From assembly GCF_020991085.1 (NCBI RefSeq), contig NZ_CP087719.1, positions 1,054,001-1,118,000 on the forward strand: a stretch of 64,000 bases of DNA, read 5' to 3'. Shown piece after piece: positions 1 to 64,000 of the stretch. Source of the DNA: Roseomonas sp. OT10. Lineage in GTDB: Bacteria > Pseudomonadota > Alphaproteobacteria > Acetobacterales > Acetobacteraceae. Below the pieces are notes generated by a model. The model worked only from the letters and a program-made list of their open reading frames with translations, made no database searches and was not told where the DNA came from. The position numbers and the translations under genes were made by a program. The number at the start of each line of letters is the position of its first letter. The stretch's first letter is position 1.

Positions 1-1301
1 GGGACGGACAGGTCTCGATCTTCGAGAACGGGGCCATCCTGGCGGAGAGCGAGCGCTTCCCGCTCGGCGACCAGATGGTGCTGGCGGATGTGGACCTGGA
101 CCTGCTGCGGCAGGAGCGGGCGCGCCAGGGCACCTTCGACGACAACCGGCGCCTGCGGCCGCAGGCCTTCCGCCGCATCCCCTTCCGCCTGCGCCCGCCC
201 GCCGAGGATCTGGGCCTGCTGCGCCCGATCGAGCGCTTCCCCTTCGTCCCGGCCGATCCCGAGCGGCTGAACCAGGATTGCTACGAGGCCTACAGCATCC
301 AGGTCTCCGGCCTGGAGCAGCGCCTCGCCGTGACCAGCGGGAAGATCGTGATCGGCGTCTCGGGCGGACTCGACTCCACCCAGGCCCTGATCGTGGCGGC
401 CAAGGCGATGGACCGGCTGCGCCGGCCGCGCACGGATATCCTCGGCTTCACCATGCCCGGCTTCGGCACCAGCGCCGGGACGAAGACCAACGCCCATGCG
501 CTGATGGAATCGCTGGGCATCGACGCGCGGGAGCTGGATATCCGACCGGCGGCGCGGCAGATGCTGGCCGATCTCGGCCACCCCTTCGCCAGGGGCGAGC
601 CGGTCTACGACGTCACCTTCGAGAACGTGCAGGCGGGGCTGCGCACCGACTACCTGTTCCGCGCCGCCAACCACCACGGCGGCATGGTCCTGGGCACGGG
701 CGACCTGTCGGAGCTGGCGCTGGGCTGGTGCACCTATGGCGTCGGCGACCAGATGTCGCACTACAACGTCAATTCCGGCGTGCCGAAGACGCTGATCCAG
801 CACCTGATCCGCTGGGTGATCGCCTCGGGCCAGTTCACCGGCCCGGTGAACGACACCCTCGCCGCCATCCTGGACACGGAGATCTCGCCCGAGCTGATCC
901 CGGCCGATGCCGAGACCCAGGCGTTGCAGAGCACGGAGGCCAAGATCGGCCCCTATGCGCTGCAGGACTTCCACCTCTTCTACACGCTGCGCTACGGCTT
1001 CCGCCCGTCCAAGATCGCCTTCCTCGCCCTGCGCGCCTGGGGCGACGCCAGGGCCGGGCGCTGGCCGCCGCATTTCCCCGAGGAGCGGCGCAAGCAGTAC
1101 GACCTGCCCACCATCCGCCACTGGCTGGAGCTGTTCCTGCGGCGCTACTTCGCCTTCAGCCAGTTCAAGCGCTCGGCCATGCCGAACGGGCCGAAGGTCT
1201 CGGGCGGCGGATCGCTCTCGCCGCGGGGCGACTGGCGCGCCCCCTCGGACGGCAATGCCAATGCCTGGCTGGAGGAGCTGCGCCGCAACGTGCCGGAATA
1301 G
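1..1301 (+). CDS. nadE: NAD+ synthetase (glutamine-dependent), 3' part, start outside window
   Basis: Final step of NAD synthesis in the cytosol: ATP-dependent amidation of nicotinic acid adenine dinucleotide. The reading frame is open from base 3 to the TAG at 1299, so the gene begins upstream of the window. The first visible residues ([10 protein letters not shown], then [19 protein letters not shown]) match the end of the nitrilase-type glutaminase domain of the long glutamine-dependent enzymes. The synthetase domain follows, with the ATP-pyrophosphatase P-loop SGGLDST and the [14 protein letters not shown] and [12 protein letters not shown] stretches typical of the family. About 430 residues are visible. 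A 73-bp gap separates it from the isochorismatase-type gene downstream. Identification is firm; only the N-terminal half is missing because of the window edge. Confidence 0.95.
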
Positions 1302-1374
1302 TGCGCCGATCCGGCCGGCCTCCGCCGCGGGGCGCGGCCGTTGCCGGCGCCGGGAAGCCGGGGAGGGAAGGGAC

Positions 1375-1983
1375 ATGGGCCAGGAGAGCCTGTCGGGACA
1401 GCCGCTGACGACGCGTTGCGCGCATCTGTGCATCGACATGCAGAACCTGTTCGCCGAGGCCACGGAATGGCAGGCGCCCTGGATGCGCCGTGTCCTGCCG
1501 GTGGTGGAGCGGCTGGTCGCCGCCCACCCGGACCGGACCGTCTTCACCCGCTTCATCCCCGCCGCGCAGCCGGGCGAGGGGCACGGCACCTGGCGCGGCT
1601 ACTGGGAGCGCTGGCACCGCATGACGCGGGCTTCGCTGCCGCCGGGCATGATCGACCTGGTCCCGGCGCTCGCGCGCTTCGTGCCGCCCGCCCGGATCAT
1701 CGACAAGAAGGTCTACTCCCCCTGGGTGCAGCCGGAGCTGGATGCGCTGTTGCAGGAGCGGGGGATCGACACCGTGATCGTCACGGGGGCCGAGACGGAT
1801 GTCTGCGTCCTCGCCACGGTGCTGGGGGCGGTGGACCGCGGCTACCGGGTCGTGGTGCCGACCGATGCCATCTGCTCCTCGGCGGACGCGACCCACGACG
1901 CCATGCTGACCCTCTACCGCGACCGCTACGGGCAGCAGGTCCAGGCGGTGACGGCGGAGGAGGTGCTGCGCGCCTGGCGCTGA
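1375..1983 (+). CDS. Isochorismatase-family cysteine hydrolase
   Basis: A 202-residue single-domain protein of the isochorismatase-like (nicotinamidase/N-carbamoylsarcosine amidase) fold. The family hydrolyses amide or vinyl-ether bonds through an Asp-Lys-Cys triad. The triad is visible as Asp in CIDMQN near residue 21, Lys in IDKKVYS near residue 108 and Cys in TDVCVLAT near residue 143. The ATG at 1375 follows a gggaggga ribosome site by a few bases. It lies just downstream of NAD+ synthetase, so a nicotinamidase-like role is possible, but the active-site surroundings do not let me choose among amide substrates. It is probably co-transcribed with nadE. Confidence 0.85.
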   Translation: MGQESLSGQPLTTRCAHLCIDMQNLFAEATEWQAPWMRRVLPVVERLVAAHPDRTVFTRFIPAAQPGEGHGTWRGYWERWHRMTRASLPPGMIDLVPALARFVPPARIIDKKVYSPWVQPELDALLQERGIDTVIVTGAETDVCVLATVLGAVDRGYRVVVPTDAICSSADATHDAMLTLYRDRYGQQVQAVTAEEVLRAWR

Positions 1984-2017
1984 TCCCCCCGCGGCTCGCC
2001 CGCCCCCGGGCCGCTGG

Positions 2018-2023
2018 TATAAG
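2018..2023 (+). promoter_or_regulatory. Possible -10 element placing the TetR start at +1
   Basis: TATAAG, preceded by TGG, ends six bases before the ATG at 2030. Transcription starting at the usual distance would begin on the A of that ATG, giving a leaderless mRNA. No Shine-Dalgarno sequence is present in the six intervening bases. No convincing -35 hexamer is visible upstream. Confidence 0.35.
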
Positions 2024-2029
2024 CCCCGC

Positions 2030-2761
2030 ATGACGGAGATTCCGAAGCCCTCTGGCCGGCGCGGACGACCGCCCGCCTCCGCCGGACAGGGGCTGACGCG
2101 GGAGCGGGTCGTCGCGGCGGCCCTGGCCCTGCTGGACGAGCGGGGCCTGGAGGCCTTCTCGGTGCGCGACCTGGCGCGCTCCCTGGGCGTCTATCCCGCC
2201 GCGATCTACTGGCACGTCCCGAACCGCAACGCCCTGCTGGCCGCCATGGTGGCGGAGGTGCTGTCCGGCCTCGCCCCGCCGGCCGGGACGGCGCCCTGGC
2301 AGGAGTGGCTGCGCGCGCTGTTCCGCGGCTATCGCGGCGCCGTGCGGCGGCACCCGAACATCGCGCCGCTGATCGGGGCGCAACTCGTCTCCAACGCCAG
2401 CATCGACCTCGGCCTGATGGAGCGGCTGCTGGAGGTGCTGCGCGACGCCGGCTTCCGCGACCAGGGGCTGGTCGCCGCCTTCAACGTGGTGGTGGCGGCC
2501 CAGGTCGGCTTCGTGACGCTGGAATTCGCCCCCGCCCCGGCCGAGGATGCCCCGGCCTGGGAGGAGGGGATGCGCGCCCTGCTGGCCGGCGTCCGCCCGG
2601 ACCGCTACCCGCTGCTGGCCGCGCACCTGCCGCGCATGGCGAACCGCTCCTTCACCCTGCGCTGGCAGAACGGCACCGCCATGCCGCTGGACGCGCATTT
2701 CGAGGCCTATGTGGACACGGTGATCGCCGGGCTGGAGCGACGGGCCGCCGAAGGCCGTTGA
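2030..2761 (+). CDS. TetR/AcrR-family transcriptional regulator
   Basis: A 243-residue DNA-binding repressor-type protein. The N-terminal helix-turn-helix domain spans roughly residues 20-70 (LTRERVVAAALALLDERG, then FSVRDLARSLGVYPAAIYWHV with the usual Y-W-H-V recognition helix), after a basic GRRGRPP leader. The C-terminal part is the TetR_C-type ligand-binding and dimerisation domain. The start has no Shine-Dalgarno and sits directly after a TATAAG box, so the message may be leaderless. It lies 54 bp upstream of an aminotransferase-phosphotriesterase pair, with a palindrome between them. It is therefore the likely regulator of that pair and perhaps of itself; the ligand is unknown. Confidence 0.88.
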   Translation: MTEIPKPSGRRGRPPASAGQGLTRERVVAAALALLDERGLEAFSVRDLARSLGVYPAAIYWHVPNRNALLAAMVAEVLSGLAPPAGTAPWQEWLRALFRGYRGAVRRHPNIAPLIGAQLVSNASIDLGLMERLLEVLRDAGFRDQGLVAAFNVVVAAQVGFVTLEFAPAPAEDAPAWEEGMRALLAGVRPDRYPLLAAHLPRMANRSFTLRWQNGTAMPLDAHFEAYVDTVIAGLERRAAEGR

Positions 2762-2782
2762 CCCGCCGGGGCGGTGGGATTT

Positions 2783-2799
2783 ATTGTCCAATGGTCAAT
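2783..2799. promoter_or_regulatory. Operator-like palindrome between TetR gene and aminotransferase
   Basis: The 17-bp sequence ATTGTCCAATGGTCAAT reads the same on both strands except at the centre and one symmetric pair. It sits in a short AT-rich stretch that contrasts with the surrounding GC-rich coding sequence, 17 bp before the ATG at 2816. Its form (two inverted half-sites around ATTGxCCA) suits a dimeric TetR-type regulator, and the adjacent upstream gene encodes one. The match to a specific regulator is inference. Confidence 0.5.
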
Positions 2800-2815
2800 T
2801 ATACCGCGAGGTCGC

Positions 2816-4126
2816 ATGGACGCGCTGCCGAACGCCCCCTCCCTCGACGCGGCGCTGGAGGAGGCGCGGGCCCGCTTCGTCGCTGCCAACCCGGCCTCCG
2901 CCCGGCAGCACGCCGAGGCGGAGGCGGTCATGCCCGGCGGCAACACCCGCAGCGTCCTGTTCTACGAACCCTTCCCCCTGGCCATGGCCCGCGGCGAGGG
3001 CTGCTGGCTCTGGGATGCGGACGGGCACCGCTACCTCGACCTGCTGGGCGAGTTCACGGCCGGGCTCTACGGCCACTCCAACCCGGTGATCCGCGCGGCC
3101 ATCGGGCGGGCGCTGGACGGTGGCATCAACCTCGGCGGCCACAACCTCCTGGAGGCGCGGCTGGCGAAGCTGATCTGCGACCGCTTCCCGGCGATGGAGC
3201 AGCTGCGCTTCACCAACACCGGCACGGAATCCAACCTGATGGCCGTCGCGCTCGCCAAGGCGGCGACGGGCCGGCCGCGCATCCTGGTCTTCCAGGGGGC
3301 CTATCACGGCGGGGTGCTGAGCTTCGGCGCGGGCCCCTCGGCGGTGAACGTGCCGCACGAGGTCGTCATGGCCCCCTACAACGACACGGCGGCGGCCGAG
3401 CGGCTGATCGCGGAACAGGGCGACCGCCTCGCCGCCGTGCTGGTGGAGCCGATGCTGGGCGCGGGCGGCTGCATCCCAGCCGATCCGGAATTCCTGCACG
3501 CGCTGCGCGCCGCGACGCGGCGGACGGGGGCGCTGCTCATCCTCGACGAGGTGATGACGTCCCGCCTCTCGGCCGGCGGCCGGCAGGCGCTGCTGGGGCT
3601 GGAGCCCGACCTGACCACCCTGGGCAAGTACCTCGGCGGCGGGATGAGCTTCGGCGCCTTCGGCGGACGTGCCGATCTCATGGCCCTGTTCGACCCGCGC
3701 CGCCCCGGCGCGCTGGGCCATGCCGGGACCTTCAACAACAACGTCCTCAGCATGGCCGCCGGCATCGCCGGGCTGACGGAGATCTTCACGCCCGAGGCGG
3801 CGGCGGCGTTGACCGCGCGCGGCGAGGCGCTGCGGGCGCGCATCAACGCCCGCTGCGCCGCGCAGGGCGTGGCGATGCAGGCGAGCGGCATCGGCTCGCT
3901 GATGAACATCCACTTCACGGCGCGCCCGATCCGCAACCCGTCCGACGCTGCCTGCGACGGCCGCCTGCGCGACCTGTTCTTCTTCGACATGGTCGAGAGC
4001 GGCATCTACCTCGCCCGGCGCGGCCTGATCGCGCTGATGCTGCCGGTGGGGGATGCGGAGGAGGCACGCTTCCTGGCCGCGCTCGATGCCTTCATCGCCC
4101 GCCGCCAGCCCCATCTGATGGGCTGA
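2816..4126 (+). CDS. Class III PLP-dependent aminotransferase (glutamate-1-semialdehyde aminomutase-like)
   Basis: A 436-residue fold-type I PLP enzyme of the class III aminotransferase family. Visible family features are the N-terminal MPGGNTRS and DADGHRYLDLLGEF segments, the phosphate-binding FTNTGTESN stretch, LILDEVMTSR containing the PLP-contacting Asp, and the Schiff-base Lys in LGKYLGGGMSFGAFGG near residue 271. It resembles HemL but lies far from haem genes and beside a phosphotriesterase-family hydrolase (6-bp gap). A catabolic aminotransferase acting on an amino acid or beta-amino acid is therefore more likely. The start at 2816 is preferred over an in-frame ATG at 2774 because the latter would place the operator-like palindrome inside the gene. 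Confidence 0.88.
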   Translation: MDALPNAPSLDAALEEARARFVAANPASARQHAEAEAVMPGGNTRSVLFYEPFPLAMARGEGCWLWDADGHRYLDLLGEFTAGLYGHSNPVIRAAIGRALDGGINLGGHNLLEARLAKLICDRFPAMEQLRFTNTGTESNLMAVALAKAATGRPRILVFQGAYHGGVLSFGAGPSAVNVPHEVVMAPYNDTAAAERLIAEQGDRLAAVLVEPMLGAGGCIPADPEFLHALRAATRRTGALLILDEVMTSRLSAGGRQALLGLEPDLTTLGKYLGGGMSFGAFGGRADLMALFDPRRPGALGHAGTFNNNVLSMAAGIAGLTEIFTPEAAAALTARGEALRARINARCAAQGVAMQASGIGSLMNIHFTARPIRNPSDAACDGRLRDLFFFDMVESGIYLARRGLIALMLPVGDAEEARFLAALDAFIARRQPHLMG

Positions 4127-4132
4127 CGCGCC

Positions 4133-5185
4133 ATGGCCCCCTTGTCCCGCGGGGCGCTGCGCGGCCGCGCCCAGACGGTCACCGGGCTGGTCGATCCCGC
4201 CGGCCTCGGCCCGACGCTGATGCACGAGCACCTGCAGATCGAGCTGAACTCGCCGCGCCTGCGCGCCGAGCCGGTCGGCGGCGACCTGCCCATGCCCGCC
4301 TGCGAGTGCTTCGACATCCGTTGGGGCTCGCTTTACCGGCCGCTGAACTTCCGGCTGAACGACAAGGACCTCGCCGAAGGCGAGCTGCGCCAGCTGCACG
4401 CGGCGGGCGGGCGCACCCTGGTCGACCTCACCGTGGGCGGGCTGGGGCCGAAGCCGCGGCGCCTCGCCGCGCTGTCGCGGGCGACCGGCGTGGCCATCGT
4501 CATGGGCAGCGGCCATTACGTCGAGGAGTACCAGGACCCGGCCAACGCCACCCGCGCGCCGGAGGATTTCGCGCGCGAGATCGTCGCGCAGATCACGGAA
4601 GGGGCCTGGGGCACCGACATCCGCGCCGGCATCATCGGCGAGATCGGCTGCCAGTCGCCCTGGACGGAGCAGGAGCGCCGGGTGATGCGCGGCGCGCTGC
4701 TGGCCCAGGCGGAAACCGGCGCCGCGCTGAACATCCATCCCGGCCGCCATCCCGACCAGCCGCAGGAGGTGGCGGAGTTCTGCCGCGCCGCCGGCGCGCC
4801 GATGGACCGGGTGATCATCAGCCATGTCGACCGCACCATCTTCGACGCCGACCGGCTGCTGCGCCTGGCCGACACCGGGGTGGTGATCGAGTTCGACCTC
4901 TTCGGCTGGGAGGAGAGCTTCTACTTCCCCAACCCGGAGATCGACATGCCGAACGACGGCGCCCGGCTCGCCTGGCTGCGGCTGCTGCGCGACCACGGGC
5001 ATCTCGACCGCATCCTCATCAGCCAGGACATCTGCACGCGCTCCCGCCTCCTGGCCTATGGCGGCCACGGCTACGGCCACGTCTTCCGCAACGTGGTGCC
5101 CCTGATGCTCCGCCGCGGCTTCAGCCGGACGGAGGTGGACCGCATCCTGGTGGAGACGCCGCGCCGGCTGCTGACCTTCGTGTGA
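4133..5185 (+). CDS. Phosphotriesterase-family metal-dependent hydrolase
   Basis: A 350-residue amidohydrolase-superfamily TIM barrel of the phosphotriesterase/PHP subgroup, whose members are mostly lactonases or esterases. Metal ligands visible are His-x-His in LMHEHLQIE (residues 31 and 33), His in LNIHPGRHP, His in IISHVDRT and Asp in LISQDICT. The bridging residue is the Glu of GEIGCQSP rather than a carboxylated Lys, as in the PHP-like branch. It ends with the family's YGGHGYGHVFRNVVP stretch. It follows the aminotransferase after 6 bp, so the two probably act on the same substrate class. The substrate cannot be read from sequence. It is followed by a convergent gene and a repeat element. 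Confidence 0.85.
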   Translation: MAPLSRGALRGRAQTVTGLVDPAGLGPTLMHEHLQIELNSPRLRAEPVGGDLPMPACECFDIRWGSLYRPLNFRLNDKDLAEGELRQLHAAGGRTLVDLTVGGLGPKPRRLAALSRATGVAIVMGSGHYVEEYQDPANATRAPEDFAREIVAQITEGAWGTDIRAGIIGEIGCQSPWTEQERRVMRGALLAQAETGAALNIHPGRHPDQPQEVAEFCRAAGAPMDRVIISHVDRTIFDADRLLRLADTGVVIEFDLFGWEESFYFPNPEIDMPNDGARLAWLRLLRDHGHLDRILISQDICTRSRLLAYGGHGYGHVFRNVVPLMLRRGFSRTEVDRILVETPRRLLTFV

Positions 5186-5252
5186 CGCGGACCACCTCTC
5201 GCACCTTCGGTCGCCGGAGGAGAAAGGCGGCCGGGCGCGTGGCCTGGAGGGT

Positions 5253-5601
5253 GGGACGCCGCGATCCGTGCCGGCGTGGTGCCCGTGGCCTGGGGGCAAG
5301 GCGCTGCCTCGCCCCCATACCCCCACTCCGCCAGGAGCAGAGCCCCTGGACCCGAGGGGCGCTGCCGCGCGGATGATTGCGACGGGGTCGAGGTGCCGAG
5401 GAGCCATGCTCCTCGGCGGGTACGGCCGCCGCCCTATGCGTTTTTTCAGAGTCCCGCCTGTCCACGCACCGTCAGGGTTCAGCCCGGAGGCTGGCGGCAA
5501 CCGCACAGCACCAAACTCCCAGCGGGGACCGGGGCCCGCTTGTGGCCCCGGCAGGGGAGGGTCCGTGGAGGGGACAGCGTCCCCTCCCGGTCCGCCGCCG
5601 G
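5253..5601. repeat. Dispersed hairpin-rich intergenic repeat, copy A
   Basis: This fills most of the 434-bp gap between the convergent genes ending at 5185 and 5620. It aligns along its whole length with 24716-25076, which also lies between convergent genes. It carries four strong hairpins: 5292-5316 (GGGGGCAAGGC stem, loop gct), 5396-5416 (CCGAGGAGC stem, loop cat), 5529-5551 (CCGGGGCC stem, loop cgcttgt) and 5567-5587 (GGAGGGGAC stem, loop agc). No open frame looks coding in common between the copies. The remaining 67 bases before it hold nothing I recognise. Confidence 0.85.
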
Positions 5602-5619
5602 GGGGGGGAGGGCCTTAGC

Positions 5620-6894
5620 TCACGCCGCGCGCCCGGCCGCCTCCGCCGGTTCCGGCACCGGGGGCAGGCTGCGCAGGAGCCACAGCATCAGGCCCATGGC
5701 CGGCAGGGCGGCCGCCGTGGTCAGCAGGAAGAAGTTGGGCCAGCCCAGCGCCTCGGCCAGCCAGCCGGAGGTCGCGCCCAGGGTGCGCAGGGGGACGGCG
5801 GCCAGCGAGGAGAGCAGCGCGTACTGGGTGGCGGTGAAGGCCCGGCTGGTGAGGCCGCCGAGGTAGGTGAGGAAGGCGGCGTCGGCGAGTCCGTCGGTGA
5901 AGTTCTCGATCCCCACCTGGAGCCACAGCATCGGGACGTCGTGCCCGGCATGGTAGAGGGCGACGTACATCAGGTTGGACAGCATCTGGCCCAGCCCGGT
6001 CAGCACCAGCGCCTTCGCCACGCCGATGCGCCGGATCAGCCAGCCCCCCGCCAGCGCCCCGCCCAGCGTGGCGAAGAGGCCGAAGACGGAGCCGACCTGC
6101 GCCACCTCCAGGCGGGAGAAGCCGAGCTCCCGGTAGAAGGGCGTGGTCATCACCCCGGCCAGGGCCTCGCCCAGCTTGAACAGCGACACGAAGAGCAGGA
6201 TGCCCAGCCAGCGCGGGCGGCGGGCGAAGTCGGCGAAGGGCTCGACCACCGCGGCCCGCATGCGCCGTGCCCAGGGCAGGCGGGTCGCCGGCGCCTCGGC
6301 CGGGGAGGGGGCCAGCACGGTGGCGGCGAATCCCACCAGCACCACCAGCGCGGCGCAGACGGCATAGGCGAGGGCCCATCCCCCCAGCTCGGCCAGGCCC
6401 AGCGCCCCGGCGCCGGAGACCAGCAGCGCCGCGCGGTAGCCCCAGACGTAGCAGGCAAGGCCGTAGCCCTGCTGCCGTTCCTCCAGCACCTCGATGCGGT
6501 AGGCGTCCACCACCACGTCCTGGCTGGCCGAGAGGAAGGCGACCAGCACCGCCACCGCCGCCGTCAGCCCGGGCGCCGTGGCCGGATCGGTCAGCCCCAC
6601 CGCCAGGATGGCCAGCGCCAGCAGCGGCTGGATGGTGGCGAGCCAGCCGCGCCGGCGCCCCCAGCGGCGGAACAGCGGCGGCGTGCCCTGGTCCAGCAGC
6701 GGCGACCACAGGAACTTGCAGGAATAGGACAGGCCGATCAGCGCGGTCAGCCCGATCGCCGTCAGCGCCACGCCGGATTCGGCGAACCACTGGCGCAGGG
6801 TGAAGGCGGTCAGCGGCAGCGGCACCCCGGCGGAGAAGCCGAGGGCCAGCATGACCAGAAGGCGGCGGTCGATCGGGGGCAGGGTCAGGCGCAC
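5620..6894 (-). CDS. AmpG-like MFS permease (PAT family)
   Basis: An inner-membrane transporter of about 424 residues with 12 predicted hydrophobic segments. The stretches LGFSAGVPLPLTAFTLRQWF, FLWSPLLDQ and SQDVVVDAYRIE are characteristic of AmpG, which imports muropeptides for cell-wall recycling and beta-lactamase signalling. The C-terminal half keeps LGGLTSRAFTATQYALLSSLA. I prefer the GTG at 6894, immediately before RLTLPPIDRR, because the alternative ATG at 6963 adds 23 unconserved-looking residues and overlaps the upstream region of the divergent gene at 7005. The gene ends 18 bp from the hairpin-rich repeat. The AmpG family is clear; the exact substrate is inferred. Confidence 0.85.
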   Translation of the reverse strand: MRLTLPPIDRRLLVMLALGFSAGVPLPLTAFTLRQWFAESGVALTAIGLTALIGLSYSCKFLWSPLLDQGTPPLFRRWGRRRGWLATIQPLLALAILAVGLTDPATAPGLTAAVAVLVAFLSASQDVVVDAYRIEVLEERQQGYGLACYVWGYRAALLVSGAGALGLAELGGWALAYAVCAALVVLVGFAATVLAPSPAEAPATRLPWARRMRAAVVEPFADFARRPRWLGILLFVSLFKLGEALAGVMTTPFYRELGFSRLEVAQVGSVFGLFATLGGALAGGWLIRRIGVAKALVLTGLGQMLSNLMYVALYHAGHDVPMLWLQVGIENFTDGLADAAFLTYLGGLTSRAFTATQYALLSSLAAVPLRTLGATSGWLAEALGWPNFFLLTTAAALPAMGLMLWLLRSLPPVPEPAEAAGRAA

Positions 6895-7004
6895 GCCCCC
6901 AACCTGCCGGAAGCCTCGCCCGCCCGGAAGCGGGTCCGCCCTTGCCGCGGCACATGGCGGCATCGCAGCATGCCCGGGCCGGAGGGCGGCAGGGGGACGG
7001 GGTC

Positions 7005-7580
7005 ATGGACATCGTTGCGCGGGCCAAGGGGCTGATCCTCAGCCCGGCCACGGAGTGGCGCGTCATCGCGGCGGAGCCGGGCACGCCGGCCGAGGTCTTC
7101 CGCGCCTATGCCGTGCCGCTCTCGGCCGTGCCCGCGGTGGCGGGCTTCCTCGGCACCGTGCTGCTGGGCGGGGCGCTGGGCTGGCTGCATCCGGGGATGC
7201 GGGTCGGCCCGATCTCCGCGCTGTTCGGCGCGGTGGCCAGCTACCTGCTGGGGCTGCTGGGCGTCTTCGTCCTGGCGAAGCTGGTGGAGGCGCTGGCGCC
7301 CCGCTTCGGCGGCACCGCCGATCCGCTCCAGGCGATGAAGCTCGCCGCCTACTCGCCCACCGCCTCCTGGCTGGCGGGTGTCTTCGCGATCGTGCCGGTG
7401 CTGGGCTTCCTGGCGATCCTCGGCCTCTACAGCCTCTACATCCTCTGGGTCGGCATCCCGATCGTCGTGCGGGTGCCGGAGGAGCGTCGCCTGGCCTTCA
7501 CCCTGGCGCTCATCGCCTGCGCCATCGTGGTGAACATCCTGCTCTCGGTGCTGGCGGGGCTGGTGCTGGTGGGCTTCTGA
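7005..7580 (+). CDS. Yip1-domain membrane protein
   Basis: A 191-residue integral membrane protein of the Yip1 family, with about five hydrophobic segments. It begins with the family's typical amphipathic opening (MDIVARAKGLILSPATEWRVI) and has the DPLQAMKLAAYSPTASWLAG stretch seen in bacterial members. Bacterial homologues have no established function. The ATG at 7005 is chosen because an in-frame start at 6942 lacks hydrophobic character. It is divergent from the AmpG-like gene, so the roughly 110 bp between them probably hold both promoters. Confidence 0.8.
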   Translation: MDIVARAKGLILSPATEWRVIAAEPGTPAEVFRAYAVPLSAVPAVAGFLGTVLLGGALGWLHPGMRVGPISALFGAVASYLLGLLGVFVLAKLVEALAPRFGGTADPLQAMKLAAYSPTASWLAGVFAIVPVLGFLAILGLYSLYILWVGIPIVVRVPEERRLAFTLALIACAIVVNILLSVLAGLVLVGF

Positions 7581-7719
7581 TCCGCCGGCTTCCGGTCCGG
7601 CCGAAGGGGTGGGACGGCGGCGCGATCCTTGCTGGAATCCTCGCGCCGGGAAGCCGGGCGGGGCCGCGACGCCCCGAACGGGACCGTCCCGGCTCCGTCC
7701 GCATGCAGGAAGACTCCCG

Positions 7720-9081
7720 ATGACGAGCGATACCCCCGACCGACCCCGCACCCGCCCCTTCCTGGCGCGGCGCGAGGCCTTCGCCACGGCCGGCGGCGAC
7801 ACCCCCCGCGCCTTCCTCGAGGCCTGCCTGGAAGCGGTCGAGCTCTGGGAGCCGAAGGTCGGCGCCTTCACCGTGCTGGATGCGGCGGGTGCCCGGCGCG
7901 CCGCGGACGCGGCCACGGAACGCTGGCGCGCCGGCCGCCCGCTCTCGCCCATCGACGGCATGCCGGTGGGGGTGAAGGACATCATCGACACCGCCGACAT
8001 GCCGACGCAGATGGGCTCCACCCTGTACGACGGCTACGTGCCCCGCTTCGATGCGGCCAGCGTGCAGGGGCTGCGCGAATGCGGCGCGGTCATCCTGGGC
8101 AAGACCGTGACGACGGAGTTCGCCTCCTCCGAGCCGCGCGGCACCCGCAATCCCTGGGACCTGTCGCGCACGCCCGGCGGCAGCAGCAGCGGATCGGCCG
8201 CGGCCGTCGCCTGCGGCATGGTGGCCGGGGCGCTGGGAACCCAGGTGGTGGGCTCCATCATCCGCCCCTCCGCCTTCTGCGGCGTCCACGGCTTCAAGCC
8301 CGGGGTGGGTGGCATCAACCGCGGCGGCAGCCTGGACTTCCTGAGCCAGAGCACCACCGGCACCATCGGCGCCTCGCTGGCCGATACCTGGGTGATGGCC
8401 CGCGCCATCGCCGGCCGGGTCGGGGGCGATCCGGGCTATCCCGGCCTGGGCGGGCCGGAGGAGCTGCCCCCCGCCGCCGCGCCGCGGCGGCTCGCCCTGC
8501 TGGAGACGGCCGGCTGGCCGATCCTGCAGCCCGAGGCGCGCGCCGCGCTGGAGGTCGCGCTGGATCGCCTGCGCGCCGCCGGGGTGGAGATCCTGACCCG
8601 CGGCTCCTGCCCCGAGCTGGCGGCGCTGGAGGAGGCCACCGCCGAGGCGCGCGACATCACCCTGGGGATCAATGCCTGGGAATGGCGCTGGCCGCTCGGC
8701 TCCTTCGTCGCCCGTGACGCGGCGGGGCTGAGCCAGTCCGCCCGCGACCGCCACGCCCAGGGCGGCGCCATGACCCGCGCGGACTACCTGGCCCTGCTCG
8801 GCCGCCGGTCCGCGGCCCGCGCCGCCCATGCCGCCCTGGCCGCGCGCTGCGACGGCCTGGTCTCCGTCACCGCGCCCGGCGCGGCGCCGGAGGGGCTGGG
8901 CTCGACCGGGAACACCATCTTCGTGGTGCCGGGCTCCCTGCTCGGCGTGCCCGTGGTCACCCTGCCCGTGCTGCAGGCGGAGGCGGGCCTGCCCCTCGGC
9001 CTGCAGCTCCTGGGCGTGCCGGACGGCGAGGCCGCCCTGTTCGGCATGGCCGCCTGGGTGGAGGCGCTCTTCGCCGGCTGA
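7720..9081 (+). CDS. Amidase (amidase-signature family)
   Basis: A 453-residue cytosolic amidase-signature hydrolase cleaving C-N amide bonds. The Ser-cisSer-Lys triad is visible as Lys in GVKDIIDT near residue 87, the cis-Ser in PGGSSSGSAAA near residue 162 and the nucleophile in GTQVVGSIIRPS near residue 182. The last differs slightly from the usual GTDxGGSIR form (VV for the Asp/Gly positions). The ATG at 7720 follows an AGGAAG ribosome site by seven bases. It stands alone between the Yip1 gene and the convergent helicase. The substrate is unknown; this is not GatA, whose partners GatB and GatC are absent. Confidence 0.88.
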   Translation: MTSDTPDRPRTRPFLARREAFATAGGDTPRAFLEACLEAVELWEPKVGAFTVLDAAGARRAADAATERWRAGRPLSPIDGMPVGVKDIIDTADMPTQMGSTLYDGYVPRFDAASVQGLRECGAVILGKTVTTEFASSEPRGTRNPWDLSRTPGGSSSGSAAAVACGMVAGALGTQVVGSIIRPSAFCGVHGFKPGVGGINRGGSLDFLSQSTTGTIGASLADTWVMARAIAGRVGGDPGYPGLGGPEELPPAAAPRRLALLETAGWPILQPEARAALEVALDRLRAAGVEILTRGSCPELAALEEATAEARDITLGINAWEWRWPLGSFVARDAAGLSQSARDRHAQGGAMTRADYLALLGRRSAARAAHAALAARCDGLVSVTAPGAAPEGLGSTGNTIFVVPGSLLGVPVVTLPVLQAEAGLPLGLQLLGVPDGEAALFGMAAWVEALFAG

Positions 9082-9108
9082 CGGCGGCGCCGCGGCCGCC
9101 GCCCTGCC

Positions 9109-11628
9109 TCAGCGCCCCGGGCGGCTGCGGCGCTGCTGGCGCAGCACCTCCTCGATCCAGCGGTCCAGCCGCTCCGTCTCCGCCTCGGCCAGCGCGTGGT
9201 CGGCATAGGCGCTGGGGAAGCGGAGGGAGAGCCAGCGCCAGGCGACCAGCCGCTTGTGCGTCTTCTCCGCCCGCTCCAGCTCCTCCCGCGCCGCCCGGTC
9301 GGGGGCGGAGAGGCGGCCGGCCAGCGGCGGGGCGACGTGGCGGCCGGCGCCGTGCTCGATGGCCCAGCGGGCGAGGCGGGCGACGCCGTGGTCGCGCTCG
9401 TCCACCGGGCACATCGCATAGGTCCAGCGGTCGAGCAGGGGCAGCCCCTCCACCCCGTCCACGGCGGAGGCGATGGCGATCTGCGCGGAGAGGTCGGCCA
9501 GGCGGTAGTTCGGGTCGTCCTTGCGCAGCACGGCGCGGCGGATGCGGGCCAGCACGCCGAAGAGGCTGTCCGAGCCGATCTCGGCGGCGACGGCGGCCAC
9601 GATGTCGGAATCCGGCTGCACCTGCGGGCGCAGCTCGGCCGGCGGGTCGGGCGGGGCCTCCAGCAGCCGGCGGACCAGCTCCGGCGTGCCGCCGCCACCC
9701 TCGGCCAGCACGGCGACGATGCCCTCCTCGTGCTGGCCGTAGCGCCCGGCGCGGCCGCCGATCTGCTTGACCTCCTGGGAGTTCAGCTCCCGCCGCTCCT
9801 CGCCGTCGAACTTGCGCAGGGTGGAGAAGACCACCCGGCGGATCGGCAGGTTCAGCCCCATGCCGATGGCGTCGGTCGCGACCAGGATATCGGCCTCGCC
9901 CGAGCGGAAGCGGGCGGCCTCGGCGCGCCGCACCTCGGGGCTCAGCGCGCCGTAGATGACGGCGACCCGCTTGCCGCGCTTCACCAGCTCCGCCCGGAAG
10001 TCCAGCACGTCGCGGCGGGAGAAGGCGACCAGCGCATCGCCCGCCTTCAGGTCGCCCAGCCGCACCGGGTTGCGCGCCGCGACCAGCGGGCCCTTGCGCC
10101 GCAGCGAGACGGACTCCACCGGGTCGCCGCAGAGCGTCGCGATCCGCTGCACCATCGGGATGCATTCCGGCGCGCCGAGCACGAAGACCTCCCGCGCCGG
10201 GGCGCCCATGATGGCGGCGGTCCAGGCGGCGCCGCGGTCGCGGTCGTGCAGGAGCTGCGCCTCGTCCACGATCGCCACGTCTACGGGCGACTGGAAAGGG
10301 CACATCTCCACCGTCGCGGCCAGGTGCCGGCTGCCTTCCACGGGCACCCGCTCCTCGCCGGTGGAGAGGGAGGCGGGGACGCCGCGCGCCCCCAGCGCCT
10401 CGCGGAACTCATGCGCCAGCAGGCGCAGGGGGGCGAGGGCGAGGCCGCTCTCCGCCGTCGCCAGCCGGTCCAGCGCGGTGTGGCTCTTGCCGGAATTGGT
10501 CGGGCCGGTGACCAGCGTGATGCGCCGGTTCAAGGCGCGGGCGGTGGCGAAATGTCCGGCGAAGCGGTCCAGCGCGGCGACCCGGGCCACGGCGGCATTG
10601 GCCGCCTTGCCGCCCATGCCGCCGGCCGGGCGGATCGCGGGGGCGGCGGGGACATCGCGCCCCTCAGGGCGGTCGCGCTTCCGCTCGCGCGGGTCGGGCT
10701 GGTCCTCCCGCCATTCCGGCAGGCGGGTGCGCAGCGGGGCCAGCTCGGCCGGGTCGAACAGCCAGACCTCCCGCCCGCCCTTGCCGGGGGTACGCTTGGC
10801 GACCGGCAGCAGCCCGGTGCCCGCCCAGCGCAGCGCCTCGCGCTCGGTGCAGCCGAGCAGGCGGGGCACCGCCTCCAGCCCGACCAGCGAGCGTTCCCAG
10901 GCGCGCAGCCGGGCCACCTCCTCGCGCTTGCGGGCGCGGGCGACCTTCTCGGCGGCGCGCTGCTCCTGCCGGCGGCGGGATTCGGCGCGCTCGGCCGCCT
11001 CGACGAAATCCTCGGCCCGGTCCGGGGTGAGGCCGAAGGCGCGGGCGACGGCGCCGGCCAGCTCGGCATGCCGGTCGGGCGACAGGGCGCCGCCCTGGCC
11101 GTCGGCGATCTCGGCGGCGAGGGCCTCCAGCGCGGCCTGCGGCGTGTCGCCGGCGGCGCGCAGGCGACGGTCCAGCACGCCGGACAGCGCCGTGGCCAGG
11201 GCGGCCTCGTCCGGCTCGGGCGTGGCGATCGCGGCGGCGGCGGCGCGGGTGTCGTCCGGCTGCACCCAGGCCTGGCCGGCCCGGCTGGCCATGTCGTTCA
11301 GCCGGGCGGCCCAGCCGCGCCGGCGGACCTCGCACAGGGCCGCGGCGACGGTGGCGGCATCGGCGGGCATGCGACGGGCGACGAGGCGCCGCAGCTGCGG
11401 CATCTCGCGGGTTTCGACGGTCAGGCCGGAGGCCAGGATCGCGGCCTCGGCGGGGTCGGAAACGGGGGTGATCGAGTCCAGTGTCGGGTCTCCGCGCGGG
11501 CCGCTGGGGCCGGCGCTGGGTCGGGGAGGCGGTGGAACCCCGGCCGGGACCGTGTTGCCAGGCGGCAGCCGGTGAACGCGGGAGGGGTGGAACGGTTCGC
11601 CTTTCCAGATGGGACCTCGGAAACCCAT
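9109..11628 (-). CDS. Suv3-like DEAQ-box RNA helicase
   Basis: An 839-residue superfamily 2 helicase of the mitochondrial degradasome Suv3 type, common in alphaproteobacteria and presumably acting in RNA turnover. Motifs in order are Walker A GPTNSGKS (residues 375-382), LAPLRLLAHEF, STGEERVP, DEAQLLHD (around 455), LGAPECIPM, VIYGALSPEVR, LVATDAIGMGLNLPI and QIGGRAGRYGQ. A helical, charged region (about 190-245) and a predicted HTH-like segment precede the helicase core. The N-terminal 75 residues are Pro/Gly-rich and unlike the family; no other canonical start lies before MPQLRRLVARR (residue 76), so the true start is uncertain. It is convergent with the amidase, 27 bp apart. Confidence 0.85.
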   Translation of the reverse strand: MGFRGPIWKGEPFHPSRVHRLPPGNTVPAGVPPPPRPSAGPSGPRGDPTLDSITPVSDPAEAAILASGLTVETREMPQLRRLVARRMPADAATVAAALCEVRRRGWAARLNDMASRAGQAWVQPDDTRAAAAAIATPEPDEAALATALSGVLDRRLRAAGDTPQAALEALAAEIADGQGGALSPDRHAELAGAVARAFGLTPDRAEDFVEAAERAESRRRQEQRAAEKVARARKREEVARLRAWERSLVGLEAVPRLLGCTEREALRWAGTGLLPVAKRTPGKGGREVWLFDPAELAPLRTRLPEWREDQPDPRERKRDRPEGRDVPAAPAIRPAGGMGGKAANAAVARVAALDRFAGHFATARALNRRITLVTGPTNSGKSHTALDRLATAESGLALAPLRLLAHEFREALGARGVPASLSTGEERVPVEGSRHLAATVEMCPFQSPVDVAIVDEAQLLHDRDRGAAWTAAIMGAPAREVFVLGAPECIPMVQRIATLCGDPVESVSLRRKGPLVAARNPVRLGDLKAGDALVAFSRRDVLDFRAELVKRGKRVAVIYGALSPEVRRAEAARFRSGEADILVATDAIGMGLNLPIRRVVFSTLRKFDGEERRELNSQEVKQIGGRAGRYGQHEEGIVAVLAEGGGGTPELVRRLLEAPPDPPAELRPQVQPDSDIVAAVAAEIGSDSLFGVLARIRRAVLRKDDPNYRLADLSAQIAIASAVDGVEGLPLLDRWTYAMCPVDERDHGVARLARWAIEHGAGRHVAPPLAGRLSAPDRAAREELERAEKTHKRLVAWRWLSLRFPSAYADHALAEAETERLDRWIEEVLRQQRRSRPGR

Positions 11629-11884
11629 GGAAAACCCGTTCCGGACGGGAGGCTAGCAGAAGCGGGGCCCGGGCGGAGCCGCGGATCGCGCAGGGCTGGG
11701 GGCGCGGGGCCACCCGGCCGGCGCCCGCCCGGCTCCCCGATCCGGGACGCCTGCGCCGATGCCACGTCGTCCTCGGTGCGGCGGGCGCGGCCCTCCCCGC
11801 CGCGTGGAAGGTCGACTAGACAGTGATCGGCGCCGGCCGTGCCGACGCTCAACAAGCTCAACAGAAACGAGGGAGTCCAGGAAC
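11629..11884. other. Divergent intergenic region
   Basis: A 256-bp gap between the divergent helicase and the exported hydrolase gene. The last part (CAACAAGCTCAACAGAAACG) is less GC-rich and is followed by GGGAGT about ten bases before the ATG at 11885. It must carry the promoters of both genes, but I see no clear -35/-10 pair and no repeat. Confidence 0.4.
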
Positions 11885-13129
11885 ATGGTCAGATGGACTG
11901 CGAGGGCCTGGCGCGGGCGCCAGCCGCCGCCCCGGCACGCGATCCTGCGGCGGCCGGGGCGTGCCAGGGCCGCCGCGCGGCTGTCGGGCCTGGCAGGGCT
12001 GGTGTGCGGGGTGCTCGCGGCGCTTCCCGCGGCCGCCCAGACCTCCCAGGTCCAGACCTGCCAGCTCGGCGATCTGGCGCTGGAGAGCGGCGCGACGATC
12101 CCGAACGTGCGGATGACCTACATCACCCATGGCACGCTCAACGCCGAGCGCAGCAATGCCATCCTCTCGATCCACGGGCTGCGCGGGAACCGGACCAGCC
12201 AGAGCTTCCTGGCCGGGCCGGGCAAGGCGCTGGACACCGACCGCTACTTCGTCATCCAGCCCGATACGCTGGGCGTCGCCTCCACCGATCCGAACGCCAC
12301 CACCTCGCCCACGCGGTCGGGGATGAACATGAACTTCCCGCGTTTCACCATCCGCGACATGGTGAAGGCGGAGCACCGCCTGATCACGGAATGCCTCGGC
12401 ATCCGGCACCTGGTCGCGGTGACGGGCATCTCGATGGGCGGCATCGGCTCGCTGCAATGGGCGGTCAGCTTCCCGGACTTCATGGATGCGGTGATCCCGG
12501 TGGTGCCGCAGGCCCATGCCACCCGGCAGACCGCCTTCATCTGGGAGGCGGCGCGGCAGGCCATCGCGCTCGACCCCAAGTGGCGGGACGGGAACTACCC
12601 GGCGGACGACCCGCCGCGGCGCGGGACGGGCATCGGCATCAACATCCAGAACGCCTTCGGCTTCTCGGCCGAGTCCTTCGGGGAGATGTTCCGCGACCGG
12701 GCGGAGGTGGACCGCTTCTACGCCTCCACCACCGAGCAACTCGGGGCGACGACGGAGGCGCGCGACTGGTACTACCGCACCCTGGCCATCGTGGAGCACG
12801 ACATCGCCAGGACGCCCCCGTTCAACGGCGACCTCCGGGCGGCGGCCCGCTCCATCCGCGCGCGGCTGCTGCTGATGCCCAACTGCTTCGACCAGCTCCT
12901 CTCGCCCGGCGAAAGCGGGGTGATGGAGGTGGCCGCCCATGCGCCGGACGCGAAGATCGTCGATCTCGACGACATCGCGGGCCATTCCGGCAATTCCACG
13001 CCGCGCAGCGCGCTGCTGATCGCCTCGGAGGTCCGGGACCTGCTCCAGCGCATCGCCGATGGCCGCCCCGGCTTCAGCGGCCCGAAGATTCCGCGCCACT
13101 GGACGCGGGCGGACCGCTGTCCCGGCTGA
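11885..13129 (+). CDS. Exported alpha/beta hydrolase related to homoserine O-acetyltransferase
   Basis: A 414-residue alpha/beta-hydrolase of the MetX-like group. The nucleophile elbow is GISMGGIG (Ser near residue 181) where true MetX has GGSMGG. The acid and base are probably Asp in LLLMPNCFDQLLSP and His in DDIAGHSGNS. Unlike cytosolic MetX, it starts with a basic stretch and a hydrophobic segment ending LPAAAAQT, a Sec-type signal peptide cut near residue 51. It is therefore probably periplasmic and not a methionine enzyme. GTG and ATG alternatives upstream lack support; the ATG at 11885 follows GGGAGTCCAGG. The terminator-like hairpin at 13138 follows it. Confidence 0.8.
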   Translation: MVRWTARAWRGRQPPPRHAILRRPGRARAAARLSGLAGLVCGVLAALPAAAQTSQVQTCQLGDLALESGATIPNVRMTYITHGTLNAERSNAILSIHGLRGNRTSQSFLAGPGKALDTDRYFVIQPDTLGVASTDPNATTSPTRSGMNMNFPRFTIRDMVKAEHRLITECLGIRHLVAVTGISMGGIGSLQWAVSFPDFMDAVIPVVPQAHATRQTAFIWEAARQAIALDPKWRDGNYPADDPPRRGTGIGINIQNAFGFSAESFGEMFRDRAEVDRFYASTTEQLGATTEARDWYYRTLAIVEHDIARTPPFNGDLRAAARSIRARLLLMPNCFDQLLSPGESGVMEVAAHAPDAKIVDLDDIAGHSGNSTPRSALLIASEVRDLLQRIADGRPGFSGPKIPRHWTRADRCPG

Positions 13130-13137
13130 GCCGCGTC

Positions 13138-13175
13138 GGGGGCGTCGCCGGGCCTGCGCGCCCGGCGACACCCCC
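13138..13175. terminator. Bidirectional hairpin between convergent genes
   Basis: A stem of ten perfect pairs (GTCGCCGGGC with GCCCGGCGAC, loop ctgcgc), extended after one mismatch by five G-C pairs. It lies between the convergent hydrolase (end 13129) and ugpC (end 13194). There is no T-run, so it may act as a structural transcript end rather than a classic intrinsic terminator. Confidence 0.45.
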
Positions 13176-13193
13176 AGGCGCGGGATCCCGGCC

Positions 13194-14261
13194 TCAGGCC
13201 GCCTCCAGCCGCCGCCCCTCGCCGTCGAAGACATGCAGCTCGCCTGGGTCCAGCCGGACCGGCAGGGCGGCGCCGCTGAACGGCCCGTTCACCCGCACCA
13301 CCATCGCCTCGCCCGTCGGCAGGCGGCCGTGCACCACGGTTTCCGATCCCAGCGGCTCGATCAGCTCCACCGCCAGCGGCAGGGCGCCGGGGCCGTCGCC
13401 GGGCAGGAAGTGCTCCGGGCGCATGCCCAGCGTCAGCTTCGACCCCGCCGCCCCCGGGCGCGGCCCGTCGGCGAAGGGCACCACCGCGCCCGTCTCCAGC
13501 CGCGCGGCCGCCCCGCCCGGCTCCAGCGTGGCGGGGAGGAAGTTCATCGCCGGGCTGCCGATGAAGCTCGCGACATAGGTGTCGGCCGGGCGCGACCAGA
13601 CCTCCATGGGCGAGGCGACCTGCGCCGCGCGGCCCTGGTGCATCACCACCAGGCGGTCGCCCAGCGTCATCGCCTCCACCTGGTCGTGGGTGACGAAGAT
13701 GGAGGTGACGCCGAGCCGCTTCTGCAGCCGCCGAATCTCGGCCCGCATCTGCACCCGCAGCCGCGCGTCGAGGTTGGAGAGCGGCTCGTCGAACAGGAAC
13801 AGCGCCGGCTCGCGCACGATGGCGCGGCCCATGGCGACGCGCTGCCGCTGCCCGCCGGAGAGCTGGCGCGGGCGGCGGTCCAGCAGCGCCTCCAGCCCCA
13901 GGATGGCGGCGGCGTCCTGCACCCGCTTCTCGATCTCGGCCCGCGGCAGGCCGCGGATCTTGAGGCCGTAGGCCATGTTCTGCCGCACCGTCATGTGCGG
14001 GTAGAGGGCGTAGTTCTGGAACACCATGGCGATGTCGCGATCGGCCGGCTCCAGCCCGGTCACGTCCCGGCCGTCGATCAGCACCCGGCCGCTGGTCGGC
14101 GTCTCCAGCCCCGCCACGATGCGCAGCAGGGTGGACTTGCCGCAGCCCGAGGCGCCGACGAGCACCACCATCTCCCCGTCCGCCACCTCCAGCTCGATGC
14201 CGTGCAGCACCTGGGTCTGGCCGAAGGCCTTGCGGATGGTCTCCAGCCTGAGCGTGGCCAA
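13194..14261 (-). CDS. ugpC: sn-glycerol-3-phosphate-type ABC importer, ATPase subunit
   Basis: A 355-residue ATPase of the MalK/UgpC type that powers the importer encoded by the three genes upstream. Walker A is GASGCGKS (residues 36-43), followed by the Q-loop, the signature [14 protein letters not shown], Walker [13 protein letters not shown] and the switch His in [10 protein letters not shown]. The C-terminal 120 residues form the TOBE/OB regulatory domain (LGMRPEHF). The start is a TTG at 14261, preceded by GGAGA about ten bases away and 4 bp after the end of ugpE. It is the last gene of the operon ugpB-ugpA-ugpE-ugpC. Confidence 0.92.
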
Positions 14262-14265
14262 GGGT

Positions 14266-15207
14266 CTACTTCTCCGTCTCGGTCAGGCCGCGCACGAACC
14301 AGCGCTGCATCGCCACCACCACCGCGACCGGCGGCAGCAGGGCCAGCACGGCCAGCGCCATGATGGTGTTCCACTCGTTCTGGGAATCGCCCGTGCCGAT
14401 CGACTTGGACAGGCCGACCACGATGGTGTCGAGCGAGCGGTCGGTGACGATCAGCAGCGGCCAGAGGTACTGGTTCCAGCCGTAGATGAACAGGATGACG
14501 AAGAGCGCCGCGATGGAGTTGCGCGACAGCGGCAGCACCACGTCGCGCAGGAAGCGCAGCGGCCCGGCGCCGTCCAGCTTCGCGGCCTCGGCCAGCTCGT
14601 CCGGGATGGTCAGGAAGAACTGGCGGAACAGCAGCGTCGCGGTGGCCGAGGCGATCAGCGGCAGCACCAGCCCCGTCATGGTGTCCGTCAGGCGCATGTT
14701 CACCATGACCTGGAAGGTGGGGATCAGGCGGACCTCCACCGGCAGCATCAGGGTGATGAAGATCGTCCAGAAGGCGGCCATGCGGAACGGGAAGCGGAAG
14801 AACACCACCGCATAGGCGGAGAGGATGGAGATGGCGATCTTGCCCACGGCGATCAGCGTCGCCATCACCGCGCTGTTCCACAGCATGATCCAGGCGGGGG
14901 TGATGCGGTTGCGCCCGCTGCCCTCGCCCCAGGCGGTGCGGAAGTTCTCCGCGGCATGGGAGCCGGGCAGCAGCGGCACGTCGCCGCGCCCCAGCGTGCC
15001 GACATCGTGGGTGGAGCCGACGAGGGCGATCCAGATCGGGAAGGCGAAGAGCAGCGCGCCCAGCACCAGCACCGTGTAGGCGAAGGCCTTCTGGCGCCAC
15101 TGCCGCCGGCGGGTGGCGGCGAGGAGGAGGTCCGGCGCCTCCGCCGGCACGGGCACGCCGCCGCGCGCGTCCTGGAGCGCGGCGGGGCTCACCTGGGGGT
15201 TGGCCAT
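14266..15207 (-). CDS. ugpE: sn-glycerol-3-phosphate-type ABC importer, permease 2
   Basis: A 313-residue inner-membrane permease of the carbohydrate-type MalG/UgpE family, with about six membrane spans. It has the EAA loop ([24 protein letters not shown]) that docks with the ATPase. Its ATG at 15207 shares one base with the TGA of ugpA (TGATG), which indicates translational coupling. The first 45 residues are hydrophilic and longer than in E. coli UgpE. Confidence 0.92.
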
Positions 15208-16088
15208 CAGTAGTGGACCTTGCGGTCGACGTAGCGGAACTGGATGGCGGTCAGGCCGATCACCAGCACCATCAGGATCACGCTCTGCGCCGAGGAGGTG
15301 CCGAGGTTCAGGTTCTGCACCCCGTCCGACCAGGCGAGGTAGATCAGCGTCTCCGTCGCGTTCCCCGGGCCGCCCTGGGTCAGGGCGTGGATCACGCCGA
15401 AGGTCTCGAAGAAGGCGTAGGTCAGGTTCACCACCAGCAGGAAGAAGGCGGTGGGGGAGAGCAGGGGGAGCACGACGGTCCAGAAGCGCCGCACCGGCCG
15501 GGCGCCGTCGATGGCGGCCGCCTCCAGCACCGATTGCGGGATGGATTGCAGGCCGGCGAGGAAGAAGATGAAGTTGTAGGCCACCTGCTTCCAGGCGGAG
15601 GCGATCACCACCAGGATCATCGCCTGGGTCCCGTCGAGCCGGTAGTCCCAGTGCAGCCCCGCCTGGTTCAGCGCCCTGCCCACCAGCCCGATCTGCGGGT
15701 GGAAGATGAACAGCCACAGCACTGCGGCGACGGCGGGTGCCACGGCATAGGGCCAGATCAGCAGGGTGCGGAAGACGCCGGAGCCGCGCAGCTTCTTGTC
15801 CGCCTGCACCGCCAGGAACAGCGACACGGACAGCGCCAGCACGGCGACGGAGGTGGAGAAGACGGCCGTGTTCCAGGCGGCGTTCCGCCAGCGCGGCTCC
15901 GACAGCACGTCCACGAAGTTCTGGATGCCGACGAACTCGCGGGAGAAGCCGAAGGCATCCTCCCGCAGGGTCGACTGCCAGATGGCCTGGAAGGCCGGCC
16001 AGTAGAAGAAGACCGCCGTGATCGCGAGCTGGGGCAGCAGCAGCGCCAGCGGCAGCGCCCAGCCCTTGAAGACGGCCTTCCTCTCCAT
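15207..16088 (-). CDS. ugpA: sn-glycerol-3-phosphate-type ABC importer, permease 1
   Basis: A 293-residue inner-membrane permease of the MalF/UgpA type with about six membrane spans. The EAA loop is [20 protein letters not shown], followed by [19 protein letters not shown], typical of UgpA. It begins 4 bp after the stop of ugpB and overlaps ugpE by one base. It forms the transmembrane channel with UgpE. Confidence 0.92.
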
Positions 16089-16092
16089 CGGA

Positions 16093-17451
16093 TCAGCCGC
16101 GGTTCGCGCGCTCGAAGTTGCGCAGCACCACGTTGCCGCGGGTCTGGCTGTTCGCCATGGCCTGCTCCGCCGTCTGCTGGCCCTGCAGCGCCCGCTCCAG
16201 CTCCTCCTGCATGATGTTGCGGATCTCGGCGAAGCCGCCCAGGCGGATGCCCTTGCTGTTCTCGGTGGTGTTGCCGCCGCCGCGCAGCATCTGCTGCACC
16301 GCGACCTCGGAATAGGGGTTCTGGGCGTAGAAGCCGGAGGCCCGCGTCGCCTGGTAGGCGCCCTGCGAGACGGGGAGGTAGCCCGTCTCCTGGTGCCACT
16401 TCGCCGCCACCTCGGGCTGGGACATGTAGCGGAAGAACTCCGCCACCCCGCGCAGCTCGTCCGCCGAGCGCTGCTTGTTCGGCCCGCCCTGCATCACCCA
16501 CAGGCTGGCGCCGCCGATGATGCTGTTGATCGGCGCGCCCTGCACGTCCGGGTAGTAGGGCAGCATCGCCGCACCCCAGGCGAAGCGCGCCTCCTTCACG
16601 ATGCGCGCGCGGGTGCCGGAGGAGGCGAAGGAGATGGCCGCGTCGCCGGAGGGGAAGACGCCGTCGCCGGCGGAATCGCGCCCGCCGTAGCGGAACAGCC
16701 CCTCCTTCTGCCACTCCACCAGGTTGGCGATGTGGCGCACCACCAGCGGGTTGTTGATCCGCAGCTCCGCGCCCAGCCCCTCGAAGCCGTTGGCGAGCGT
16801 GGCGAGCGGGATGTTGTGGATCGCCGAGAGCTGCTCGACATGCACCCAGGTCGGCCAGGAGGTGCTCATCGGCATGGCGATGCCGGCGGCCTTCAGCTTG
16901 CGCGCGGCCTCGGCCAGTGCCGGCCAGGTCTCGGGGAACTTGTCCGGGTCGAGGCCCGCCTTGGCGAAGGCGTCCTTGTTCCAGTAGGCGATGGCGGTGG
17001 AGCTGTTGAAGGGCAGGCTCATCAGCCGTCCGTCCGGCAGGCTGTAGTAGCCCTTGATCGCCGGCAGGTAGTCGTCGAGGCCGATGTTCACCCCCGTCTG
17101 CTCCGCGAGCGCGTGCACCGGCACGATGGCGCGGCCGGCGGCGATCATGGTGCCCGTGCCGACCTCGAACATCTGCACGATGTGCGGGGCGGTGCCGGCG
17201 CGGAAAGCGGCGATGGCGGCCACCATCGTCTCCGGATAGGCGCCGCGGAAGGTCGCGGTGACCTGGTACTTGTTCTGGGTGGCGTTGAAGTCGGCCGCGC
17301 GCTGCTCCAGCATCCCGCCCAGCGGCTGGGTCAGGCCGTGCCAGAACTGCAGATCGATCTTCTGCTGGGCGAGGGCCGGGCGGCCCAGGGAGGCCCCCGA
17401 GAGCCCGGCCAGCGCGACGGCGCCGGCGGTGACGGAACGACGACGCAGCAT
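16093..17451 (-). CDS. ugpB: sn-glycerol-3-phosphate-type binding protein
   Basis: A 452-residue periplasmic solute-binding protein. The signal peptide [10 protein letters not shown]...GRPALAQ is cleaved near residue 29. Strong UgpB hallmarks are [65 protein letters not shown] in segments, [13 protein letters not shown] and [16 protein letters not shown]. The start at 17451 is chosen because a GGGGAGG ribosome site lies six bases upstream; in-frame ATGs at 17487 and 17493 lack one. It is the first gene of the ugp operon. A LysR gene in the same orientation precedes it by about 95 bp. The ligand is probably glycerol-3-phosphate or a glycerophosphodiester. Confidence 0.92.
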
Positions 17452-17545
17452 GATGTGCCTCCCCAGGGACGTGGCGGCGCGGGGCATAGCCACGCCGCAT
17501 TTCAGTCAGGCTACACGACGATGACGGGACGATGAAGCCGCTAAG

Positions 17546-18532
17546 TCACTCCGGCGGAATGTCTGTTCCGCCGGCGGCGCGACCCGCGGCGGCCAGCGCC
17601 GCCACCACCTCCCGCAGCCCGCGGTCCAGCCGCTTGTCGCGCCGCATCACCAGGCCGAGCGAGCGGTGCAGCGGCGGGGCGAGCGGCCGCGTCGCCAGGG
17701 GCGGCCCCCCCGCCTGCGTGCCGGTCCGCAGCGCCATGCCGGGCAGCACGGCGCAGCCCAGCCCGGCCCCGACCAGCTCCTTGATCGCCTCCACGCTGCC
17801 CAGGGCCATCACCGGCCGGGTGGCGATGCCCGATCGCAGGAACCAGTCGTCGATCAGCCGGCGGGTCTGCCCGCCCGTCTCGTAGAGCACGAGGGGCAGG
17901 GCGCCGAGCGCCGCCGCATCGATGCCGCCCGGCGGCGGCGCCTCCCCGGGCGGGAAGGCCGCGAGCAGCGGGTCGTCGCACAGGGGCGTCACGGCGAAGG
18001 CCCGCCCTGGCGCCGGCAGGGTCACCAGGGCGAGGTCCAGGGCATTCTCCTCCAGCAGGCGCAGCATGTCCGGCGTGTTGCCCGTCCGCACCGCGATCTC
18101 CAGCCCCGGCAGCCGCTCGCGCAGGCCGCGCAGGATGGGGGGCAGCCAGTGGATGCAGGCCGTCCCGCCGGTGCCCAGCCGCACGCGCCCCACCTGTCCC
18201 GCCCGGTGCGGCGCGACCGTCGCGACCGCCGCCTCCATGGCCTCCCGTACCCGCAAGGCATGCGGCAGCAGGTCCTGGCCGGCGGGGGTGGGCCGCACCC
18301 GGCGCCCGACCCGCTCCAGCAGACGCAGGCCGAGCTGCCGTTCGAGCTGGCGGATCAGCAGGCTGACGGCCGGCTGCGTCACGCCGCGCCGCACCGCCGC
18401 GGCGGTGAAGCTGCCACGCTCCACCACCTCGATGAACGCCGCGAGCTGGTCGAGGCTGGGGCCCTTCGCACCGAAGATCGGCTTATGCTCCGCATAAAGT
18501 GAATAAGCTTCCCTTCTGGACGCGCGCCGCGC
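17546..18532 (-). CDS. LysR-family transcriptional regulator
   Basis: A regulator with the LysR helix-turn-helix (LDQLAAFIEVVERGSFTAAA, VTQPAVSLLIRQLERQLG) and a periplasmic-binding-protein-like effector domain. The first ATG/GTG-type start in frame, GTG at 18427, would delete the first HTH helix. The only canonical start that keeps it is a TTG at 18532, giving 328 residues. An ATC at 18478, with GGAG nine bases upstream, is a non-canonical alternative. A perfect T-N11-A dyad at 18483-18497 would lie inside the gene with the TTG start, which makes the start unresolved. It is divergent from the GNAT gene and upstream of ugpB in the same direction, so it may regulate either. Confidence 0.8.
   Translation of the reverse strand, partial: ARRASRREAYSLYAEHKPIFGAKGPSLDQLAAFIEVVERGSFTAAAVRRGVTQPAVSLLIRQLERQLGLRLLERVGRRVRPTPAGQDLLPHALRVREAMEAAVATVAPHRAGQVGRVRLGTGGTACIHWLPPILRGLRERLPGLEIAVRTGNTPDMLRLLEENALDLALVTLPAPGRAFAVTPLCDDPLLAAFPPGEAPPPGGIDAAALGALPLVLYETGGQTRRLIDDWFLRSGIATRPVMALGSVEAIKELVGAGLGCAVLPGMALRTGTQAGGPPLATRPLAPPLHRSLGLVMRRDKRLDRGLREVVAALAAAGRAAGGTDIPPE
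18483..18497. promoter_or_regulatory. LysR-type T-N11-A box
   Basis: TTATGC-TCC-GCATAA is a perfect 15-bp inverted repeat of the T-N11-A form bound by LysR regulators. It sits in an AT-rich patch at the 5' end of the LysR gene and about 70 bp upstream of the divergent GNAT start, a usual place for autoregulation. A further ATAAGC half-site lies at 18503-18508. Confidence 0.55.
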
Positions 18533-18565
18533 AAGGAGAGAGCGGTCAGCCAGGGGAAGGGCGGG

Positions 18566-19105
18566 ATGCGGGCGGACGGTTCGGTGACGCTGCGCGAGGC
18601 GCGGGCGGAGGACATGGCGGCGATCGCCGCGATCTACCGCGTGGCGGTGGAGCGGGGCACCGCCTCCTTCGAGCTGGAGCCGCCGGACGAGGCGGAGATG
18701 GGGCGCCGCCTCGCCACGCTACGGGACGGTGGGCACCCCTACCTGGTCGCGGAGCGGGACGGGCTGGTCCTGGGCTATGCCTATGCGGGCACCTACCGCG
18801 CCCGGCCGGCCTATCGCGGCACGGTGGAGAATTCCGTCTACGTCGACCCCGTCGCCCAGGGCCAGGGGATCGGCCGGCTGCTGCTGGACGCGCTGGTGGC
18901 GGAGGCGGGGCGGCGCGGTTTCCGGCAGATGGTCGCGGTGATCGGCGATTCCGCGAACCACGCCTCGCGCCGACTGCACGCGGCGGCGGGCTTCGACGAC
19001 ATCGGCATCCTGCGCTCGGTCGGCTGGAAGCACGGGCGCTGGCTGGACACGGTGCTGATGCAGCGCGCCCTCGGCCCCGGCGACGCGGCCCCGCCCGGCG
19101 CGTGA
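18566..19105 (+). CDS. GNAT acetyltransferase, phosphinothricin/amino-acid type
   Basis: A 179-residue acetyl-CoA-dependent N-acetyltransferase. It follows the layout of the phosphinothricin acetyltransferase/MnaT group: LREARAEDMAAIAAIYRVAVERGTASFEL in segments at the N-terminus, VENSVYVDPVAQGQGIGRLLL with the acetyl-CoA-binding QGxGxG loop (about 95-105), and NHASRRLHAAAGFDDIGILRSVGWKHGRW at the C-terminus. Such enzymes acetylate methionine sulfoximine, sulfone or similar toxic amino acids. Its stop overlaps the GTG of the MFS gene (GTGA), so an exporter and a modifying enzyme are translationally coupled. Confidence 0.88.
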   Translation: MRADGSVTLREARAEDMAAIAAIYRVAVERGTASFELEPPDEAEMGRRLATLRDGGHPYLVAERDGLVLGYAYAGTYRARPAYRGTVENSVYVDPVAQGQGIGRLLLDALVAEAGRRGFRQMVAVIGDSANHASRRLHAAAGFDDIGILRSVGWKHGRWLDTVLMQRALGPGDAAPPGA

Positions 19106-20355
19106 CGGCACGCCTCGCCGCCGGCCGCATCGCCGGCCGCATCGCCGGTCTGGGAATCGGCCAGACGATCGCCTTCGCCTGCTCCTTCTACCTGCCCGCC
19201 GTGCTGGCCGCGCCGATGGCGCGCGAGCTGGACCTGGCGTCGGGCGATGTCTACGCCGCCTTCTCCGGCGGGCTGCTGGTGACGGCGCTGCTCGGGCCCT
19301 GGGCCGGGCGCCTGGTGGACCGGCGCGGCGGGCGCGGCGTGCTGGCGGCCTCCAGCCTGGCGCTGGCGGCGGGGCTGGCGCTGCTCGCCCTGGCGCAGGG
19401 GCCGGTGCTGCTCGTCGGCGCCTGGATGGTGCTGGGCCTGGGCATGGCGCTGGGCTTCTACGAGACGGCCTTCGCCGCCCTGGCCGCGCTGCACGGGACG
19501 GAGGCACGCGGGGCGATCGCCGGCGTCACGCTGATCGCGGGCTTCGCCAGCACGCTGGGCTGGCCGCTGACGACGCTGATGGCGGCGGAATGGGGCTGGC
19601 GCGGGGCCTGCCTGGGCTGGGCCGGGCTGAACCTGCTGGTCTCGCTGCCGGCCCATCTCCTGGCCTTGCCGACCGGGGCGGGAGGGCGGTCGCCCACCGC
19701 CGTGGCAGCGGTGCCGCCGGGCGCCCCGCCGCCCCGTGCCGCCATGATCCTCCTGGCCGTGGCCTTCGCCGCCATCGCCTTCAACGGCAGCGCGATCGGC
19801 ACCCATCTGCCCGGGCTGCTGGCCGCCGCCGGCGCCGGCCCGGGCGAGGCGCTGCTTGCCGCCTCGCTGCTCGGCCCCGCCCAGGTCGCGGGGCGGCTGG
19901 CGGAGCTGACGCTGCTGCGCCGCCTCTCGCCGCTCGCCACGGGCTGCGCCGCGATCCTGCTGCATCCGCTGGGCGCGGCGCTGCTGGCCGGCTTCGGGGC
20001 GGCCGCGGGCTTCGCGCTGCTGCACGGGGCGGGGAACGGGCTGCTGACGGTCACGCGCGGCACCCTGCCGCTCGCGCTGTTCGGGCCGGCGGGGTACGGG
20101 GCGCGCCAGGGCTGGCTGGCGGCGCCCGCGCGCCTCGTGCAGGCGCTGGCGCCGCTGCTCTTCGGGCTGGCGCTCGAATCCGCGGGGGCCGGGGCGCTGT
20201 GGCTCTCCACCGCCGTCGCCCTGCTCGCGACCGCGGCGCTCCTGGCCCTTCGCCTGCGCCGGGCGTCCGGCAACGATGGGCCGCCTGCGGCAGCAGGCAA
20301 CGACGTGCCGCCTGCAGCGGCGGGCAACGAAGCGCCGCCTGCGGCGTCAGGATAG
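19102..20355 (+). CDS. MFS transporter with repeated C-terminal tail
   Basis: A 417-residue major facilitator protein with about 12 hydrophobic segments. The loop between helices 2 and 3 has GPWAGRLVDRRGGRG, the MFS motif A region. It starts with a GTG overlapping the TGA of the acetyltransferase gene. After the last membrane segment the protein ends in three copies of a nine-residue unit, GN(D/E)xPPAA(A/S), encoded by a 27-bp tandem repeat at 20269-20349. The tail is hydrophilic and cytoplasmic by prediction. Direction and substrate are unknown; coupling to the acetyltransferase suggests handling of the same compound. Confidence 0.82.
   Translation: MTARLAAGRIAGRIAGLGIGQTIAFACSFYLPAVLAAPMARELDLASGDVYAAFSGGLLVTALLGPWAGRLVDRRGGRGVLAASSLALAAGLALLALAQGPVLLVGAWMVLGLGMALGFYETAFAALAALHGTEARGAIAGVTLIAGFASTLGWPLTTLMAAEWGWRGACLGWAGLNLLVSLPAHLLALPTGAGGRSPTAVAAVPPGAPPPRAAMILLAVAFAAIAFNGSAIGTHLPGLLAAAGAGPGEALLAASLLGPAQVAGRLAELTLLRRLSPLATGCAAILLHPLGAALLAGFGAAAGFALLHGAGNGLLTVTRGTLPLALFGPAGYGARQGWLAAPARLVQALAPLLFGLALESAGAGALWLSTAVALLATAALLALRLRRASGNDGPPAAAGNDVPPAAAGNEAPPAASG
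20269..20349 (+). repeat. Three 27-bp tandem repeats at the 3' end of the MFS gene
   Basis: Units at 20269-20295, 20296-20322 and 20323-20349 each begin GGCAACGA and contain GCCGCCTGC. They stay in frame and differ by a few bases, mostly at codons 3, 4 and 9 of the unit. Confidence 0.9.
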
Positions 20356-20358
20356 GCG

Positions 20359-20841
20359 ATGCCCACCCTGCGCAAACTGGCCGTCCTCGGCGCCCTGCTC
20401 GGCCTCGCCGCCTGTGGCGGGGAGGACGAGCCGCCGCCGCACCTGCGCGTCGCCGGCGGCGACCCGGCGCGCGGACGGCAGGCGCTGGCGAGCCATGGTT
20501 GCGGCGCCTGCCATGTAATCCCCGGCGTGGCGGGGGCGACGAGCTGGGTCGGCCCGCCGCTGACCGCCTATGCGCGGCGCGGCTACATCGCCGGGCTGCT
20601 GCCCAACCGGCCGGAGGCGCTGGTGCGCTGGATCCGCGCGCCGCAGGCTGTCTCTCCCGGCAATGCCATGCCCGACCTGGGCGTGGGCGAGGCGGCGGCA
20701 CGCGACATGGCGGCCTATCTCTACACGCTCGGGGCGCGCGGGCTGTCGGCGCCGGGGCCGCTGCCCGTGCGCTTCGGCTCCAGCGCCGCGGAGGGGCCGG
20801 CGGCCACGGCGCGCGGGGGGGGGCCGACCACCCTTCCCTGA
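20359..20841 (+). CDS. Cytochrome c lipoprotein
   Basis: A 160-residue exported monohaem cytochrome c. The N-terminus MPTLRKLAVLGALLGLAACG has a lipobox (LAAC), so it is probably lipid-anchored to a membrane facing the periplasm. The haem motif is CGACH (around residues 48-52), and the distal Met is likely the one in GNAMPDLGVG. The C-terminal 30 residues are Gly/Ala/Pro-rich. It begins three bases after the MFS stop. The sequence resembles the small cytochromes used as electron carriers to terminal oxidases, but no oxidase gene is adjacent. Confidence 0.85.
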   Translation: MPTLRKLAVLGALLGLAACGGEDEPPPHLRVAGGDPARGRQALASHGCGACHVIPGVAGATSWVGPPLTAYARRGYIAGLLPNRPEALVRWIRAPQAVSPGNAMPDLGVGEAAARDMAAYLYTLGARGLSAPGPLPVRFGSSAAEGPAATARGGGPTTLP

Positions 20842-20974
20842 ACAGCCCGGACAGGCAAAGGTCTCGCAGGCGAGAGGAGGCGCAACGGTGTGCTGCCCCA
20901 TTCCGGACCGTGCCCTGGACCTGTCCGGACAGACATCCCGTGCGGCGAAGGGATGCCGCCACGGAGGACGGGCG

Positions 20975-23900
20975 ATGGACGCTGAATCCCTGCCCTCCGA
21001 GCTGCGCTTCCTCGCCGCCGGCAGCCTCGCCGGGCAGGAGATCCTGGGCCACGACTGGTCGGCCAGCCCGCTCGGCCCGATCGAGGGCTGGCCGACCTCG
21101 CTGCGCGCGCTGCTGTCGATGATGCTGGCCTGCCCCACGCCGATGTACCTGGCCTGGGGGCCGCAGCTCGTCAGCTTCTACAACGATGCCTATCGCCCGA
21201 TCTTCGGGGCGCGGGCGGACCGCGCGCTGGGCACCCCCTTCCCGGAGATCTGGTCCGACCTGTGGGAGACGATCGGCCCCTTCGCCGAGGCGGCTCTGGC
21301 CGGGCAGCCGCAATCCTTCCACAACCTGCCGCTGACCATGGACCATCGCGGCCCGGCGCAGGAGAGCTGGTGGAGCTTCTCCTACTCCGCCGTGTACGAT
21401 GAATCGGGCCGCGTCGCCGGGATGCTCTGCGTCACGCGCGAAACCACCCGCCAGCTTCTGGCCGAGCGGGCGCTGCGCGAGAGCGAGGCGGAACTGCGCC
21501 GCACCCTGGAGCTGACGCCGCAGGTCCCCTGGACCGCCGATCCCGGCGGGCGCGTCACCAGCATCTCGCCGCGCTGGCTGGCCTGGACCGGGTTGAGCCA
21601 GGAGGAGGCACTGGGCGAGGGCTGGAGCCGGGTGGTGCACCCGGAGGACCGGGAGACCGTCCTGCGGGGCTGGACCGTCTCCCTGGCCAGCGGCGAGCCC
21701 TATGACGTCGAGCACCGCATCCGCCTGTCCGACGGGCGCTACGCCTGGATGCGCTCCCGCGCGGCGCCGTGGCGCGATCCCGTCGGCGGCAAGGTGCTGC
21801 GCTGGTACGGCGCCACCGAGGATGTGGACGAGCAGGTGCGCGCCGGGCAGGCGCAGCGCGAAAGCGAGGAGCGACTGCAGCTCGCCCTCACCGCCGCGGG
21901 CAGCATCGGCAGCTGGGACTGGGACGTGCCGCGCAACCGGGTGGTGGCCGATATCCGCTTCGCCCGGCTCTACGGCGTCGATCCCGAGCTGGCGGCCGCC
22001 GGTGCGCCGCTGGAGGCCTTCTTTCGCAACGTCCATCCCGGCGACATCGACCGGCTGCGCGCCGCCATTGCCGAGGCGCTCTGGACGGGCGGCCTGCTGT
22101 CCGAGGAGTACCGGCTGGTGCCGCCGGACGGCGGCGTGCGCTGGGTGGTGGCCCAGGGCCGCTGCACCCTGGCGGCCGACGGCACGCCGCTGCGGCTCTC
22201 CGGCATCAGCCTCGACATCTCCCGCCGCCGCGGCGCGGAGGAGGCGCTGCGCCGCGCCAACGAGGAGCGCAGCTTCCTCTTCGCCCTGGCCGAGCGACAG
22301 CGCGGGGTGGAGGAGCCGGTGGCCATACTGCGCCTGACGGCGGAAGCGCTGGGCGAGCGGCTGGCGGCGGACCGCCTGGGCTTCTACCGGCGTGACCCGG
22401 GCGGCGAGGCCAGCTTCGGCCCCGGCTGGGCCTTCGGGCCGCTGCCGGCCTTCCCGTCGCGCCTGCCCGGCGGGGCGCTGGGCGCGCTGGCCGAGGCGCG
22501 GGCGCAGGCTGGCCTTCCCGTGGTGATCGCCGACCTGCGCGACGACCCGGCGGCGGCAGGATCGTGCCTGCCGGCCCAGGCCGTCCTGGCCGCGGTGGAC
22601 CTGCCGCTGCGCCGGGGCGGGCGCTGGGAGGCGGGTCTGGCCGTGCACCAGGCCGCGCCGCGCCGCTGGACGGAGGAGGAGGTGTCGCTGCTGGAGGAGG
22701 CGGCGCAGCTCACCTGGGACGCCGTGCTGCGCGCCGAGGCGCAGGAGACGCTGCGCCGGAACGAGGCGCGCTTCCGCGGCATCGCCAACTCCATCGACCA
22801 GATGGTGTGGTCCACCCGGCCGGACGGCTACCACGACTACTACAACGAGCGTTGGTACGAATACACCGGCGTGCCGCGCGGCTCGACCGACGGCGAAGCC
22901 TGGAACGGCATGTTCCACCCCGAGGACCGCGACCGCGCGCGGCGGGTGTGGCGCCGCTCCCTGGCCACGGGCGAGCCCTATCGCATCGAGTACCGGCTGC
23001 GCCATTGCTCCGGGCAATACCGCTGGGTCCTGGGCCGGGCACAGCCGGTGCGCGACGAATCGGGGACGGTCCAGCGCTGGTTCGGCACCTGCACCGACAT
23101 CCAGGAGATCGTCGATGCGCGGGAGGTGCTGGCGCGCTCCCGCGAGGAGCTGGAGCGGCAAGTGGGGCAGCGCACCGCGGAGCTGGCCGAGCTCTATGCC
23201 CGCACCCCCGTCGCGCTGCACTCGCTCGACCGGGAGCGCCGGCTGATCAGTGTCTCGGACCGCTGGCTGTCCTTCATGGGCTATGCGGCGCGGCACGAGG
23301 TGCTGGGACGCCCGCTCTCCGACTTCCTCACCCCGGAGAGCGATGCCCGCTTCCCCGAGGATTGGGCGCGGCTGCTGCGCGAGGACGCGCTGGACGACCT
23401 GCCCTATCGCTACGTCAGGAAGTCGGGCGAGGTGGCGGACGTGCTCGTCTCCACCCGGCTCGGCCGCGACGCGGAGGGACGGCCAGTGCGCACCATGGCC
23501 TCGGTCATCGACGTGTCCGGCCGGCTGCGCGCGGAGGCGGAGCGCGACCGGGCCGAGGCGGCGCTGCGCCAGTCACAGAAGATGGAGGCTCTGGGCCAGC
23601 TCACCGGCGGCATCGCGCACGACTTCAACAACATGCTGGCCGTGGTGATCGGCGGGCTGAACCTGCTGCGCCGGCGGCTGGAGCGCGGCGACACGCAGGT
23701 CGGCCGCTACGTCGATGCGGCGATGGAAGGCGCGACCCGCGCGGCGGCGCTGACGCAGCGGCTGCTGGCCTTCTCGCGGCAGCAGCCGCTGGCGCCCGAG
23801 GTGATCGACGTCAACGCGCTGGTCCGCGGCATGACGGAGCTGCTGCGCCGCAGCCTGGGCGAGGCGATCCGGGTGGAGACGCGCCTGGCGGGCGACCTGC

Positions 23901-24697
23901 GCCCCGTGCGGGTCGATCCGGTGCAGCTGGAGAATGCCATCCTCAACCTGTCGGTGAATGCGCGCGATGCCATGGCGCAGGGCGGCCGGCTGACCATCGC
24001 GACCGCCAACCTGACTCTGGCGCCCGGCGAGGACGGCATCGTGCCGCCGGGCGAGTACGTTCTGCTCTGCGTGCAGGATACCGGGACCGGCATGCCGCCC
24101 GAGGTGCTGGCCAAGGCCTTCGATCCCTTCTTCACCACCAAGGGCGTGGGCAAGGGCACCGGGCTGGGGCTGAGCCAGGTGTTCGGCTTCGTGCGCCAGT
24201 CGGGCGGGCAGGTCCAGATCGCCTCGGAGCCGGGACAGGGGACGGCGGTGCGCATCTACCTGCCGTCCAGCCAGGCCGAGGCCGTGCCGCTGCCCCGGCA
24301 CCAGCCCGCCCTGCCGCTGCGGCCCGGCTCCGCCTCCGAGGTGGTGCTGGTGGTGGAGGACGAGGATCGCGTGCGCGCCCATTCCGTCGAGGCGGTGCGG
24401 GAGCTGGGCTACGGCGTCGTCTCCGCCTCCGGTGGCGCCGAGGCCCTGCGGCTGCTGGAGACGGATGCGCCGGTGACACTGCTCTTCACGGATATGGTGA
24501 TGCCGGAAATGAACGGCCGCGCGCTGGCCGAGCAGGCGCTGCGTCTGCGTCCGGGGCTGAAGGTGCTGTTCACCACCGGCTATGCGGGCGGCCCGGCCGG
24601 ATCAGCCCCCGGGGCCGGGCCGGGCGGCAACCTCCTGCCCAAGCCGTTCGACATCGAGCAACTCGCGGTGAAGCTGCGCGAGGTGCTGGATGGATAA
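20975..24697 (+). CDS. Hybrid histidine kinase with five PAS-like domains and a GAF-like domain
   Basis: A 1240-residue sensor kinase without clear membrane segments. Domains in order, approximately: PAS-like 20-165, PAS 180-290, PAS 305-420, GAF-like 435-585, PAS 598-715, PAS 735-855, HisKA with phosphoacceptor His 882 (GGIAHDFNN), HATPase_c 980-1090 (N box NLSVNARDAM, DTGTGMPPE, GKGTGLGLS) and a C-terminal receiver with Asp 1173 (LLFTDMVMPEMNG). Several PAS units are the PAS_3 type with a C-terminal PAC. It is a cytoplasmic sensor that ends in its own receiver, so an unlinked response partner is expected. The ATG at 20975 follows GGAGG; earlier in-frame starts overlap the cytochrome gene. 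Confidence 0.92.
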   Translation: MDAESLPSELRFLAAGSLAGQEILGHDWSASPLGPIEGWPTSLRALLSMMLACPTPMYLAWGPQLVSFYNDAYRPIFGARADRALGTPFPEIWSDLWETIGPFAEAALAGQPQSFHNLPLTMDHRGPAQESWWSFSYSAVYDESGRVAGMLCVTRETTRQLLAERALRESEAELRRTLELTPQVPWTADPGGRVTSISPRWLAWTGLSQEEALGEGWSRVVHPEDRETVLRGWTVSLASGEPYDVEHRIRLSDGRYAWMRSRAAPWRDPVGGKVLRWYGATEDVDEQVRAGQAQRESEERLQLALTAAGSIGSWDWDVPRNRVVADIRFARLYGVDPELAAAGAPLEAFFRNVHPGDIDRLRAAIAEALWTGGLLSEEYRLVPPDGGVRWVVAQGRCTLAADGTPLRLSGISLDISRRRGAEEALRRANEERSFLFALAERQRGVEEPVAILRLTAEALGERLAADRLGFYRRDPGGEASFGPGWAFGPLPAFPSRLPGGALGALAEARAQAGLPVVIADLRDDPAAAGSCLPAQAVLAAVDLPLRRGGRWEAGLAVHQAAPRRWTEEEVSLLEEAAQLTWDAVLRAEAQETLRRNEARFRGIANSIDQMVWSTRPDGYHDYYNERWYEYTGVPRGSTDGEAWNGMFHPEDRDRARRVWRRSLATGEPYRIEYRLRHCSGQYRWVLGRAQPVRDESGTVQRWFGTCTDIQEIVDAREVLARSREELERQVGQRTAELAELYARTPVALHSLDRERRLISVSDRWLSFMGYAARHEVLGRPLSDFLTPESDARFPEDWARLLREDALDDLPYRYVRKSGEVADVLVSTRLGRDAEGRPVRTMASVIDVSGRLRAEAERDRAEAALRQSQKMEALGQLTGGIAHDFNNMLAVVIGGLNLLRRRLERGDTQVGRYVDAAMEGATRAAALTQRLLAFSRQQPLAPEVIDVNALVRGMTELLRRSLGEAIRVETRLAGDLRPVRVDPVQLENAILNLSVNARDAMAQGGRLTIATANLTLAPGEDGIVPPGEYVLLCVQDTGTGMPPEVLAKAFDPFFTTKGVGKGTGLGLSQVFGFVRQSGGQVQIASEPGQGTAVRIYLPSSQAEAVPLPRHQPALPLRPGSASEVVLVVEDEDRVRAHSVEAVRELGYGVVSASGGAEALRLLETDAPVTLLFTDMVMPEMNGRALAEQALRLRPGLKVLFTTGYAGGPAGSAPGAGPGGNLLPKPFDIEQLAVKLREVLDG

Positions 24698-24715
24698 TGG
24701 GCTCATGCGCGCGGC

Positions 24716-25076
24716 GGGATGCCTTGATCCGTGCCGGCGTGGTGCCCGTGGCCCGGGGGCAAGGCTCTGCCTCGCCCCCGTACCCCCACTCCGCCAGGAC
24801 CCTGCGGGCCCTGGACCCGATCAGCGCTGCCGCGGGACAGCCTGACACGGGGTCACAGCGCCGAGGAGCTTGGCTCCTCGGCGGGACCGGCCGCAGCCCG
24901 CACTGACGCCTTCTGAGCTTCTTCAGAGTCCCGCCTGTCCGCGCTCTGTCAGGGTTCAGTCCGGAGGCTGACGTCTACCGGAAGCACCAGACTCCCAGCG
25001 GGGACCGGGGCCCGCTTGTGGCCCCGGCAGGGGAGGGTCTGGGAGGGGACGGCGTCCCCTCCCGGTCCGACGCTGG
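24716..25076. repeat. Dispersed hairpin-rich intergenic repeat, copy B
   Basis: This second copy of the element at 5253-5601 fills most of the 420-bp gap between the convergent kinase gene and the actF gene. Hairpins equivalent to copy A are present: 24755-24779 (loop tct instead of gct), 24861-24881 (loop ttg instead of cat), the CCGGGGCC hairpin near 25005-25027 and the GGGAGGGGAC hairpin near 25041-25063. Stems are conserved while loops differ. The remaining 41 bases up to 25117 hold nothing recognisable. Confidence 0.85.
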
Positions 25077-25117
25077 AACACCACAGCACGACAGGTCAGA
25101 TCATCCCGCCGTACGGA

Positions 25118-26122
25118 TCAGCCCGGCGCGCGGCGTGTGCCCAACATCGCGCGCCACCAGCCGTACAGCACCGCGGTGAGCAGCAGCAGCACCGCCGCAT
25201 CGGCGCGGGGCGGCCAGGCCGGGCCAGGGGCATCGGGGCGCAGCAGCCAGATGAGGTAGCCGGCGTGCTGGAGCAGCAGCAGTCCGGCGGCGAGGCCCAG
25301 CCGTGGGCGCAGCCAGGCCCCGGTGGGTCGGAGGAGCAGGGCCACGGCGAGGAGCAGCGCGGGCAGCACCAGCCCGGGGTTCAGCCAGAGCCACGTATCC
25401 CGCGCGCGGTACCATGCGGCTTCGGCCGGCAGGTCGGCCGCCCAGACCGTCAGGAACTCCAGGAAGCGCAGCCAGAGCGACCCCAGGGCAAGGGCCATCA
25501 GCGCGCGGCCCTGGCTGACGAGGTCGGCTTCCTCCGTCCGGCTGCGCCACAGCCCGACCAGGACGGCGGCGGCCAGGGCGCCGAGCATCTGGTCGATCCA
25601 GCCGGTGAAGCCCTGCAGCTCGCCCAGCCAGAAGGGGGCGCGCGACTGCACCCAGTCCTGCACGGCCATGCCGACGGAGAAGGCCAGCAGCACCAGCGCC
25701 ACGCCGCCCAGCACCCGGTGCCGCCCAGGCCGCGCCAGGGCCCGGGCGAGCAGCAGCCAGGTCGCGGCGAAGGCGGCGGCCCGCAGGCAGAAGAAGCCGG
25801 GCTGCAGCCAGAGCGCCCGCCCCTCGGGCAGCGGCAGATCCTGCATGGCCCAGGGGTAGAGCCAGTCGAGACGCAGCAGGACCGGCGCGGCCAGCAGCAG
25901 CACCAGCGGCAGGGTGCGGGTCGCCGCCTCCATCTCGGCGCGCACGGGGCGCAGATAGGTCTCGCCCAGCAGGTGGCCGACGGCCAGCACGCCGAGCGCC
26001 CCGACCGCCAGGTCGAACCAGAACAGCACGCCGAAGAGCCAGGATTCCAGCAGCGCCGGGCTGCCCAGCCCGGCGACGCCGGCCGATAGCCCGGCGACGG
26101 CGAGGAGCGAGGCCCATTTCAC
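25118..26122 (-). CDS. actF: Alternative complex III subunit ActF
   Basis: A 334-residue multi-spanning membrane protein with about ten hydrophobic segments, the last of six act genes. ActF is one of the two or three quinone-side membrane subunits of alternative complex III, a quinol:cytochrome c oxidoreductase. The sequence has LFGVLFWFDLAVGALGVLAVGHL and MAVQDWVQSRAPFWLGELQGF-like segments typical of ActF. It starts with a GTG overlapping the TGA of actE (GTGA). The assignment rests on both family resemblance and position. Confidence 0.82.
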   Translation of the reverse strand: MKWASLLAVAGLSAGVAGLGSPALLESWLFGVLFWFDLAVGALGVLAVGHLLGETYLRPVRAEMEAATRTLPLVLLLAAPVLLRLDWLYPWAMQDLPLPEGRALWLQPGFFCLRAAAFAATWLLLARALARPGRHRVLGGVALVLLAFSVGMAVQDWVQSRAPFWLGELQGFTGWIDQMLGALAAAVLVGLWRSRTEEADLVSQGRALMALALGSLWLRFLEFLTVWAADLPAEAAWYRARDTWLWLNPGLVLPALLLAVALLLRPTGAWLRPRLGLAAGLLLLQHAGYLIWLLRPDAPGPAWPPRADAAVLLLLTAVLYGWWRAMLGTRRAPG

Positions 26123-26550
26123 GGCGCCGCGCCCGGCAGGGCGGCGACGAAGCGCGCCACCGCCCAGCGGTCGCGCGGCGGCAGGCGGTCGGCGAGGGGG
26201 TGGGCGGTGCCGCGGTTCTCCGCCACCGCCGCCATGCTGCGCTCCGCCGCCGCGCCGCGGATGTCCGGCGGGCGGGGGAAGCCGCGCGCCACCGCGGGCC
26301 CGTCGCCGGTGCCGGAGACGCCGTGGCAGGGGGTGCAGTAGATCGCGTAGCGCTCCGCCCCGCGTGCGCGCAGCGCGGCGTCGTCCGGCGGGCCGGGCGG
26401 GGCGAGGGCGGCGAGCTGCGCCGTGCTGCCCTGAAGGCGGATGCCCTCCGGCAGGGGGCGCGGGGGCGGGGGCGGGTCGTCCGGCGTCCAGCCGTCGCAG
26501 CCCGCCAGCAGCAGGAGCAGCGCGCCGGCAAGCGGGTGGCGGTGGGTCAT
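26119..26550 (-). CDS. actE: Alternative complex III cytochrome c subunit ActE
   Basis: A 143-residue exported monohaem cytochrome c. The N-terminus MTHRHPLAGALLLLLAGCDG has a lipobox (LAGC), so it is a lipoprotein. The haem motif is CTPCH near residue 74, and GFPRPPDI and the C-terminal ARFVAAL helix fit the ActE family. In this complex ActE carries electrons from ActA towards the oxidase. It overlaps actD by four bases and actF by four. Confidence 0.88.
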   Translation of the reverse strand: MTHRHPLAGALLLLLAGCDGWTPDDPPPPPRPLPEGIRLQGSTAQLAALAPPGPPDDAALRARGAERYAIYCTPCHGVSGTGDGPAVARGFPRPPDIRGAAAERSMAAVAENRGTAHPLADRLPPRDRWAVARFVAALPGAAP

Positions 26551-27092
26551 GCCGCGGGCACCGGAAGCAGCAGCCGCGGCGCGTGGCGGCGCAGCAGGCG
26601 CTCGGCGGCATCGCCCCGGAAGAGCGGATCCTCGGCGAAGAGGCAGAGCAGGAAGCGGTCCTGGCCCGCGCGCTCGAAGCCGGGCACGCCGAAGATCGGA
26701 TGGTGCAGCCGCGGCAGGCGGTTGAGGACCAGCATGCCCACCAGCGTCGCCACCGCGGCCCAGAGGATGCCGATGGTCAGCGCGGTGACGAGGAAGGCCG
26801 GCCAGGCATGCAGCGGCCGCCCGCCGACGTTGATCGGGTAGTCCACGGCCGAGAGCCAGAACTGGATCGCGTAGGTGGCGGCGAAGCCCAGCACGCCGTT
26901 GGCCAGCGCGATCCAGCCGATCGGATGGCCGCGAACGCCCAGCAGCTCGGCGGCCTCCGGCACGGGGTAGGGGGCATAGGCGTCGAGATGCGTCCAGCCC
27001 GCGGCGCGCGCCTCGCGCAGCGCCTCCAGCATCGGGCCGGGCGCGGTGAACTCCGCGACCAGGCCCGCCGGGCCGGGCGGGGCGGCGCTCAC
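26547..27092 (-). CDS. actD: Alternative complex III subunit ActD (DUF3341)
   Basis: A 181-residue membrane protein with two hydrophobic segments. The N-terminal cytoplasmic part has the conserved GLVAEFTAPGPMLEALREAR and THLDAYAPYPV stretches of the DUF3341 family, followed by VRGHPIGWIALANGVLGFAATY. ActD is a small anchoring subunit of alternative complex III with no cofactor. The start is a GTG at 27092 overlapping the actC stop (GTGA). Confidence 0.88.
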   Translation of the reverse strand: MSAAPPGPAGLVAEFTAPGPMLEALREARAAGWTHLDAYAPYPVPEAAELLGVRGHPIGWIALANGVLGFAATYAIQFWLSAVDYPINVGGRPLHAWPAFLVTALTIGILWAAVATLVGMLVLNRLPRLHHPIFGVPGFERAGQDRFLLCLFAEDPLFRGDAAERLLRRHAPRLLLPVPAA

Positions 27093-28426
27093 CGCATCGC
27101 CTCCTCGCGCTCGGCCTCGCTCTCCTCGTGACGGGTCTCGTACAGGGACACGACGGGCACGGTGCGGGCGAAGACCAGCAGCACCAGGGCGAAGAGGCCG
27201 AGCGTGCCGAGCAGCAGGACCCATTCCTGGCCGGTGGGGGCGTAGAGCGGGCGGCCGAGGTCGAGGAAGTCGCGCTGCAGCCCGCCGACGACGATGGAGA
27301 CGCGGTCGAGCCAGACCCCCGCCGAGGCGCCCAGGCCGATCGCCAGCACCGCCCATTCCCGCCCCTGCACCGCCCGCCACCACAGGAGCTGCGGCAGCAG
27401 CGCGGTCAGCGCGACGGCACCCCAGTAGGCGGGGGCATAGGCGCCGGTCATGCGGGTGAGGATGGCGGCGCGCGTCGTCTCCTCCTGTTGCAGGAGGAAC
27501 AGGGCGCCATCGAGGTAGATCATGCCGGCCGCCACCCCGGCCGCGGCGAGCAGGCCGCAGAGCAGCCGCATGTCCGCCGCGTCGATGAAGCGCTCCAGCC
27601 GCAGCGACCAGCGCAGCAGCACGGCCAGCGCCAGCACGGTCCCCATGCCGGAGGGCAGGCCGGTGACGAGGAGGTGCAGCGTCATCCGCGCCTCGTGCCA
27701 GGCCGGGACGATCAGGGTCGCGAATTCCAGCGCCACGGCGCTCTGCGCGATCACCAGCAGCGGCAGCACCAGCCCGGCGGCGAGGCGATAGGCCGACTGG
27801 TGCCGCGCCCAGTGCCGCACGGAGTTGCGCCAGCCGAGCGCGACCGTGCCGTAGAAGCGCGCGACCCACAGCCGGCGCGCGCGGTCGCGCAGCGTGGCGA
27901 GGTCGGGGATCAGCCCGATGTACCAGAATAGCGACGTCACCACGACGTGCGACATGATGCCCCACAGATCCCAGATCAGCGGCGAGCGGAACTGCGGCCA
28001 GACCTGGGTCGCGGCGGGGTAGGGGAAGACCCAGTAGAACAGCCAGGGGCGGCCGATGTGCAGGATGGGGTACAGGGCGGCGCAGAGCACGGCGCCCAGC
28101 GCCGCGGCCTCGGCGAAGCGGTTGGCGGCGGTGCGCAGGCCGTGGTTGCGCAGCACCAGCACGGCCGCGACCAGGCTGGCGGCATTGGCGATGCCGATCC
28201 ACCAGACGTAGTTGATGAGGTCGAAGCCCCAGACATAGGGGATGTTGGTCCCCCAGACGCCGACGCCGACCAGCACGAGCTGCGCCGTCGCATAGGCCAG
28301 CAGCAGCGTCGCCAGCACCGCGGTCGCGACGGAGGCCCGCCAGCGCCAGCCGAAATCCGGGTGCAGCGGGATGTCGGCGACGGGGCGGGTATCGAGGGGG
28401 CGGGTGTCGCGCGGGGCGCCGCTCAT
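27089..28426 (-). CDS. actC: Alternative complex III quinol-binding subunit ActC (NrfD-like)
   Basis: A 445-residue polytopic membrane protein of the NrfD/PsrC type with about ten membrane helices. It provides the quinol-binding site next to the iron-sulphur subunit. Typical segments are YVWGFDLINYVWWIGIANAA, HIGRPWLFYWVFPYP and LIWDLWGIMSHVVVTSLFWY. The ATG at 28426 overlaps the actB stop (ATGA). The N-terminal 40 residues are hydrophilic with a short TRPLDTRPV repeat-like stretch. Confidence 0.9.
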   Translation of the reverse strand: MSGAPRDTRPLDTRPVADIPLHPDFGWRWRASVATAVLATLLLAYATAQLVLVGVGVWGTNIPYVWGFDLINYVWWIGIANAASLVAAVLVLRNHGLRTAANRFAEAAALGAVLCAALYPILHIGRPWLFYWVFPYPAATQVWPQFRSPLIWDLWGIMSHVVVTSLFWYIGLIPDLATLRDRARRLWVARFYGTVALGWRNSVRHWARHQSAYRLAAGLVLPLLVIAQSAVALEFATLIVPAWHEARMTLHLLVTGLPSGMGTVLALAVLLRWSLRLERFIDAADMRLLCGLLAAAGVAAGMIYLDGALFLLQQEETTRAAILTRMTGAYAPAYWGAVALTALLPQLLWWRAVQGREWAVLAIGLGASAGVWLDRVSIVVGGLQRDFLDLGRPLYAPTGQEWVLLLGTLGLFALVLLVFARTVPVVSLYETRHEESEAEREEAMR

Positions 28427-31215
28427 GCGCCGTCCTCCGGCGGCATGACGCGGGCGAGGTAGGTGGTGCGCGGCCGCAGCGCGAGCTGGTCGAGCATGGC
28501 GTAGTGCCGCCCCTCGCGCCGCGCGCGGGCCACGGCGCTGCCGGGGTCGTTCAGGTCGCCGAAGGCGATGGCCTGGGTCGGGCAGGCCTGCTGGCAGGCG
28601 GTCGTCACCTCCTCGCCGCGCAGCGGGCGGCCCTCCGCGCTCGCGGCGCCGCGGGCGTTCGCGATGCGGTGGCTGCAATAGGTGCACTTCTCCATCACCC
28701 CGCGCACGCGGCGGGGCACGTCGGGCGCGCGCACCGGGGCGGCGCCGGGCTGGCGGGCATACTCCACCCAGTTGAAGCGCCGCACCTTGTAGGGACAGTT
28801 GTTCGAGCAGGTGCGCGTGCCGATGCAGCGCGCATAGACCATGACGTTCAGCCCGTCGCTGTCGTGGACGGTGGCGTTGACCGGGCAGGCCGGCTCGCAG
28901 GGCGCCTTCTCGCAATGCATGCAGGGGACGGGCTGGAAATGAGTCTCCGGCGCCTCGGCGGGGCCGGCGTGGTAGCGGTCGATGCGCAGCCAGTGCATCT
29001 CGCGGCCCCGCGCCACCTCCTCCGGCCCGACCACGGGGATGTTGTTCTCCGCCTGGCAGGCGAGGACGCAGGCGTTGCAGCCGATGCAGGAATCGAGGTC
29101 GATCGCCATGCCCCAGGCGGTCTCGCGGTACTCCCATCCCGGGTAGAGCGACGGCGCCTCGGGCGGCGCCGGCACCGTGCCGCCGGGATTGACGGTGCGG
29201 ACCGCGCCGGGATGGTCCAGCGTGTGGTGCGACTGGGTGGCGATGACGCGCCGCCGCTCACCGGTCGGGCGCAGGGTCACGCCATGCGCCACCCAGCGGG
29301 GTGTCGGCCCGCGCAGGCGATAGGCGTCGAAGCCGGTTCCCGCCTCCGCCCCCGGCGCGGTGGGGCGGCCCTGGCCAAGCGGCAGCGTCACCGTGTCCGG
29401 CGCATGGCCGGGCGTGGGCCAGACGGGCGCGGTCACGCTGCGGCCGTCGAGCGCGATCTCCACCTCGTCCCCCGCGCGCAGCCCCAGCGCCTCGGCCGTG
29501 GCGGGGGAGAGCAGCGCGGCATTCCCCCAGGCCAGCTTGGTCAGCGGGCGCGGCAGCTCCTGGAGCCAGGCATTGTCCGCGCCGCTGCCGTCCCCGGCGC
29601 CGGGGTCCGGCACGAAGACCGCCGCCATCCCGGGCGGCGGGGCGGGGGAGGGGCCGGGGTCCCAGCCGGGGCGCGGCGCGACCTCCAGCGCGGGTGCGGC
29701 GGTGCCCTCGATCACCCCGGCTTCCAGCGCTGCGTTCCAGCGTTCCTCGAAGCCCGCCTCGCCCCAGGCGGCGCGCCATGTCTCCTGCACTGTCGCGCGG
29801 CCATCCCCCGGCAGCCCCGCAAGATCGGCCAGGATCGCCTCCGCCGACCGCATCTCCGGGCGCATCGGCAGGGTGGCGGGCTGGCGGATCGCGGCGGTGC
29901 CGTCGAAGGCGCGCGCGTCGCCCCAGGCTTCCAGCGCATGCGCCAGCGGCAGGTGCCAGGCGGCGAGCAGCGCCGTCTCGTCCACGTAGAGACCCGCGTG
30001 CAGGCTGGCCGGCACCCGCGCCAGGGCGGCGGCGAAGCCGGGCGTGTCGTAGGCGGGGTTCACCCCGACCAGCAGCAGGTGCCGCACCTCGCCCGCCGCC
30101 ATCTCCTCCAGCAGCGGCGCGATTCCCGGCGCCTCCGGCAGGATCGGCGCCACGTACCGCACCGCCTGCGACCCCAGCGCCGCGTTCATCGCCGCCGCCA
30201 GCGCATGCACCACCGCCGGCTGGCCGCGCCCGGCGGCGACCAGCGCCTCCGGCCCGGCACGGCGCAGCGCGGCGGCGATGGCAGCGGCCTCCGGGTGCGC
30301 AGGCGGTGGGGCCGCAAGCGTCACCCCCAGGGACGCCGCGACGGCGCGGGCGAAGGGCTCCACCTCGGCCGGGCGCAGGGCGAGGCGGCGATCCGCCTTG
30401 GCACCCGTCAGGCCGGGAGTGGATTCCACCGCGATCAGCGTGGGCAGCCGGCCCGCCGCGCGGCCCTCGGCGCGGGCGCGGGACCAGTCGCGCGCGTGGC
30501 GGATCTGGGCCGGGCCCTCGCCCAGCACATCGGCGCCGAGGCTCAGCACGCAGCGCGCCCGGGCCAGGTCATAGAGCGGCACCGCCCCCTGCCCGAAGGC
30601 GAGACGCATCCCCTCCGCCGCGCCCGCGTCGCGCAGCGGGTCGTGGACGTGCCAGCGCGCGCCGGGCCAGGCCGCCACCGCCGCCTCCGCCAGCCGCCGC
30701 AGCGTGGGCGAGGCGCTCGGCCCGGTGAGGATGCGCAGCCCCGCGCCGTCGCCGTCACGCAGCCCCAGCGCCTCGCGCAGTCCGGGAAAGGCGCGGGCGG
30801 GCCGGCCCTCGCGGCGCGGTTGGAGGGAGCGGTTCGGGTCGTGCGCCGTCAGCACCGCGGCCTCGGCGAAGACGTCGGTGGCGCCCAGGCTGGCCGGATG
30901 CGCGGGGTTGCCCAGCACCTTCACCGGCCGCCCGCCCACCAGCCGCACCAGCACCCCGCGCGCCAGCCCCTCCAGCTCCAGCGCCGTCGCCACCAGTCCG
31001 TCGCCGGCGGGCGGTGCGGCGCGGGCGGGGGCGTGCAGCGGGTCGCCCGGCTGCTCCGCCTCGTCGCAGCCGGCCGCCGCGGCCAGGGCCAGCGAGGCGG
31101 CGGTCAGCCGCAGCACGCCGCGCCGGTCGGGCAGCGGCAGCGCCGAGGGCTCCGGCGGCACCGGCTCGGCCGGGTCGGGGCTGCGCCACAGTGGGGGCTC
31201 GCGGAAGCCGCTCAT
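28423..31215 (-). CDS. actB: Alternative complex III iron-sulphur subunit ActB
   Basis: A 930-residue protein combining a molybdopterin-oxidoreductase-like N-terminal region with a C-terminal ferredoxin-like region. The Fe-S region starts near residue 700 with DSCIGCNACVLACQAENN. It continues with CMHCEKAPCEPACPVNAT, ARCIGTRTCSNNCPYKVRRF and CTYCSHRI/ACQQACPTQAIAFGD, enough cysteines for the usual three or four clusters. In this family the N-terminal region has lost the molybdenum cofactor. Residues 30-52 contain a twin Arg followed by a hydrophobic stretch ending AAAGC, so export by the Tat route or lipidation is likely. It overlaps actA and actC by four bases each. Confidence 0.92.
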   Translation of the reverse strand: MSGFREPPLWRSPDPAEPVPPEPSALPLPDRRGVLRLTAASLALAAAAGCDEAEQPGDPLHAPARAAPPAGDGLVATALELEGLARGVLVRLVGGRPVKVLGNPAHPASLGATDVFAEAAVLTAHDPNRSLQPRREGRPARAFPGLREALGLRDGDGAGLRILTGPSASPTLRRLAEAAVAAWPGARWHVHDPLRDAGAAEGMRLAFGQGAVPLYDLARARCVLSLGADVLGEGPAQIRHARDWSRARAEGRAAGRLPTLIAVESTPGLTGAKADRRLALRPAEVEPFARAVAASLGVTLAAPPPAHPEAAAIAAALRRAGPEALVAAGRGQPAVVHALAAAMNAALGSQAVRYVAPILPEAPGIAPLLEEMAAGEVRHLLLVGVNPAYDTPGFAAALARVPASLHAGLYVDETALLAAWHLPLAHALEAWGDARAFDGTAAIRQPATLPMRPEMRSAEAILADLAGLPGDGRATVQETWRAAWGEAGFEERWNAALEAGVIEGTAAPALEVAPRPGWDPGPSPAPPPGMAAVFVPDPGAGDGSGADNAWLQELPRPLTKLAWGNAALLSPATAEALGLRAGDEVEIALDGRSVTAPVWPTPGHAPDTVTLPLGQGRPTAPGAEAGTGFDAYRLRGPTPRWVAHGVTLRPTGERRRVIATQSHHTLDHPGAVRTVNPGGTVPAPPEAPSLYPGWEYRETAWGMAIDLDSCIGCNACVLACQAENNIPVVGPEEVARGREMHWLRIDRYHAGPAEAPETHFQPVPCMHCEKAPCEPACPVNATVHDSDGLNVMVYARCIGTRTCSNNCPYKVRRFNWVEYARQPGAAPVRAPDVPRRVRGVMEKCTYCSHRIANARGAASAEGRPLRGEEVTTACQQACPTQAIAFGDLNDPGSAVARARREGRHYAMLDQLALRPRTTYLARVMPPEDGA

Positions 31216-31862
31216 CGGTGACAGGTCGAGCAGTCGTCGAGGCGGTGCAGCGGGATGCCGTAATGCGCCACCAGCGCCTTGCCACCATCCGGGGCGGGCG
31301 GCGGCGGGGCGCGGTCCCACAGCGTCGCCTCGGTGCGCAGCTCCGGCCCGGGGTTGCGGTGGCAGTCCAGGCACCAGCCCATGGAGAGGCTGCGGACCTT
31401 CACCGTGCGCTCCATCGTCTCCACCGGCCCGTGGCAGGTGGCGCAGCCGACGCCCTTGGCCAAATGCGCCGCATGGTGGAAGCGGGCGTGCTCCGGCAGG
31501 CGGTGGACGGAGCGCCATTCGACCGGGGCGCCGAAGGCCAGCGCCGTGCGCAGCGGCGCGAAGGTGGCGGCGACGTTCCAGACCTGGTTGTGGCAGCCGA
31601 GGCAGGTCTCCGCCGCCGGCATGCCCGCGCTGGCCGCGCGCTCCACGGTGGCGTGGCAGTAGCGGCAGTCGAGCCCGATCTGCCCGGCATGCAGCGCGTG
31701 GCTGAAGCCGATCGGCTGCGGCGCCGGCAGGCCGATGCCCCAGGCGCGGTCGCCCATCACCGCGTTCCAGCCCAGCGCCCCGAGCCCGGCCAGTGCGGCC
31801 GCGCCCAGGAACAGGCCGAGGCGGAACCGCCGGCCGACGTCGCGGCTGAAGAGCTGCGCCAC
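31212..31862 (-). CDS. actA: Alternative complex III pentahaem cytochrome c ActA
   Basis: A 216-residue periplasmic multihaem cytochrome with one N-terminal membrane anchor (LGLFLGAAALAGLGALGW). Five haem motifs are visible: CRYCH, CLGCH, CATCH, CLDCH and CSTCH, the last being two residues from the C-terminus. This is the ActA arrangement. It receives electrons from ActB. The start is a GTG at 31862, one base after the TGA of the small membrane protein gene, and the stop overlaps actB (ATGA). Confidence 0.92.
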   Translation of the reverse strand: MAQLFSRDVGRRFRLGLFLGAAALAGLGALGWNAVMGDRAWGIGLPAPQPIGFSHALHAGQIGLDCRYCHATVERAASAGMPAAETCLGCHNQVWNVAATFAPLRTALAFGAPVEWRSVHRLPEHARFHHAAHLAKGVGCATCHGPVETMERTVKVRSLSMGWCLDCHRNPGPELRTEATLWDRAPPPPAPDGGKALVAHYGIPLHRLDDCSTCHR

Positions 31863-31863
31863 C

Positions 31864-32238
31864 TCAGCCCGCGCCCCGGAAGCAGGGGTACACGACGAAG
31901 GCCGGCAGTGCCTCGAAGACGATCCCCACCGCCGCGAGCCCGCTGGTGGCCAGCGCCACCCAGGCCAGGAAGCCCGGATCGGCGAGGCGCGAGGGGCCGA
32001 GCAGGCCGCCCGGCTGGGTCTGCCGCAGCGCCAGCCAGGTCACGAGCGCCAGGGCCGCCAGGGCGGTGGCGGTGATGGCGGCGGCGAGCGCCGGGATCAG
32101 CGGCATCCCCAGCCAGCGCGCCGCCTCCCCCCCACGGTCGCAGGCGGTGGCGGTCGCGGCATAGATCGCGGTGAAATGCAGCGCCCAGACGATCAGCCCG
32201 GACAGGGCGCCGATCGCGGGGCCGATGCCGCGCGCCAC
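31864..32238 (-). CDS. Uncharacterised three-helix membrane protein between caa3 oxidase and complex III genes
   Basis: A 124-residue protein that I do not recognise. It has three hydrophobic segments (about residues 5-27, 48-71 and 93-115) with LIVWALHFTAIYA in the first and LPAFVVYPCF near the C-terminus. It starts with a GTG at 32238, one base after the COX1-COX3 stop, and is followed after one base by actA, so it is translated as part of the operon. Its place suggests a subunit or assembly factor linking the oxidase and alternative complex III. A small COX4-like subunit is an alternative, but no family motif supports it. Confidence 0.7.
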   Translation of the reverse strand: MARGIGPAIGALSGLIVWALHFTAIYAATATACDRGGEAARWLGMPLIPALAAAITATALAALALVTWLALRQTQPGGLLGPSRLADPGFLAWVALATSGLAAVGIVFEALPAFVVYPCFRGAG

Positions 32239-32239
32239 C

Positions 32240-34801
32240 TCAGCCCACCAGGCGCGGGAAGAGGTGGAAGGTGAGGAGGCCGACCGACCCCTGCGCCACC
32301 GTGTAGAGCCAGAACAGCATGACCACGTCGAAGGTGACGCGACGCACGCCATCGAGTTTCCCGGCCAGCGCGCGGGCGATGGCATAGAGCGCCATCACCA
32401 GCACGACGAAGAGGTGGAAGCCCTGCCACGCCGCGCTGGCGAAGACCGCCGCGCCATGGCCGTTGGTGGTCCCGCGGATTCCCGTGGACCAATGGCCCCA
32501 GGTATCGGCCGCCCAGGCGCCGGCCGTCAGCGCGAGCGCCAGCAGCAGAGCGAGCGACACCGCCCAGGACCCCGCCCCGCCGCGCGGCACGCGATCGAGC
32601 AGGCGGGAGGCGAGCAGCACCAGCGCCCCGGACAGGACCAGCCCGCCCGCCGCCAGCAGCGGCCAGCGCGCCTCCGGCAGGGCGAAGCCCTCCGGCGGCC
32701 AGCCGGCGGCGCCATGGATCAGCCAGAGGTAGAGGTCGCTGCCGCACAGCGCCAGGAAGCCGGTGGCGTCCACCAGGATCAGCACCACCAGCGCCCACCA
32801 CGCGGTGGAGGTGGAGCCCGTCGCATAGACCGGCAGGACCAGCCCGCCGCCGACCTCCGCGCGCTCGACGACCGGGCCCTTGTCGGTCGCGGTCCAGAGC
32901 CACCACAGGATGCCGCCCAGCCCCAGCGCGAAGCCCAGCATCGCCGGCAGGATCGCCTTGAACACCAGCAGCAGGAAGAAGGCCGCCGTCCCCACCGCCG
33001 CCAGCACATGCGCGAAGCCCGGCCCCGGTAGGATGGCGACGTATTGCGGGATGGCGTCCACCGGGCTGGTGACGATGGATTCGCGGTTTCCGGTGACGGT
33101 GCCGGGGAGGAGGTGGCGCCCCGCCTCGATCTCGCGCGGCAGGCCCGGCCGGTCCCAGAGCGGCTCGCGCGAGCCGATCCAGGGGATGGAGCGCAGGCCG
33201 TAAACCTCGGTCGGCGCCCATTCCAGCGTGCCGGCGCCCCAGGGGTTGGCGTTGCGCCCGCGCCCGATGCGGAAGTTCAGCGCCACGTCGAGCAGGAAGA
33301 CCGCGACCCCCGCCGCGCTGACCACGGCGCCCGCCGTGGACAGGACGTTCCACAGCTCCAGCCCCATCCCCGCCGGGTAGGTGTAGACCCGCCGCGGCAG
33401 TCCCATCAGCCCGGAGACGTGCATCGGGAAGAAGGTCAGGTTGGTGCCGAGGAAGAGCAGCCAGAAGCCCCATTTGCCCAGCCGGTCGGACAGCTTCGCG
33501 CCGGTGAAGGTGGGCGCCCAGTAGTAGAAGGCGCCGAGCAGCGGGAAGACCATGCCGCCGATCAGCACGTAGTGCAGGTGGGCCACGATGAAGTAGCTGT
33601 CGTGCGCCTGCCAGTCGAAGGGCACGGCCGCCACCATCACCCCGGTCAGCCCGCCCAGGGTGAAGATGAACAGGAAGCCGAGCACGTAGAGCGTCGGCAC
33701 CTCCCACTTGATCTTCCCGCTGGCGATGGTGGCGATCCAGGCGAAGACCTGGATGCCGGAGGGTATCGCCACCGCGAAGCTCGCTGCCGAGAAGTAGCCC
33801 AGCGACAGCGCGGGGATGCCCGTGGCGAACATGTGGTGCACCCAGAGCCCGAAGCTGAGGAACCCCGTCGCCAGCAGCGCCGCCACCACCAGCCCCGGCG
33901 CCACCAGCGGCGCGCCGGCCAGGGCCGGCACCATCATCGACACCATCCCCGCGGCGGGGAGGAAGATGATGTAGACCTCCGGATGCCCGAAGAACCAGAA
34001 CAGGTGCTGCCACAGCAGCGGGTCGCCGCCGCGCGCCGCGATGAAGAAGGGGAAGTCGAAGGCCCGCTCCAGCTCCAGCAGCGTCGTCGCCAGGATCACC
34101 GGCGGGAAGCCGAAGACGATCATTCCCGCCATCACCAGCATCGCCCAGGCGAAGATGGGCATCCGCGCCAGCGTCATCCCCGGCGCGCGGGTGCGGAGAA
34201 TCCCCACGATCAGCTCGATGGCGCCGGCGATGGCGGAGATCTCGATGAAGCCGATCCCCAGCAGCCACATGTCCGCGTTGATGCCGGGCGAATAGGCGAG
34301 GGAGGTCAGCGGCGGGTACATGAACCAGCCGCCATCCGGCGCGGTGCCGAAGAAGATCGAGGCGAAGAAGCACAGCCCGCCGATCAGGTAGGCCCAGTAG
34401 GCATAGGCGGAGAGGCGCGGGAAGGGCATGTCCCGCGCCCCCAGCAGGCCGGGCAGCAGGGTGACGCCCATCGCCTCCACCGCCGGCACGGCGAAGAGGA
34501 ACAGCATCACCGTGCCGTGCATGGTGAAGACCTGGTTGTAGGTCCCCGGCGGCAACAGCGGATTGCCCGGCACGACGAGCTGGAAGCGGATCAGCAGGCC
34601 AAGGATGCCGGCCAGCAGGAAGAACAGCAGCGCCGTCGCGATATAGGCGAGGCCGATGTAGTTGTTGTTGATCTCGCCCAGGAAGCGCCAGCCCCTCGGC
34701 CGCCGCCACACCTGCTCCAGCCGCGGCAGCTCGTTCGCCGGGCGCGGCAGCGGGTTCGGCAGCCCGTCATCGGCCAGGGGCCGGTTTGCGTCGGGCGCCA
34801 T
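32240..34801 (-). CDS. ctaD: Cytochrome c oxidase, fused subunits I and III
   Basis: An 853-residue fusion. Residues 40-560 are the haem-copper subunit I with the haem/CuB ligands in FTMHGTVMLFLF, WFFGHPEVYIIFLP (His-Glu-Val-Tyr, near residue 270), WVHHMFATG and HDSYFIVAHLHYVLIGG. Residues 620-850 are subunit III-like, with DLYLWLIHG, GWPPEGF and the last helices ending in LFWLYTVAQGSVGLLTFHLF. The fusion is seen in caa3-type oxidases. Protein folds into roughly 19 membrane helices and reduces O2 with electrons from the CuA subunit. Its ATG shares one base with the upstream COX2 stop (TGATG). Confidence 0.93.
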   Translation of the reverse strand: MAPDANRPLADDGLPNPLPRPANELPRLEQVWRRPRGWRFLGEINNNYIGLAYIATALLFFLLAGILGLLIRFQLVVPGNPLLPPGTYNQVFTMHGTVMLFLFAVPAVEAMGVTLLPGLLGARDMPFPRLSAYAYWAYLIGGLCFFASIFFGTAPDGGWFMYPPLTSLAYSPGINADMWLLGIGFIEISAIAGAIELIVGILRTRAPGMTLARMPIFAWAMLVMAGMIVFGFPPVILATTLLELERAFDFPFFIAARGGDPLLWQHLFWFFGHPEVYIIFLPAAGMVSMMVPALAGAPLVAPGLVVAALLATGFLSFGLWVHHMFATGIPALSLGYFSAASFAVAIPSGIQVFAWIATIASGKIKWEVPTLYVLGFLFIFTLGGLTGVMVAAVPFDWQAHDSYFIVAHLHYVLIGGMVFPLLGAFYYWAPTFTGAKLSDRLGKWGFWLLFLGTNLTFFPMHVSGLMGLPRRVYTYPAGMGLELWNVLSTAGAVVSAAGVAVFLLDVALNFRIGRGRNANPWGAGTLEWAPTEVYGLRSIPWIGSREPLWDRPGLPREIEAGRHLLPGTVTGNRESIVTSPVDAIPQYVAILPGPGFAHVLAAVGTAAFFLLLVFKAILPAMLGFALGLGGILWWLWTATDKGPVVERAEVGGGLVLPVYATGSTSTAWWALVVLILVDATGFLALCGSDLYLWLIHGAAGWPPEGFALPEARWPLLAAGGLVLSGALVLLASRLLDRVPRGGAGSWAVSLALLLALALTAGAWAADTWGHWSTGIRGTTNGHGAAVFASAAWQGFHLFVVLVMALYAIARALAGKLDGVRRVTFDVVMLFWLYTVAQGSVGLLTFHLFPRLVG

Positions 34802-35799
34802 CAGCGCAGGCTCTCCAACCAGTCGGAGACGGCGATCAGGTCGGGGCCGGACATCGCCTGCCCATAGGCGGGCATCAGGTTGCCGGGCTTGATGTCCTGC
34901 GCCCCGGCGATCCAGCCGGCCATGGTGCCGCGATGGTTCTCCAGCGCCCCCGCGCCCAGCGTCAGCCGCCCGCCGACGCGCGACAGGTCCGGCCCGAGCA
35001 CCCCCGCCCATTCCGTGCCGCGCACGGCGTGGCAGGCGCCGCAGCCCGCCTCGCCGAACACCGCCCGCCCGCGCGCGAGCTGCGGCGTGGCGGGCTCCGG
35101 CACGGCGTCCCGCTGGCGTGCCAGCCAGGCGGCGAACGCCTCCGGCGGCTCCGCCACCACGGAGAAGGCCATCAGCCCGTGCTGGATGCCGCAGAACTCC
35201 GTGCACTGCCCGCGCAGCACGCCGGGCGCGTCCATCCGGATTCGCAGCGTGTTGGTGCGGCCGGGGATCATGTCCACCTTGCCGTGCAGGTTGGGAATCC
35301 AGACGCTGTGGATGACGTCGCCCGCCGTCAGCTTCAGCTCCACCTCGCGGCCCACGGGGATGCGCAGCTCGTTGGCGGTGGCGAAGCCCTCCGCCTCCGT
35401 CGCGCCGGGATAGCGGATCTCCCACCAGAACTGCCGCCCGACCATCTCGACCACCAGCGCGTCGGGCGCGCCCGGCCCGGTCAGCGCGTGCGAGACGCGC
35501 AGCACGTAGACCAGCAGCAGCGACAGCGTGACCAGGGGGAAGACCACCCCCGCCAGCACCACGAAGCGCGCCCGGCCCATGGCGCGCCGGATCGCCGGGT
35601 TCGGCGACAGGGCCAGCCAGGTCGCCACCATGGTCAGCGCCAGGATGACGCTGCCGCCGGCGAAGAGCACATGCGTCAGTTCGGCGATCCAGGCCGCGCC
35701 GGGGCCGCGCGTGTCGAGCACGGATTGCGGGCCGGCGCAGCCGGCCGGCGCCAGGGCGAGCATGATCGCCACGCACGGCGGCGTGCGGTCACGGCGCAT
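34801..35799 (-). CDS. ctaC: Cytochrome c oxidase subunit II fused to cytochrome c (caa3 type)
   Basis: A 332-residue protein with a signal/lipobox start (LAPAGC), two membrane helices (about 40-62 and 80-100), a cupredoxin domain and a C-terminal cytochrome c domain. CuA ligands are His 164, Cys 199, Cys 203, His 207 and Met 210 (CTEFCGIQHGLM). The haem motif is CGACH at 253-257, with the distal Met likely in NLMPAYGQAM. The fused cytochrome defines a caa3-type oxidase, which takes electrons directly from complex III. It is the first oxidase gene after ctaG. Confidence 0.93.
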   Translation of the reverse strand: MRRDRTPPCVAIMLALAPAGCAGPQSVLDTRGPGAAWIAELTHVLFAGGSVILALTMVATWLALSPNPAIRRAMGRARFVVLAGVVFPLVTLSLLLVYVLRVSHALTGPGAPDALVVEMVGRQFWWEIRYPGATEAEGFATANELRIPVGREVELKLTAGDVIHSVWIPNLHGKVDMIPGRTNTLRIRMDAPGVLRGQCTEFCGIQHGLMAFSVVAEPPEAFAAWLARQRDAVPEPATPQLARGRAVFGEAGCGACHAVRGTEWAGVLGPDLSRVGGRLTLGAGALENHRGTMAGWIAGAQDIKPGNLMPAYGQAMSGPDLIAVSDWLESLR

Positions 35800-35895
35800 G
35801 GACCGGCGCGGCGGCGCGCCTTGCTGGCCAGATTCGATGGGTTCCTGCCCCCGGCTTCCCGACCGGTCCGCGGTATCCGATGCTGCGGGGGGGGC

Positions 35896-36648
35896 TCAAG
35901 GCCGCGGGGCGCGACCCACGGGATCGTGTGCGATCGGACGCAGCAGCGCGGCGGCGGCGGCGACGGCCAGCACGGCGAAGGCCAGCCCGCCCGGCACCCA
36001 CATCAGCAGCCCGCCGAGCTGCTGGTCCTCCAGCGGCGTCAGGCCCCAGGGCAGGGTGGTGCCGGCATGCGGCGCGAAGAGCGGCCGCGGCGCCAGGGTC
36101 AGCATGGCGCCGAGCAGCCCGGATTGCGCGGCCGTGCCGATCCCGGCGGCGAAGGCCAGTTCAGGCCGCGACGACGCACCCTGCCACAGCCCGCGCCAGA
36201 GCCAGGCGGCACTGGCCAGGAGGGTCAGGTGCATGGCCCAGTAGGCCGGGGTGCTGGCGAAGGTCGCCGCATAGGGCAGCGGCAGGTGCCAGGTCCAGAG
36301 CGCCAGGGCGAAGGCGCCGGCCGACCCCAGCAGCCCCGCGGCCCCGGGCGGGCGGACGGCGTCGCGCCAGCCGGCGGCGAGCAGCGGCGCCGCGACCAGC
36401 ACGATCAGCAGGTGCTGCGCCACCCGTGCCGAGAACAGCGCGACCGACAGGCTGCACAGCGGCGAGACCAGCGCCAGGGCCAGCACCGCCCAGCCGCCCA
36501 GGACGAGGCCTCGCCCGCCCGGCCGTGCCCCGCGCCACAGCACCGGCAGGGCCAGGAGCAGCGCGGCGAGCAGCACCGGGTCCAGGTTCCAACCCGCCGC
36601 GCCGGGCAGGGGCGGCGCGCCGCAATAGGGAAGGGTGGCAGGGTCCAT
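35896..36648 (-). CDS. ctaG: Cytochrome c oxidase assembly protein, caa3 CtaG type
   Basis: A 250-residue membrane protein with about seven hydrophobic segments belonging to the Caa3_CtaG family. It carries LCSLSVALFSARVAQHLLIVLVAAPLLA, where the S(V/A)xFSxHMxQHxL-type motif has Arg in place of the first His, and EDQQLGGLLMWVPGG, which is strongly conserved. It helps form the active oxidase, probably in CuB/CuA assembly. The ATG at 36648 follows GGAGG. It precedes ctaC by 96 bp and is the first gene of the respiratory locus. Confidence 0.88.
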   Translation of the reverse strand: MDPATLPYCGAPPLPGAAGWNLDPVLLAALLLALPVLWRGARPGGRGLVLGGWAVLALALVSPLCSLSVALFSARVAQHLLIVLVAAPLLAAGWRDAVRPPGAAGLLGSAGAFALALWTWHLPLPYAATFASTPAYWAMHLTLLASAAWLWRGLWQGASSRPELAFAAGIGTAAQSGLLGAMLTLAPRPLFAPHAGTTLPWGLTPLEDQQLGGLLMWVPGGLAFAVLAVAAAAALLRPIAHDPVGRAPRP

Positions 36649-36785
36649 CGCCCGATCCTCCAGGGGCCCGCCGGCACGGGCAAGCCACGCCTGGTTGATC
36701 GCCGCCGCGCAGACCGGCCATGGCGGGGGCGCCGGGCCGGACCCCTTGGCTCCACCGGCGGGAGGCGTATCTCTGCGTGGCTTCC

Positions 36786-36862
36786 GCGGGGACGACCCCG
36801 CCCGGTTGCCTCTCCGGCGGCCGCCCCGGTTCCGGCGGGGGAGCGAGGCGGGACGGCCCGCC
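36786..36862 (+). promoter_or_regulatory. Guanidine-II (mini-ykkC) riboswitch
   Basis: Two perfect six-pair hairpins with ACGR loops occur in the leader of the SugE-type gene: 36786-36801 (GCGGGG-ACGA-CCCCGC) and 36847-36862 (GGCGGG-ACGG-CCCGCC). They are 45 bases apart; the second ends nine bases before the GGAGG ribosome site at 36872-36876. Guanidine-II riboswitches consist of two such hairpins whose ACGR loops pair through guanidinium and raise access to the ribosome site. The linker is on the long side for the class. The downstream guanidinium exporter fits exactly. Confidence 0.82.
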
Positions 36863-36881
36863 GCCTTCGCCGGAGGCCATG

Positions 36882-37202
36882 ATGGCCTGGATCATTCTCT
36901 TCGTCGCCGGATTGCTGGAGGTCGGCTGGGCCGTGGGGCTCAAGCAGACGGACGGCTTCACCCGCCCCATCCCCACCGTGCTGACCCTGGCCGCGATGGT
37001 CGCCAGCGTCGTCCTGCTGGGCCTGGCCCTGCGCAGCCTGCCGCTGGGCACCGCCTATGCCGTCTGGACGGGGATCGGCACGGTCGGCACCGTGCTGGTC
37101 GGCATGGCGCTGTTCGGCGAGCCGGCCGATGCCCTGCGCCTCGGCTGCATCGCCCTCATCGTCGGCGGGATCGCCGGGCTGAAGATGCTGTCGCCGCAGT
37201 GA
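36882..37202 (+). CDS. sugE: SMR guanidinium exporter SugE/Gdx
   Basis: A 106-residue four-helix small multidrug resistance protein. The Gdx/SugE subtype is shown by LLEVGWAVGLKQTDGFTR with the membrane-embedded Glu (about residue 13), and by GTAYAVWTGIGTVGTVLVGM. Gdx members export guanidinium in exchange for protons as antiparallel dimers in the inner membrane. The ATG at 36882 is chosen over the ATG three bases earlier because it lies five bases after GGAGG rather than two. The leader has a guanidine-II riboswitch-like structure, so expression is likely induced by guanidine. Confidence 0.93.
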   Translation: MAWIILFVAGLLEVGWAVGLKQTDGFTRPIPTVLTLAAMVASVVLLGLALRSLPLGTAYAVWTGIGTVGTVLVGMALFGEPADALRLGCIALIVGGIAGLKMLSPQ

Positions 37203-37209
37203 GGCGGCG

Positions 37210-37240
37210 GCCCGGCGGGGCGGGCCCCGTCCCGCCGGGC
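37210..37240. terminator. Hairpin between convergent sugE and deacetylase genes
   Basis: GCCCGGCGGG pairs perfectly with CCCGCCGGGC around an 11-base loop. It lies 8 bp after the sugE stop and 12 bp from the end of the convergent gene. There is no T-run, but the place and stem strength suit a bidirectional transcript end. Confidence 0.5.
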
Positions 37241-37251
37241 GCGACCCTCCG

Positions 37252-38169
37252 TCAGCCCGCCGCCTGCGCCTTGCAGTAGCGCGCGACCTCCTCGTGGGTC
37301 ATGAAGCAGACGTCGCCATGGCCGCGGATGTAGGTCACGAGCCGGTCCAGCAGCGCGATGCGGGAGCGGTGGCCGATGACGTGCGGGTGCATGGTCAGCA
37401 GGAACAGCCCGCCCTCGGCATAGGCGCCGTCGAACTCGGCACGGAAGATCTCCTCCACCGCCGAGGGGGCGGTGTAGGGGCGCAGGGCGGAGAAGCGGAC
37501 GAAGTTGAAGTAGGGCGCGTCGTCGCGGATCCATTCCGGCGGCAGCTCGACGATGCCGGTGGGCTCGCCGTCCGCGACCAGCTCGTACGGATCGTCATCC
37601 GCCATCAGGCTGGAATCGTAGAGCAGCCCCAGCTCCCGGATGATGGACATCGTGTCCACCGAGAAGTCCCAGGAGGCGGTGCGGATGCCGACCGGGCGGC
37701 GGCCGGAAACCTTCTCCAGCGTGTCCGCGGCGCGGAAGGTGAGGTCGCGCTCCACCCCCGGCGGCAGGCTGGTATTGGCCTCGTGGATCCAGGAATGGAT
37801 GCCGATCTCGTGGCCTTCCTCCGCCACGGCGCGGACCTCGTCCGGATAGAGCAGGGCGGAGACCGCCGGGTAGAAGAAGCTCGCCTTTACCCCGTGCCGG
37901 TCGAGCAGCGCGCGGATTCGCGGAATGCCCTGGCGGTTGCCGTACTGGCCCTGGCTGATCCGCATCGGGCTCTCGTCCGCGTCGCGCAGCGGGATGGTGT
38001 CGTGGTCCGCGTCGAAGGAGAGGGTGACGCAGCAGCGCGCCCCGTCCGGCCACAGCGCGGGGCGCATCGACCGCCCGGCCCGTGCCCGGCCGGTGATCTT
38101 CCGCCAGGTTTCCTCGGGCCATTCCCAGGGCTTCGGCGCAGGGGGCTTCGGCGCATCGGCATCGGGCAT
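37252..38169 (-). CDS. Polysaccharide deacetylase-family protein (PuuE/HpPgdA-like)
   Basis: A 305-residue NodB-homology hydrolase with no signal peptide. Motifs are VTLSFDADHDT (metal-binding Asp and catalytic Asp), IGIHSWIHE (His-x-x-x-His-like metal site), GIRTASWDFSV and LTMHPHVIGHR. The cytosolic location and the FDADHDT and HPHVIGHR forms resemble the allantoinase PuuE and the HpPgdA group more than cell-wall deacetylases. An amide-hydrolysing role on a small molecule is therefore likely. The neighbouring amidases, carbamoylase and amidohydrolases fit this. It is convergent with sugE and divergent from the next amidase. Confidence 0.83.
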   Translation of the reverse strand: MPDADAPKPPAPKPWEWPEETWRKITGRARAGRSMRPALWPDGARCCVTLSFDADHDTIPLRDADESPMRISQGQYGNRQGIPRIRALLDRHGVKASFFYPAVSALLYPDEVRAVAEEGHEIGIHSWIHEANTSLPPGVERDLTFRAADTLEKVSGRRPVGIRTASWDFSVDTMSIIRELGLLYDSSLMADDDPYELVADGEPTGIVELPPEWIRDDAPYFNFVRFSALRPYTAPSAVEEIFRAEFDGAYAEGGLFLLTMHPHVIGHRSRIALLDRLVTYIRGHGDVCFMTHEEVARYCKAQAAG

Positions 38170-38278
38170 GGCGGGGAGACTCCTTCATGGTGTTGGGGGG
38201 CACCGGGGGGTGGCGATCCTGGGCCGGCTGGGCGGGGGAGGGAAGCCACCCCGGCCCATGCCATCCGGCGCCACGCCC

Positions 38279-38348
38279 ATGCTGGCGTCCCCATCCCGGC
38301 GTCCCCATCCTGGCGCCCCCATCCTGGCGTCGCCGTCCTGGCCGGCAT
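38279..38348. repeat. 14-bp tandem repeat (minisatellite)
   Basis: Five consecutive 14-bp units of the form ATCCTGGCGTCCCC start at 38279, 38293, 38307, 38321 and 38335. They differ by one to a few bases each, and the last is degenerate. They lie in the 232-bp gap between the divergent deacetylase and amidase genes, ending 54 bp before the amidase ATG, so they overlap the likely promoter region. Confidence 0.8.
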
Positions 38349-38401
38349 GCGGCCGGGCACGCTTCCCCGGGCAGGGCGCCCGGCGCATTCTCCGCCGCCT
38401 G

Positions 38402-39838
38402 ATGAGCGAGCTTCCCACCGATCCGGCGCTGATGGGCGCCGAGGCGCTGCTGTCCCTCTATGCCCGCCGTGCCCTGTCCCCCATTGAGGCGCTGAAGGCC
38501 GTCACCGAGCGGATCGCCCGCTACAACCCCTGGGTCAACGCCTTCGCCGCGCTGAACCCGCGCGCCCTGGCCCAGGCGGGGGAGAGCGAGGCGCGCTGGA
38601 TGGCCGGGCGCCCGCTCGGGCCCCTGGACGGCGTGCCGGTGACGGTGAAGGACCTGCTGAACGTCGCGGGCTTCCCCACCCGGCGCGGCAGCCGCGTCAG
38701 CGACCCGGCCCCGGCCGCCGAGGACGCGCCGGCGGTGCTGGGGCTGAAGGCGTCCGGCGCCGTGCTGCTGGGCAAGACCACCACCACGGAATACGGCTGG
38801 AAGACGCCGGGCGACTGCCCGCTGCACGGCATCACCCGCAACCCCTGGAACCCGAGGCGCACCACCGGTGGCTCCTCCTCCGGCGCCGGGGCGGCGGGGG
38901 CGGCGTGCTTCGGGCCGCTGCATGTCGGCACCGATGCCGGCGGCTCCATCCGCATCCCGGCGGCCTTCTGCGGCCTGGTGGGCGTGAAGCCGAGCTATGG
39001 CCGCGTGCCGCAATGGCCGCAGAGCGCCTTCGGCAGCGTGTCCGTGGCGGGGCCGATGACGCGCGGGGTGCGCGACGCGGCGCTGCTGCTGGGCGCGATC
39101 GGGCGGGCGGACATCCGCGACCCGTACTGCCTTCCGGACGACCCCCGCGACTGGCGCGACGGGATCGAGGACGGGGTGCGCCGGATGCGGATCGCCCTGG
39201 TGCGCCGCCTGGGTTTCGATGCGCCGCTGGATGCCGAGGGCGAGGCGGCGCTGCATCGGGCGCTGCACTGGCTGCAGGAGGCCGGGGCAGTGGTGGAGGA
39301 GGCCGATCCGGACCTGCCCGACACCCGGGCCGTCTTCGCCCGCGTCTGGGGCGCCGCGCTGGCGCGGCTGGTCGCCACCACGCCGGAGGAGCGGCGCGAG
39401 CAGCTCGATCCCGGCCTGGTGGAGGTGGCGCGGCGCGAGGGCGGCATGAGCGCCGTCGAGTTCCTCGGCGCCGAGGCGCTGCGGGCGGAGGTGGCGCACC
39501 GCATGGCACGCTTCCACCTGCGCTACGACCTGGTGCTCACCGCCTGCACGCCGACCGCGGCCTTCGCGGCGGACGATCCCACGGTGAACCCGGCCACGGC
39601 GCTGTGGCGCGACTGGGCGCCCTGGACCGCCGCCTTCAACCTGACGCGCCAGCCGGCGATCAGCGTGCCGGCCGGGCTGGATGCGGAGGGCATGCCGCGC
39701 GCCGTGCAGGTCGCGGCGGCGCAGGGGCGCGACGACCTCTGCTTCCGCGCCGCGCGGGTCATCGAGCGCGCGGCGAACTTCCCGCTGGCCGACCCCGGGC
39801 TGGCGCAGAAGGCGTTGCGCGCCGCGGCCCAGGGCTGA
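38402..39838 (+). CDS. Amidase (amidase-signature family)
   Basis: A 478-residue amidase-signature enzyme. The triad is visible as Lys in VTVKDLLNVAG (near residue 83), the cis-Ser in TTGGSSSGAGAA and the nucleophile in GTDAGGSIRIPAAFCG, the canonical form. The rest has GVKPSYGRVP and SVAGPMTRGVRD, typical of the family. The Ser is around residue 183. No clear ribosome site precedes the ATG. A 14-bp tandem repeat lies upstream. GatB and GatC are not near, so it is probably a catabolic amidase. It is convergent with the aldo/keto reductase gene. Confidence 0.88.
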   Translation: MSELPTDPALMGAEALLSLYARRALSPIEALKAVTERIARYNPWVNAFAALNPRALAQAGESEARWMAGRPLGPLDGVPVTVKDLLNVAGFPTRRGSRVSDPAPAAEDAPAVLGLKASGAVLLGKTTTTEYGWKTPGDCPLHGITRNPWNPRRTTGGSSSGAGAAGAACFGPLHVGTDAGGSIRIPAAFCGLVGVKPSYGRVPQWPQSAFGSVSVAGPMTRGVRDAALLLGAIGRADIRDPYCLPDDPRDWRDGIEDGVRRMRIALVRRLGFDAPLDAEGEAALHRALHWLQEAGAVVEEADPDLPDTRAVFARVWGAALARLVATTPEERREQLDPGLVEVARREGGMSAVEFLGAEALRAEVAHRMARFHLRYDLVLTACTPTAAFAADDPTVNPATALWRDWAPWTAAFNLTRQPAISVPAGLDAEGMPRAVQVAAAQGRDDLCFRAARVIERAANFPLADPGLAQKALRAAAQG

Positions 39839-39872
39839 CGCGGGCCGGCCGGGGGTGGCGGCACCCTCCGCC

Positions 39873-39893
39873 GGCCGCCGCGGAGCGGCGGCC
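39873..39893. terminator. Hairpin between convergent amidase and aldo/keto reductase genes
   Basis: GGCCGCCGC pairs perfectly with GCGGCGGCC around a three-base loop (gga). It lies in the 60-bp gap between genes ending at 39838 and 39899. No T-run follows on either strand. Confidence 0.45.
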
Positions 39894-39898
39894 CGGAC

Positions 39899-41035
39899 CT
39901 ACGCCGCAGGGTTGGGGGCGCGGCGGTCGATCAGCCCGGCCTCCCGCATCTGCGCCCAGAAGGCGGCGGGGATGGCCTGGCGGAAGGCGGCCGCGTTCTG
40001 GCGTGGCTGGTCCGGGTGGCTGGCGCCGGGAACGAAGCAGGACACCGCCGGCTGCGCGTTGAGGAAGTGCAGCGCCGCGACGCGCAGATCCACCTCGTGC
40101 TCCCGCGCCACCGCCCGCATCTGCTCGCGCTTGCGCAGCATCGCGTCCGGGATGCCGCTGCCGTAGTTGAAGCGCTCCTTCCCCGCCAGGAAGCCGCCGT
40201 TCAGCGGCGCGCCGACCATGATGGAGGCCCCCTTGGCCCGCACCGCGGGGATGATGCCGTCCAGGGCCTTCGCGTGCTCCGCCAGGGAATACTGGGTGGC
40301 GGCGAGGAAGATGTCGGGCTCGGTCACCTCCAGGGCCGCCAGGATCGGCTCCGGCTCGTTCACGCCCATGCCCCAGGCCTTGATGACCCCCTCCTCCTTC
40401 AGGCGCTGCAGCGTGGGGAAGGCGCCCTTGCGGGCCTCCTCGAAGGCCTCCTGCCAGGGGCGGCCGAGGTCGCGCTCGTTGCCGGGCGAAAGGTCGTGGA
40501 CGAAGACGATGTCGAGGCGCGACAGGCCGAGGCGTTGCAGGCTGTCCTCGATCGAGCGCCGGGTCCCGTCGGCGGAATAGTCGTAGCGGTAGCGGAAGGC
40601 AGGGGCGTTCGCCCAGTTCGCGACGCGGCGCAGCGCCAGCGCCGCATCCGGTTCCAGCACCCGGCCGATCTTGGTGGACAGGGTGAACTCGTCGCGCGGC
40701 TTGCTGCTGAGCACGGTGCCGATGCGCCGCTCGCCGCGGCCCAGCCCGTACCAGGGCGAGGTGTCGAACAGCCGGATGCCCGACTCCCAGGCGGCATCGA
40801 CCGTGGCGACGGCATCGGCATCCGAGACGACCTTGCCGAAGCCGTTGCTCAGCGGCTGGCCCCCCAGGCCGAGCCGCTGCGCCGGGCGCCAGCGGCCGCC
40901 CTGGCCGGGCGTATTGGCCGGGAGGGCGCCTGCGGGCCCGGTGGAGCCGGGCGTGGTCTGCGCGGCGGCCGGGCGTGCGGCGAGGGCGGCGGTGCCGAGC
41001 AGGGCGGCGGAGAGAAGGGCGCGTCGGGCGGCCAT
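39899..41035 (-). CDS. Exported aldo/keto reductase
   Basis: A 378-residue aldo/keto reductase of the aldose/pyridoxal dehydrogenase-like branch. Catalytic residues are visible as Asp 91 and Tyr 96 (LFDTSPWYGLGRGE), Lys 122 (STKIGR) and His 179 (VFVHDLS). It starts with MAARRALLSAALLGTAALAA and an AAAQ cleavage site, so it has a Sec-type signal peptide with a short basic region. Aldo/keto reductases use NAD(P)H and are normally cytosolic, so export is odd. It is divergent from the M20 peptidase, with a dyad in the shared 153-bp gap. Confidence 0.83.
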   Translation of the reverse strand: MAARRALLSAALLGTAALAARPAAAQTTPGSTGPAGALPANTPGQGGRWRPAQRLGLGGQPLSNGFGKVVSDADAVATVDAAWESGIRLFDTSPWYGLGRGERRIGTVLSSKPRDEFTLSTKIGRVLEPDAALALRRVANWANAPAFRYRYDYSADGTRRSIEDSLQRLGLSRLDIVFVHDLSPGNERDLGRPWQEAFEEARKGAFPTLQRLKEEGVIKAWGMGVNEPEPILAALEVTEPDIFLAATQYSLAEHAKALDGIIPAVRAKGASIMVGAPLNGGFLAGKERFNYGSGIPDAMLRKREQMRAVAREHEVDLRVAALHFLNAQPAVSCFVPGASHPDQPRQNAAAFRQAIPAAFWAQMREAGLIDRRAPNPAA

Positions 41036-41064
41036 GGCATATGTCCCGGTCTTTGATGGATACA

Positions 41065-41084
41065 AGATGAACGCCCTGTCATCT
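41065..41084. promoter_or_regulatory. Inverted repeat in divergent promoter region
   Basis: AGATGA and TCATCT form a perfect six-base inverted repeat around an eight-base spacer. It lies in an AT-richer patch 30 bp upstream of the aldo/keto reductase start and 105 bp upstream of the peptidase start. It has the spacing of a dimeric regulator site. Confidence 0.35.
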
Positions 41085-41188
41085 GACGCTGTTGCGCTGC
41101 GGCGTGTTGCGGCCCGCTGCCAAGCATTGCGGGGGCACCCCGATCTGATCTTCAACGGGGACCGACCCCACCCTGCCAGGAGCCCGGC

Positions 41189-42373
41189 ATGACCGACATG
41201 AACCCCGCCATCACCGACTGGCTCGCCACGCAGCGCGAGGCGATGCTCGAGCTGCTGCGCGCGATGGTCGACACGGACGGCGGCTCCTACGACAAGGCCG
41301 GCGTCGATGCCGTGGGGGCGCTGGTCTCGCGCTTCTGCGAATCGCATGGCATTCCCGTGGAGACCATCCCGGGCGAGCGCTTCGGCGACTGCCTGCGCGC
41401 CACGGTGGCGGGCGGCGAGGGGGGGATGTCCGGCGGCAATGCCCGGCGGAACATCCTGGTGATGGGCCATCGCGACACCGTCTTCCCGAAGGGCGAGCCG
41501 CAGCGCCGGCCCTTCCATATCGAGGGCGGCCGCGCCTATGGCCCCGGCGTCGCCGACATGAAGGCGGGGCTGGTGATGAACCTGTTCGTCCTGGCCGGCT
41601 TCGCGAAGTTCGGCGGTGCGCCGGGACCGCTGGTGGGGTTGTTCACGGGCGACGAGGAGATCGGCTCGCCGGAGGGCCGGCCGGTGATCGAGGCGGAGGC
41701 GCGGCAGGCAAGGGCGGTCTTCAACAGCGAGCCAGGCCGTCCTTCCGGCAATGTCGTCACCGGGCGAAAGGGCGGGGTCTTCATGGCCTTCACCATCGAG
41801 GGCAAGGCGGCGCATTCCGGCGGCAACTTCGAGGCGGGCATCAGCGCCATCGAGGAACTGGCGCGCAAGGTGCAGGCGATCCACGCGCTGACCGACCTGT
41901 CGCGCGGGATCACCCTCAATGTCGGGCTGGTCAGCGGCGGGCAGAGCGTCAACACCGTGGCCCCGCTGGCCGAGGGGCAGATCGACCTGCGCTACGTGCA
42001 CCCCGCCGACCGTGACGAGACCATGGGGAAGATCGAGGCGATCATCGCCCGCGCCTTCGTCCCGGGAACGCGCGCCACCCTCGCCATCCGGGGCGAATTC
42101 AAGGCGCTGACGCAGGATGACGCCTCGGCGCGGCTCTTCGAGGGCTACCGGCAGGCGGCCGCGGCGACCGGCCTGTCGGTCGACGGGGAGTTCACCGGCG
42201 GCTGCGCGGATTCTGGCTTCACCGCCGCGATGGGCGCGCCGACCCTTTGTGCGGTCGGCCCGGTCGGCGGCCGCGCGCACAGCCCGGAGGAGTATCTGGA
42301 GGTGGACAGCCTGGTACCGCGCGCCCAGGCCCTGGCCCGCGCGATTGCCGGGCTGGAGGCGACGGGGCTCTGA
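41189..42373 (+). CDS. M20-family metallopeptidase (glutamate carboxypeptidase type)
   Basis: A 394-residue di-zinc M20 hydrolase resembling carboxypeptidase G2 and related amidohydrolases. Metal and catalytic residues are His 94 and Asp 96 (MGHRDTVFP), bridging Asp 123 (GVADMKAG), catalytic Glu 156 and Glu 157 (TGDEEIGS), Glu in FNSEPGRP and His in AHSPEEYLEVD. A dimerisation domain occupies roughly residues 180-295 (KAAHSGGNFEAGISAIEELA). There is no signal peptide. AGGAG precedes the ATG. It probably hydrolyses an N-acyl amino acid or a C-terminal glutamate; the substrate is unknown. Confidence 0.88.
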   Translation: MTDMNPAITDWLATQREAMLELLRAMVDTDGGSYDKAGVDAVGALVSRFCESHGIPVETIPGERFGDCLRATVAGGEGGMSGGNARRNILVMGHRDTVFPKGEPQRRPFHIEGGRAYGPGVADMKAGLVMNLFVLAGFAKFGGAPGPLVGLFTGDEEIGSPEGRPVIEAEARQARAVFNSEPGRPSGNVVTGRKGGVFMAFTIEGKAAHSGGNFEAGISAIEELARKVQAIHALTDLSRGITLNVGLVSGGQSVNTVAPLAEGQIDLRYVHPADRDETMGKIEAIIARAFVPGTRATLAIRGEFKALTQDDASARLFEGYRQAAAATGLSVDGEFTGGCADSGFTAAMGAPTLCAVGPVGGRAHSPEEYLEVDSLVPRAQALARAIAGLEATGL

Positions 42374-42379
42374 TCCCGC

Positions 42380-42700
42380 TCAGCGCGGCGCCACGGATGC
42401 GACCTCGGTCACGGTGCCCGATACGGGACCGGCCGACGCCGGGCCACGAGCCCGGGCAAGCCGGTCCTGCTCCAGGCGGGCCTTTTCGCGCAGCCAGTAG
42501 TCGCGGCGCAGGTTGCGCGCTTCCTGCTCGCGCTCTGTCGCCTCGTTGACGCGGGGCCGGGGAGCCTCGGCAGTATCGCGCGGGGCAAAGAAGGGAAGCC
42601 GCCCGATCGTGCTGTCGTAGAGGCTGTCCAACGCCCCGGCCTGGGCAGGGGAGGCGAGGGTCGCCAATCCGAGGATCGGCAGGGCCAGCAAGGCGCGCAT
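42380..42700 (-). CDS. Small exported protein of unknown function
   Basis: A 106-residue protein I do not recognise. The first 20 residues (MRALLALPILGLATLASPAQ, then AGALDS) form a signal peptide. The mature part has a charged helical stretch, EATEREQEARNLRRDYWLREKARLEQDRLARA in segments, predicted to form a coiled coil, and a Ser/Gly/Val tail. The start at 42700 is preferred because GGAG lies nine bases upstream; an in-frame ATG at 42721 has GGAG only one base away. It converges with the M20 gene (6-bp gap) and is one of three small secreted-protein genes in a row. Confidence 0.65.
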   Translation of the reverse strand: MRALLALPILGLATLASPAQAGALDSLYDSTIGRLPFFAPRDTAEAPRPRVNEATEREQEARNLRRDYWLREKARLEQDRLARARGPASAGPVSGTVTEVASVAPR

Positions 42701-42774
42701 GGGGTTCTGCTCCGGCTTCATGCTCCGGAACGGCCCCGCGGCCGTCGGGTTTCGGCGCCAGTTTGCGGCGCCGG

Positions 42775-43230
42775 TCAGCGGCGCCAGCGCTCCTGGTCCA
42801 GACGGCGGCGGTCCTCGGCAAGGCGGCGCTGCTCCTCGTCCAGGCGACGTTGGCGGTCCTGCAACTGGCGGTCGCGGTCCTCGGCGGCACGACGGGAGTC
42901 TTCCCAACGGTGGCGTTCGCTTTCCTGCCGGGCGCGCTGCTCGTCCCTCCGGGCGCGGTCATGGTCCCAGGCCTCGCGCCGGCGCTCCCGGGCTTCGCGG
43001 TCCCGCTCGCGGGCTTCACGCTGGCGCTCCTGTTCCCAACGGTCCCGCTCCTGCGCCTCGCGCCGGCGGTCGTCGTCCCAGCGCTGCTGGTCACCGCCGC
43101 CTTGCTGAAGGCCCTGGAGCACCTGCCCGACGATGCCGTTGAGATCCTGCGCGGCGGCAGGCAGCGTCAGCCCGGCGGCGGCGAGGCCCAGAAGCAGGCT
43201 CCGGCGGGCAAGGGGGGACGGGGCAGGCAT
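42775..43230 (-). CDS. Small exported Arg/Glu/Gln-rich coiled-coil protein
   Basis: A 151-residue protein with a signal peptide (PLARRSLLLGLAAAGLTLPAAAQ) followed by LNGIVGQVLQGLQQGGG. About 95 residues follow that consist almost only of Arg, Glu, Asp, Gln, Trp and Ala, with repeats such as EARERDREARERRREA and LDEEQRRLAEDRRRLDQER. This should form a long charged helix or coiled coil outside the cytoplasm. The start at 43230 is chosen because GGAGG lies five bases upstream. Function is unknown; similar proteins occur as hypothetical genes in related bacteria. Confidence 0.65.
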   Translation of the reverse strand: MPAPSPLARRSLLLGLAAAGLTLPAAAQDLNGIVGQVLQGLQQGGGDQQRWDDDRRREAQERDRWEQERQREARERDREARERRREAWDHDRARRDEQRARQESERHRWEDSRRAAEDRDRQLQDRQRRLDEEQRRLAEDRRRLDQERWRR

Positions 43231-43446
43231 GGGATCCTCCGGCATTTGCCTGTGGAACGTGCCGGCGCCGGGACCGTTTCCAGACCAGCGCCCGACCGCC
43301 GTGGCGACGGGAGATATCCGTGCCGCATCCGGCGATGGCACGGCGATGCGGTGGCCATTTCAAGGACGGCCTCGGCCCTGTCCGGGGCCCGGGCCGGGGG
43401 GGATGGCGGTGCCGCTGCGGCCGGCGGCCCGCCGCGCGCCACCCCG

Positions 43447-43746
43447 TCAGCGCTGGATGTTGCTTCCCATGCCGGGGGCCACGGTCTCGGCTGCGCCCGT
43501 CCCCTCCAGGGCCGGAGCGGGAGAGGGCATGGTGGAGGTGGTGCTGGCGGCGCGATCGGCCTCCAGCCCCTCCGTGCGGCTGGGCATGGCCGCGCGCTGG
43601 TCGCCGCGCGCGTCACGCGCGGCGTCGTGGAAGCGGTCCTGCTGGATGCCGCGGTCCAGCTCGCGCCGGGCGCGGTCCGCCGCCGTCTCGGCCGAGGCGA
43701 TCACGGGGGCGGTGGTAAGAAGCAGGGCGAGGACGAGCGAGCGCAT
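43447..43746 (-). CDS. Small exported protein of unknown function
   Basis: A 99-residue protein with a clear signal peptide (MRSLVLALLLTTAPVIASAE). The mature part begins TAADRARRELDRGIQQDRFHDAARDARGDQRAA, a charged helix, and ends in a Ser/Thr/Pro/Ala-rich tail. It is third in the row of small secreted-protein genes on this strand. An ATG 33 bases upstream (43779) would disrupt the signal peptide. I cannot name a function. Confidence 0.6.
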   Translation of the reverse strand: MRSLVLALLLTTAPVIASAETAADRARRELDRGIQQDRFHDAARDARGDQRAAMPSRTEGLEADRAASTTSTMPSPAPALEGTGAAETVAPGMGSNIQR

Positions 43747-43834
43747 GGTCGAGGGGCTCCGTTCCGGTTCACCCCTCAACGCTCCGCCGCGCCGATCGTT
43801 CCGGGACCCTGCATCCCCGGCGCGGCGCCGGCTC

Positions 43835-44809
43835 CTACCCCGCCGCGCGCCGCCCCGGCTGCCAGGCGGGCGGCGCGACGGAGCCGGTCTGCTCTACGAT
43901 GCGGCCATAGGCCTCGGTGCGGCGGTGCGCGGCGAAGTTGAAGATGGTGGTGCGCCCGAGGCGGCACATCTCCAGGTCGCACTCCGCCACGATCAGCTCG
44001 TCGTCCCAGGAGGTGGCCTGCGCCATGATCTCGCCCTGCGGGTTGACGATGATGGAATGGCCGAACAGCTCGTGCCCGTCCTCCGTGCCCGCCTTGGCGA
44101 CGCCGGCGGCGAAGCAGGCGTTCTGGTAGCAGCCCGCCTGGATCGAGAGGTGGCTGTGGAAGACGCGCAGGTGGTGCGCCTCGAAGCCGCGCCCCTCGCT
44201 GTTCAGGCTGGGCGTGTTGTAGCCCAGCATCACCAGCTCGACCTGCTGCAACCCCAGCACGCGCCAGGCCTCCGGCCAGCGGCGGTCGTTGCAGATCATC
44301 ATGCCGATGTTGACCTCGCTCTCCCCGACCGGCGCGCGCACCACGGGGAAGCCAAGGTCGCCCACCTCGAAGTAGCGCTTCTCCAGGTGCTGCACCTTGC
44401 GCTGGGGGTCGTATTCCTTGTGCCCGGGCAGGTGGACCTTGCGGTACTTCAGCACGATCTCGCCGGTCGGGTGGACATAGATGGCGGTGTTGAAGCGCTG
44501 CCCGTCCGGCGTCTTCTCGGCATAGCCCAGGTGGAAGCCGATGCCGTACCGCCGTGCCGCCTCGAAGAGCGGGGCGGTGGCGTTGGAGGGCATCGCCGTC
44601 TCGTACCAGTGGTCGGCCGCCGCGATGTCCTCCTCGTACCAGCGCGGGAAGAAGGTGGTCAGCGCCAGCTCGGGGAAGACCACCGCCTCGGCGCCGCGCC
44701 GGTGCGCGGTCTCCATCAGGCGGAGCATCCGGCCCATCACCTCGTCGCGCCCCTCGGCGCGCTGGATTGGGCCCATCTGGGCGGCGGCGAGGACGATGCG
44801 TCGGCTCAT
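43835..44809 (-). CDS. N-carbamoyl-D-amino-acid hydrolase (nitrilase superfamily)
   Basis: A 324-residue carbon-nitrogen hydrolase. The triad is Glu 47 (VFPELAL), Lys 124 (KYRKVHLPGHKEYD) and Cys 173 (MMICNDRRWPEAWR). The CNDRRWPE form, LSIQAGCYQNACFA and the C-terminal IFNFAAHRRTEAYG strongly recall D-carbamoylases, which release D-amino acid, CO2 and ammonia from N-carbamoyl-D-amino acids. It is about 20 residues longer than the characterised enzymes. A dihydropyrimidinase/hydantoinase-like gene lies at 47321 on the same strand, so a hydantoin-degrading pathway is plausible. It has no signal peptide. Confidence 0.88.
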   Translation of the reverse strand: MSRRIVLAAAQMGPIQRAEGRDEVMGRMLRLMETAHRRGAEAVVFPELALTTFFPRWYEEDIAAADHWYETAMPSNATAPLFEAARRYGIGFHLGYAEKTPDGQRFNTAIYVHPTGEIVLKYRKVHLPGHKEYDPQRKVQHLEKRYFEVGDLGFPVVRAPVGESEVNIGMMICNDRRWPEAWRVLGLQQVELVMLGYNTPSLNSEGRGFEAHHLRVFHSHLSIQAGCYQNACFAAGVAKAGTEDGHELFGHSIIVNPQGEIMAQATSWDDELIVAECDLEMCRLGRTTIFNFAAHRRTEAYGRIVEQTGSVAPPAWQPGRRAAG

Positions 44810-44829
44810 GGCGTCTGGCTTCCTTGTGG

Positions 44830-44850
44830 GCCGCGCCCCGGGGGCGCGGC
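44830..44850. terminator. Strong hairpin upstream of the carbamoylase gene
   Basis: GCCGCGCCC pairs perfectly with GGGCGCGGC around a three-base loop (cgg). It lies 20 bp upstream of the carbamoylase start and could end transcription from the upstream gene or form part of the leader. No T-run is seen. Confidence 0.35.
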
Positions 44851-44908
44851 GAATGGCCTGGCCTCGGCGCAGGCAAGCCCCGGGCCAGCCCGCGGCATCG
44901 GCGCCGCG

Positions 44909-44938
44909 CCGGCCAGCCTGGCCCCGGCCAGCCTGGCC
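44909..44938. repeat. Two perfect 15-bp direct repeats
   Basis: CCGGCCAGCCTGGCC occurs twice back to back, and each copy contains the inverted repeat GGCCA..TGGCC. It lies in the 225-bp gap between two minus-strand genes. Confidence 0.7.
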
Positions 44939-45034
44939 CCGACCCGCGCGGCCCCTCCGCCGCGTGACGGATGCCGGGCCGCCAGGGGCGGGGGCCCGGA
45001 GGCCGGAGAGGACGCGCCGCTGCGGCGGGCCGTC

Positions 45035-45499
45035 TCAGCGCGGCAGGTCGAGCTTCATGCCGACATGGCTCGCCACGAAGCCCAGGCGTTCGTAGAAGCG
45101 CTGCGCGTCCTTGCGCGCCGCGTTGGTGGAAAGCTGCACCATCCCGCAGCCGGCCTGCCGCGCGCGTTCCACCGCATCGCGGATCAGGGCCGCGCCCAGC
45201 CCCCGGTTGCGATGGGAGGCGGCGACGCGCACGCCCTCGATCAGCGCGCGGCTGGTGCCCTGGTAGGAGAGGTTGGGCAGCACCGCGAGTTGCAGGCAGC
45301 CGACCACCGACCCGTCCGCCGCCTCCGCCACGATGACCGCGGCGCCGGGCATGGCGGCGATGGCGTCGAAGGCACGGCCATAGCCCTCGGGCAATGGGTC
45401 GGTGGCGCGCTCGCGCTTCGCCCCCAGCATGTCGTCGGCCAGCATGGCGACGATGGCGGGCAGGTCCTCGCGCCGCGCCTCGCGGAAGGTCACACTCAT
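45035..45499 (-). CDS. GNAT-family N-acetyltransferase
   Basis: A 154-residue acetyltransferase. Features are the N-terminal MSVTFREARREDLPAIVAML, the strand LSYQGTSRALIEGVRVAASH, the acetyl-CoA loop HRNRGLGAALIRDA (around residues 95-108) and the C-terminal NAARKDAQRFYERLGF. The pattern is like the TtdA/AAC(6')-Ib-like group of small-molecule acetyltransferases; the substrate is unknown. The ATG at 45499 starts 11 bp after the stop of the HerA-like gene, so the two are probably co-transcribed. Confidence 0.85.
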   Translation of the reverse strand: MSVTFREARREDLPAIVAMLADDMLGAKRERATDPLPEGYGRAFDAIAAMPGAAVIVAEAADGSVVGCLQLAVLPNLSYQGTSRALIEGVRVAASHRNRGLGAALIRDAVERARQAGCGMVQLSTNAARKDAQRFYERLGFVASHVGMKLDLPR

Positions 45500-45510
45500 C
45501 CCCGTGCTTC

Positions 45511-47220
45511 CTATCGCTTGAGCAGCGAGCCGAGCACGCCGCGCACGAGGGCGCGGCCGACCTGCGAGCCGACGCTGCGCATGGCGGATTTCGCCATCGC
45601 CTCCACCGCGCCCTGGCGCCGCCCGCCGCCGCCCGTCAGCACGTCCGAGAGCACGCCGCCCCAGCCTCCGCCGGATTCCGGCACGCTGCCGCGCTGGCCG
45701 CCGCGCGAGGCCGGCGCGGGCACGGGGATGCGGCGCGTGCCGGGTACGGTGGTGCCACGGCCCCAGACGTCGCCGCCCGCCGCGGGGGGCGGCACACCCG
45801 CCGGCCCGGGTGCGGGGCCGCCCCAGGGGCCGCCCCAGGGGCCGCGCGGTGCTGCGCCGCCGCCCGCGCCACCCCAGGAGCCGTCCGAGGCATTGCCGCC
45901 GCCCCACCCTGCCGGCTGCGGCGCCGGGTCCTCGGCGACGGTGGTGGCACGGCCGGTGAGATGCTCGTAGGCGGAGTCGCGGTCGAGCGGCGTGTCGTAC
46001 TTCGCGCCGATCGGGCTGTGTCCCATCACCGCCGCGCGCTCCTCGGCCGTGATCGCACCCATGCGCGAGCGGGGCGGGAGGATCTTCGTGCGGTCCACCA
46101 TCCCCGGCTGCCCGCCGGGCTGGAGGGTGGAGACCAGCGCCTCGCCCACCGCCAGCTCGGTGATGGCCGTATCGGTGCGGAAGGCGGGGTTGGGGCGGAA
46201 GGTGTCCGCCGCCGCGCGCACCGCCTTCTGGTCGGCGGGGGTGAAGGCGCGCAGCGCGTGCTGCACCCGGTTGCCGAGCTGCCCCAGCACCGTGTTGGGC
46301 AGGTCCAGCGGGTTCTGGGTGACGAAGTAGACGCCCACCCCCTTGGAGCGGATCAGCCGCACCACCTGCTCGATCTTCTCCAGCAGCGCCTTGGGCACGT
46401 CCTTGAACAGCAGGTGCGCCTCGTCGAAGACGAAGGCGAGCTTCGGCTTGTCCAGGTCGCCCACCTCCGGCAGCTCCTCGAACAGCTCTGAGAGCAGCCA
46501 GAGCAGGAAGGTGGCGTAGAGGCGCGGGCTGCCCGCCAGCTTGTCGGCGGCGAGCACGTTGACCGAGCCGCGCCCGTCGGGCGTCAGCAGCATCAGGTCG
46601 GTCAGCTCCAGCGCCGGCTCGCCGAAGAAGTGCTCCGCCCCCTGCTGCTCCAGGGCGAGGAGCTTGCGCTGGATGGTCCCGACGCTCGCCTTGCTGACGT
46701 TGCCGTACTGCACCCCCAGCTCGCCCGCGCGCTCGGCCACATGCGCCAGCAGGGCGCGCAGGTCCTTCAGGTCGAGCAGCAGCAGCCCCTCGTCGTCGGC
46801 CAGGGCGAAGGCGACGGAGAGCACGCCCTCCTGCGTGTCGTTCAGGTCGAGCAGGCGGCCGAGCAGCAGCGGCCCCATCTCCGCCACCGTGGCGCGCACC
46901 GGATGGCCCTGCTCGCCGAACACGTCCCAGAAAACGACGGGCGTGGCCTGGTACGCGAAGTCGGTGGCACCCAGGCTCGCGGCGCGCTGCGCGATCTTCG
47001 GGTTGTCCTTCCCCGGCTGGCTGAGCCCGGCGAGGTCGCCCTTGATGTCGGCGACGAAGACGGGGACGCCGTTGCGCGAAAAGCCCTCGACCAGCGTCTG
47101 CAAGGTGATGGTCTTGCCCGTGCCGGTGGCGCCCGCCACCAGCCCGTGCCGGTTGGCGAGCGGCAGGTAAAGCGACTGGGGCTCCGCGCCCTTGCCGATC
47201 AGGATCCGGTCCGACGCCAT
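45511..47220 (-). CDS. HerA-like ATPase of the DUF853/YjgR family
   Basis: A 569-residue P-loop ATPase of the HerA/FtsK-like superfamily. Walker A is GATGTGKT (around residue 30-37), followed by VFVADIKGDLAGL, and Walker B is LAFVFDEAHLLF. The Arg-rich C-terminal motor region has YFVTQNPLDLPNTVLGQLGNRVQHALRAFTP in segments. A Gly/Pro/Trp-rich segment of about 100 residues (near 425-525) with GGPWGGP-type repeats separates the motor from a C-terminal tail. The family is widespread with no firmly known role; a DNA-translocating or protein-unfolding function is inferred. It is upstream of the GNAT gene. Confidence 0.87.
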   Translation of the reverse strand: MASDRILIGKGAEPQSLYLPLANRHGLVAGATGTGKTITLQTLVEGFSRNGVPVFVADIKGDLAGLSQPGKDNPKIAQRAASLGATDFAYQATPVVFWDVFGEQGHPVRATVAEMGPLLLGRLLDLNDTQEGVLSVAFALADDEGLLLLDLKDLRALLAHVAERAGELGVQYGNVSKASVGTIQRKLLALEQQGAEHFFGEPALELTDLMLLTPDGRGSVNVLAADKLAGSPRLYATFLLWLLSELFEELPEVGDLDKPKLAFVFDEAHLLFKDVPKALLEKIEQVVRLIRSKGVGVYFVTQNPLDLPNTVLGQLGNRVQHALRAFTPADQKAVRAAADTFRPNPAFRTDTAITELAVGEALVSTLQPGGQPGMVDRTKILPPRSRMGAITAEERAAVMGHSPIGAKYDTPLDRDSAYEHLTGRATTVAEDPAPQPAGWGGGNASDGSWGGAGGGAAPRGPWGGPWGGPAPGPAGVPPPAAGGDVWGRGTTVPGTRRIPVPAPASRGGQRGSVPESGGGWGGVLSDVLTGGGGRRQGAVEAMAKSAMRSVGSQVGRALVRGVLGSLLKR

Positions 47221-47320
47221 GCGCGCTGCTTCTCCCCTGGGGCTCCGCCCTGCCTTCTAGCCCATCGCACGACGGGCTGCATCCGTCCCCCGGGGACGCG
47301 GCCCGAAGCCGGCGGATGCG

Positions 47321-48715
47321 TCAGCCCGCATCTATATATGTGTGCGCGTGCTGGCGCGGCACGAAGCGCCCCGTCCCTGGCCTGGCGAGGACGCTCCCGC
47401 CATCCCAGACGCAGGCGCCGCGCAGATAGGTGGCGGCCACGCGCGCGCGGAGCCTGCGGCCGTCGAAGGGGGACCAGCGCGCATCCTCGCGGTCCCGGAT
47501 GTCGGCGGCGTCGAAGGTGAAGTCGCCTTCCTCCAGCACGCAGAGATCGGCATCGGCGCCGGGCGCGAGCGCACCCTTCTTCGGGAAGAGGCCGTGGAAG
47601 CGGGCCGGCCGCTCGGCGGCGTAGAGCGCCATCAGGGAGGGCGGCAGCCCCCGCTCCGCCAGCAGCGTGAACAGCACCGGCGCGAAGGACTGCATGCCGG
47701 TCAGCCCCGCGCCCACGGCGAAGATGTCGCCACGGTAGATCTTCCTCTCCCGTGGCCAGGGCGCGTGGTCGGTCGAGACATAGGCGACGCGGCCCGACAG
47801 CAGCGAGTCCCAGACCCGCTCCACCTCCGCCGCGGTGCGGAAGGGCGGGTTGCACTTGCCGAAGCCCTCCAACCGGATCAGGTCGTCCTCCGTCATGCAC
47901 AGGTACTGCAGGCAGGTCTCGCCCGTCGCCCGGCCGCCCCGCGCGCGGAAATCCGCGGCGATGTCGAAGCCACGGGAGAGGGAGGAATGCGCCATGTGGA
48001 CATGCGCCCCCGTCTCCAGCCCCATCTCGAAGATCTCCAGGTCGGCCATGCTCTCCGCCAGCGGCGGGCGGGTGCGGCAATGCATGATCGGGTCCGTCCG
48101 CCCCTCCGCCCTCGCCGCCGCCGTCAGCTGCTCCACCAGCTCCTGGTCCTCGTTGTGGACGGAGACCATGCGGCCCGTCTTCGCGATCTCGCGGAAGGCC
48201 GCGACCATGGTCGGGTGGTCGATGCGCGGGAAGCGGTTGGCATCGTACTCATAGGTCGAGAGCTTGAAGGAGCAGGCACCGGCCTCCGCCAGCCCGGCGA
48301 TGGCATCAACCCCGCCGGTCTTGCGGATGGTGCCGTAGAGGGCGACGTCGACATGCGCCAGCCGCTCCACCCAGCCGACCTTCTCGCGGAAGATCGTCGC
48401 GTCCGTCACCGCCTGCGGCACGTCGTAGGGCATGTCGACGCAGGTGGTGACGCCACCCGCCGCGGCGGAGGAGGTGGCGCCCTCGATGCCGGGGAAGCCG
48501 ACGGCGCTGCCGGTGTGCATGTGCCCGTCCACCAGCCCCGGCAGCACCAGGCGGCCGCGGTGGTCGGCGACCTGCCGGGCCGGTGGCGGCGCGCCCTGGC
48601 CGGTTCCGGCGATGGCGCCGCCACGCACCGCGACCCAGCCATCCGGCAGCAGGTGGTCGCTGAACACCAGCGTGCCTTGCACGACGAGGTCGAAGGGCTG
48701 CGGTTGCTCGGTCAC
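47321..48715 (-). CDS. Dihydropyrimidinase/allantoinase-like cyclic amidohydrolase
   Basis: A 464-residue dinuclear-metal amidohydrolase of the dihydroorotase/hydantoinase group. Ligands are His-x-His in VDGHMHTGS, the carboxylated Lys in SFKLSTYEYDANR, His in VSVHNEDQE, His in HMAHSSLS and Asp in VSTDHAPW. GGVTTCVDMPYDVPQ resembles allantoinases. It probably opens a cyclic ureide or hydantoin ring. The nearby N-carbamoyl-D-amino-acid hydrolase (43835) would be the next step of D-hydantoin breakdown. The start is a GTG at 48715 with GGAGAGGA upstream. Confidence 0.85.
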   Translation of the reverse strand: MTEQPQPFDLVVQGTLVFSDHLLPDGWVAVRGGAIAGTGQGAPPPARQVADHRGRLVLPGLVDGHMHTGSAVGFPGIEGATSSAAAGGVTTCVDMPYDVPQAVTDATIFREKVGWVERLAHVDVALYGTIRKTGGVDAIAGLAEAGACSFKLSTYEYDANRFPRIDHPTMVAAFREIAKTGRMVSVHNEDQELVEQLTAAARAEGRTDPIMHCRTRPPLAESMADLEIFEMGLETGAHVHMAHSSLSRGFDIAADFRARGGRATGETCLQYLCMTEDDLIRLEGFGKCNPPFRTAAEVERVWDSLLSGRVAYVSTDHAPWPRERKIYRGDIFAVGAGLTGMQSFAPVLFTLLAERGLPPSLMALYAAERPARFHGLFPKKGALAPGADADLCVLEEGDFTFDAADIRDREDARWSPFDGRRLRARVAATYLRGACVWDGGSVLARPGTGRFVPRQHAHTYIDAG

Positions 48716-49477
48716 GTTCGGTGCGTCCTCTCCATCCGCCTGGGCCGCCGTACGGCGGGCAGCGGCGATGCGGCAGAGGCTATCCCCGCCGGCGACACGC
48801 GTCACGCCGACAGGAGGGCGCCACATCGGCGCCGCATTCCGGGGCGCGTCGCGTCGCGCGCCGCCGCGAACGGAGGCGCGGGAATGGCACGGCGCGCGAT
48901 CCACGTTGCCTCTCCCGCACCGTCGCGCGCAGCCGGCACGCCGGCGTCTTCCCGCAAGGCGTCTGCATCCCGCGCGATGCGCCGCCGCCGTCCGGCGTCC
49001 GGCAACGCCACCGGGCAACGCGCGTGCTCCTGCAGCTCGTCATGCGCGTCGGAAAAATGCGCGTGTGCGACGGGCGTTTTCATTGACAAGCACAGAGCGC
49101 GTCCCGATAGCGTTCCGTGCGCGCCATCGTCCGCGCGATTCGCGAAGGCCCGACACGGCAAGGCCTCCTGCAGGGAGGCCCGACGCGAGGAGCGAGGGAC
49201 ACGAAGCGTTGCAGTGCAGAGGAACGGTCCATGGACCGCTGGCGGTTGGACAGGACGACCGGCTTCGTCGCCTCACCGGCCGCGCCCCTGGCGCGGCGGA
49301 GCGGCACGGCAGCGAAGCAAGTTCCCGTCCGGCGCGTCGCCGCCGCCACGCGCGGCGGAATGCATGGTGCCGTACCGAGCGCTGTGAAGCCCTGCCGGGG
49401 AGACGCGCGTTGCCGCGTTGCGCTCCCCCGACGGGCGTCCCTGCACCCGAGCAAGACCTGACCAGGAGATCCTGAGC
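48716..49477. other. 762-bp intergenic region and leader of the histone-like gene
   Basis: No convincing gene. An A-rich patch (GGAAAAATG near 49051) precedes a promoter-like sequence at 49083-49111. The following 360 bases could be an untranslated leader. It contains a hairpin at 49162-49180 (GGCCTCC with GGAGGCC, loop tgcag), a perfect 14-bp palindrome at 49225-49238 (CGGTCCATGGACCG) and a CCGCGCC/GGCGCGG hairpin near 49284. The first 360 bases, next to the hydantoinase start, hold only GC-rich sequence with no feature I can name. Confidence 0.5.
49083..49111 (+). promoter_or_regulatory. Sigma-70-type promoter candidate
   Basis: A perfect TTGACA at 49083-49088 is followed after 17 bases by GATAGC at 49106-49111. 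An A/T-rich patch lies just upstream. It points towards the histone-like gene starting at 49478. The -10 matches the consensus poorly, so confidence is limited. Confidence 0.45.
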
Positions 49478-50203
49478 ATGAGCGAAGAGACGAAGACCCC
49501 GCAGGCCATGGCGATGGCCATGAGCACGACGCGGCGCAGCAGCGGCAGCGGCACGCGCAAGGCCAGCACGGCCGGGCGCAAGGCGGCGGCCAAGCCCGCG
49601 GCGCGCAGCACGGCGGCGAAGAAGCCCGCCGCCAAGAAGCCGGCGGCGAAGAAGGCCACCGCCAGCCGCGCGACCGCCGCCAAGAAGCCGGCGGCCCGCA
49701 GCACCGCCGCGCGCAAGCCCGCCAGCCGCGCCACCGCTGCCAAGAAGCCGGCGGCCCGCAGCACCGCGGCGCGCAAGCCTGCCGCGCGCAAGACGGCGGC
49801 GCGCACCTCCACCCGCGCGGCAGCCAAGCCGGCGGCGAAGCGCGCCACCACCGCGCGCAAGACGGCGGCGCGCACCTCCACCCGCGCGGCGGCCAAGCCG
49901 GCGGCGAAGCGCGCCACCACCGCCCGCAAGTCGGCGACCCGGGCGACGGCGACCACCGCCCGCAAGCCCGCCGCCCGCGCCGCCACCACGCGCAAGACGG
50001 CGACCGCCCGCAAGCCGGCGACCGCCACGGCGAAGCGCAGCACCAGCACGCGCGGCACCGCCGCCTCCTCCTCGCGTTCCGAGGCGGCGAAGAAGGCGGC
50101 CGCCACGCGCGCCCGCCGCAAGGCCGAGGCGGCCGCCGCCAGCTCCGCCGACATGCCGGCCGCCGACATGCCGATGACCGGCGGGACCGACAGCGAGAGC
50201 TGA
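49478..50203 (+). CDS. Histone H1-like Lys/Ala/Arg-rich protein
   Basis: A 241-residue protein made almost entirely of Ala, Lys, Arg, Thr, Ser and Pro, with repeated AAKKPAA, ARKPAA and KRATTARK units. It resembles bacterial histone H1-like and AlgP-type proteins that bind DNA non-specifically. A 69-bp stretch encoding 23 residues is repeated in tandem at 49790-49858 and 49859-49927 with two base differences. The C-terminal 25 residues turn acidic and Met-containing (ADMPAADMPMTGGTDSES). AGGAG precedes the ATG by nine bases. Repeat length may vary between strains. It is followed by two strong hairpins. Confidence 0.88.
   Translation: MSEETKTPQAMAMAMSTTRRSSGSGTRKASTAGRKAAAKPAARSTAAKKPAAKKPAAKKATASRATAAKKPAARSTAARKPASRATAAKKPAARSTAARKPAARKTAARTSTRAAAKPAAKRATTARKTAARTSTRAAAKPAAKRATTARKSATRATATTARKPAARAATTRKTATARKPATATAKRSTSTRGTAASSSRSEAAKKAAATRARRKAEAAAASSADMPAADMPMTGGTDSES
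49790..49927 (+). repeat. Two 69-bp tandem repeats within the histone-like gene
   Basis: Units 49790-49858 and 49859-49927 are identical except for two bases (gcagcc/gcggcc and gcgcgc/gcccgc). Each encodes the 23-residue unit starting KTAARTSTRAAAKPAAK. The near-identity implies recent duplication. Confidence 0.9.
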
Positions 50204-50211
50204 GTCGTCGC

Positions 50212-50235
50212 GTCGCGGCCGGGATCGGCCGCGAC
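50212..50235 (+). terminator. First of two tandem hairpins after the histone-like gene
   Basis: GTCGCGGCCG pairs perfectly with CGGCCGCGAC around a GGAT loop, nine bases after the stop. There is no T-run directly after it; it precedes the T-tailed hairpin at 50246. Confidence 0.5.
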
Positions 50236-50245
50236 GGCACGGAAA

Positions 50246-50274
50246 GGGCGCCGCGTCACCGCGGCGCCCTTTTT
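50246..50274 (+). terminator. Intrinsic terminator after the histone-like gene
   Basis: GGGCGCCGCG pairs perfectly with CGCGGCGCCC around a TCAC loop, followed directly by TTTTT and preceded by AAA. It lies between the convergent histone-like gene and the kinase gene ending at 50316. It is the clearest rho-independent terminator in the window. Confidence 0.88.
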
Positions 50275-50315
50275 CGTGGCGGCCCGTTGATCCGCGGCGG
50301 CCTCGGCCGCGCCGC

Positions 50316-51587
50316 TCAGCCCTGCGGCGAGAAGGCGGTGACGAACATGTCGCGCCCGCCGAAGTTTCCCGACTTCAGGGCGAGGTGCAGCGTGTCCCGC
50401 GTGCCGCTGCCCTCCGCGACCGTCCAGGGCACGCCCGGCGCGATCTCGGGCCCGATGCGCAGGGCGCGGATGCCCAGGCGCTGGACCACGGCGCCGGAGG
50501 TCTCGCCGCCGGCCACCACCAGGCGTCCCACGCCGCGGGCGACGAGCCCCGCCGCGATCTCCGCCAGCGCGTGTTCCACCAGGCTGCCGGCCGCGTCGCG
50601 CCCCAGCCGCTGCTGCAACGTCGCAACCTTCTCCGGCGCGGCGGAAGCGGCGATGACCACTGGCCGTTCCGCGGAGAGCTTGCCGTCCACCCAGGACAGC
50701 GCGGCGTCGGCCAGCGCCGACGCATCCGGCAGGGCGAGCGGGTCCAGCTCCAGCACCGGCACATGCTCGCGTGCCACGCCGATCTGCCCCAGCGTCGCGC
50801 GGGAGCAGGAGCCGGCGATGACGGCGCAGGTGCCGGAGGGCGCGGGCAGCACGCCGGCATCGCCGCGTTCCGGCAGCAGTCCGGCGGCGCGGAAGTTCGC
50901 CGGTAGCCCCATGGCGATGCCGGAGCCGCCGACGATCAGCGGATGCGCCGCCGCCGCCTCGCCGATCGCCATCAGATGCGCGTCCGTCACCGCGTCCACG
51001 ATGGCGTAGCGCCGGCCCGACTCCGCCAGCCGCGTCATCTCGCCACGGATCGCCGCCGCGCCGCGCTCCACCACCGCGAAGGGGACCAGCCCCACCGTGC
51101 CGTCCGTCTGCCGCGACAGCACCCGCACCAGGTTGGGATCGCGCATGGGGGTCAGGGGATGGTTCTCCATCCCGCTCTCGTTCAGCAGCGCGCTGCCGAC
51201 GAAGAGATGGCCCTGGTAGACGCTGCGGGCATTGGCCGGGAAGGCGGGGCAGGCCAGGGCGAAGCCGGCCTGCAGCCGGTGCAGCAGCGCATCCGCCACG
51301 GGGCCGATATTCCCCGCATCGGTGCTGTCGAAGGTGGAGCAGATCTTGAACAGGGCCTGCTTCGCGCCCGCCGCGAGCAGCGCGTCCAGCGCCGCCAGCG
51401 ACTGCGCCACCGCCTCGCCCACGGGCGCGGTGCGCGACTTCAGCGCGACGATGACGGCATCGGCCTCGGGCAGCGGCCCCTCGGGGACGCCGATCACCTG
51501 CACCGTCCGCATCCCGTTGCGGACCAGCATGGAGGCGAGGTCGGTCGCCCCCGTGAAATCATCGGCGACGCAGCCGAGCAGCGGCAT
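50316..51587 (-). CDS. otnK: Four-carbon acid sugar kinase (OtnK/DUF1537 family)
   Basis: A 423-residue cytosolic kinase of the DUF1537 family, which phosphorylates 3-oxo-tetronates or related four-carbon sugar acids. It begins GCVADDFTGATDLASMLV, has the conserved KICSTFDSTDAGNIGP and CPAFPANARSVYQGHLFVG stretches, and ends VVAGGETSGAVVQRLGI with the nucleotide-binding GGETSG loop. GAGGAGG precedes the ATG. Usual partners (OtnI, OtnC aldolase, dehydrogenase) are absent nearby, although a class II aldolase lies at 56013. The 3-oxo-tetronate subtype is the best fit; D-threonate or erythronate kinase is possible. Confidence 0.86.
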   Translation of the reverse strand: MPLLGCVADDFTGATDLASMLVRNGMRTVQVIGVPEGPLPEADAVIVALKSRTAPVGEAVAQSLAALDALLAAGAKQALFKICSTFDSTDAGNIGPVADALLHRLQAGFALACPAFPANARSVYQGHLFVGSALLNESGMENHPLTPMRDPNLVRVLSRQTDGTVGLVPFAVVERGAAAIRGEMTRLAESGRRYAIVDAVTDAHLMAIGEAAAAHPLIVGGSGIAMGLPANFRAAGLLPERGDAGVLPAPSGTCAVIAGSCSRATLGQIGVAREHVPVLELDPLALPDASALADAALSWVDGKLSAERPVVIAASAAPEKVATLQQRLGRDAAGSLVEHALAEIAAGLVARGVGRLVVAGGETSGAVVQRLGIRALRIGPEIAPGVPWTVAEGSGTRDTLHLALKSGNFGGRDMFVTAFSPQG

Positions 51588-51630
51588 GGTGATCCTCCTC
51601 CCTCACGGTTCGGCGGAGTCTGATCGGCGC

Positions 51631-52494
51631 TCAGCCCGGCGGCAAGGCCAGCAGGTCGCGATGGCCGATCGTCGCGCGCAGCCGCCCTTGCGCCGCCTGC
51701 AGGGCCCGCGCGCGGTGCCAGGCACGGATCGCCGCGCGGCGGCCGGGCAGCCGCTGGCCTGCCGCGGCCGCATGGCCCGCCGCAAGCGCCGCGACCAGCG
51801 CCGCCTGCCCCGGGCCGAGCTGCCAGGGGGAGGGCGCGGTGGCCACGGCGAAGCCGCGGTCGCGGAAGGCCGCGGCGGCGAAGCGCGTCGCCTCCGCCCC
51901 CAGCGCGGTGCCGTCGAAGCCCTTGTCGCGCGCCTGGTCGCGCCGGAAGCCGCGGGCGACGATCCCGTCCGCCGGGTGCGGCGGCAGGAAGCGGTCGCGC
52001 CCGTCCACGTTCAGCGCGGCGTAGAAGGGCACCTCCAGCACGTCGGCCAGGTCCTCCAGCCAGGGGCGGGAGACGAGATCGAGCAGCGCGCTGCACACCA
52101 CCGCATCCGCGCGCTCCAGCGGCAGGCGGTCGGGCGTGTCGGCGAGGTCGGCGATGCGCCCCTCCACCCGCCAGGCGCCCAGCGGCGTGTGCACCAGCAG
52201 CACGCGCTTGTTCGGCGCGGTGACCTTCAGTCCGACCTGCACGGCGCGGCCGGCGATGGTGTCGAAGGCGCGCTCCACCAGCGCGGCATCGGCATCCACC
52301 AGCAGCCAGGCCTGCGGCCCGCCGATGCGCGGGGCGAGCCAGCGGAACAGGCTGCCGGTGCCGGCGCCGAGATCCACCAGGGTCGGACGCTGCGGCAGCA
52401 CCGCCACCAGCGCCTCGGCCAGCGCGGCATCGCGCGAGACGGCATCGGCCGGCTCGCGCAGGTCGAGCCAGTCGGCCGCGAAGGCCTCAGCCAC
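51631..52494 (-). CDS. Class I SAM-dependent methyltransferase
   Basis: A 287-residue methyltransferase. The SAM-binding motif I is LVDLGAGTGSLFRWLA (around residues 39-53), followed by LLVDADAALVERA (motif II region) and ADAVVCSALLDLVSRPWLEDL. The C-terminal part has PFYAALNVDGRDRFLPPHPADG. It is the last gene of a five-gene operon and overlaps the glycosyltransferase gene by 8 bp, starting with GTG. It probably methylates the product of that pathway. The substrate is unknown. Confidence 0.82.
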   Translation of the reverse strand: MAEAFAADWLDLREPADAVSRDAALAEALVAVLPQRPTLVDLGAGTGSLFRWLAPRIGGPQAWLLVDADAALVERAFDTIAGRAVQVGLKVTAPNKRVLLVHTPLGAWRVEGRIADLADTPDRLPLERADAVVCSALLDLVSRPWLEDLADVLEVPFYAALNVDGRDRFLPPHPADGIVARGFRRDQARDKGFDGTALGAEATRFAAAAFRDRGFAVATAPSPWQLGPGQAALVAALAAGHAAAAGQRLPGRRAAIRAWHRARALQAAQGRLRATIGHRDLLALPPG

Positions 52495-53533
52495 CGGCGG
52501 CGCGCTCCAGCTCGGCGGCGAAGGCCGTCGCCCGGTCCTCCCAGCGGGGCAGGCGCTGCCCGGCCTGCCAGGAGGCCTCGGCCATGCTCCGGCGCAGCGG
52601 CAGGTCGTAGATCACCCGGCGCAGCGCCTTGGACAGGCTGTCGGAATCGCCCGGCGGCGAGGCGACGCCGGCGGCAGCCGGCATCAGCTCCGCCAGCGCG
52701 CCCCCCTTGCACAGGGCAAGCGGCAGGCCGCGCGCCATCGCCTCGGCCGCGGCCATGCCATAGCCTTCCCACCAGGAGGCGAGGGCGAAGATGTCGCTGC
52801 GCCCCCAGAGCGCCTCCAGCGCCTCGCCCGTCACCTCGCCGGCGAAGGTGACGCGCTGGGCCAGGCCCAGCTCCTCCACCAGCGCGTCCAGGCTCCGCCG
52901 GTGCAGCGCGTCGCGCGTGCCGCCGGCGATGGTCAGGTGCCATTCCAGGTCGGTCAGCCGCCCGACCGCGCGCAGCAGCACGTCGTGCCCCTTGCGCGGC
53001 GAGATCACGCCGACCGACAGGATGGCACAGGGGCCCGCGCCCGAACCCGCCGCGCGCGGGGCGGGATCGGTGCCGGGTTCCACCACGCCGGTGCGCGCGG
53101 GATCGGTGCCGAACTCCTCCGGCAGCCGCGCGGCGGTGAGGCGGGAGGTGGTCACGAGGCGCGCCATGCGCGGGAAGAGCAGCCGCTCGTGCTCCTTCAG
53201 CGCCGCCTTGGCCTGCTCCGGCACGCCGGGCTCGATGGCGGTCGGGTGATGGATCAGCGCCACGGCGCGGCGACGCTCCAGCCTCTCCACCAGCGGGTGG
53301 AAGGCCGGCAGGCCCAGCCCGTCGATCACCAGCACCTCGTCCGGCGCGGCGGCATCCAGCACCGCGCGCGCATCCGCCAGCGCGGCGTCGTCCGGCAGCG
53401 GGTGCCGCCCCGCCTGCTCCACCACCCGCACCGCATGCCCCAGCGCGCGCAGCCCGGCGACGAGGCGGCGGTCGTAGCCATAGCCGCCGCTGACCGCGTC
53501 GAAGGGCGTGGGGACGATGAAGGCGATCCTCAC
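52487..53533 (-). CDS. Glycosyltransferase, family 4 type
   Basis: A 348-residue GT-B glycosyltransferase. The N-terminal domain begins VRIAFIVPTPFDAVSGGYGYDRRLV, with a Gly-rich loop contacting the acceptor. The C-terminal donor domain carries ILSVGVISPRKGHDVLLRA and ASWWEGYGMAAAEAMARGLPL, the E-x7-E nucleotide-sugar motif. It starts with a GTG overlapping the stop of the QueD-like gene. It is cytosolic or peripheral, with no membrane segment. Its neighbours suggest that it glycosylates a pterin-like compound. Confidence 0.86.
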   Translation of the reverse strand: MRIAFIVPTPFDAVSGGYGYDRRLVAGLRALGHAVRVVEQAGRHPLPDDAALADARAVLDAAAPDEVLVIDGLGLPAFHPLVERLERRRAVALIHHPTAIEPGVPEQAKAALKEHERLLFPRMARLVTTSRLTAARLPEEFGTDPARTGVVEPGTDPAPRAAGSGAGPCAILSVGVISPRKGHDVLLRAVGRLTDLEWHLTIAGGTRDALHRRSLDALVEELGLAQRVTFAGEVTGEALEALWGRSDIFALASWWEGYGMAAAEAMARGLPLALCKGGALAELMPAAAGVASPPGDSDSLSKALRRVIYDLPLRRSMAEASWQAGQRLPRWEDRATAFAAELERAAGG

Positions 53534-53961
53534 GCCGAGCGCACCGCCGGGCCCGGCGCGGCCTCGACCAGCGCCTCGTAGGCCGCCCAGGCGAGCGGGC
53601 TCTCGCGCAGCAGCACCTTCAGCCCGCGCACCTGCTTCCCGCCCTCGCCGAGCCGCCCCTCCCGCAGCGCGTCGCACAGCGCGCCATGGATATGGAAGCA
53701 GAGGAACTCCGTGGTGGTGTTCTGCCCGGCGAAGCCCGGCACGTCATCCAGGTTGCGGTAGTCCAGCGCGTCCAGCACCCGGCGCAGCTCCACCCGGGCG
53801 GCGCCGATATCCACCAGCAGGTTCGCCGGATCCAGGCGCGGCGCGCGGAACTCCGCCTCCACCACGAAGGTCGCGCCGTGCACGCGCTGCGCGGGGCCGA
53901 ACTCCTCCCCGCGGAAGGAATGGGCGATCATGATGTGGTCTGCGACGGTCAGGCTGAACAC
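53530..53961 (-). CDS. QueD/6-pyruvoyl-tetrahydropterin synthase-like protein with altered active site
   Basis: A 143-residue protein of the PTPS/QueD fold (T-fold). It keeps His 14 (IAHSF) and His 28 (RVHGATF), Asp 67 and the late Glu in LLRESPL. Compared with the family motif C-G-R-L-H-G-H-S-F it reads A-Q-R-V-H-G-A-T-F. The catalytic Cys is thus Ala 24, the third zinc-binding His is Ala 30, and the Asp-His pair is Asp 67-Tyr 68. It is therefore either inactive or catalyses a different reaction. The start is a GTG at 53961. It is third in the operon RibD-like, dehydrogenase, this gene, glycosyltransferase, methyltransferase. Confidence 0.8.
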   Translation of the reverse strand: MFSLTVADHIMIAHSFRGEEFGPAQRVHGATFVVEAEFRAPRLDPANLLVDIGAARVELRRVLDALDYRNLDDVPGFAGQNTTTEFLCFHIHGALCDALREGRLGEGGKQVRGLKVLLRESPLAWAAYEALVEAAPGPAVRSA

Positions 53962-54056
53962 GCGGGGCGACCCCTCTGCACGCGGATGTCGCTCTTTATG
54001 GCGGCGATGCGCGGAACGCCAAGGCATGATCCGTCGCGACGGGCCGCGGCCGGGCG

Positions 54057-55037
54057 TTAGTACAGCACCACCGGGCAGAGCGGCGCGGCGCCTCCCGCCG
54101 GCGCGTCGAGCAGCCCGGGGAGGGAGTCCGCCAGCTTCGGGAAGGCGACCAGGGGCCCGCACAGCGCGTCCAGCGCCGGTTCGCGCAGCAGCGACAGGGC
54201 CAGGGCGAGGCGCTCCACATGGCTCCGCCGGCCCCGCATGGCGGGCGCCACCTGCCCGACCTGGGTCGAGAGCAGGGAGAGCCGCCGCGCGTGGAAGGCC
54301 TCGCCGAGCGGCAGCGGCACGGCACGGTCGCCGAACCAGGACGCCTCCAGGATGCGCCCCTCCATCGCGGCGCAGCGCAGGGCGAGCTGCAGCCCCTCGG
54401 CGCTGGCGCTGGCATGGACGATCAGTTCCCGCTCCTCCGGTGCCTCCCCCGGCGCGACGAGGCGCAGGCCCAGCCGGGCGGCGACCTCCCGCCGGCGTGG
54501 ATCGACGTCCACCAGCGCGAGGTCCAGCGCCGGGATGCGGGAGAGCAGCCAGGCCGTGAGCAGGCCCACCACCCCCGCCCCGATCACCAGCGCCCGCTCC
54601 CCCGGCAGCGGCCGCGCATCCCAGACGATGTTGAGCGCCGTTTCCATGTTCGCCGCCAGCACGGCGCGGGTGTCGGGCACGGCATCGGGGACGGGGATGC
54701 ACATCGCGGCAGGGGCCAGGAAGCGGTCCTGGTGCGGATGCAGGCAGAAGACCCGCCGGCCCATCAGCGGCTCCGGCCCGGCCTCGACCAGCCCGACGGC
54801 GGCGTAGCCGTACTTCACCGGGAAGGGGAGCGCGCCTTCCATCAGGGGGGCGCCCATCGTCGCCCACTGGCTGCGCGGCACCCGGCCGTGCAGCACCAGC
54901 CGCTCCGTCCCGCGCGACACGCCGCTGGCCAGCATGCGGACCAGCGCCTGGTCCGGCCCCGGCTCGGGCAGGATCTCCTCGCGCAGCTCGGCATGGCCGG
55001 GGGCGACGGTCCAGAGGGCCCGTGCGGTCAGCGGCAC
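54057..55037 (-). CDS. Medium-chain dehydrogenase, zinc-binding type
   Basis: A 326-residue MDR-superfamily dehydrogenase. The Rossmann motif is ALVIGAGVVGLLTAWLL (around residues 150-166), followed by LDLALVDVDPRRREVA with the Asp that favours NAD(H). The catalytic-domain start has SGVSRGTERLVLHGRVP, where the usual zinc-binding Cys is Ser. The structural-zinc Cys cluster is absent, so the metal may be missing. It starts with a GTG at 55037, ten bases before the RibD-like stop. It probably reduces or oxidises an intermediate of the pterin-like pathway. Confidence 0.8.
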   Translation of the reverse strand: MPLTARALWTVAPGHAELREEILPEPGPDQALVRMLASGVSRGTERLVLHGRVPRSQWATMGAPLMEGALPFPVKYGYAAVGLVEAGPEPLMGRRVFCLHPHQDRFLAPAAMCIPVPDAVPDTRAVLAANMETALNIVWDARPLPGERALVIGAGVVGLLTAWLLSRIPALDLALVDVDPRRREVAARLGLRLVAPGEAPEERELIVHASASAEGLQLALRCAAMEGRILEASWFGDRAVPLPLGEAFHARRLSLLSTQVGQVAPAMRGRRSHVERLALALSLLREPALDALCGPLVAFPKLADSLPGLLDAPAGGAAPLCPVVLY

Positions 55038-55795
55038 GCCCCTGGCCTTGCGCGGTCGAGCGGGATGTCGAAGAGCACGTCCTGGCCCAGCGGATGCACC
55101 GTCCAGGCGAAGCGCAGCCCGTCCGCGATCCGGGTCGCGGTGGGCAGGCTGAAGGCGGCGCGGCCGGACCCCAGGATCAGCGGCGCCACCGTGACGTGCA
55201 GCCGGTCCAGCAGCCCGGCGGCGAGGAAGCGGGAGACGGTGATGCCACCCCCCTCCACGAAGATCCGCCGCAGCCCGCGCGCCGCCAGGGCCTGCAGCAA
55301 GGCGGGCAGGGCGACGCCTTCCTCCCCGGGGGGAAGGCGCAGCACCTCCGCCTCCCCGTGGCGCGGCTCGCCCGGCGCGCCCTCCCGGCAGGCGAGCAGG
55401 GTGGGCGGCCCGCCGGCGAAGACGCGGTGGGTGGCAGGCAGGCGGCGGTGGGGGTCCAGCACCACGCGCACCGGATCGGGCCCCGGTGCCTCCCGCGTGG
55501 TCAGGCGGGGATCGTCGGCCGCCACGGTGCCGGCGCCGACCAGCACCACGTCGCACAGCGCGCGCAGCCGGTGGGTGTGCAGGATGTCGCCGCGCCCGCC
55601 GATCCATTGGCTGGCCCCGCACTCGGTGGCGATGCGCCCGTCGAGGCTCTGGGCCAGCCGGCCGAGCACCACGCAGCCGTCGGGACCGTTCGGGGGCATG
55701 AGGATGGGGCCGAACAACCGGCCCAGCGGATGGTCCGGCACGGTGCCGCCGCGCCTGGCGCGCAGCAGCAGATCCCAGGCTTCGCCGTCATCCAT
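55028..55795 (-). CDS. RibD C-terminal-type reductase
   Basis: A 255-residue reductase of the RibD_C/dihydrofolate-reductase-like family, with CVVLGRLAQSLDGRIAT, VLVGAGTVAADDPRLTTR and IFVEGGGITVSRFLAAGLLDRL. In riboflavin synthesis this domain reduces the ribosylamino group of a pyrimidine with NADPH. There is no RibD deaminase domain, so it resembles stand-alone paralogues used in deazaflavin- or pterin-type pathways. It is the first gene of the five-gene operon and is divergent from the aldolase gene, with a 217-bp gap. Confidence 0.85.
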   Translation of the reverse strand: MDDGEAWDLLLRARRGGTVPDHPLGRLFGPILMPPNGPDGCVVLGRLAQSLDGRIATECGASQWIGGRGDILHTHRLRALCDVVLVGAGTVAADDPRLTTREAPGPDPVRVVLDPHRRLPATHRVFAGGPPTLLACREGAPGEPRHGEAEVLRLPPGEEGVALPALLQALAARGLRRIFVEGGGITVSRFLAAGLLDRLHVTVAPLILGSGRAAFSLPTATRIADGLRFAWTVHPLGQDVLFDIPLDRARPGACR

Positions 55796-56012
55796 GCCGG
55801 GCGACTATGCCGCGCCCTTCCGGGCCGCGCAACGCGAGCCCCCGGGCGGGGTGGCGAGGGGGGGCGGAGCGTCCAGCGGGCGGCGGCGGGGCCCGTGGCA
55901 CGGCGCCTGCTTGGAGGCGGCGGCCCTGCCGGCCCGGTATCGGGTTGACGGGTCGGGAAGGGGGGCGGATCGTCCACCGACCGCCACCTGGAGCAGATGG
56001 GAAGCCGCCCCC
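55796..56012. other. Divergent intergenic region
   Basis: A 217-bp gap between the divergent RibD-like and aldolase genes. TTGACG occurs at about 55944, facing the aldolase gene, but no good -10 follows at standard spacing. TGGAGCAG precedes the aldolase ATG by about 15 bases. I see no repeat or operator-like dyad. Confidence 0.35.
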
Positions 56013-56795
56013 ATGAACCTCGCAACCTCGCCCGCCGCGCTGCGCGGCATCTCCGAGGAGGAGTGGCGCATCCGCTGCGACCTCGCCGCCCTCTACCGCC
56101 TCGTCGCGCATCACCGCTGGACCGACTGGATCTACACCCACATCAGCGCGCGCCTGCCGGGGAAGGAGCACCACTTCCTCATCAACCGCTACGGCGTGCT
56201 GTTCGACGAGATGAAGGCGTCCGACCTGGTCAAGATCGACCTGGACGGCAACGTGGTGGATGGCGACGCGCAGTCCAACCCGGTGAACGCGGCGGGCTTC
56301 ACCATCCATTCCGCCGTGCACATGAACCGCGACGACGCGATGTGCGTGATCCACACGCACACCTCCGCGGGCATCGCCGTCTCCGCCCAGAAGGACGGGC
56401 TGCTGCCGATCAGCCAGCACGCGCTGAAGTTCTACGGCCACCTCGCCTATCACGGCTACGAGGGCATCGCGCTGGACCTGGACGAGCGCGAGCGGCTGGT
56501 CGCCGACCTCGGCACCCACAAGGCGATGATCCTGCGCAACCATGGGCTGCTGACCTGCGGCCGCACCATCCCCGAGGCCTTCCACCAGCTCTACTACCTG
56601 GAGCGCGCCTGCCAGGCGCAGGTCGCGGCCATGTCGGGCGGGGCCGAGCTGGTCTTCCCGCCCGAGGAGGTGCGCCTCAAGACGGCGGCGCAGTTCAACG
56701 GCGGCAACCCCGAGCAGAAGCTCGTGCACTTCGAGATGGCCTGGCAGTCGGCGCTGCGCCAGATCGAGGGCAAGGGAGACGATTGGCGCGCATGA
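56013..56795 (+). CDS. Class II aldolase/adducin-family protein
   Basis: A 260-residue class II aldolase-like protein. Zinc-binding His residues are visible in CVIHTHTSAG (His-x-His) and in LRNHGLLTCG; the acidic residue is the Glu in the LDLDERE segment or its neighbours. It begins LYRLVAHHRWTDWIYTHISAR, the typical family opening. Members range from sugar-phosphate aldolases to decarboxylase-like and structural homologues, so the reaction is uncertain. Its stop overlaps the amidohydrolase ATG (ATGA). Confidence 0.83.
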   Translation: MNLATSPAALRGISEEEWRIRCDLAALYRLVAHHRWTDWIYTHISARLPGKEHHFLINRYGVLFDEMKASDLVKIDLDGNVVDGDAQSNPVNAAGFTIHSAVHMNRDDAMCVIHTHTSAGIAVSAQKDGLLPISQHALKFYGHLAYHGYEGIALDLDERERLVADLGTHKAMILRNHGLLTCGRTIPEAFHQLYYLERACQAQVAAMSGGAELVFPPEEVRLKTAAQFNGGNPEQKLVHFEMAWQSALRQIEGKGDDWRA

Positions 56796-58480
56796 GCACG
56801 GAATGGCTCCTGGCCGGCGGGCGCGTCTTCCGCGGCCTGTCCGGTGGCTTCGCCGAGGCCCTGCTGGTCCGTGACGGCCGCGTCGCCGCCGTCGGCACGG
56901 CGGCGGAGGTGGAGGCCGCCGCCGGGCCGGAGGCGCGGCGCATCGACCTCGCCGGCCGGGTGGCCATCCCCGCCTTCAACGAGGCGCACATGCACCTGCT
57001 GCCCTATGGCCTCGGCCTGCGGCAGGTGAACCTGCGCCCCGATGACGGGGTGAAGACGCTCGACGCGTTGCTCGGCCGGATCGCCGCGGCGGCGAAGGAG
57101 ACGCCGAAGGGCGAATGGGTGATCGGCCGCGGCTACGACCACGGCATCCTCGATGTCGGCCGCCATCCCACGGCGGACGAGCTGAGCCGGGTGGCGCCGG
57201 AGCACCCCGTCTACATCGTCCGCACCTGCGGCCATCTGGGCGTGGGCAACCGCGCGGCGCTGGCGCTGGCGGGGATCGGGCACAACACGCCCGACCCGGA
57301 GGGCGGGGCCATCGGGCGCCGCAACGGCGAGCTGACCGGCCTGCTGGCCGAGCAGGCGCAGCGGCTGATCCGCGACGTGGTGCCGGAGCCGGGCGAGGAT
57401 GCCATGGTCGCGGCGATCGAGGCCGGGGCGCGCCACCTCGCCTCGCTGGGCTTCGCGGCCGCGAGCGACATGAACGTGGGCATGACGGCGGGGCTGAAGG
57501 AGGTCGCCGCCTATCACCGCGCGGTCGCCGAAGGGCGCCTGCCGCTGCGGATGTGGCAGGTGCTGGCCGGCAATCCCGAGGGCATCGCGAACGCCGCCTG
57601 GGACGAGGGCATGCGCCCCGGCGACTGGATGGCGGTGGGCGACCGCGCCCCGCGCAAGGCGGCGGAGCAGGACGGCACGAAGCCGGAGATCCTGACCTGG
57701 GGCGCGGTGAAGGTCTTCGGCGACGGCTCGGCCGGCGGGCTGACGGCGGCGATGTTCGAGCCCTACCGCGAGGAGGCGGGCGGCGGCACGGGCCTCTTCT
57801 GCTTCCCCGACGCGACGATGCATGCGCTGCTGCTGCAGTACCACAAGCAGGGCTGGCAGCTCGACATCCACGCCATCGGCGACGCGGCGATCGAGCAGGT
57901 GCTGTCGGGGATGGAAGCCGCGGATTCGCCGGAGCACGGGATCGACGGCCGCCGGCACCGCATCGAGCACTGCGGCTTTCTCAACCGCGACCAGCGGCGG
58001 CGGATGCTGGCGCACGGCATCCTGCCGGTGCCGCAGCCGACCTTCATCTACGAGTTCGGCGACGTCTACATCCGCAACCTGGGCTACGAGCGCAGCGCCG
58101 CCTCCTACCCCATGCGCACCTGGCTGGCGGAGGGGCACCACCCCTCCGCCAGCTCCGACGCGCCGGTCTGCACGCCCGATCCCTTCGTGAACCTCTACAC
58201 CATGGTCACGCGGAAGACGGTGAAGGGGACGGAGATCGGGCCGGAGGAGGCCATCACCGTCGAGCAGGCCGTCCACTGCTACACCTGGTGCGGCGCCTTC
58301 AGCCAGTTCGCGGAGAACCGGCGCGGCACGCTGGAGCCGGGGATGCTGGGCGACGTCGCCGTGCTGTCGCGCGACATCTTCGACGGCCCGCCCGAGGCGC
58401 TGCTGGAGACGCGCTGCGACCTGACGCTGCGCGGCGGCGCCGTGATCTTCGACCGGAACGGCGAGGGGGGCGGCGGCTGA
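56792..58480 (+). CDS. Amidohydrolase, YtcJ/NfdA-like
   Basis: A 562-residue amidohydrolase-superfamily enzyme of the YtcJ type. Metal ligands are His-x-His in FNEAHMHLLPYG, Lys in VKVFGDGSAG, His in LDIHAIGDAAI, His in HRIEHCGF and Asp in SSDAPVCTPDPF. The family includes N-substituted formamide deformylases and many enzymes of unknown substrate. It overlaps the aldolase gene and precedes the ABC permease genes by one base. It therefore seems to act on a compound imported by that transporter. Confidence 0.85.
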   Translation: MSTEWLLAGGRVFRGLSGGFAEALLVRDGRVAAVGTAAEVEAAAGPEARRIDLAGRVAIPAFNEAHMHLLPYGLGLRQVNLRPDDGVKTLDALLGRIAAAAKETPKGEWVIGRGYDHGILDVGRHPTADELSRVAPEHPVYIVRTCGHLGVGNRAALALAGIGHNTPDPEGGAIGRRNGELTGLLAEQAQRLIRDVVPEPGEDAMVAAIEAGARHLASLGFAAASDMNVGMTAGLKEVAAYHRAVAEGRLPLRMWQVLAGNPEGIANAAWDEGMRPGDWMAVGDRAPRKAAEQDGTKPEILTWGAVKVFGDGSAGGLTAAMFEPYREEAGGGTGLFCFPDATMHALLLQYHKQGWQLDIHAIGDAAIEQVLSGMEAADSPEHGIDGRRHRIEHCGFLNRDQRRRMLAHGILPVPQPTFIYEFGDVYIRNLGYERSAASYPMRTWLAEGHHPSASSDAPVCTPDPFVNLYTMVTRKTVKGTEIGPEEAITVEQAVHCYTWCGAFSQFAENRRGTLEPGMLGDVAVLSRDIFDGPPEALLETRCDLTLRGGAVIFDRNGEGGGG

Positions 58481-58481
58481 C

Positions 58482-59423
58482 ATGGCCCGGCATGCCTTGC
58501 AGCGACTGCTTCTCACGATCCCGGTCCTGCTCGGCGTGCTGCTGGTGGGCTTCCTGCTGTTGCAGGTGGTGCCGACCGACCCGGCGACGGTGCGCGCCGG
58601 GGCCAACGCCACGCCGGACGTGATCGCCGCGATCCGCGCCGACATGGGGCTGGACGAGCCGCTGTGGAAGCAGTTCGGCCTGTACCTGCTGCGGTTGCTG
58701 CAAGGCGACCTGGGCGTGTCGCTGATCAACAACGTCCCCGTGACGCAGGAGCTGGCGGCGACCATCGGCCCGACGCTGGAGCTGATGGTCGCCAGCCTGT
58801 TCTGGTCGATCCCGCTGGGCATCCTGCTCGGCACCGCGGCGGCCTACTGGCGCGGCTCGCTGTTCGACCGGGCGGTGATGGCGGTGGCGGTGGCGGCCGC
58901 GACCATGCCGGTGTTCTTCCTGGCGCTGATGCTGATCTGGCTGCTGGGCTTCACCTACCAGATCTTCCCCTTTACCGGGCGCGGCGGGCCGCTCTGGAGC
59001 TGGGACGGCATCATGGCCATCACCCTGCCGGCCATCGCGCTGGGCGGCACCTTCATCGGGCCGGTGGCGCGCATGACCCGCACCGCCGTGCTGGACGTCC
59101 TCGGCGCCGACCATGTGCGGACCGCGCGGGCGAAGGGTCTGGGCGAGTTCTCCGTCGTGCTGCACCACGCGCTGCGCAACGCGCTGATCCCCGTGGTGAC
59201 GCTGATCGGGTTGCAGATCGGCTTCCTGCTCGGCGGCGCTGTGGTGACGGAGACGGTCTTTTCCTGGCCCGGCGTCGGGCGCCTCGCGGTGGGGGCGATC
59301 CTGTCCTCGGACTTCCCCATGGCGCAGGGCACCATCCTGGTGCTGAGCCTGGGCTTCATCCTCATCAACCTGGCGGTGGACGTGCTGTACTCGGCCCTCG
59401 ACCCGCGGATGCGCGCCCGATGA
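58482..59423 (+). CDS. Peptide/nickel-type ABC importer, permease 1 (DppB-like)
   Basis: A 313-residue inner-membrane permease with about six spans. It has the DppB-type opening (LQRLLLTIPVLLGVLLVGFLLL), the motif TDPATVRAGANATPD and the permease EAA loop DHVRTARAKGLGEFSVVLHHALRNALIP, the DppB form. It starts one base after the amidohydrolase stop and overlaps the next permease by four bases (ATGA). No ATPase gene is present in the window, although it may lie downstream. Confidence 0.9.
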   Translation: MARHALQRLLLTIPVLLGVLLVGFLLLQVVPTDPATVRAGANATPDVIAAIRADMGLDEPLWKQFGLYLLRLLQGDLGVSLINNVPVTQELAATIGPTLELMVASLFWSIPLGILLGTAAAYWRGSLFDRAVMAVAVAAATMPVFFLALMLIWLLGFTYQIFPFTGRGGPLWSWDGIMAITLPAIALGGTFIGPVARMTRTAVLDVLGADHVRTARAKGLGEFSVVLHHALRNALIPVVTLIGLQIGFLLGGAVVTETVFSWPGVGRLAVGAILSSDFPMAQGTILVLSLGFILINLAVDVLYSALDPRMRAR

Positions 59424-60316
59424 GCGCCGCCCAGGCGGACGCCATCCCGACGCCGGAGGAGGTGGTCGCGCCCACCCCGCCGCAGCGCCCCGGCACGCTG
59501 AAGCGGCTGTTGCGCGACCCGGCGGCGGCGCTCGCCCTGCTGGCGGTGGTGCTGATGATCGGCGGCGCCGCGCTGGCGCCGTGGCTGGCGCCGACCGATC
59601 CCTACGACAACGACCTGTCGATGGCGCTCCGGGCGCCGGGCGAGCCCGGGCTGCTGCTCGGGGCGGACAGCCAGGGACGCAACATGATCACCCGCCTGCT
59701 CTACGGCACGCGCACCAGCCTGCTGATGGGCGGCGCCGCGCTGCTGCTGGGCGGGGGGCTGGGCGTCCTGATCGGCTTCGCCGCCGCCTTCTGGCCACGG
59801 CTGGACGGGCTGCTGATGCGGCTGATGGACGTGATGCTGTCCTTCCCCGCCATCCTGTTCGGCCTCGCGCTGGCCGCCATCTTCGGTCCCGGCACCATGG
59901 CGGTGATCCTGGCGCTGTCGGTCGCCACCGTGCCGCTGATGGCGCGCATCGCCCGCGGCGCCGCGCTGGTGGTGATGGGACAGGACTACATCGAGGCCGC
60001 GCGCGCCACGGGCATGTCCGACGCGCGGCTGATCCTGCGGCACCTGGCGCCGAACTGCCTCTCCTCCATCTTCGTCTTCGCGACGCTGCGCTTCGGGCAG
60101 GTGATCCTGCTCGGCTCCGCGCTCTCCTTCCTCGGCCTGGGCGCGCAGCCGCCGGAGGCGGAACTGGGCGCGATGGCGAGCGAGGGGCGCAACTTCCTGT
60201 TCTTCGCGCCGCACATCGCCATCATTCCGTCTATCGCGATCTTCGTGATCGTGCTGGCCTTCAACATCCTCGGGGATGCGCTGCGCGACGCGCTCGATCC
60301 CCGGCTGCGCGTGTGA
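59420..60316 (+). CDS. Peptide/nickel-type ABC importer, permease 2 (DppC-like)
   Basis: A 298-residue inner-membrane permease with about five to six spans. The DppC features are LGADSQGRNMITRLLYGTRTSL, the EAA loop DYIEAARATGMSDARLILRHLAPN and FLGLGAQPPEAELGAM. The first 30 residues are a hydrophilic cytoplasmic extension. The ATG at 59420 overlaps the stop of permease 1. It forms the channel together with permease 1. Confidence 0.9.
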   Translation: MSAAQADAIPTPEEVVAPTPPQRPGTLKRLLRDPAAALALLAVVLMIGGAALAPWLAPTDPYDNDLSMALRAPGEPGLLLGADSQGRNMITRLLYGTRTSLLMGGAALLLGGGLGVLIGFAAAFWPRLDGLLMRLMDVMLSFPAILFGLALAAIFGPGTMAVILALSVATVPLMARIARGAALVVMGQDYIEAARATGMSDARLILRHLAPNCLSSIFVFATLRFGQVILLGSALSFLGLGAQPPEAELGAMASEGRNFLFFAPHIAIIPSIAIFVIVLAFNILGDALRDALDPRLRV

Positions 60317-60330
60317 CCGGGAGAATGGGG

Positions 60331-61923
60331 ATGCGAAAGCTGTTCGGGGCCGCGTTGCTGGCCGTGGGCGCCGCCATGCCGGCGGCGGAGGCGCTGGCCC
60401 AGGCGACGCCGCGCAACACGCTGACGATCCTGCGCGAGATCGACGCCGACACCTACGACCCCGCGCGCACCACGGCGCTGGCCGCGGGCGAGGCGATCTA
60501 CCTGATGAGCGACACGCTGGTCTCAATGGACTGGGACCAGCGCACCATCCGCCCCGGCCTCGCCGAAAGCTGGACCGTCAGCGAGGACGGCCGGACCTAC
60601 ACCTTCAAGATCCGCCGGGGCGTCACCTTCTGCGACGGCAAGCCGCTGACCGCGAAGGACGTCGCCTACAGCATCAACCGCTGGGCCGATCCCGCGACGC
60701 GCTCGCCGTCGCGCTGGCGCGCCGGGCCGATCGAGGAGGTCAAGGCCCTCGACGACCACACGCTGGAGTACCGGCTGAAGGAGCCCTTCGGCGACCTGCT
60801 GGCGCAGCTCACCATGTATTTCGGCAGCGTCGTGGACCAGGCGACGGTGGAGCGGCTGGGCACCAACTTCGGGTCGCAGGGCTTCAACGGCACCGGCCCC
60901 TATTGCTGGGCGAGCTGGAACCCGCGCCAGGAGATGGTGCTGACGAAGCATCCCACCTACAACTGGGGCCCGCCGCTGTACCAGAACCCCTCGCCGCAGG
61001 TGGAGCGCATCGTCCTGCGCGTGATCCCCGAGGCGAACACGCGCCTCGCGGCGATGCAGGCGGGGCAGGGCGACCTGACGCAATGGATTCCCTGGTACGC
61101 GCTGGACGGGCTGCGCCGCACCCCGACCCTGAAGCTGGCGCGGCAGGAGGTGCATTTCTTCGACCACTTCATGGGCTTCAAGGTGGACAAGCCCGTGGTG
61201 AGCGATCCTGCCATCCGCCGCGCCGTCAACCTCGCCGTGGACCGCGCCGCCATCACCAAGGCCGTGTTCTTCGGCGCCGGCGATCCGGCCAATGCCTACC
61301 TCAACCCCAACGTGCTGGACTACGACGCCCAGGCGGCGAAGGAGACGCCGGGCTTCGACCCCGCCGAGGCGCGCAAGGAGTTGGACGCGGCGGGCTGGGT
61401 CGCCGGGCCGGACGGCGTGCGGGTGAAGGACGGGCAGCGCGCCGCCTTCACCGTCTACGGCATCCAGACCCAGATCAACAACGGCATGATGCAGGCGGTG
61501 CAGGCGGACCTGCGCCGCATCGGCATCGAGATGAAGGTGCAGCTCTGGGACGCGACCGTGGCCTGGGGCAAGCTGGCGACGCAGGAATTCGACGCCTTCG
61601 TCATGTCCTACCCCTACATGTCGGCCACCGACGCCTTCTCGCTCTACTTCCATTCCGCCAACCGGCCGACGCCGAACCGGATGAACTGGAACGACCCGCA
61701 GACGGACCAGTGGCTGGTGGGCGCGCGCACGGCGGTGGACCCGGCCCAGCGCGCCACGATGATCGGCCAGCTCCAGCGCCGGATCGCGGAGAACAACGTC
61801 TGGCTGCCGCTGGTGCGCCAGCAGCTCTGGAGCGTGGCCGCGCAGCGGGTGGAGGGCGCCCGGCCGCACGGCATCTACGGCGTGGCCTTCTACAAGGGCC
61901 TCGACATCCGGCTGACCCGTTGA
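60331..61923 (+). CDS. Peptide-type ABC binding protein, paralogue 1
   Basis: A 530-residue periplasmic SBP_bac_5 solute-binding protein. The signal peptide MRKLFGAALLAVGAAMPAAEALAQ is cleaved near residue 24. Typical stretches are ESWTVSEDGRTYTFKIRRGVTF, AKDVAYSINRW, GTGPYCWASWNPRQEMVL and YDAQAAKETPGFDPAEARKEL. The start at 60331 is preferred to 60325 because GGGAG lies seven bases upstream. It follows the permeases after 14 bp. The ligand is unknown: the family covers peptides, nickel, glutathione, opines and others. Confidence 0.9.
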   Translation: MRKLFGAALLAVGAAMPAAEALAQATPRNTLTILREIDADTYDPARTTALAAGEAIYLMSDTLVSMDWDQRTIRPGLAESWTVSEDGRTYTFKIRRGVTFCDGKPLTAKDVAYSINRWADPATRSPSRWRAGPIEEVKALDDHTLEYRLKEPFGDLLAQLTMYFGSVVDQATVERLGTNFGSQGFNGTGPYCWASWNPRQEMVLTKHPTYNWGPPLYQNPSPQVERIVLRVIPEANTRLAAMQAGQGDLTQWIPWYALDGLRRTPTLKLARQEVHFFDHFMGFKVDKPVVSDPAIRRAVNLAVDRAAITKAVFFGAGDPANAYLNPNVLDYDAQAAKETPGFDPAEARKELDAAGWVAGPDGVRVKDGQRAAFTVYGIQTQINNGMMQAVQADLRRIGIEMKVQLWDATVAWGKLATQEFDAFVMSYPYMSATDAFSLYFHSANRPTPNRMNWNDPQTDQWLVGARTAVDPAQRATMIGQLQRRIAENNVWLPLVRQQLWSVAAQRVEGARPHGIYGVAFYKGLDIRLTR

Positions 61924-61939
61924 AGCAGGAGAAGCATCC

Positions 61940-63532
61940 GTGAAGAAGACGCTCGCCACCGGCCTGCTGGGCCTCGCCACCCTGCTGCCGGCCGCCGGGG
62001 CGCTGGCCCAGCCCGCGCCGCGCAACACCCTGGTCGTGGTGCGGGAGATCGATTCCGACCATTACGACCCGCCCCGCACGACGTCGCGCGCGGCGGGTGA
62101 GCTGGTCTACATGCTGGCCGACACGCTGGTCTCGCTGGACTGGGACGGCAAGACGGTGCGCCCGGGCCTCGCCGAGAGCTGGACGGTCAGCGAGGACGGC
62201 AAGCTCTACACCTTCAAGCTGAAGCGCGGCGTCAGCTTCTGCGACGGCAAGCCCTTCACGGCGAAGGACGTCGTCTACAGCATCAACCGCTGGCTCGACC
62301 CCGCCACCCGCTCCCCCGTGCGCTGGCGCGCCGGCCCGGTGAAGGAGGTCCGCGCGGTCGACGACTTCACGGTCGAGTACGAGCTGACGCAGCCCTATGG
62401 CGAGCTGCTCTACCAGCTCACCCTGTTCATGGCCTCGATCGTGGATCAGGCGACGGTGGAGCGGCTGGGCGCGAATTTCGGCGTCCAGGGCTTCAACGGC
62501 ACCGGCCCCTATTGCTGGGGCGAGTGGAAGCCGCGCCAGGAATTCACCGTGACGCGGCACGAGGGCTACAATTGGGGCCCGCCGATCTACCGCAACCCGG
62601 CGCCGCAGGTGGAGCGCGTCGTCTGGCGCATCATGCCGGAGCAGAACACCCGCATGGCCGCGATCCAGACCGGGCAGGCGGACATCACCCAGTACCTCCC
62701 GTACTTCGCCGTGCAGCAGATGCGCAACGTGCCCACGGTGAAGATGAGCCAGCAGGAGAACTACTTCTGGGACTACTTCATGGGCTTCAAGGTGGACAAG
62801 CCCGTGATGAACGACCCGGAGGTGCGCCGGGCGATGAACCTCGCGATCAACCGCGACGCGGTGACCAAGGCGGCCTTCTTCGGCGTGGCGGACCCGGCGA
62901 ATGCCATCGTCAACCCCAATACCTCCGGCTACAGCGCCGAGGCGGCGCGGGAGATGCCGGGCTTCAACCCGGAGGAGGCGCGCCGCGTGCTGGACGCGGC
63001 CGGCTGGAAGCCGGGGCCTGACGGCATCCGGGTGAAGGACGGCCAGCGCGCGACCTTCCTGCTCTACGGCACCCAGGGCCAGGTCAACCGCGTGCAGGCG
63101 GAGGCGATCCAGGCGGACCTCCGCCGCGTCGGGATCGAGATGCGCGTGCAGCTCTGGGACGCCACGGCGGTCTGGGGCAAGCTGGCGACGCAGGAGTTCG
63201 ACGCCTTCTTCATGTCCTACCCCTATGTCTCGGCCACCGATGCGCTCGCCCTCTACTTCGACAGCAACAACCGCCCGACGCCGAACCGCATGAACTGGGT
63301 CGATCCCGACACGGACCGGCTGCTGCGCGAGGCCAAGTCGGCGCTGGACGAGGCGACCCGCAACAAGGCCATCGGCGAGCTGCAACGCCGGCTGACCGAG
63401 GCGAACGTCTGGACGCCCCTCTCGCGCGAGCAGCTCTGGATCGCCTCCGCGCAGCGGGTGGAGGGCGCGCGGGCGCATGGCATCTACGGGGTCGGGCTCT
63501 ACAAGATGCTCGACATCCGGCTGACGCGCTGA
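61940..63532 (+). CDS. Peptide-type ABC binding protein, paralogue 2
   Basis: A 530-residue SBP_bac_5 protein of exactly the same length as the gene before it, and alike throughout. Shared stretches include QGFNGTGPYCW, FMGFKVDKPV, VQLWDAT.. WGKLATQEFDAF and HGIYGV. The signal peptide is MKKTLATGLLGLATLLPAAGALAQ. The start is GTG at 61940, 16 bp after the previous stop, with AGGAG upstream. Ligand-contacting segments differ (WIPWYALDGL versus YLPYFAVQQM), which suggests a duplicated gene with changed specificity serving the same permeases. Confidence 0.9.
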   Translation: MKKTLATGLLGLATLLPAAGALAQPAPRNTLVVVREIDSDHYDPPRTTSRAAGELVYMLADTLVSLDWDGKTVRPGLAESWTVSEDGKLYTFKLKRGVSFCDGKPFTAKDVVYSINRWLDPATRSPVRWRAGPVKEVRAVDDFTVEYELTQPYGELLYQLTLFMASIVDQATVERLGANFGVQGFNGTGPYCWGEWKPRQEFTVTRHEGYNWGPPIYRNPAPQVERVVWRIMPEQNTRMAAIQTGQADITQYLPYFAVQQMRNVPTVKMSQQENYFWDYFMGFKVDKPVMNDPEVRRAMNLAINRDAVTKAAFFGVADPANAIVNPNTSGYSAEAAREMPGFNPEEARRVLDAAGWKPGPDGIRVKDGQRATFLLYGTQGQVNRVQAEAIQADLRRVGIEMRVQLWDATAVWGKLATQEFDAFFMSYPYVSATDALALYFDSNNRPTPNRMNWVDPDTDRLLREAKSALDEATRNKAIGELQRRLTEANVWTPLSREQLWIASAQRVEGARAHGIYGVGLYKMLDIRLTR

Positions 63533-63552
63533 AGCAGCAGGGGGAGGGGAGC

Positions 63553-64000
63553 ATGGCCACCGTCATCCGCAACGCCGACGTCGTCGTCGCCTGGGACACG
63601 TCGGAGAAGCAGCACACCTACCTGACCGGCGGGGATTTGGCCTATGACGGCGGCACCCTCACCTTCGTCGGCCGCAACTACGCCGGCCCGGCGGAGGAGG
63701 AGATCGACGGGCGTGGGCTGCTGGTCATGCCCGGCCTCGTCAACATCCACTCCCACCCCTCCAGCGAGCCGATGAACAAGGGGCTGATCGACGAGATCGG
63801 CTCCCCCGGCTTCTACAACTCCTCCCTCTACGAATACCTGCCGATCTTCCGCGCTGAGGGCGAGGCGGCGTCGCACTGCGTGCGCGTGGCGCTGAGCGAG
63901 CTGCTGCTTTCCGGCGTCACCACCGTTGCCGACCTCTCCATGGCGCATCCCGGCTGGCTGGACCTGCTGGCCGAGAGCGGCATGCGAGTCTGCCTCGCGC
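63553..64000 (+). CDS. Amidohydrolase (TRZ/ATZ-like), N-terminal part, cut by window end
   Basis: Only the first 149 residues are visible. The frame runs open to the window end. It begins ATVIRNADVVVAWDTSE, the opening beta-strand domain of amidohydrolases such as chlorohydrolases and cytosine deaminases, and has the metal-binding PGLVNIHSHPSSEPMNKG (His-x-His). GVTTVADLS matches the next barrel strand. It starts 20 bp after the second binding protein, so it belongs to the same operon. The ATG follows GGGGAGGGGAGC. It may hydrolyse the imported compound. Confidence 0.82.
   Translation, partial: MATVIRNADVVVAWDTSEKQHTYLTGGDLAYDGGTLTFVGRNYAGPAEEEIDGRGLLVMPGLVNIHSHPSSEPMNKGLIDEIGSPGFYNSSLYEYLPIFRAEGEAASHCVRVALSELLLSGVTTVADLSMAHPGWLDLLAESGMRVCLA

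Follow-up and report, generated by a model that had tools for sequence, protein, structure and literature searches.

How is a guanidinium exporter gene controlled when the RNA in front of it resembles a known riboswitch class that the standard family search does not call? This question is raised by the sugE/gdx gene of Roseomonas sp. OT10, which lies in the window analysed here, a stretch of DNA of 64,000 nucleotides (Table 1). The first-pass annotation had proposed a guanidine-II riboswitch upstream of a SugE/Gdx exporter. Our analysis supports this proposal, as the motif, the type of gene and the comparative evidence agree. In this work we argue that a riboswitch of the guanidine-II (mini-ykkC) type with an extended linker controls the translation of Gdx through an anti-Shine–Dalgarno segment in that linker, and we give this whole statement a probability of about 0.6. 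It is held at that level because a rival without a linker anti-Shine–Dalgarno shares the same identity, and because the evidence for the pairing depends on p values of 0.01–0.03. The identity alone, i.e. that a working guanidine-II type switch stands before gdx, is very probably correct. The riboswitch class is already known; what is new is the form of the linker and the loss of this form from annotation.

Table 1. Features of the sugE/gdx locus, in positions of the window
Feature	Position	Strand	Details
ctaG	35896-36648	minus	PF09678; one flank of sugE
Possible promoter TTGGCT-16 nt-TATCTC	36746..36773	+	Own scoring; weak; ends 12 nt before P1
P1 hairpin	36786..36801	+	GCGGGG-ACGA-CCCCGC; RF01068 match 36786-36824, 19.2 bits
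P1-P2 linker	36802..36846	+	45 nt
Possible linker hairpin	36803..36823	+	8 pairs including two G-U, 1 nt after P1; minimum-energy fold
Putative anti-Shine–Dalgarno segment	36832..36841	+	Pairs with 36864-36873, extending P2
P2 hairpin	36847..36862	+	GGCGGG-ACGG-CCCGCC; second half of RF01068, 12.8 bits
Shine–Dalgarno sequence GGAGG	36872..36876	+	Read from sequence
sugE/gdx, Gdx-type small multidrug resistance exporter	36882..37202	+	106 aa; alternative ATG 36879 gives 107 aa
Polysaccharide deacetylase	37252-38169	minus	PF01522; other flank of sugE

The anatomy of the leader is as it had been described. Two perfect ACGR hairpins are found exactly where they had been placed, with 6-bp stems and the loops ACGA (P1) and ACGG (P2). 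The nine bases claimed between P2 and GGAGG (36863-36871) and the linker length of exactly 45 nt are likewise correct. The stems are GC-rich, with G-C pairs closing the loop and the cores GGACGACC and GGACGGCC, and the element is placed before a guanidine exporter gene, close to its ribosome site. Two ATGs compete as the start of this gene, one 2 nt behind GGAGG (36879) and the other after a 5-nt spacer (36882). We take ATG 36882 as the probable start of sugE/gdx, as it gives the MAW beginning that most SugE homologues have. A consensus scan of 36640-36900 identified neither a sigma-70 promoter nor a terminator at its threshold. In relatives, −35/−10-like pairs lie 7-13 nt before P1, e.g. TTGCCG/TATATG in L001, TTGACC/TATCCC in L002 and TTGACC/TATGCG in L047.

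The gene had been called a SugE-type member of the SMR family, and this call holds, as it matches the NCBIfam model PRK11431.1 SugE with 129.2 bits, a narrow margin over the cut-off of 126. The Pfam match is PF00893, the SMR family. The closest solved structure is that of Gdx-Clo (6wk5, E 1e-28), with EmrE chains at 2.8e-10 or weaker. In the portion of the Gdx-Clo literature that we drew on, the guanidinium-binding residues are given as E13, W16, S42, Y59 and W62, and W16 is named as the mark of Gdx against Qac proteins (PMC7695847). By a hand count in the 6wk5 alignment all five are kept in the window protein. Like Gdx-Clo (PDB 6wk5), to which it aligns over nearly its whole length, the window protein keeps the key residues; its sequence has diverged from that of Gdx-Clo. 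The exporter is of the Gdx type, with a predicted guanidinium/proton exchange.

One explanation for such a leader is that the DNA before this SMR gene, being GC-rich, contains the hairpins by chance. The region is indeed GC-rich, the Rfam score is below its cut-off, and the fold of the whole leader is no more stable than that of shuffled sequences (z −0.5; 54/200 shuffles are at least as stable). However, tandem pairs (two ACGR hairpins separated by 5-70 nt) whose stems have at least 5 bp occurred in 0/100 dinucleotide shuffles of the window and in 0/3000 shuffles of 36649-36878, and relatives carry the motif in front of the same gene too. When stems of 4 bp were allowed, 2/100 shuffles of the window gave such a pair. 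The real window hosts just two ACGR hairpins with six or more Watson–Crick pairs on both strands, and these are P1 and P2. A motif search with the P1 sequence, allowing up to 3 mismatches, was uninformative, with 15 matches where 22.6 were expected. The view that the pairing of motif and gene is hard to explain by chance is borne out by the shuffles and by the recurrence of the motif before the same gene. A chance origin is contradicted by the shuffles together with the homologous leaders, and we regard it as extremely improbable.

The homologous leaders come from a survey of 154 SugE loci (L001-L096 and L116-L173, where L081 is the window; L097-L115 and those beyond L173 were left out). These relatives were drawn from genome contigs (the best 80 loci of at least 570), from the genus (15 genomes), from the class (best loci only, with a match in 128 of 385 genomes) and from the order (likewise best loci only, 189 of 250 genomes matching). 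As these are the best-scoring loci of longer lists, the survey leans toward near relatives. The first-pass annotation had held that homologous leaders losing the ACGR loops or the pairing would speak against a riboswitch. In a strict search, which asked for two ACGR hairpins and for stems of 4 bp or longer, 87 of the 153 other SugE leaders keep the tandem pair. The total is 88/154 with the window included, and 66 are without the pair. Twenty of these 66 were scanned with Rfam, of which five score above the RF01068 cut-off (L148, L149, L150, L153 and L168). Since these five pass, the figure of 88 is a lower bound.

The pair is kept in the sister gene L001 and in the Azospirillum relatives L002, L011 and L047, among others. 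In the SugE tree, which is built on few columns and in which the bootstrap is not settled, the sister of the window gene is L001, a gene of a Hyphomicrobiales MAG (support 95/90). In the L001 leader the linker measures 13 nt, and the score of 36 bits exceeds the RF01068 cut-off. The window gene lies outside the group of the congener SugE genes (the best ones from 14 congeners, L082-L095), which fall on one side of a branch with support 100/91 in the same tree. Among the 14 congener leaders the pair is found in seven, with linkers of 12-17 nt, a single hairpin is detected in L088, and six have none. The leaders of L082, L084 and L085, which are from the same genus and carry the congener-type SugE, have no ACGR pair and match no other RNA family at the gathering score.

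The Rfam mini-ykkC search of the leader, which had been proposed as a check, gave a divided answer: the family is the expected one, and the score is too low. RF01068 (Guanidine-II) is the sole family matched in 36730-36900 at E values up to 10, with 19.2 and 12.8 bits against a cut-off of 32. No RNA family reaches its gathering score in the whole window, and a search of this bacterium's own whole genome with RF01068 gave 0 matches. The same genome search, run as a control, has matches in 2/14 well-known control genomes. Across the bacterial family, RF01068 is found in 16/200 genomes at E values up to 0.001, of which 13 are above the cut-off.

This shortfall is common to leaders with long or structured linkers. 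None of 20 leaders with a long linker or a hairpin in the linker, the window included, exceeds the RF01068 cut-off. These 20 are all 17 leaders with linkers of at least 25 nt (the window too), together with L017, L028 and L033, which have linkers of 20-22 nt and a short hairpin. From 20 short-linker leaders, chosen by hand and thus non-random, 18 exceed the cut-off, with L023 and L116 failing. In the Rhizobiaceae group the P1 stems deviate from the consensus (GCAG before the loop), and this deviation may contribute to the missed Rfam calls there. Like RF01068, the window element has two GC-rich ACGA/ACGG hairpins before the ribosome site of sugE/gdx; unlike it, the window linker is longer than the reported range and possibly structured. 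Because 19.2 bits is below the gathering score of 32, and because the long- and hairpin-linker leaders share this failure, the window element is a long-linker variant that is outside formal membership of RF01068 by the curators' score. Its unusually long spacer hides the element from the standard RNA-family search.

The first-pass annotation had also described the linker as longer than usual. This is confirmed, as the range given for guanidine-II linkers in the part of the literature consulted is 7-40 nt (PMC7544219), compared with 45 nt here. Among the 88 pairs, 71 have linkers of 11-22 nt; the other 17, belonging to the window and to 16 relatives, have linkers of 25-62 nt. For 14 of these 16 long-linker relatives the linker can form a hairpin that lies 0-1 nt behind P1 and leaves 6-11 nt single-stranded. 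When compared with shuffled linkers, ten of these hairpins reach p 0.05, and those of L006, L136, L047 and L123 miss it. L039, L002 and the window depart from this pattern of a hairpin with 6-11 nt left over. The Fisher value, 2e-8 for the 17 rows, counts related rows as if they were independent and is indicative only.

A good example of a structured linker is found in ten Rhizobiaceae leaders (L003, L004, L006, L007, L008, L012, L017, L021, L028 and L033), which share a covarying linker hairpin after P1. All 6/6 pairs of this stem show changes on both sides and 86.7% of the cells are paired, with P2 being invariant. The covariation score of the whole structure is 0.303 versus a mean of 0.109 for shuffled alignments (0/500 reach it) and at most 0.092 for slid versions. 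Weaker measures are the number of pairs with changes on both sides, which 14/500 shuffles reach, and the number of pair types, which 66/500 reach. We consider the predicted linker hairpin of the Rhizobiaceae group to be well supported. A 14-row alignment of the hairpin-linker leaders places the groups out of register, and three aligned 40-nt linkers are too close to judge. In those parts of the literature that we searched, we found no description of linker hairpins in guanidine-II riboswitches.

For the window itself, the claim that the linker is able to form its own stem fares less well. A stem at 36803-36823 is possible and has indirect support from the minimum-energy fold, but it is no better than the stems of shuffled linkers (p 0.815 in a test where the pair constraint tolerated a non-standard outer pair; in a separate test 107/200 shuffles fold as well). 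Like the Rhizobiaceae hairpin-linker leaders (e.g. L004 and L021), the window has room for a hairpin directly after P1 and misses the Rfam cut-off. Those leaders keep 7-10 nt single-stranded (seen in 7 leaders) and have covariation (in 10 leaders); in the window the possible stem is separated from P2 by 23 nt and is without statistical support.

What might the linker do? In the class model, as far as it is set out in the sections we consulted, control is proposed to be translational and of the ON type, with an anti-Shine–Dalgarno in the linker that is removed upon loop kissing (PMC9094411, PMC7544219, PMC9300104). The excerpted account of the kissing complex describes it as collinear, so that the linker must span both stems (PMC5486947). 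In the window, P1 and P2 are both retained in the minimum-energy fold, where 36832-36841 also forms ten pairs with 36864-36873 that are stacked near P2 and cover the first GG of GGAGG. The probability of this pairing is 0.74-0.92 when P1 and P2 are imposed; in the free ensemble P1 has a probability of 0.88-0.91 and P2 of 0.62-0.67. Freeing GGAGG costs 7.6 kcal/mol between the minimum-energy folds (−65.3 and −57.7). By ensemble energies its opening costs 10.6 kcal/mol, the third highest of 78 leaders, a value that a fraction of 0.03 among 60 linker shuffles attains. The duplex between the linker and the ribosome site of the window has p 0.013 when the linker is shuffled and 0.01 when the tail is, all in tests that use mononucleotide shuffles on related rows. 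The pairing in the window thus exceeds that of its shuffled controls.

These results are consistent with the following mechanism, in which we infer the ligand, the kissing, the direction of regulation and the strain through the tether. When guanidinium is absent, the 3′ half of the linker (36832-36841) would pair with 36864-36873, up to the start of GGAGG, and this pairing would lengthen the P2 helix and shut the ribosome site. When guanidinium is present, one ion would bind each ACGR loop and the P1 and P2 loops would kiss. With the loops kissed, the tether would forbid the extension of P2, the site would open and gdx would be translated; a P2 extended by ten pairs would probably be too long for the rest of the window linker to span. 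Guanidine would most likely induce the translation of gdx.

The same pairing was looked for across the survey. As a general feature the linker anti-Shine–Dalgarno is not supported, there being no enrichment among the surveyed leaders. The pairing between linker and ribosome site reaches p ≤0.05 in 2/57 leaders (the window and L002), in 4/82 and in 4/78, with the window counted in each. The linker was shuffled in the 57- and 78-leader tests and the tail in the 82-leader tests; the 57-leader duplex test included one false pair assignment, L029 (89 nt), that is absent from the strict 88. The signal of L002 is absent from the opening-energy test of 78 leaders, and in that test the group mean is 5.77 kcal/mol versus 5.78 kcal/mol for shuffled linkers. 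Because there is no enrichment across leaders, the class model of an anti-Shine–Dalgarno in the linker is unsupported by our pairing tests, and the p of 0.01-0.03 in the window could be luck.

This leads to the most serious rival, a genuine guanidine riboswitch that works without a linker anti-Shine–Dalgarno. The linker pairing would then be an accident of GC-rich sequence and the ribosome site would be closed otherwise, e.g. by the GGCCATGATGGCC hairpin that spans the start codons, or by the P2 loop and 3′ arm. The start-codon hairpin is a perfect GGCCA-TGA-TGGCC (36875-36887) that covers the end of GGAGG and both possible start codons, and its four outer pairs (36875-36878 with 36884-36887) have a probability of 0.96-0.98. 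This rival gains from that value, from the lack of linker complementarity enrichment in the leaders as a group, and from the tails, which match the ACGR loop and 3′ arm of P2 at p ≤0.05 in 21/82 leaders and the near-identical loop and arm of P1 in 20/82. Of the same 82 leaders, 5 match with a reversed query and 3 with a shuffled one, and 6/88 leaders with tails of more than 30 nt were left out. Since 11 of the 21 are Bradyrhizobium genes or are placed among them in the tree, the 21 represent a smaller number of independent cases. The window is not among them, and its match to the P2 loop and 3′ arm has p 0.80, whereas its linker match has p 0.01. We consider this rival unlikely, and it is the one that weighs most on the linker mechanism.

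It is also conceivable that the riboswitch has decayed, the hairpins persisting after an expanded linker abolished switching. The 13-nt linker of the sister L001 implies that the length of the linker changed between sisters, and some congener leaders (L082, L084 and L085) are without the motif. The window, however, has perfect 6-bp stems and perfect loops in the two hairpins, and 16 of the other 87 pairs combine linkers of at least 25 nt with intact hairpins. Decay is therefore improbable on these grounds, well behind a switch that closes its ribosome site by other means. Our preferred reading is still that of a guanidine-II type switch that acts through the 3′ half of its extended linker.

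The survey and the window can be joined in a broader reading, which is tentative and which we rate somewhat short of even odds. Guanidine-II riboswitches would include an overlooked long-linker form, seemingly of several origins, which falls systematically below the Rfam cut-off. The extra length would be absorbed by a hairpin immediately after P1 (in the window one and perhaps two) that acts as a strut, so that the loops could not kiss while the rest of the linker is paired with the ribosome site.

The gene neighbourhood gives some indication of how this arrangement came about. Neither ctaG nor sugE lies within 1.5 kb on either side of the six nearest congener deacetylase homologues (77-83% identity), and sugE was not found within 1.5 kb of the congeners' ctaG loci (L199-L204 and L215-L229 compared). 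The control for this neighbour search recovered sugE in 16/16 known loci. Because the congener deacetylase and ctaG loci are without sugE, the gene and its leader look like an addition to this lineage, in an arrangement that appears to be lineage-specific.

These results are of importance for surveys of guanidine regulation. Counts of guanidine-II that rest on the RF01068 cut-off miss leaders with long or structured linkers, and the guanidine response is therefore probably under-counted in Alphaproteobacteria. Furthermore, the variant makes it testable how a very small two-hairpin aptamer reaches the ribosome site. A general linker anti-Shine–Dalgarno is unsupported in the surveyed leaders, some of which have a ribosome site that matches the ligand loop. 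In these leaders the loop that binds the ligand may itself compete for this site.

Finally, the GACGR loop and 3′ arm of the aptamer have their complement in the sequence from the Shine–Dalgarno to the start (e.g. GGAGGGTCGTC-ATG) in L134, L014, L018, L031, L038, L044, L090, L166, L172 and others.
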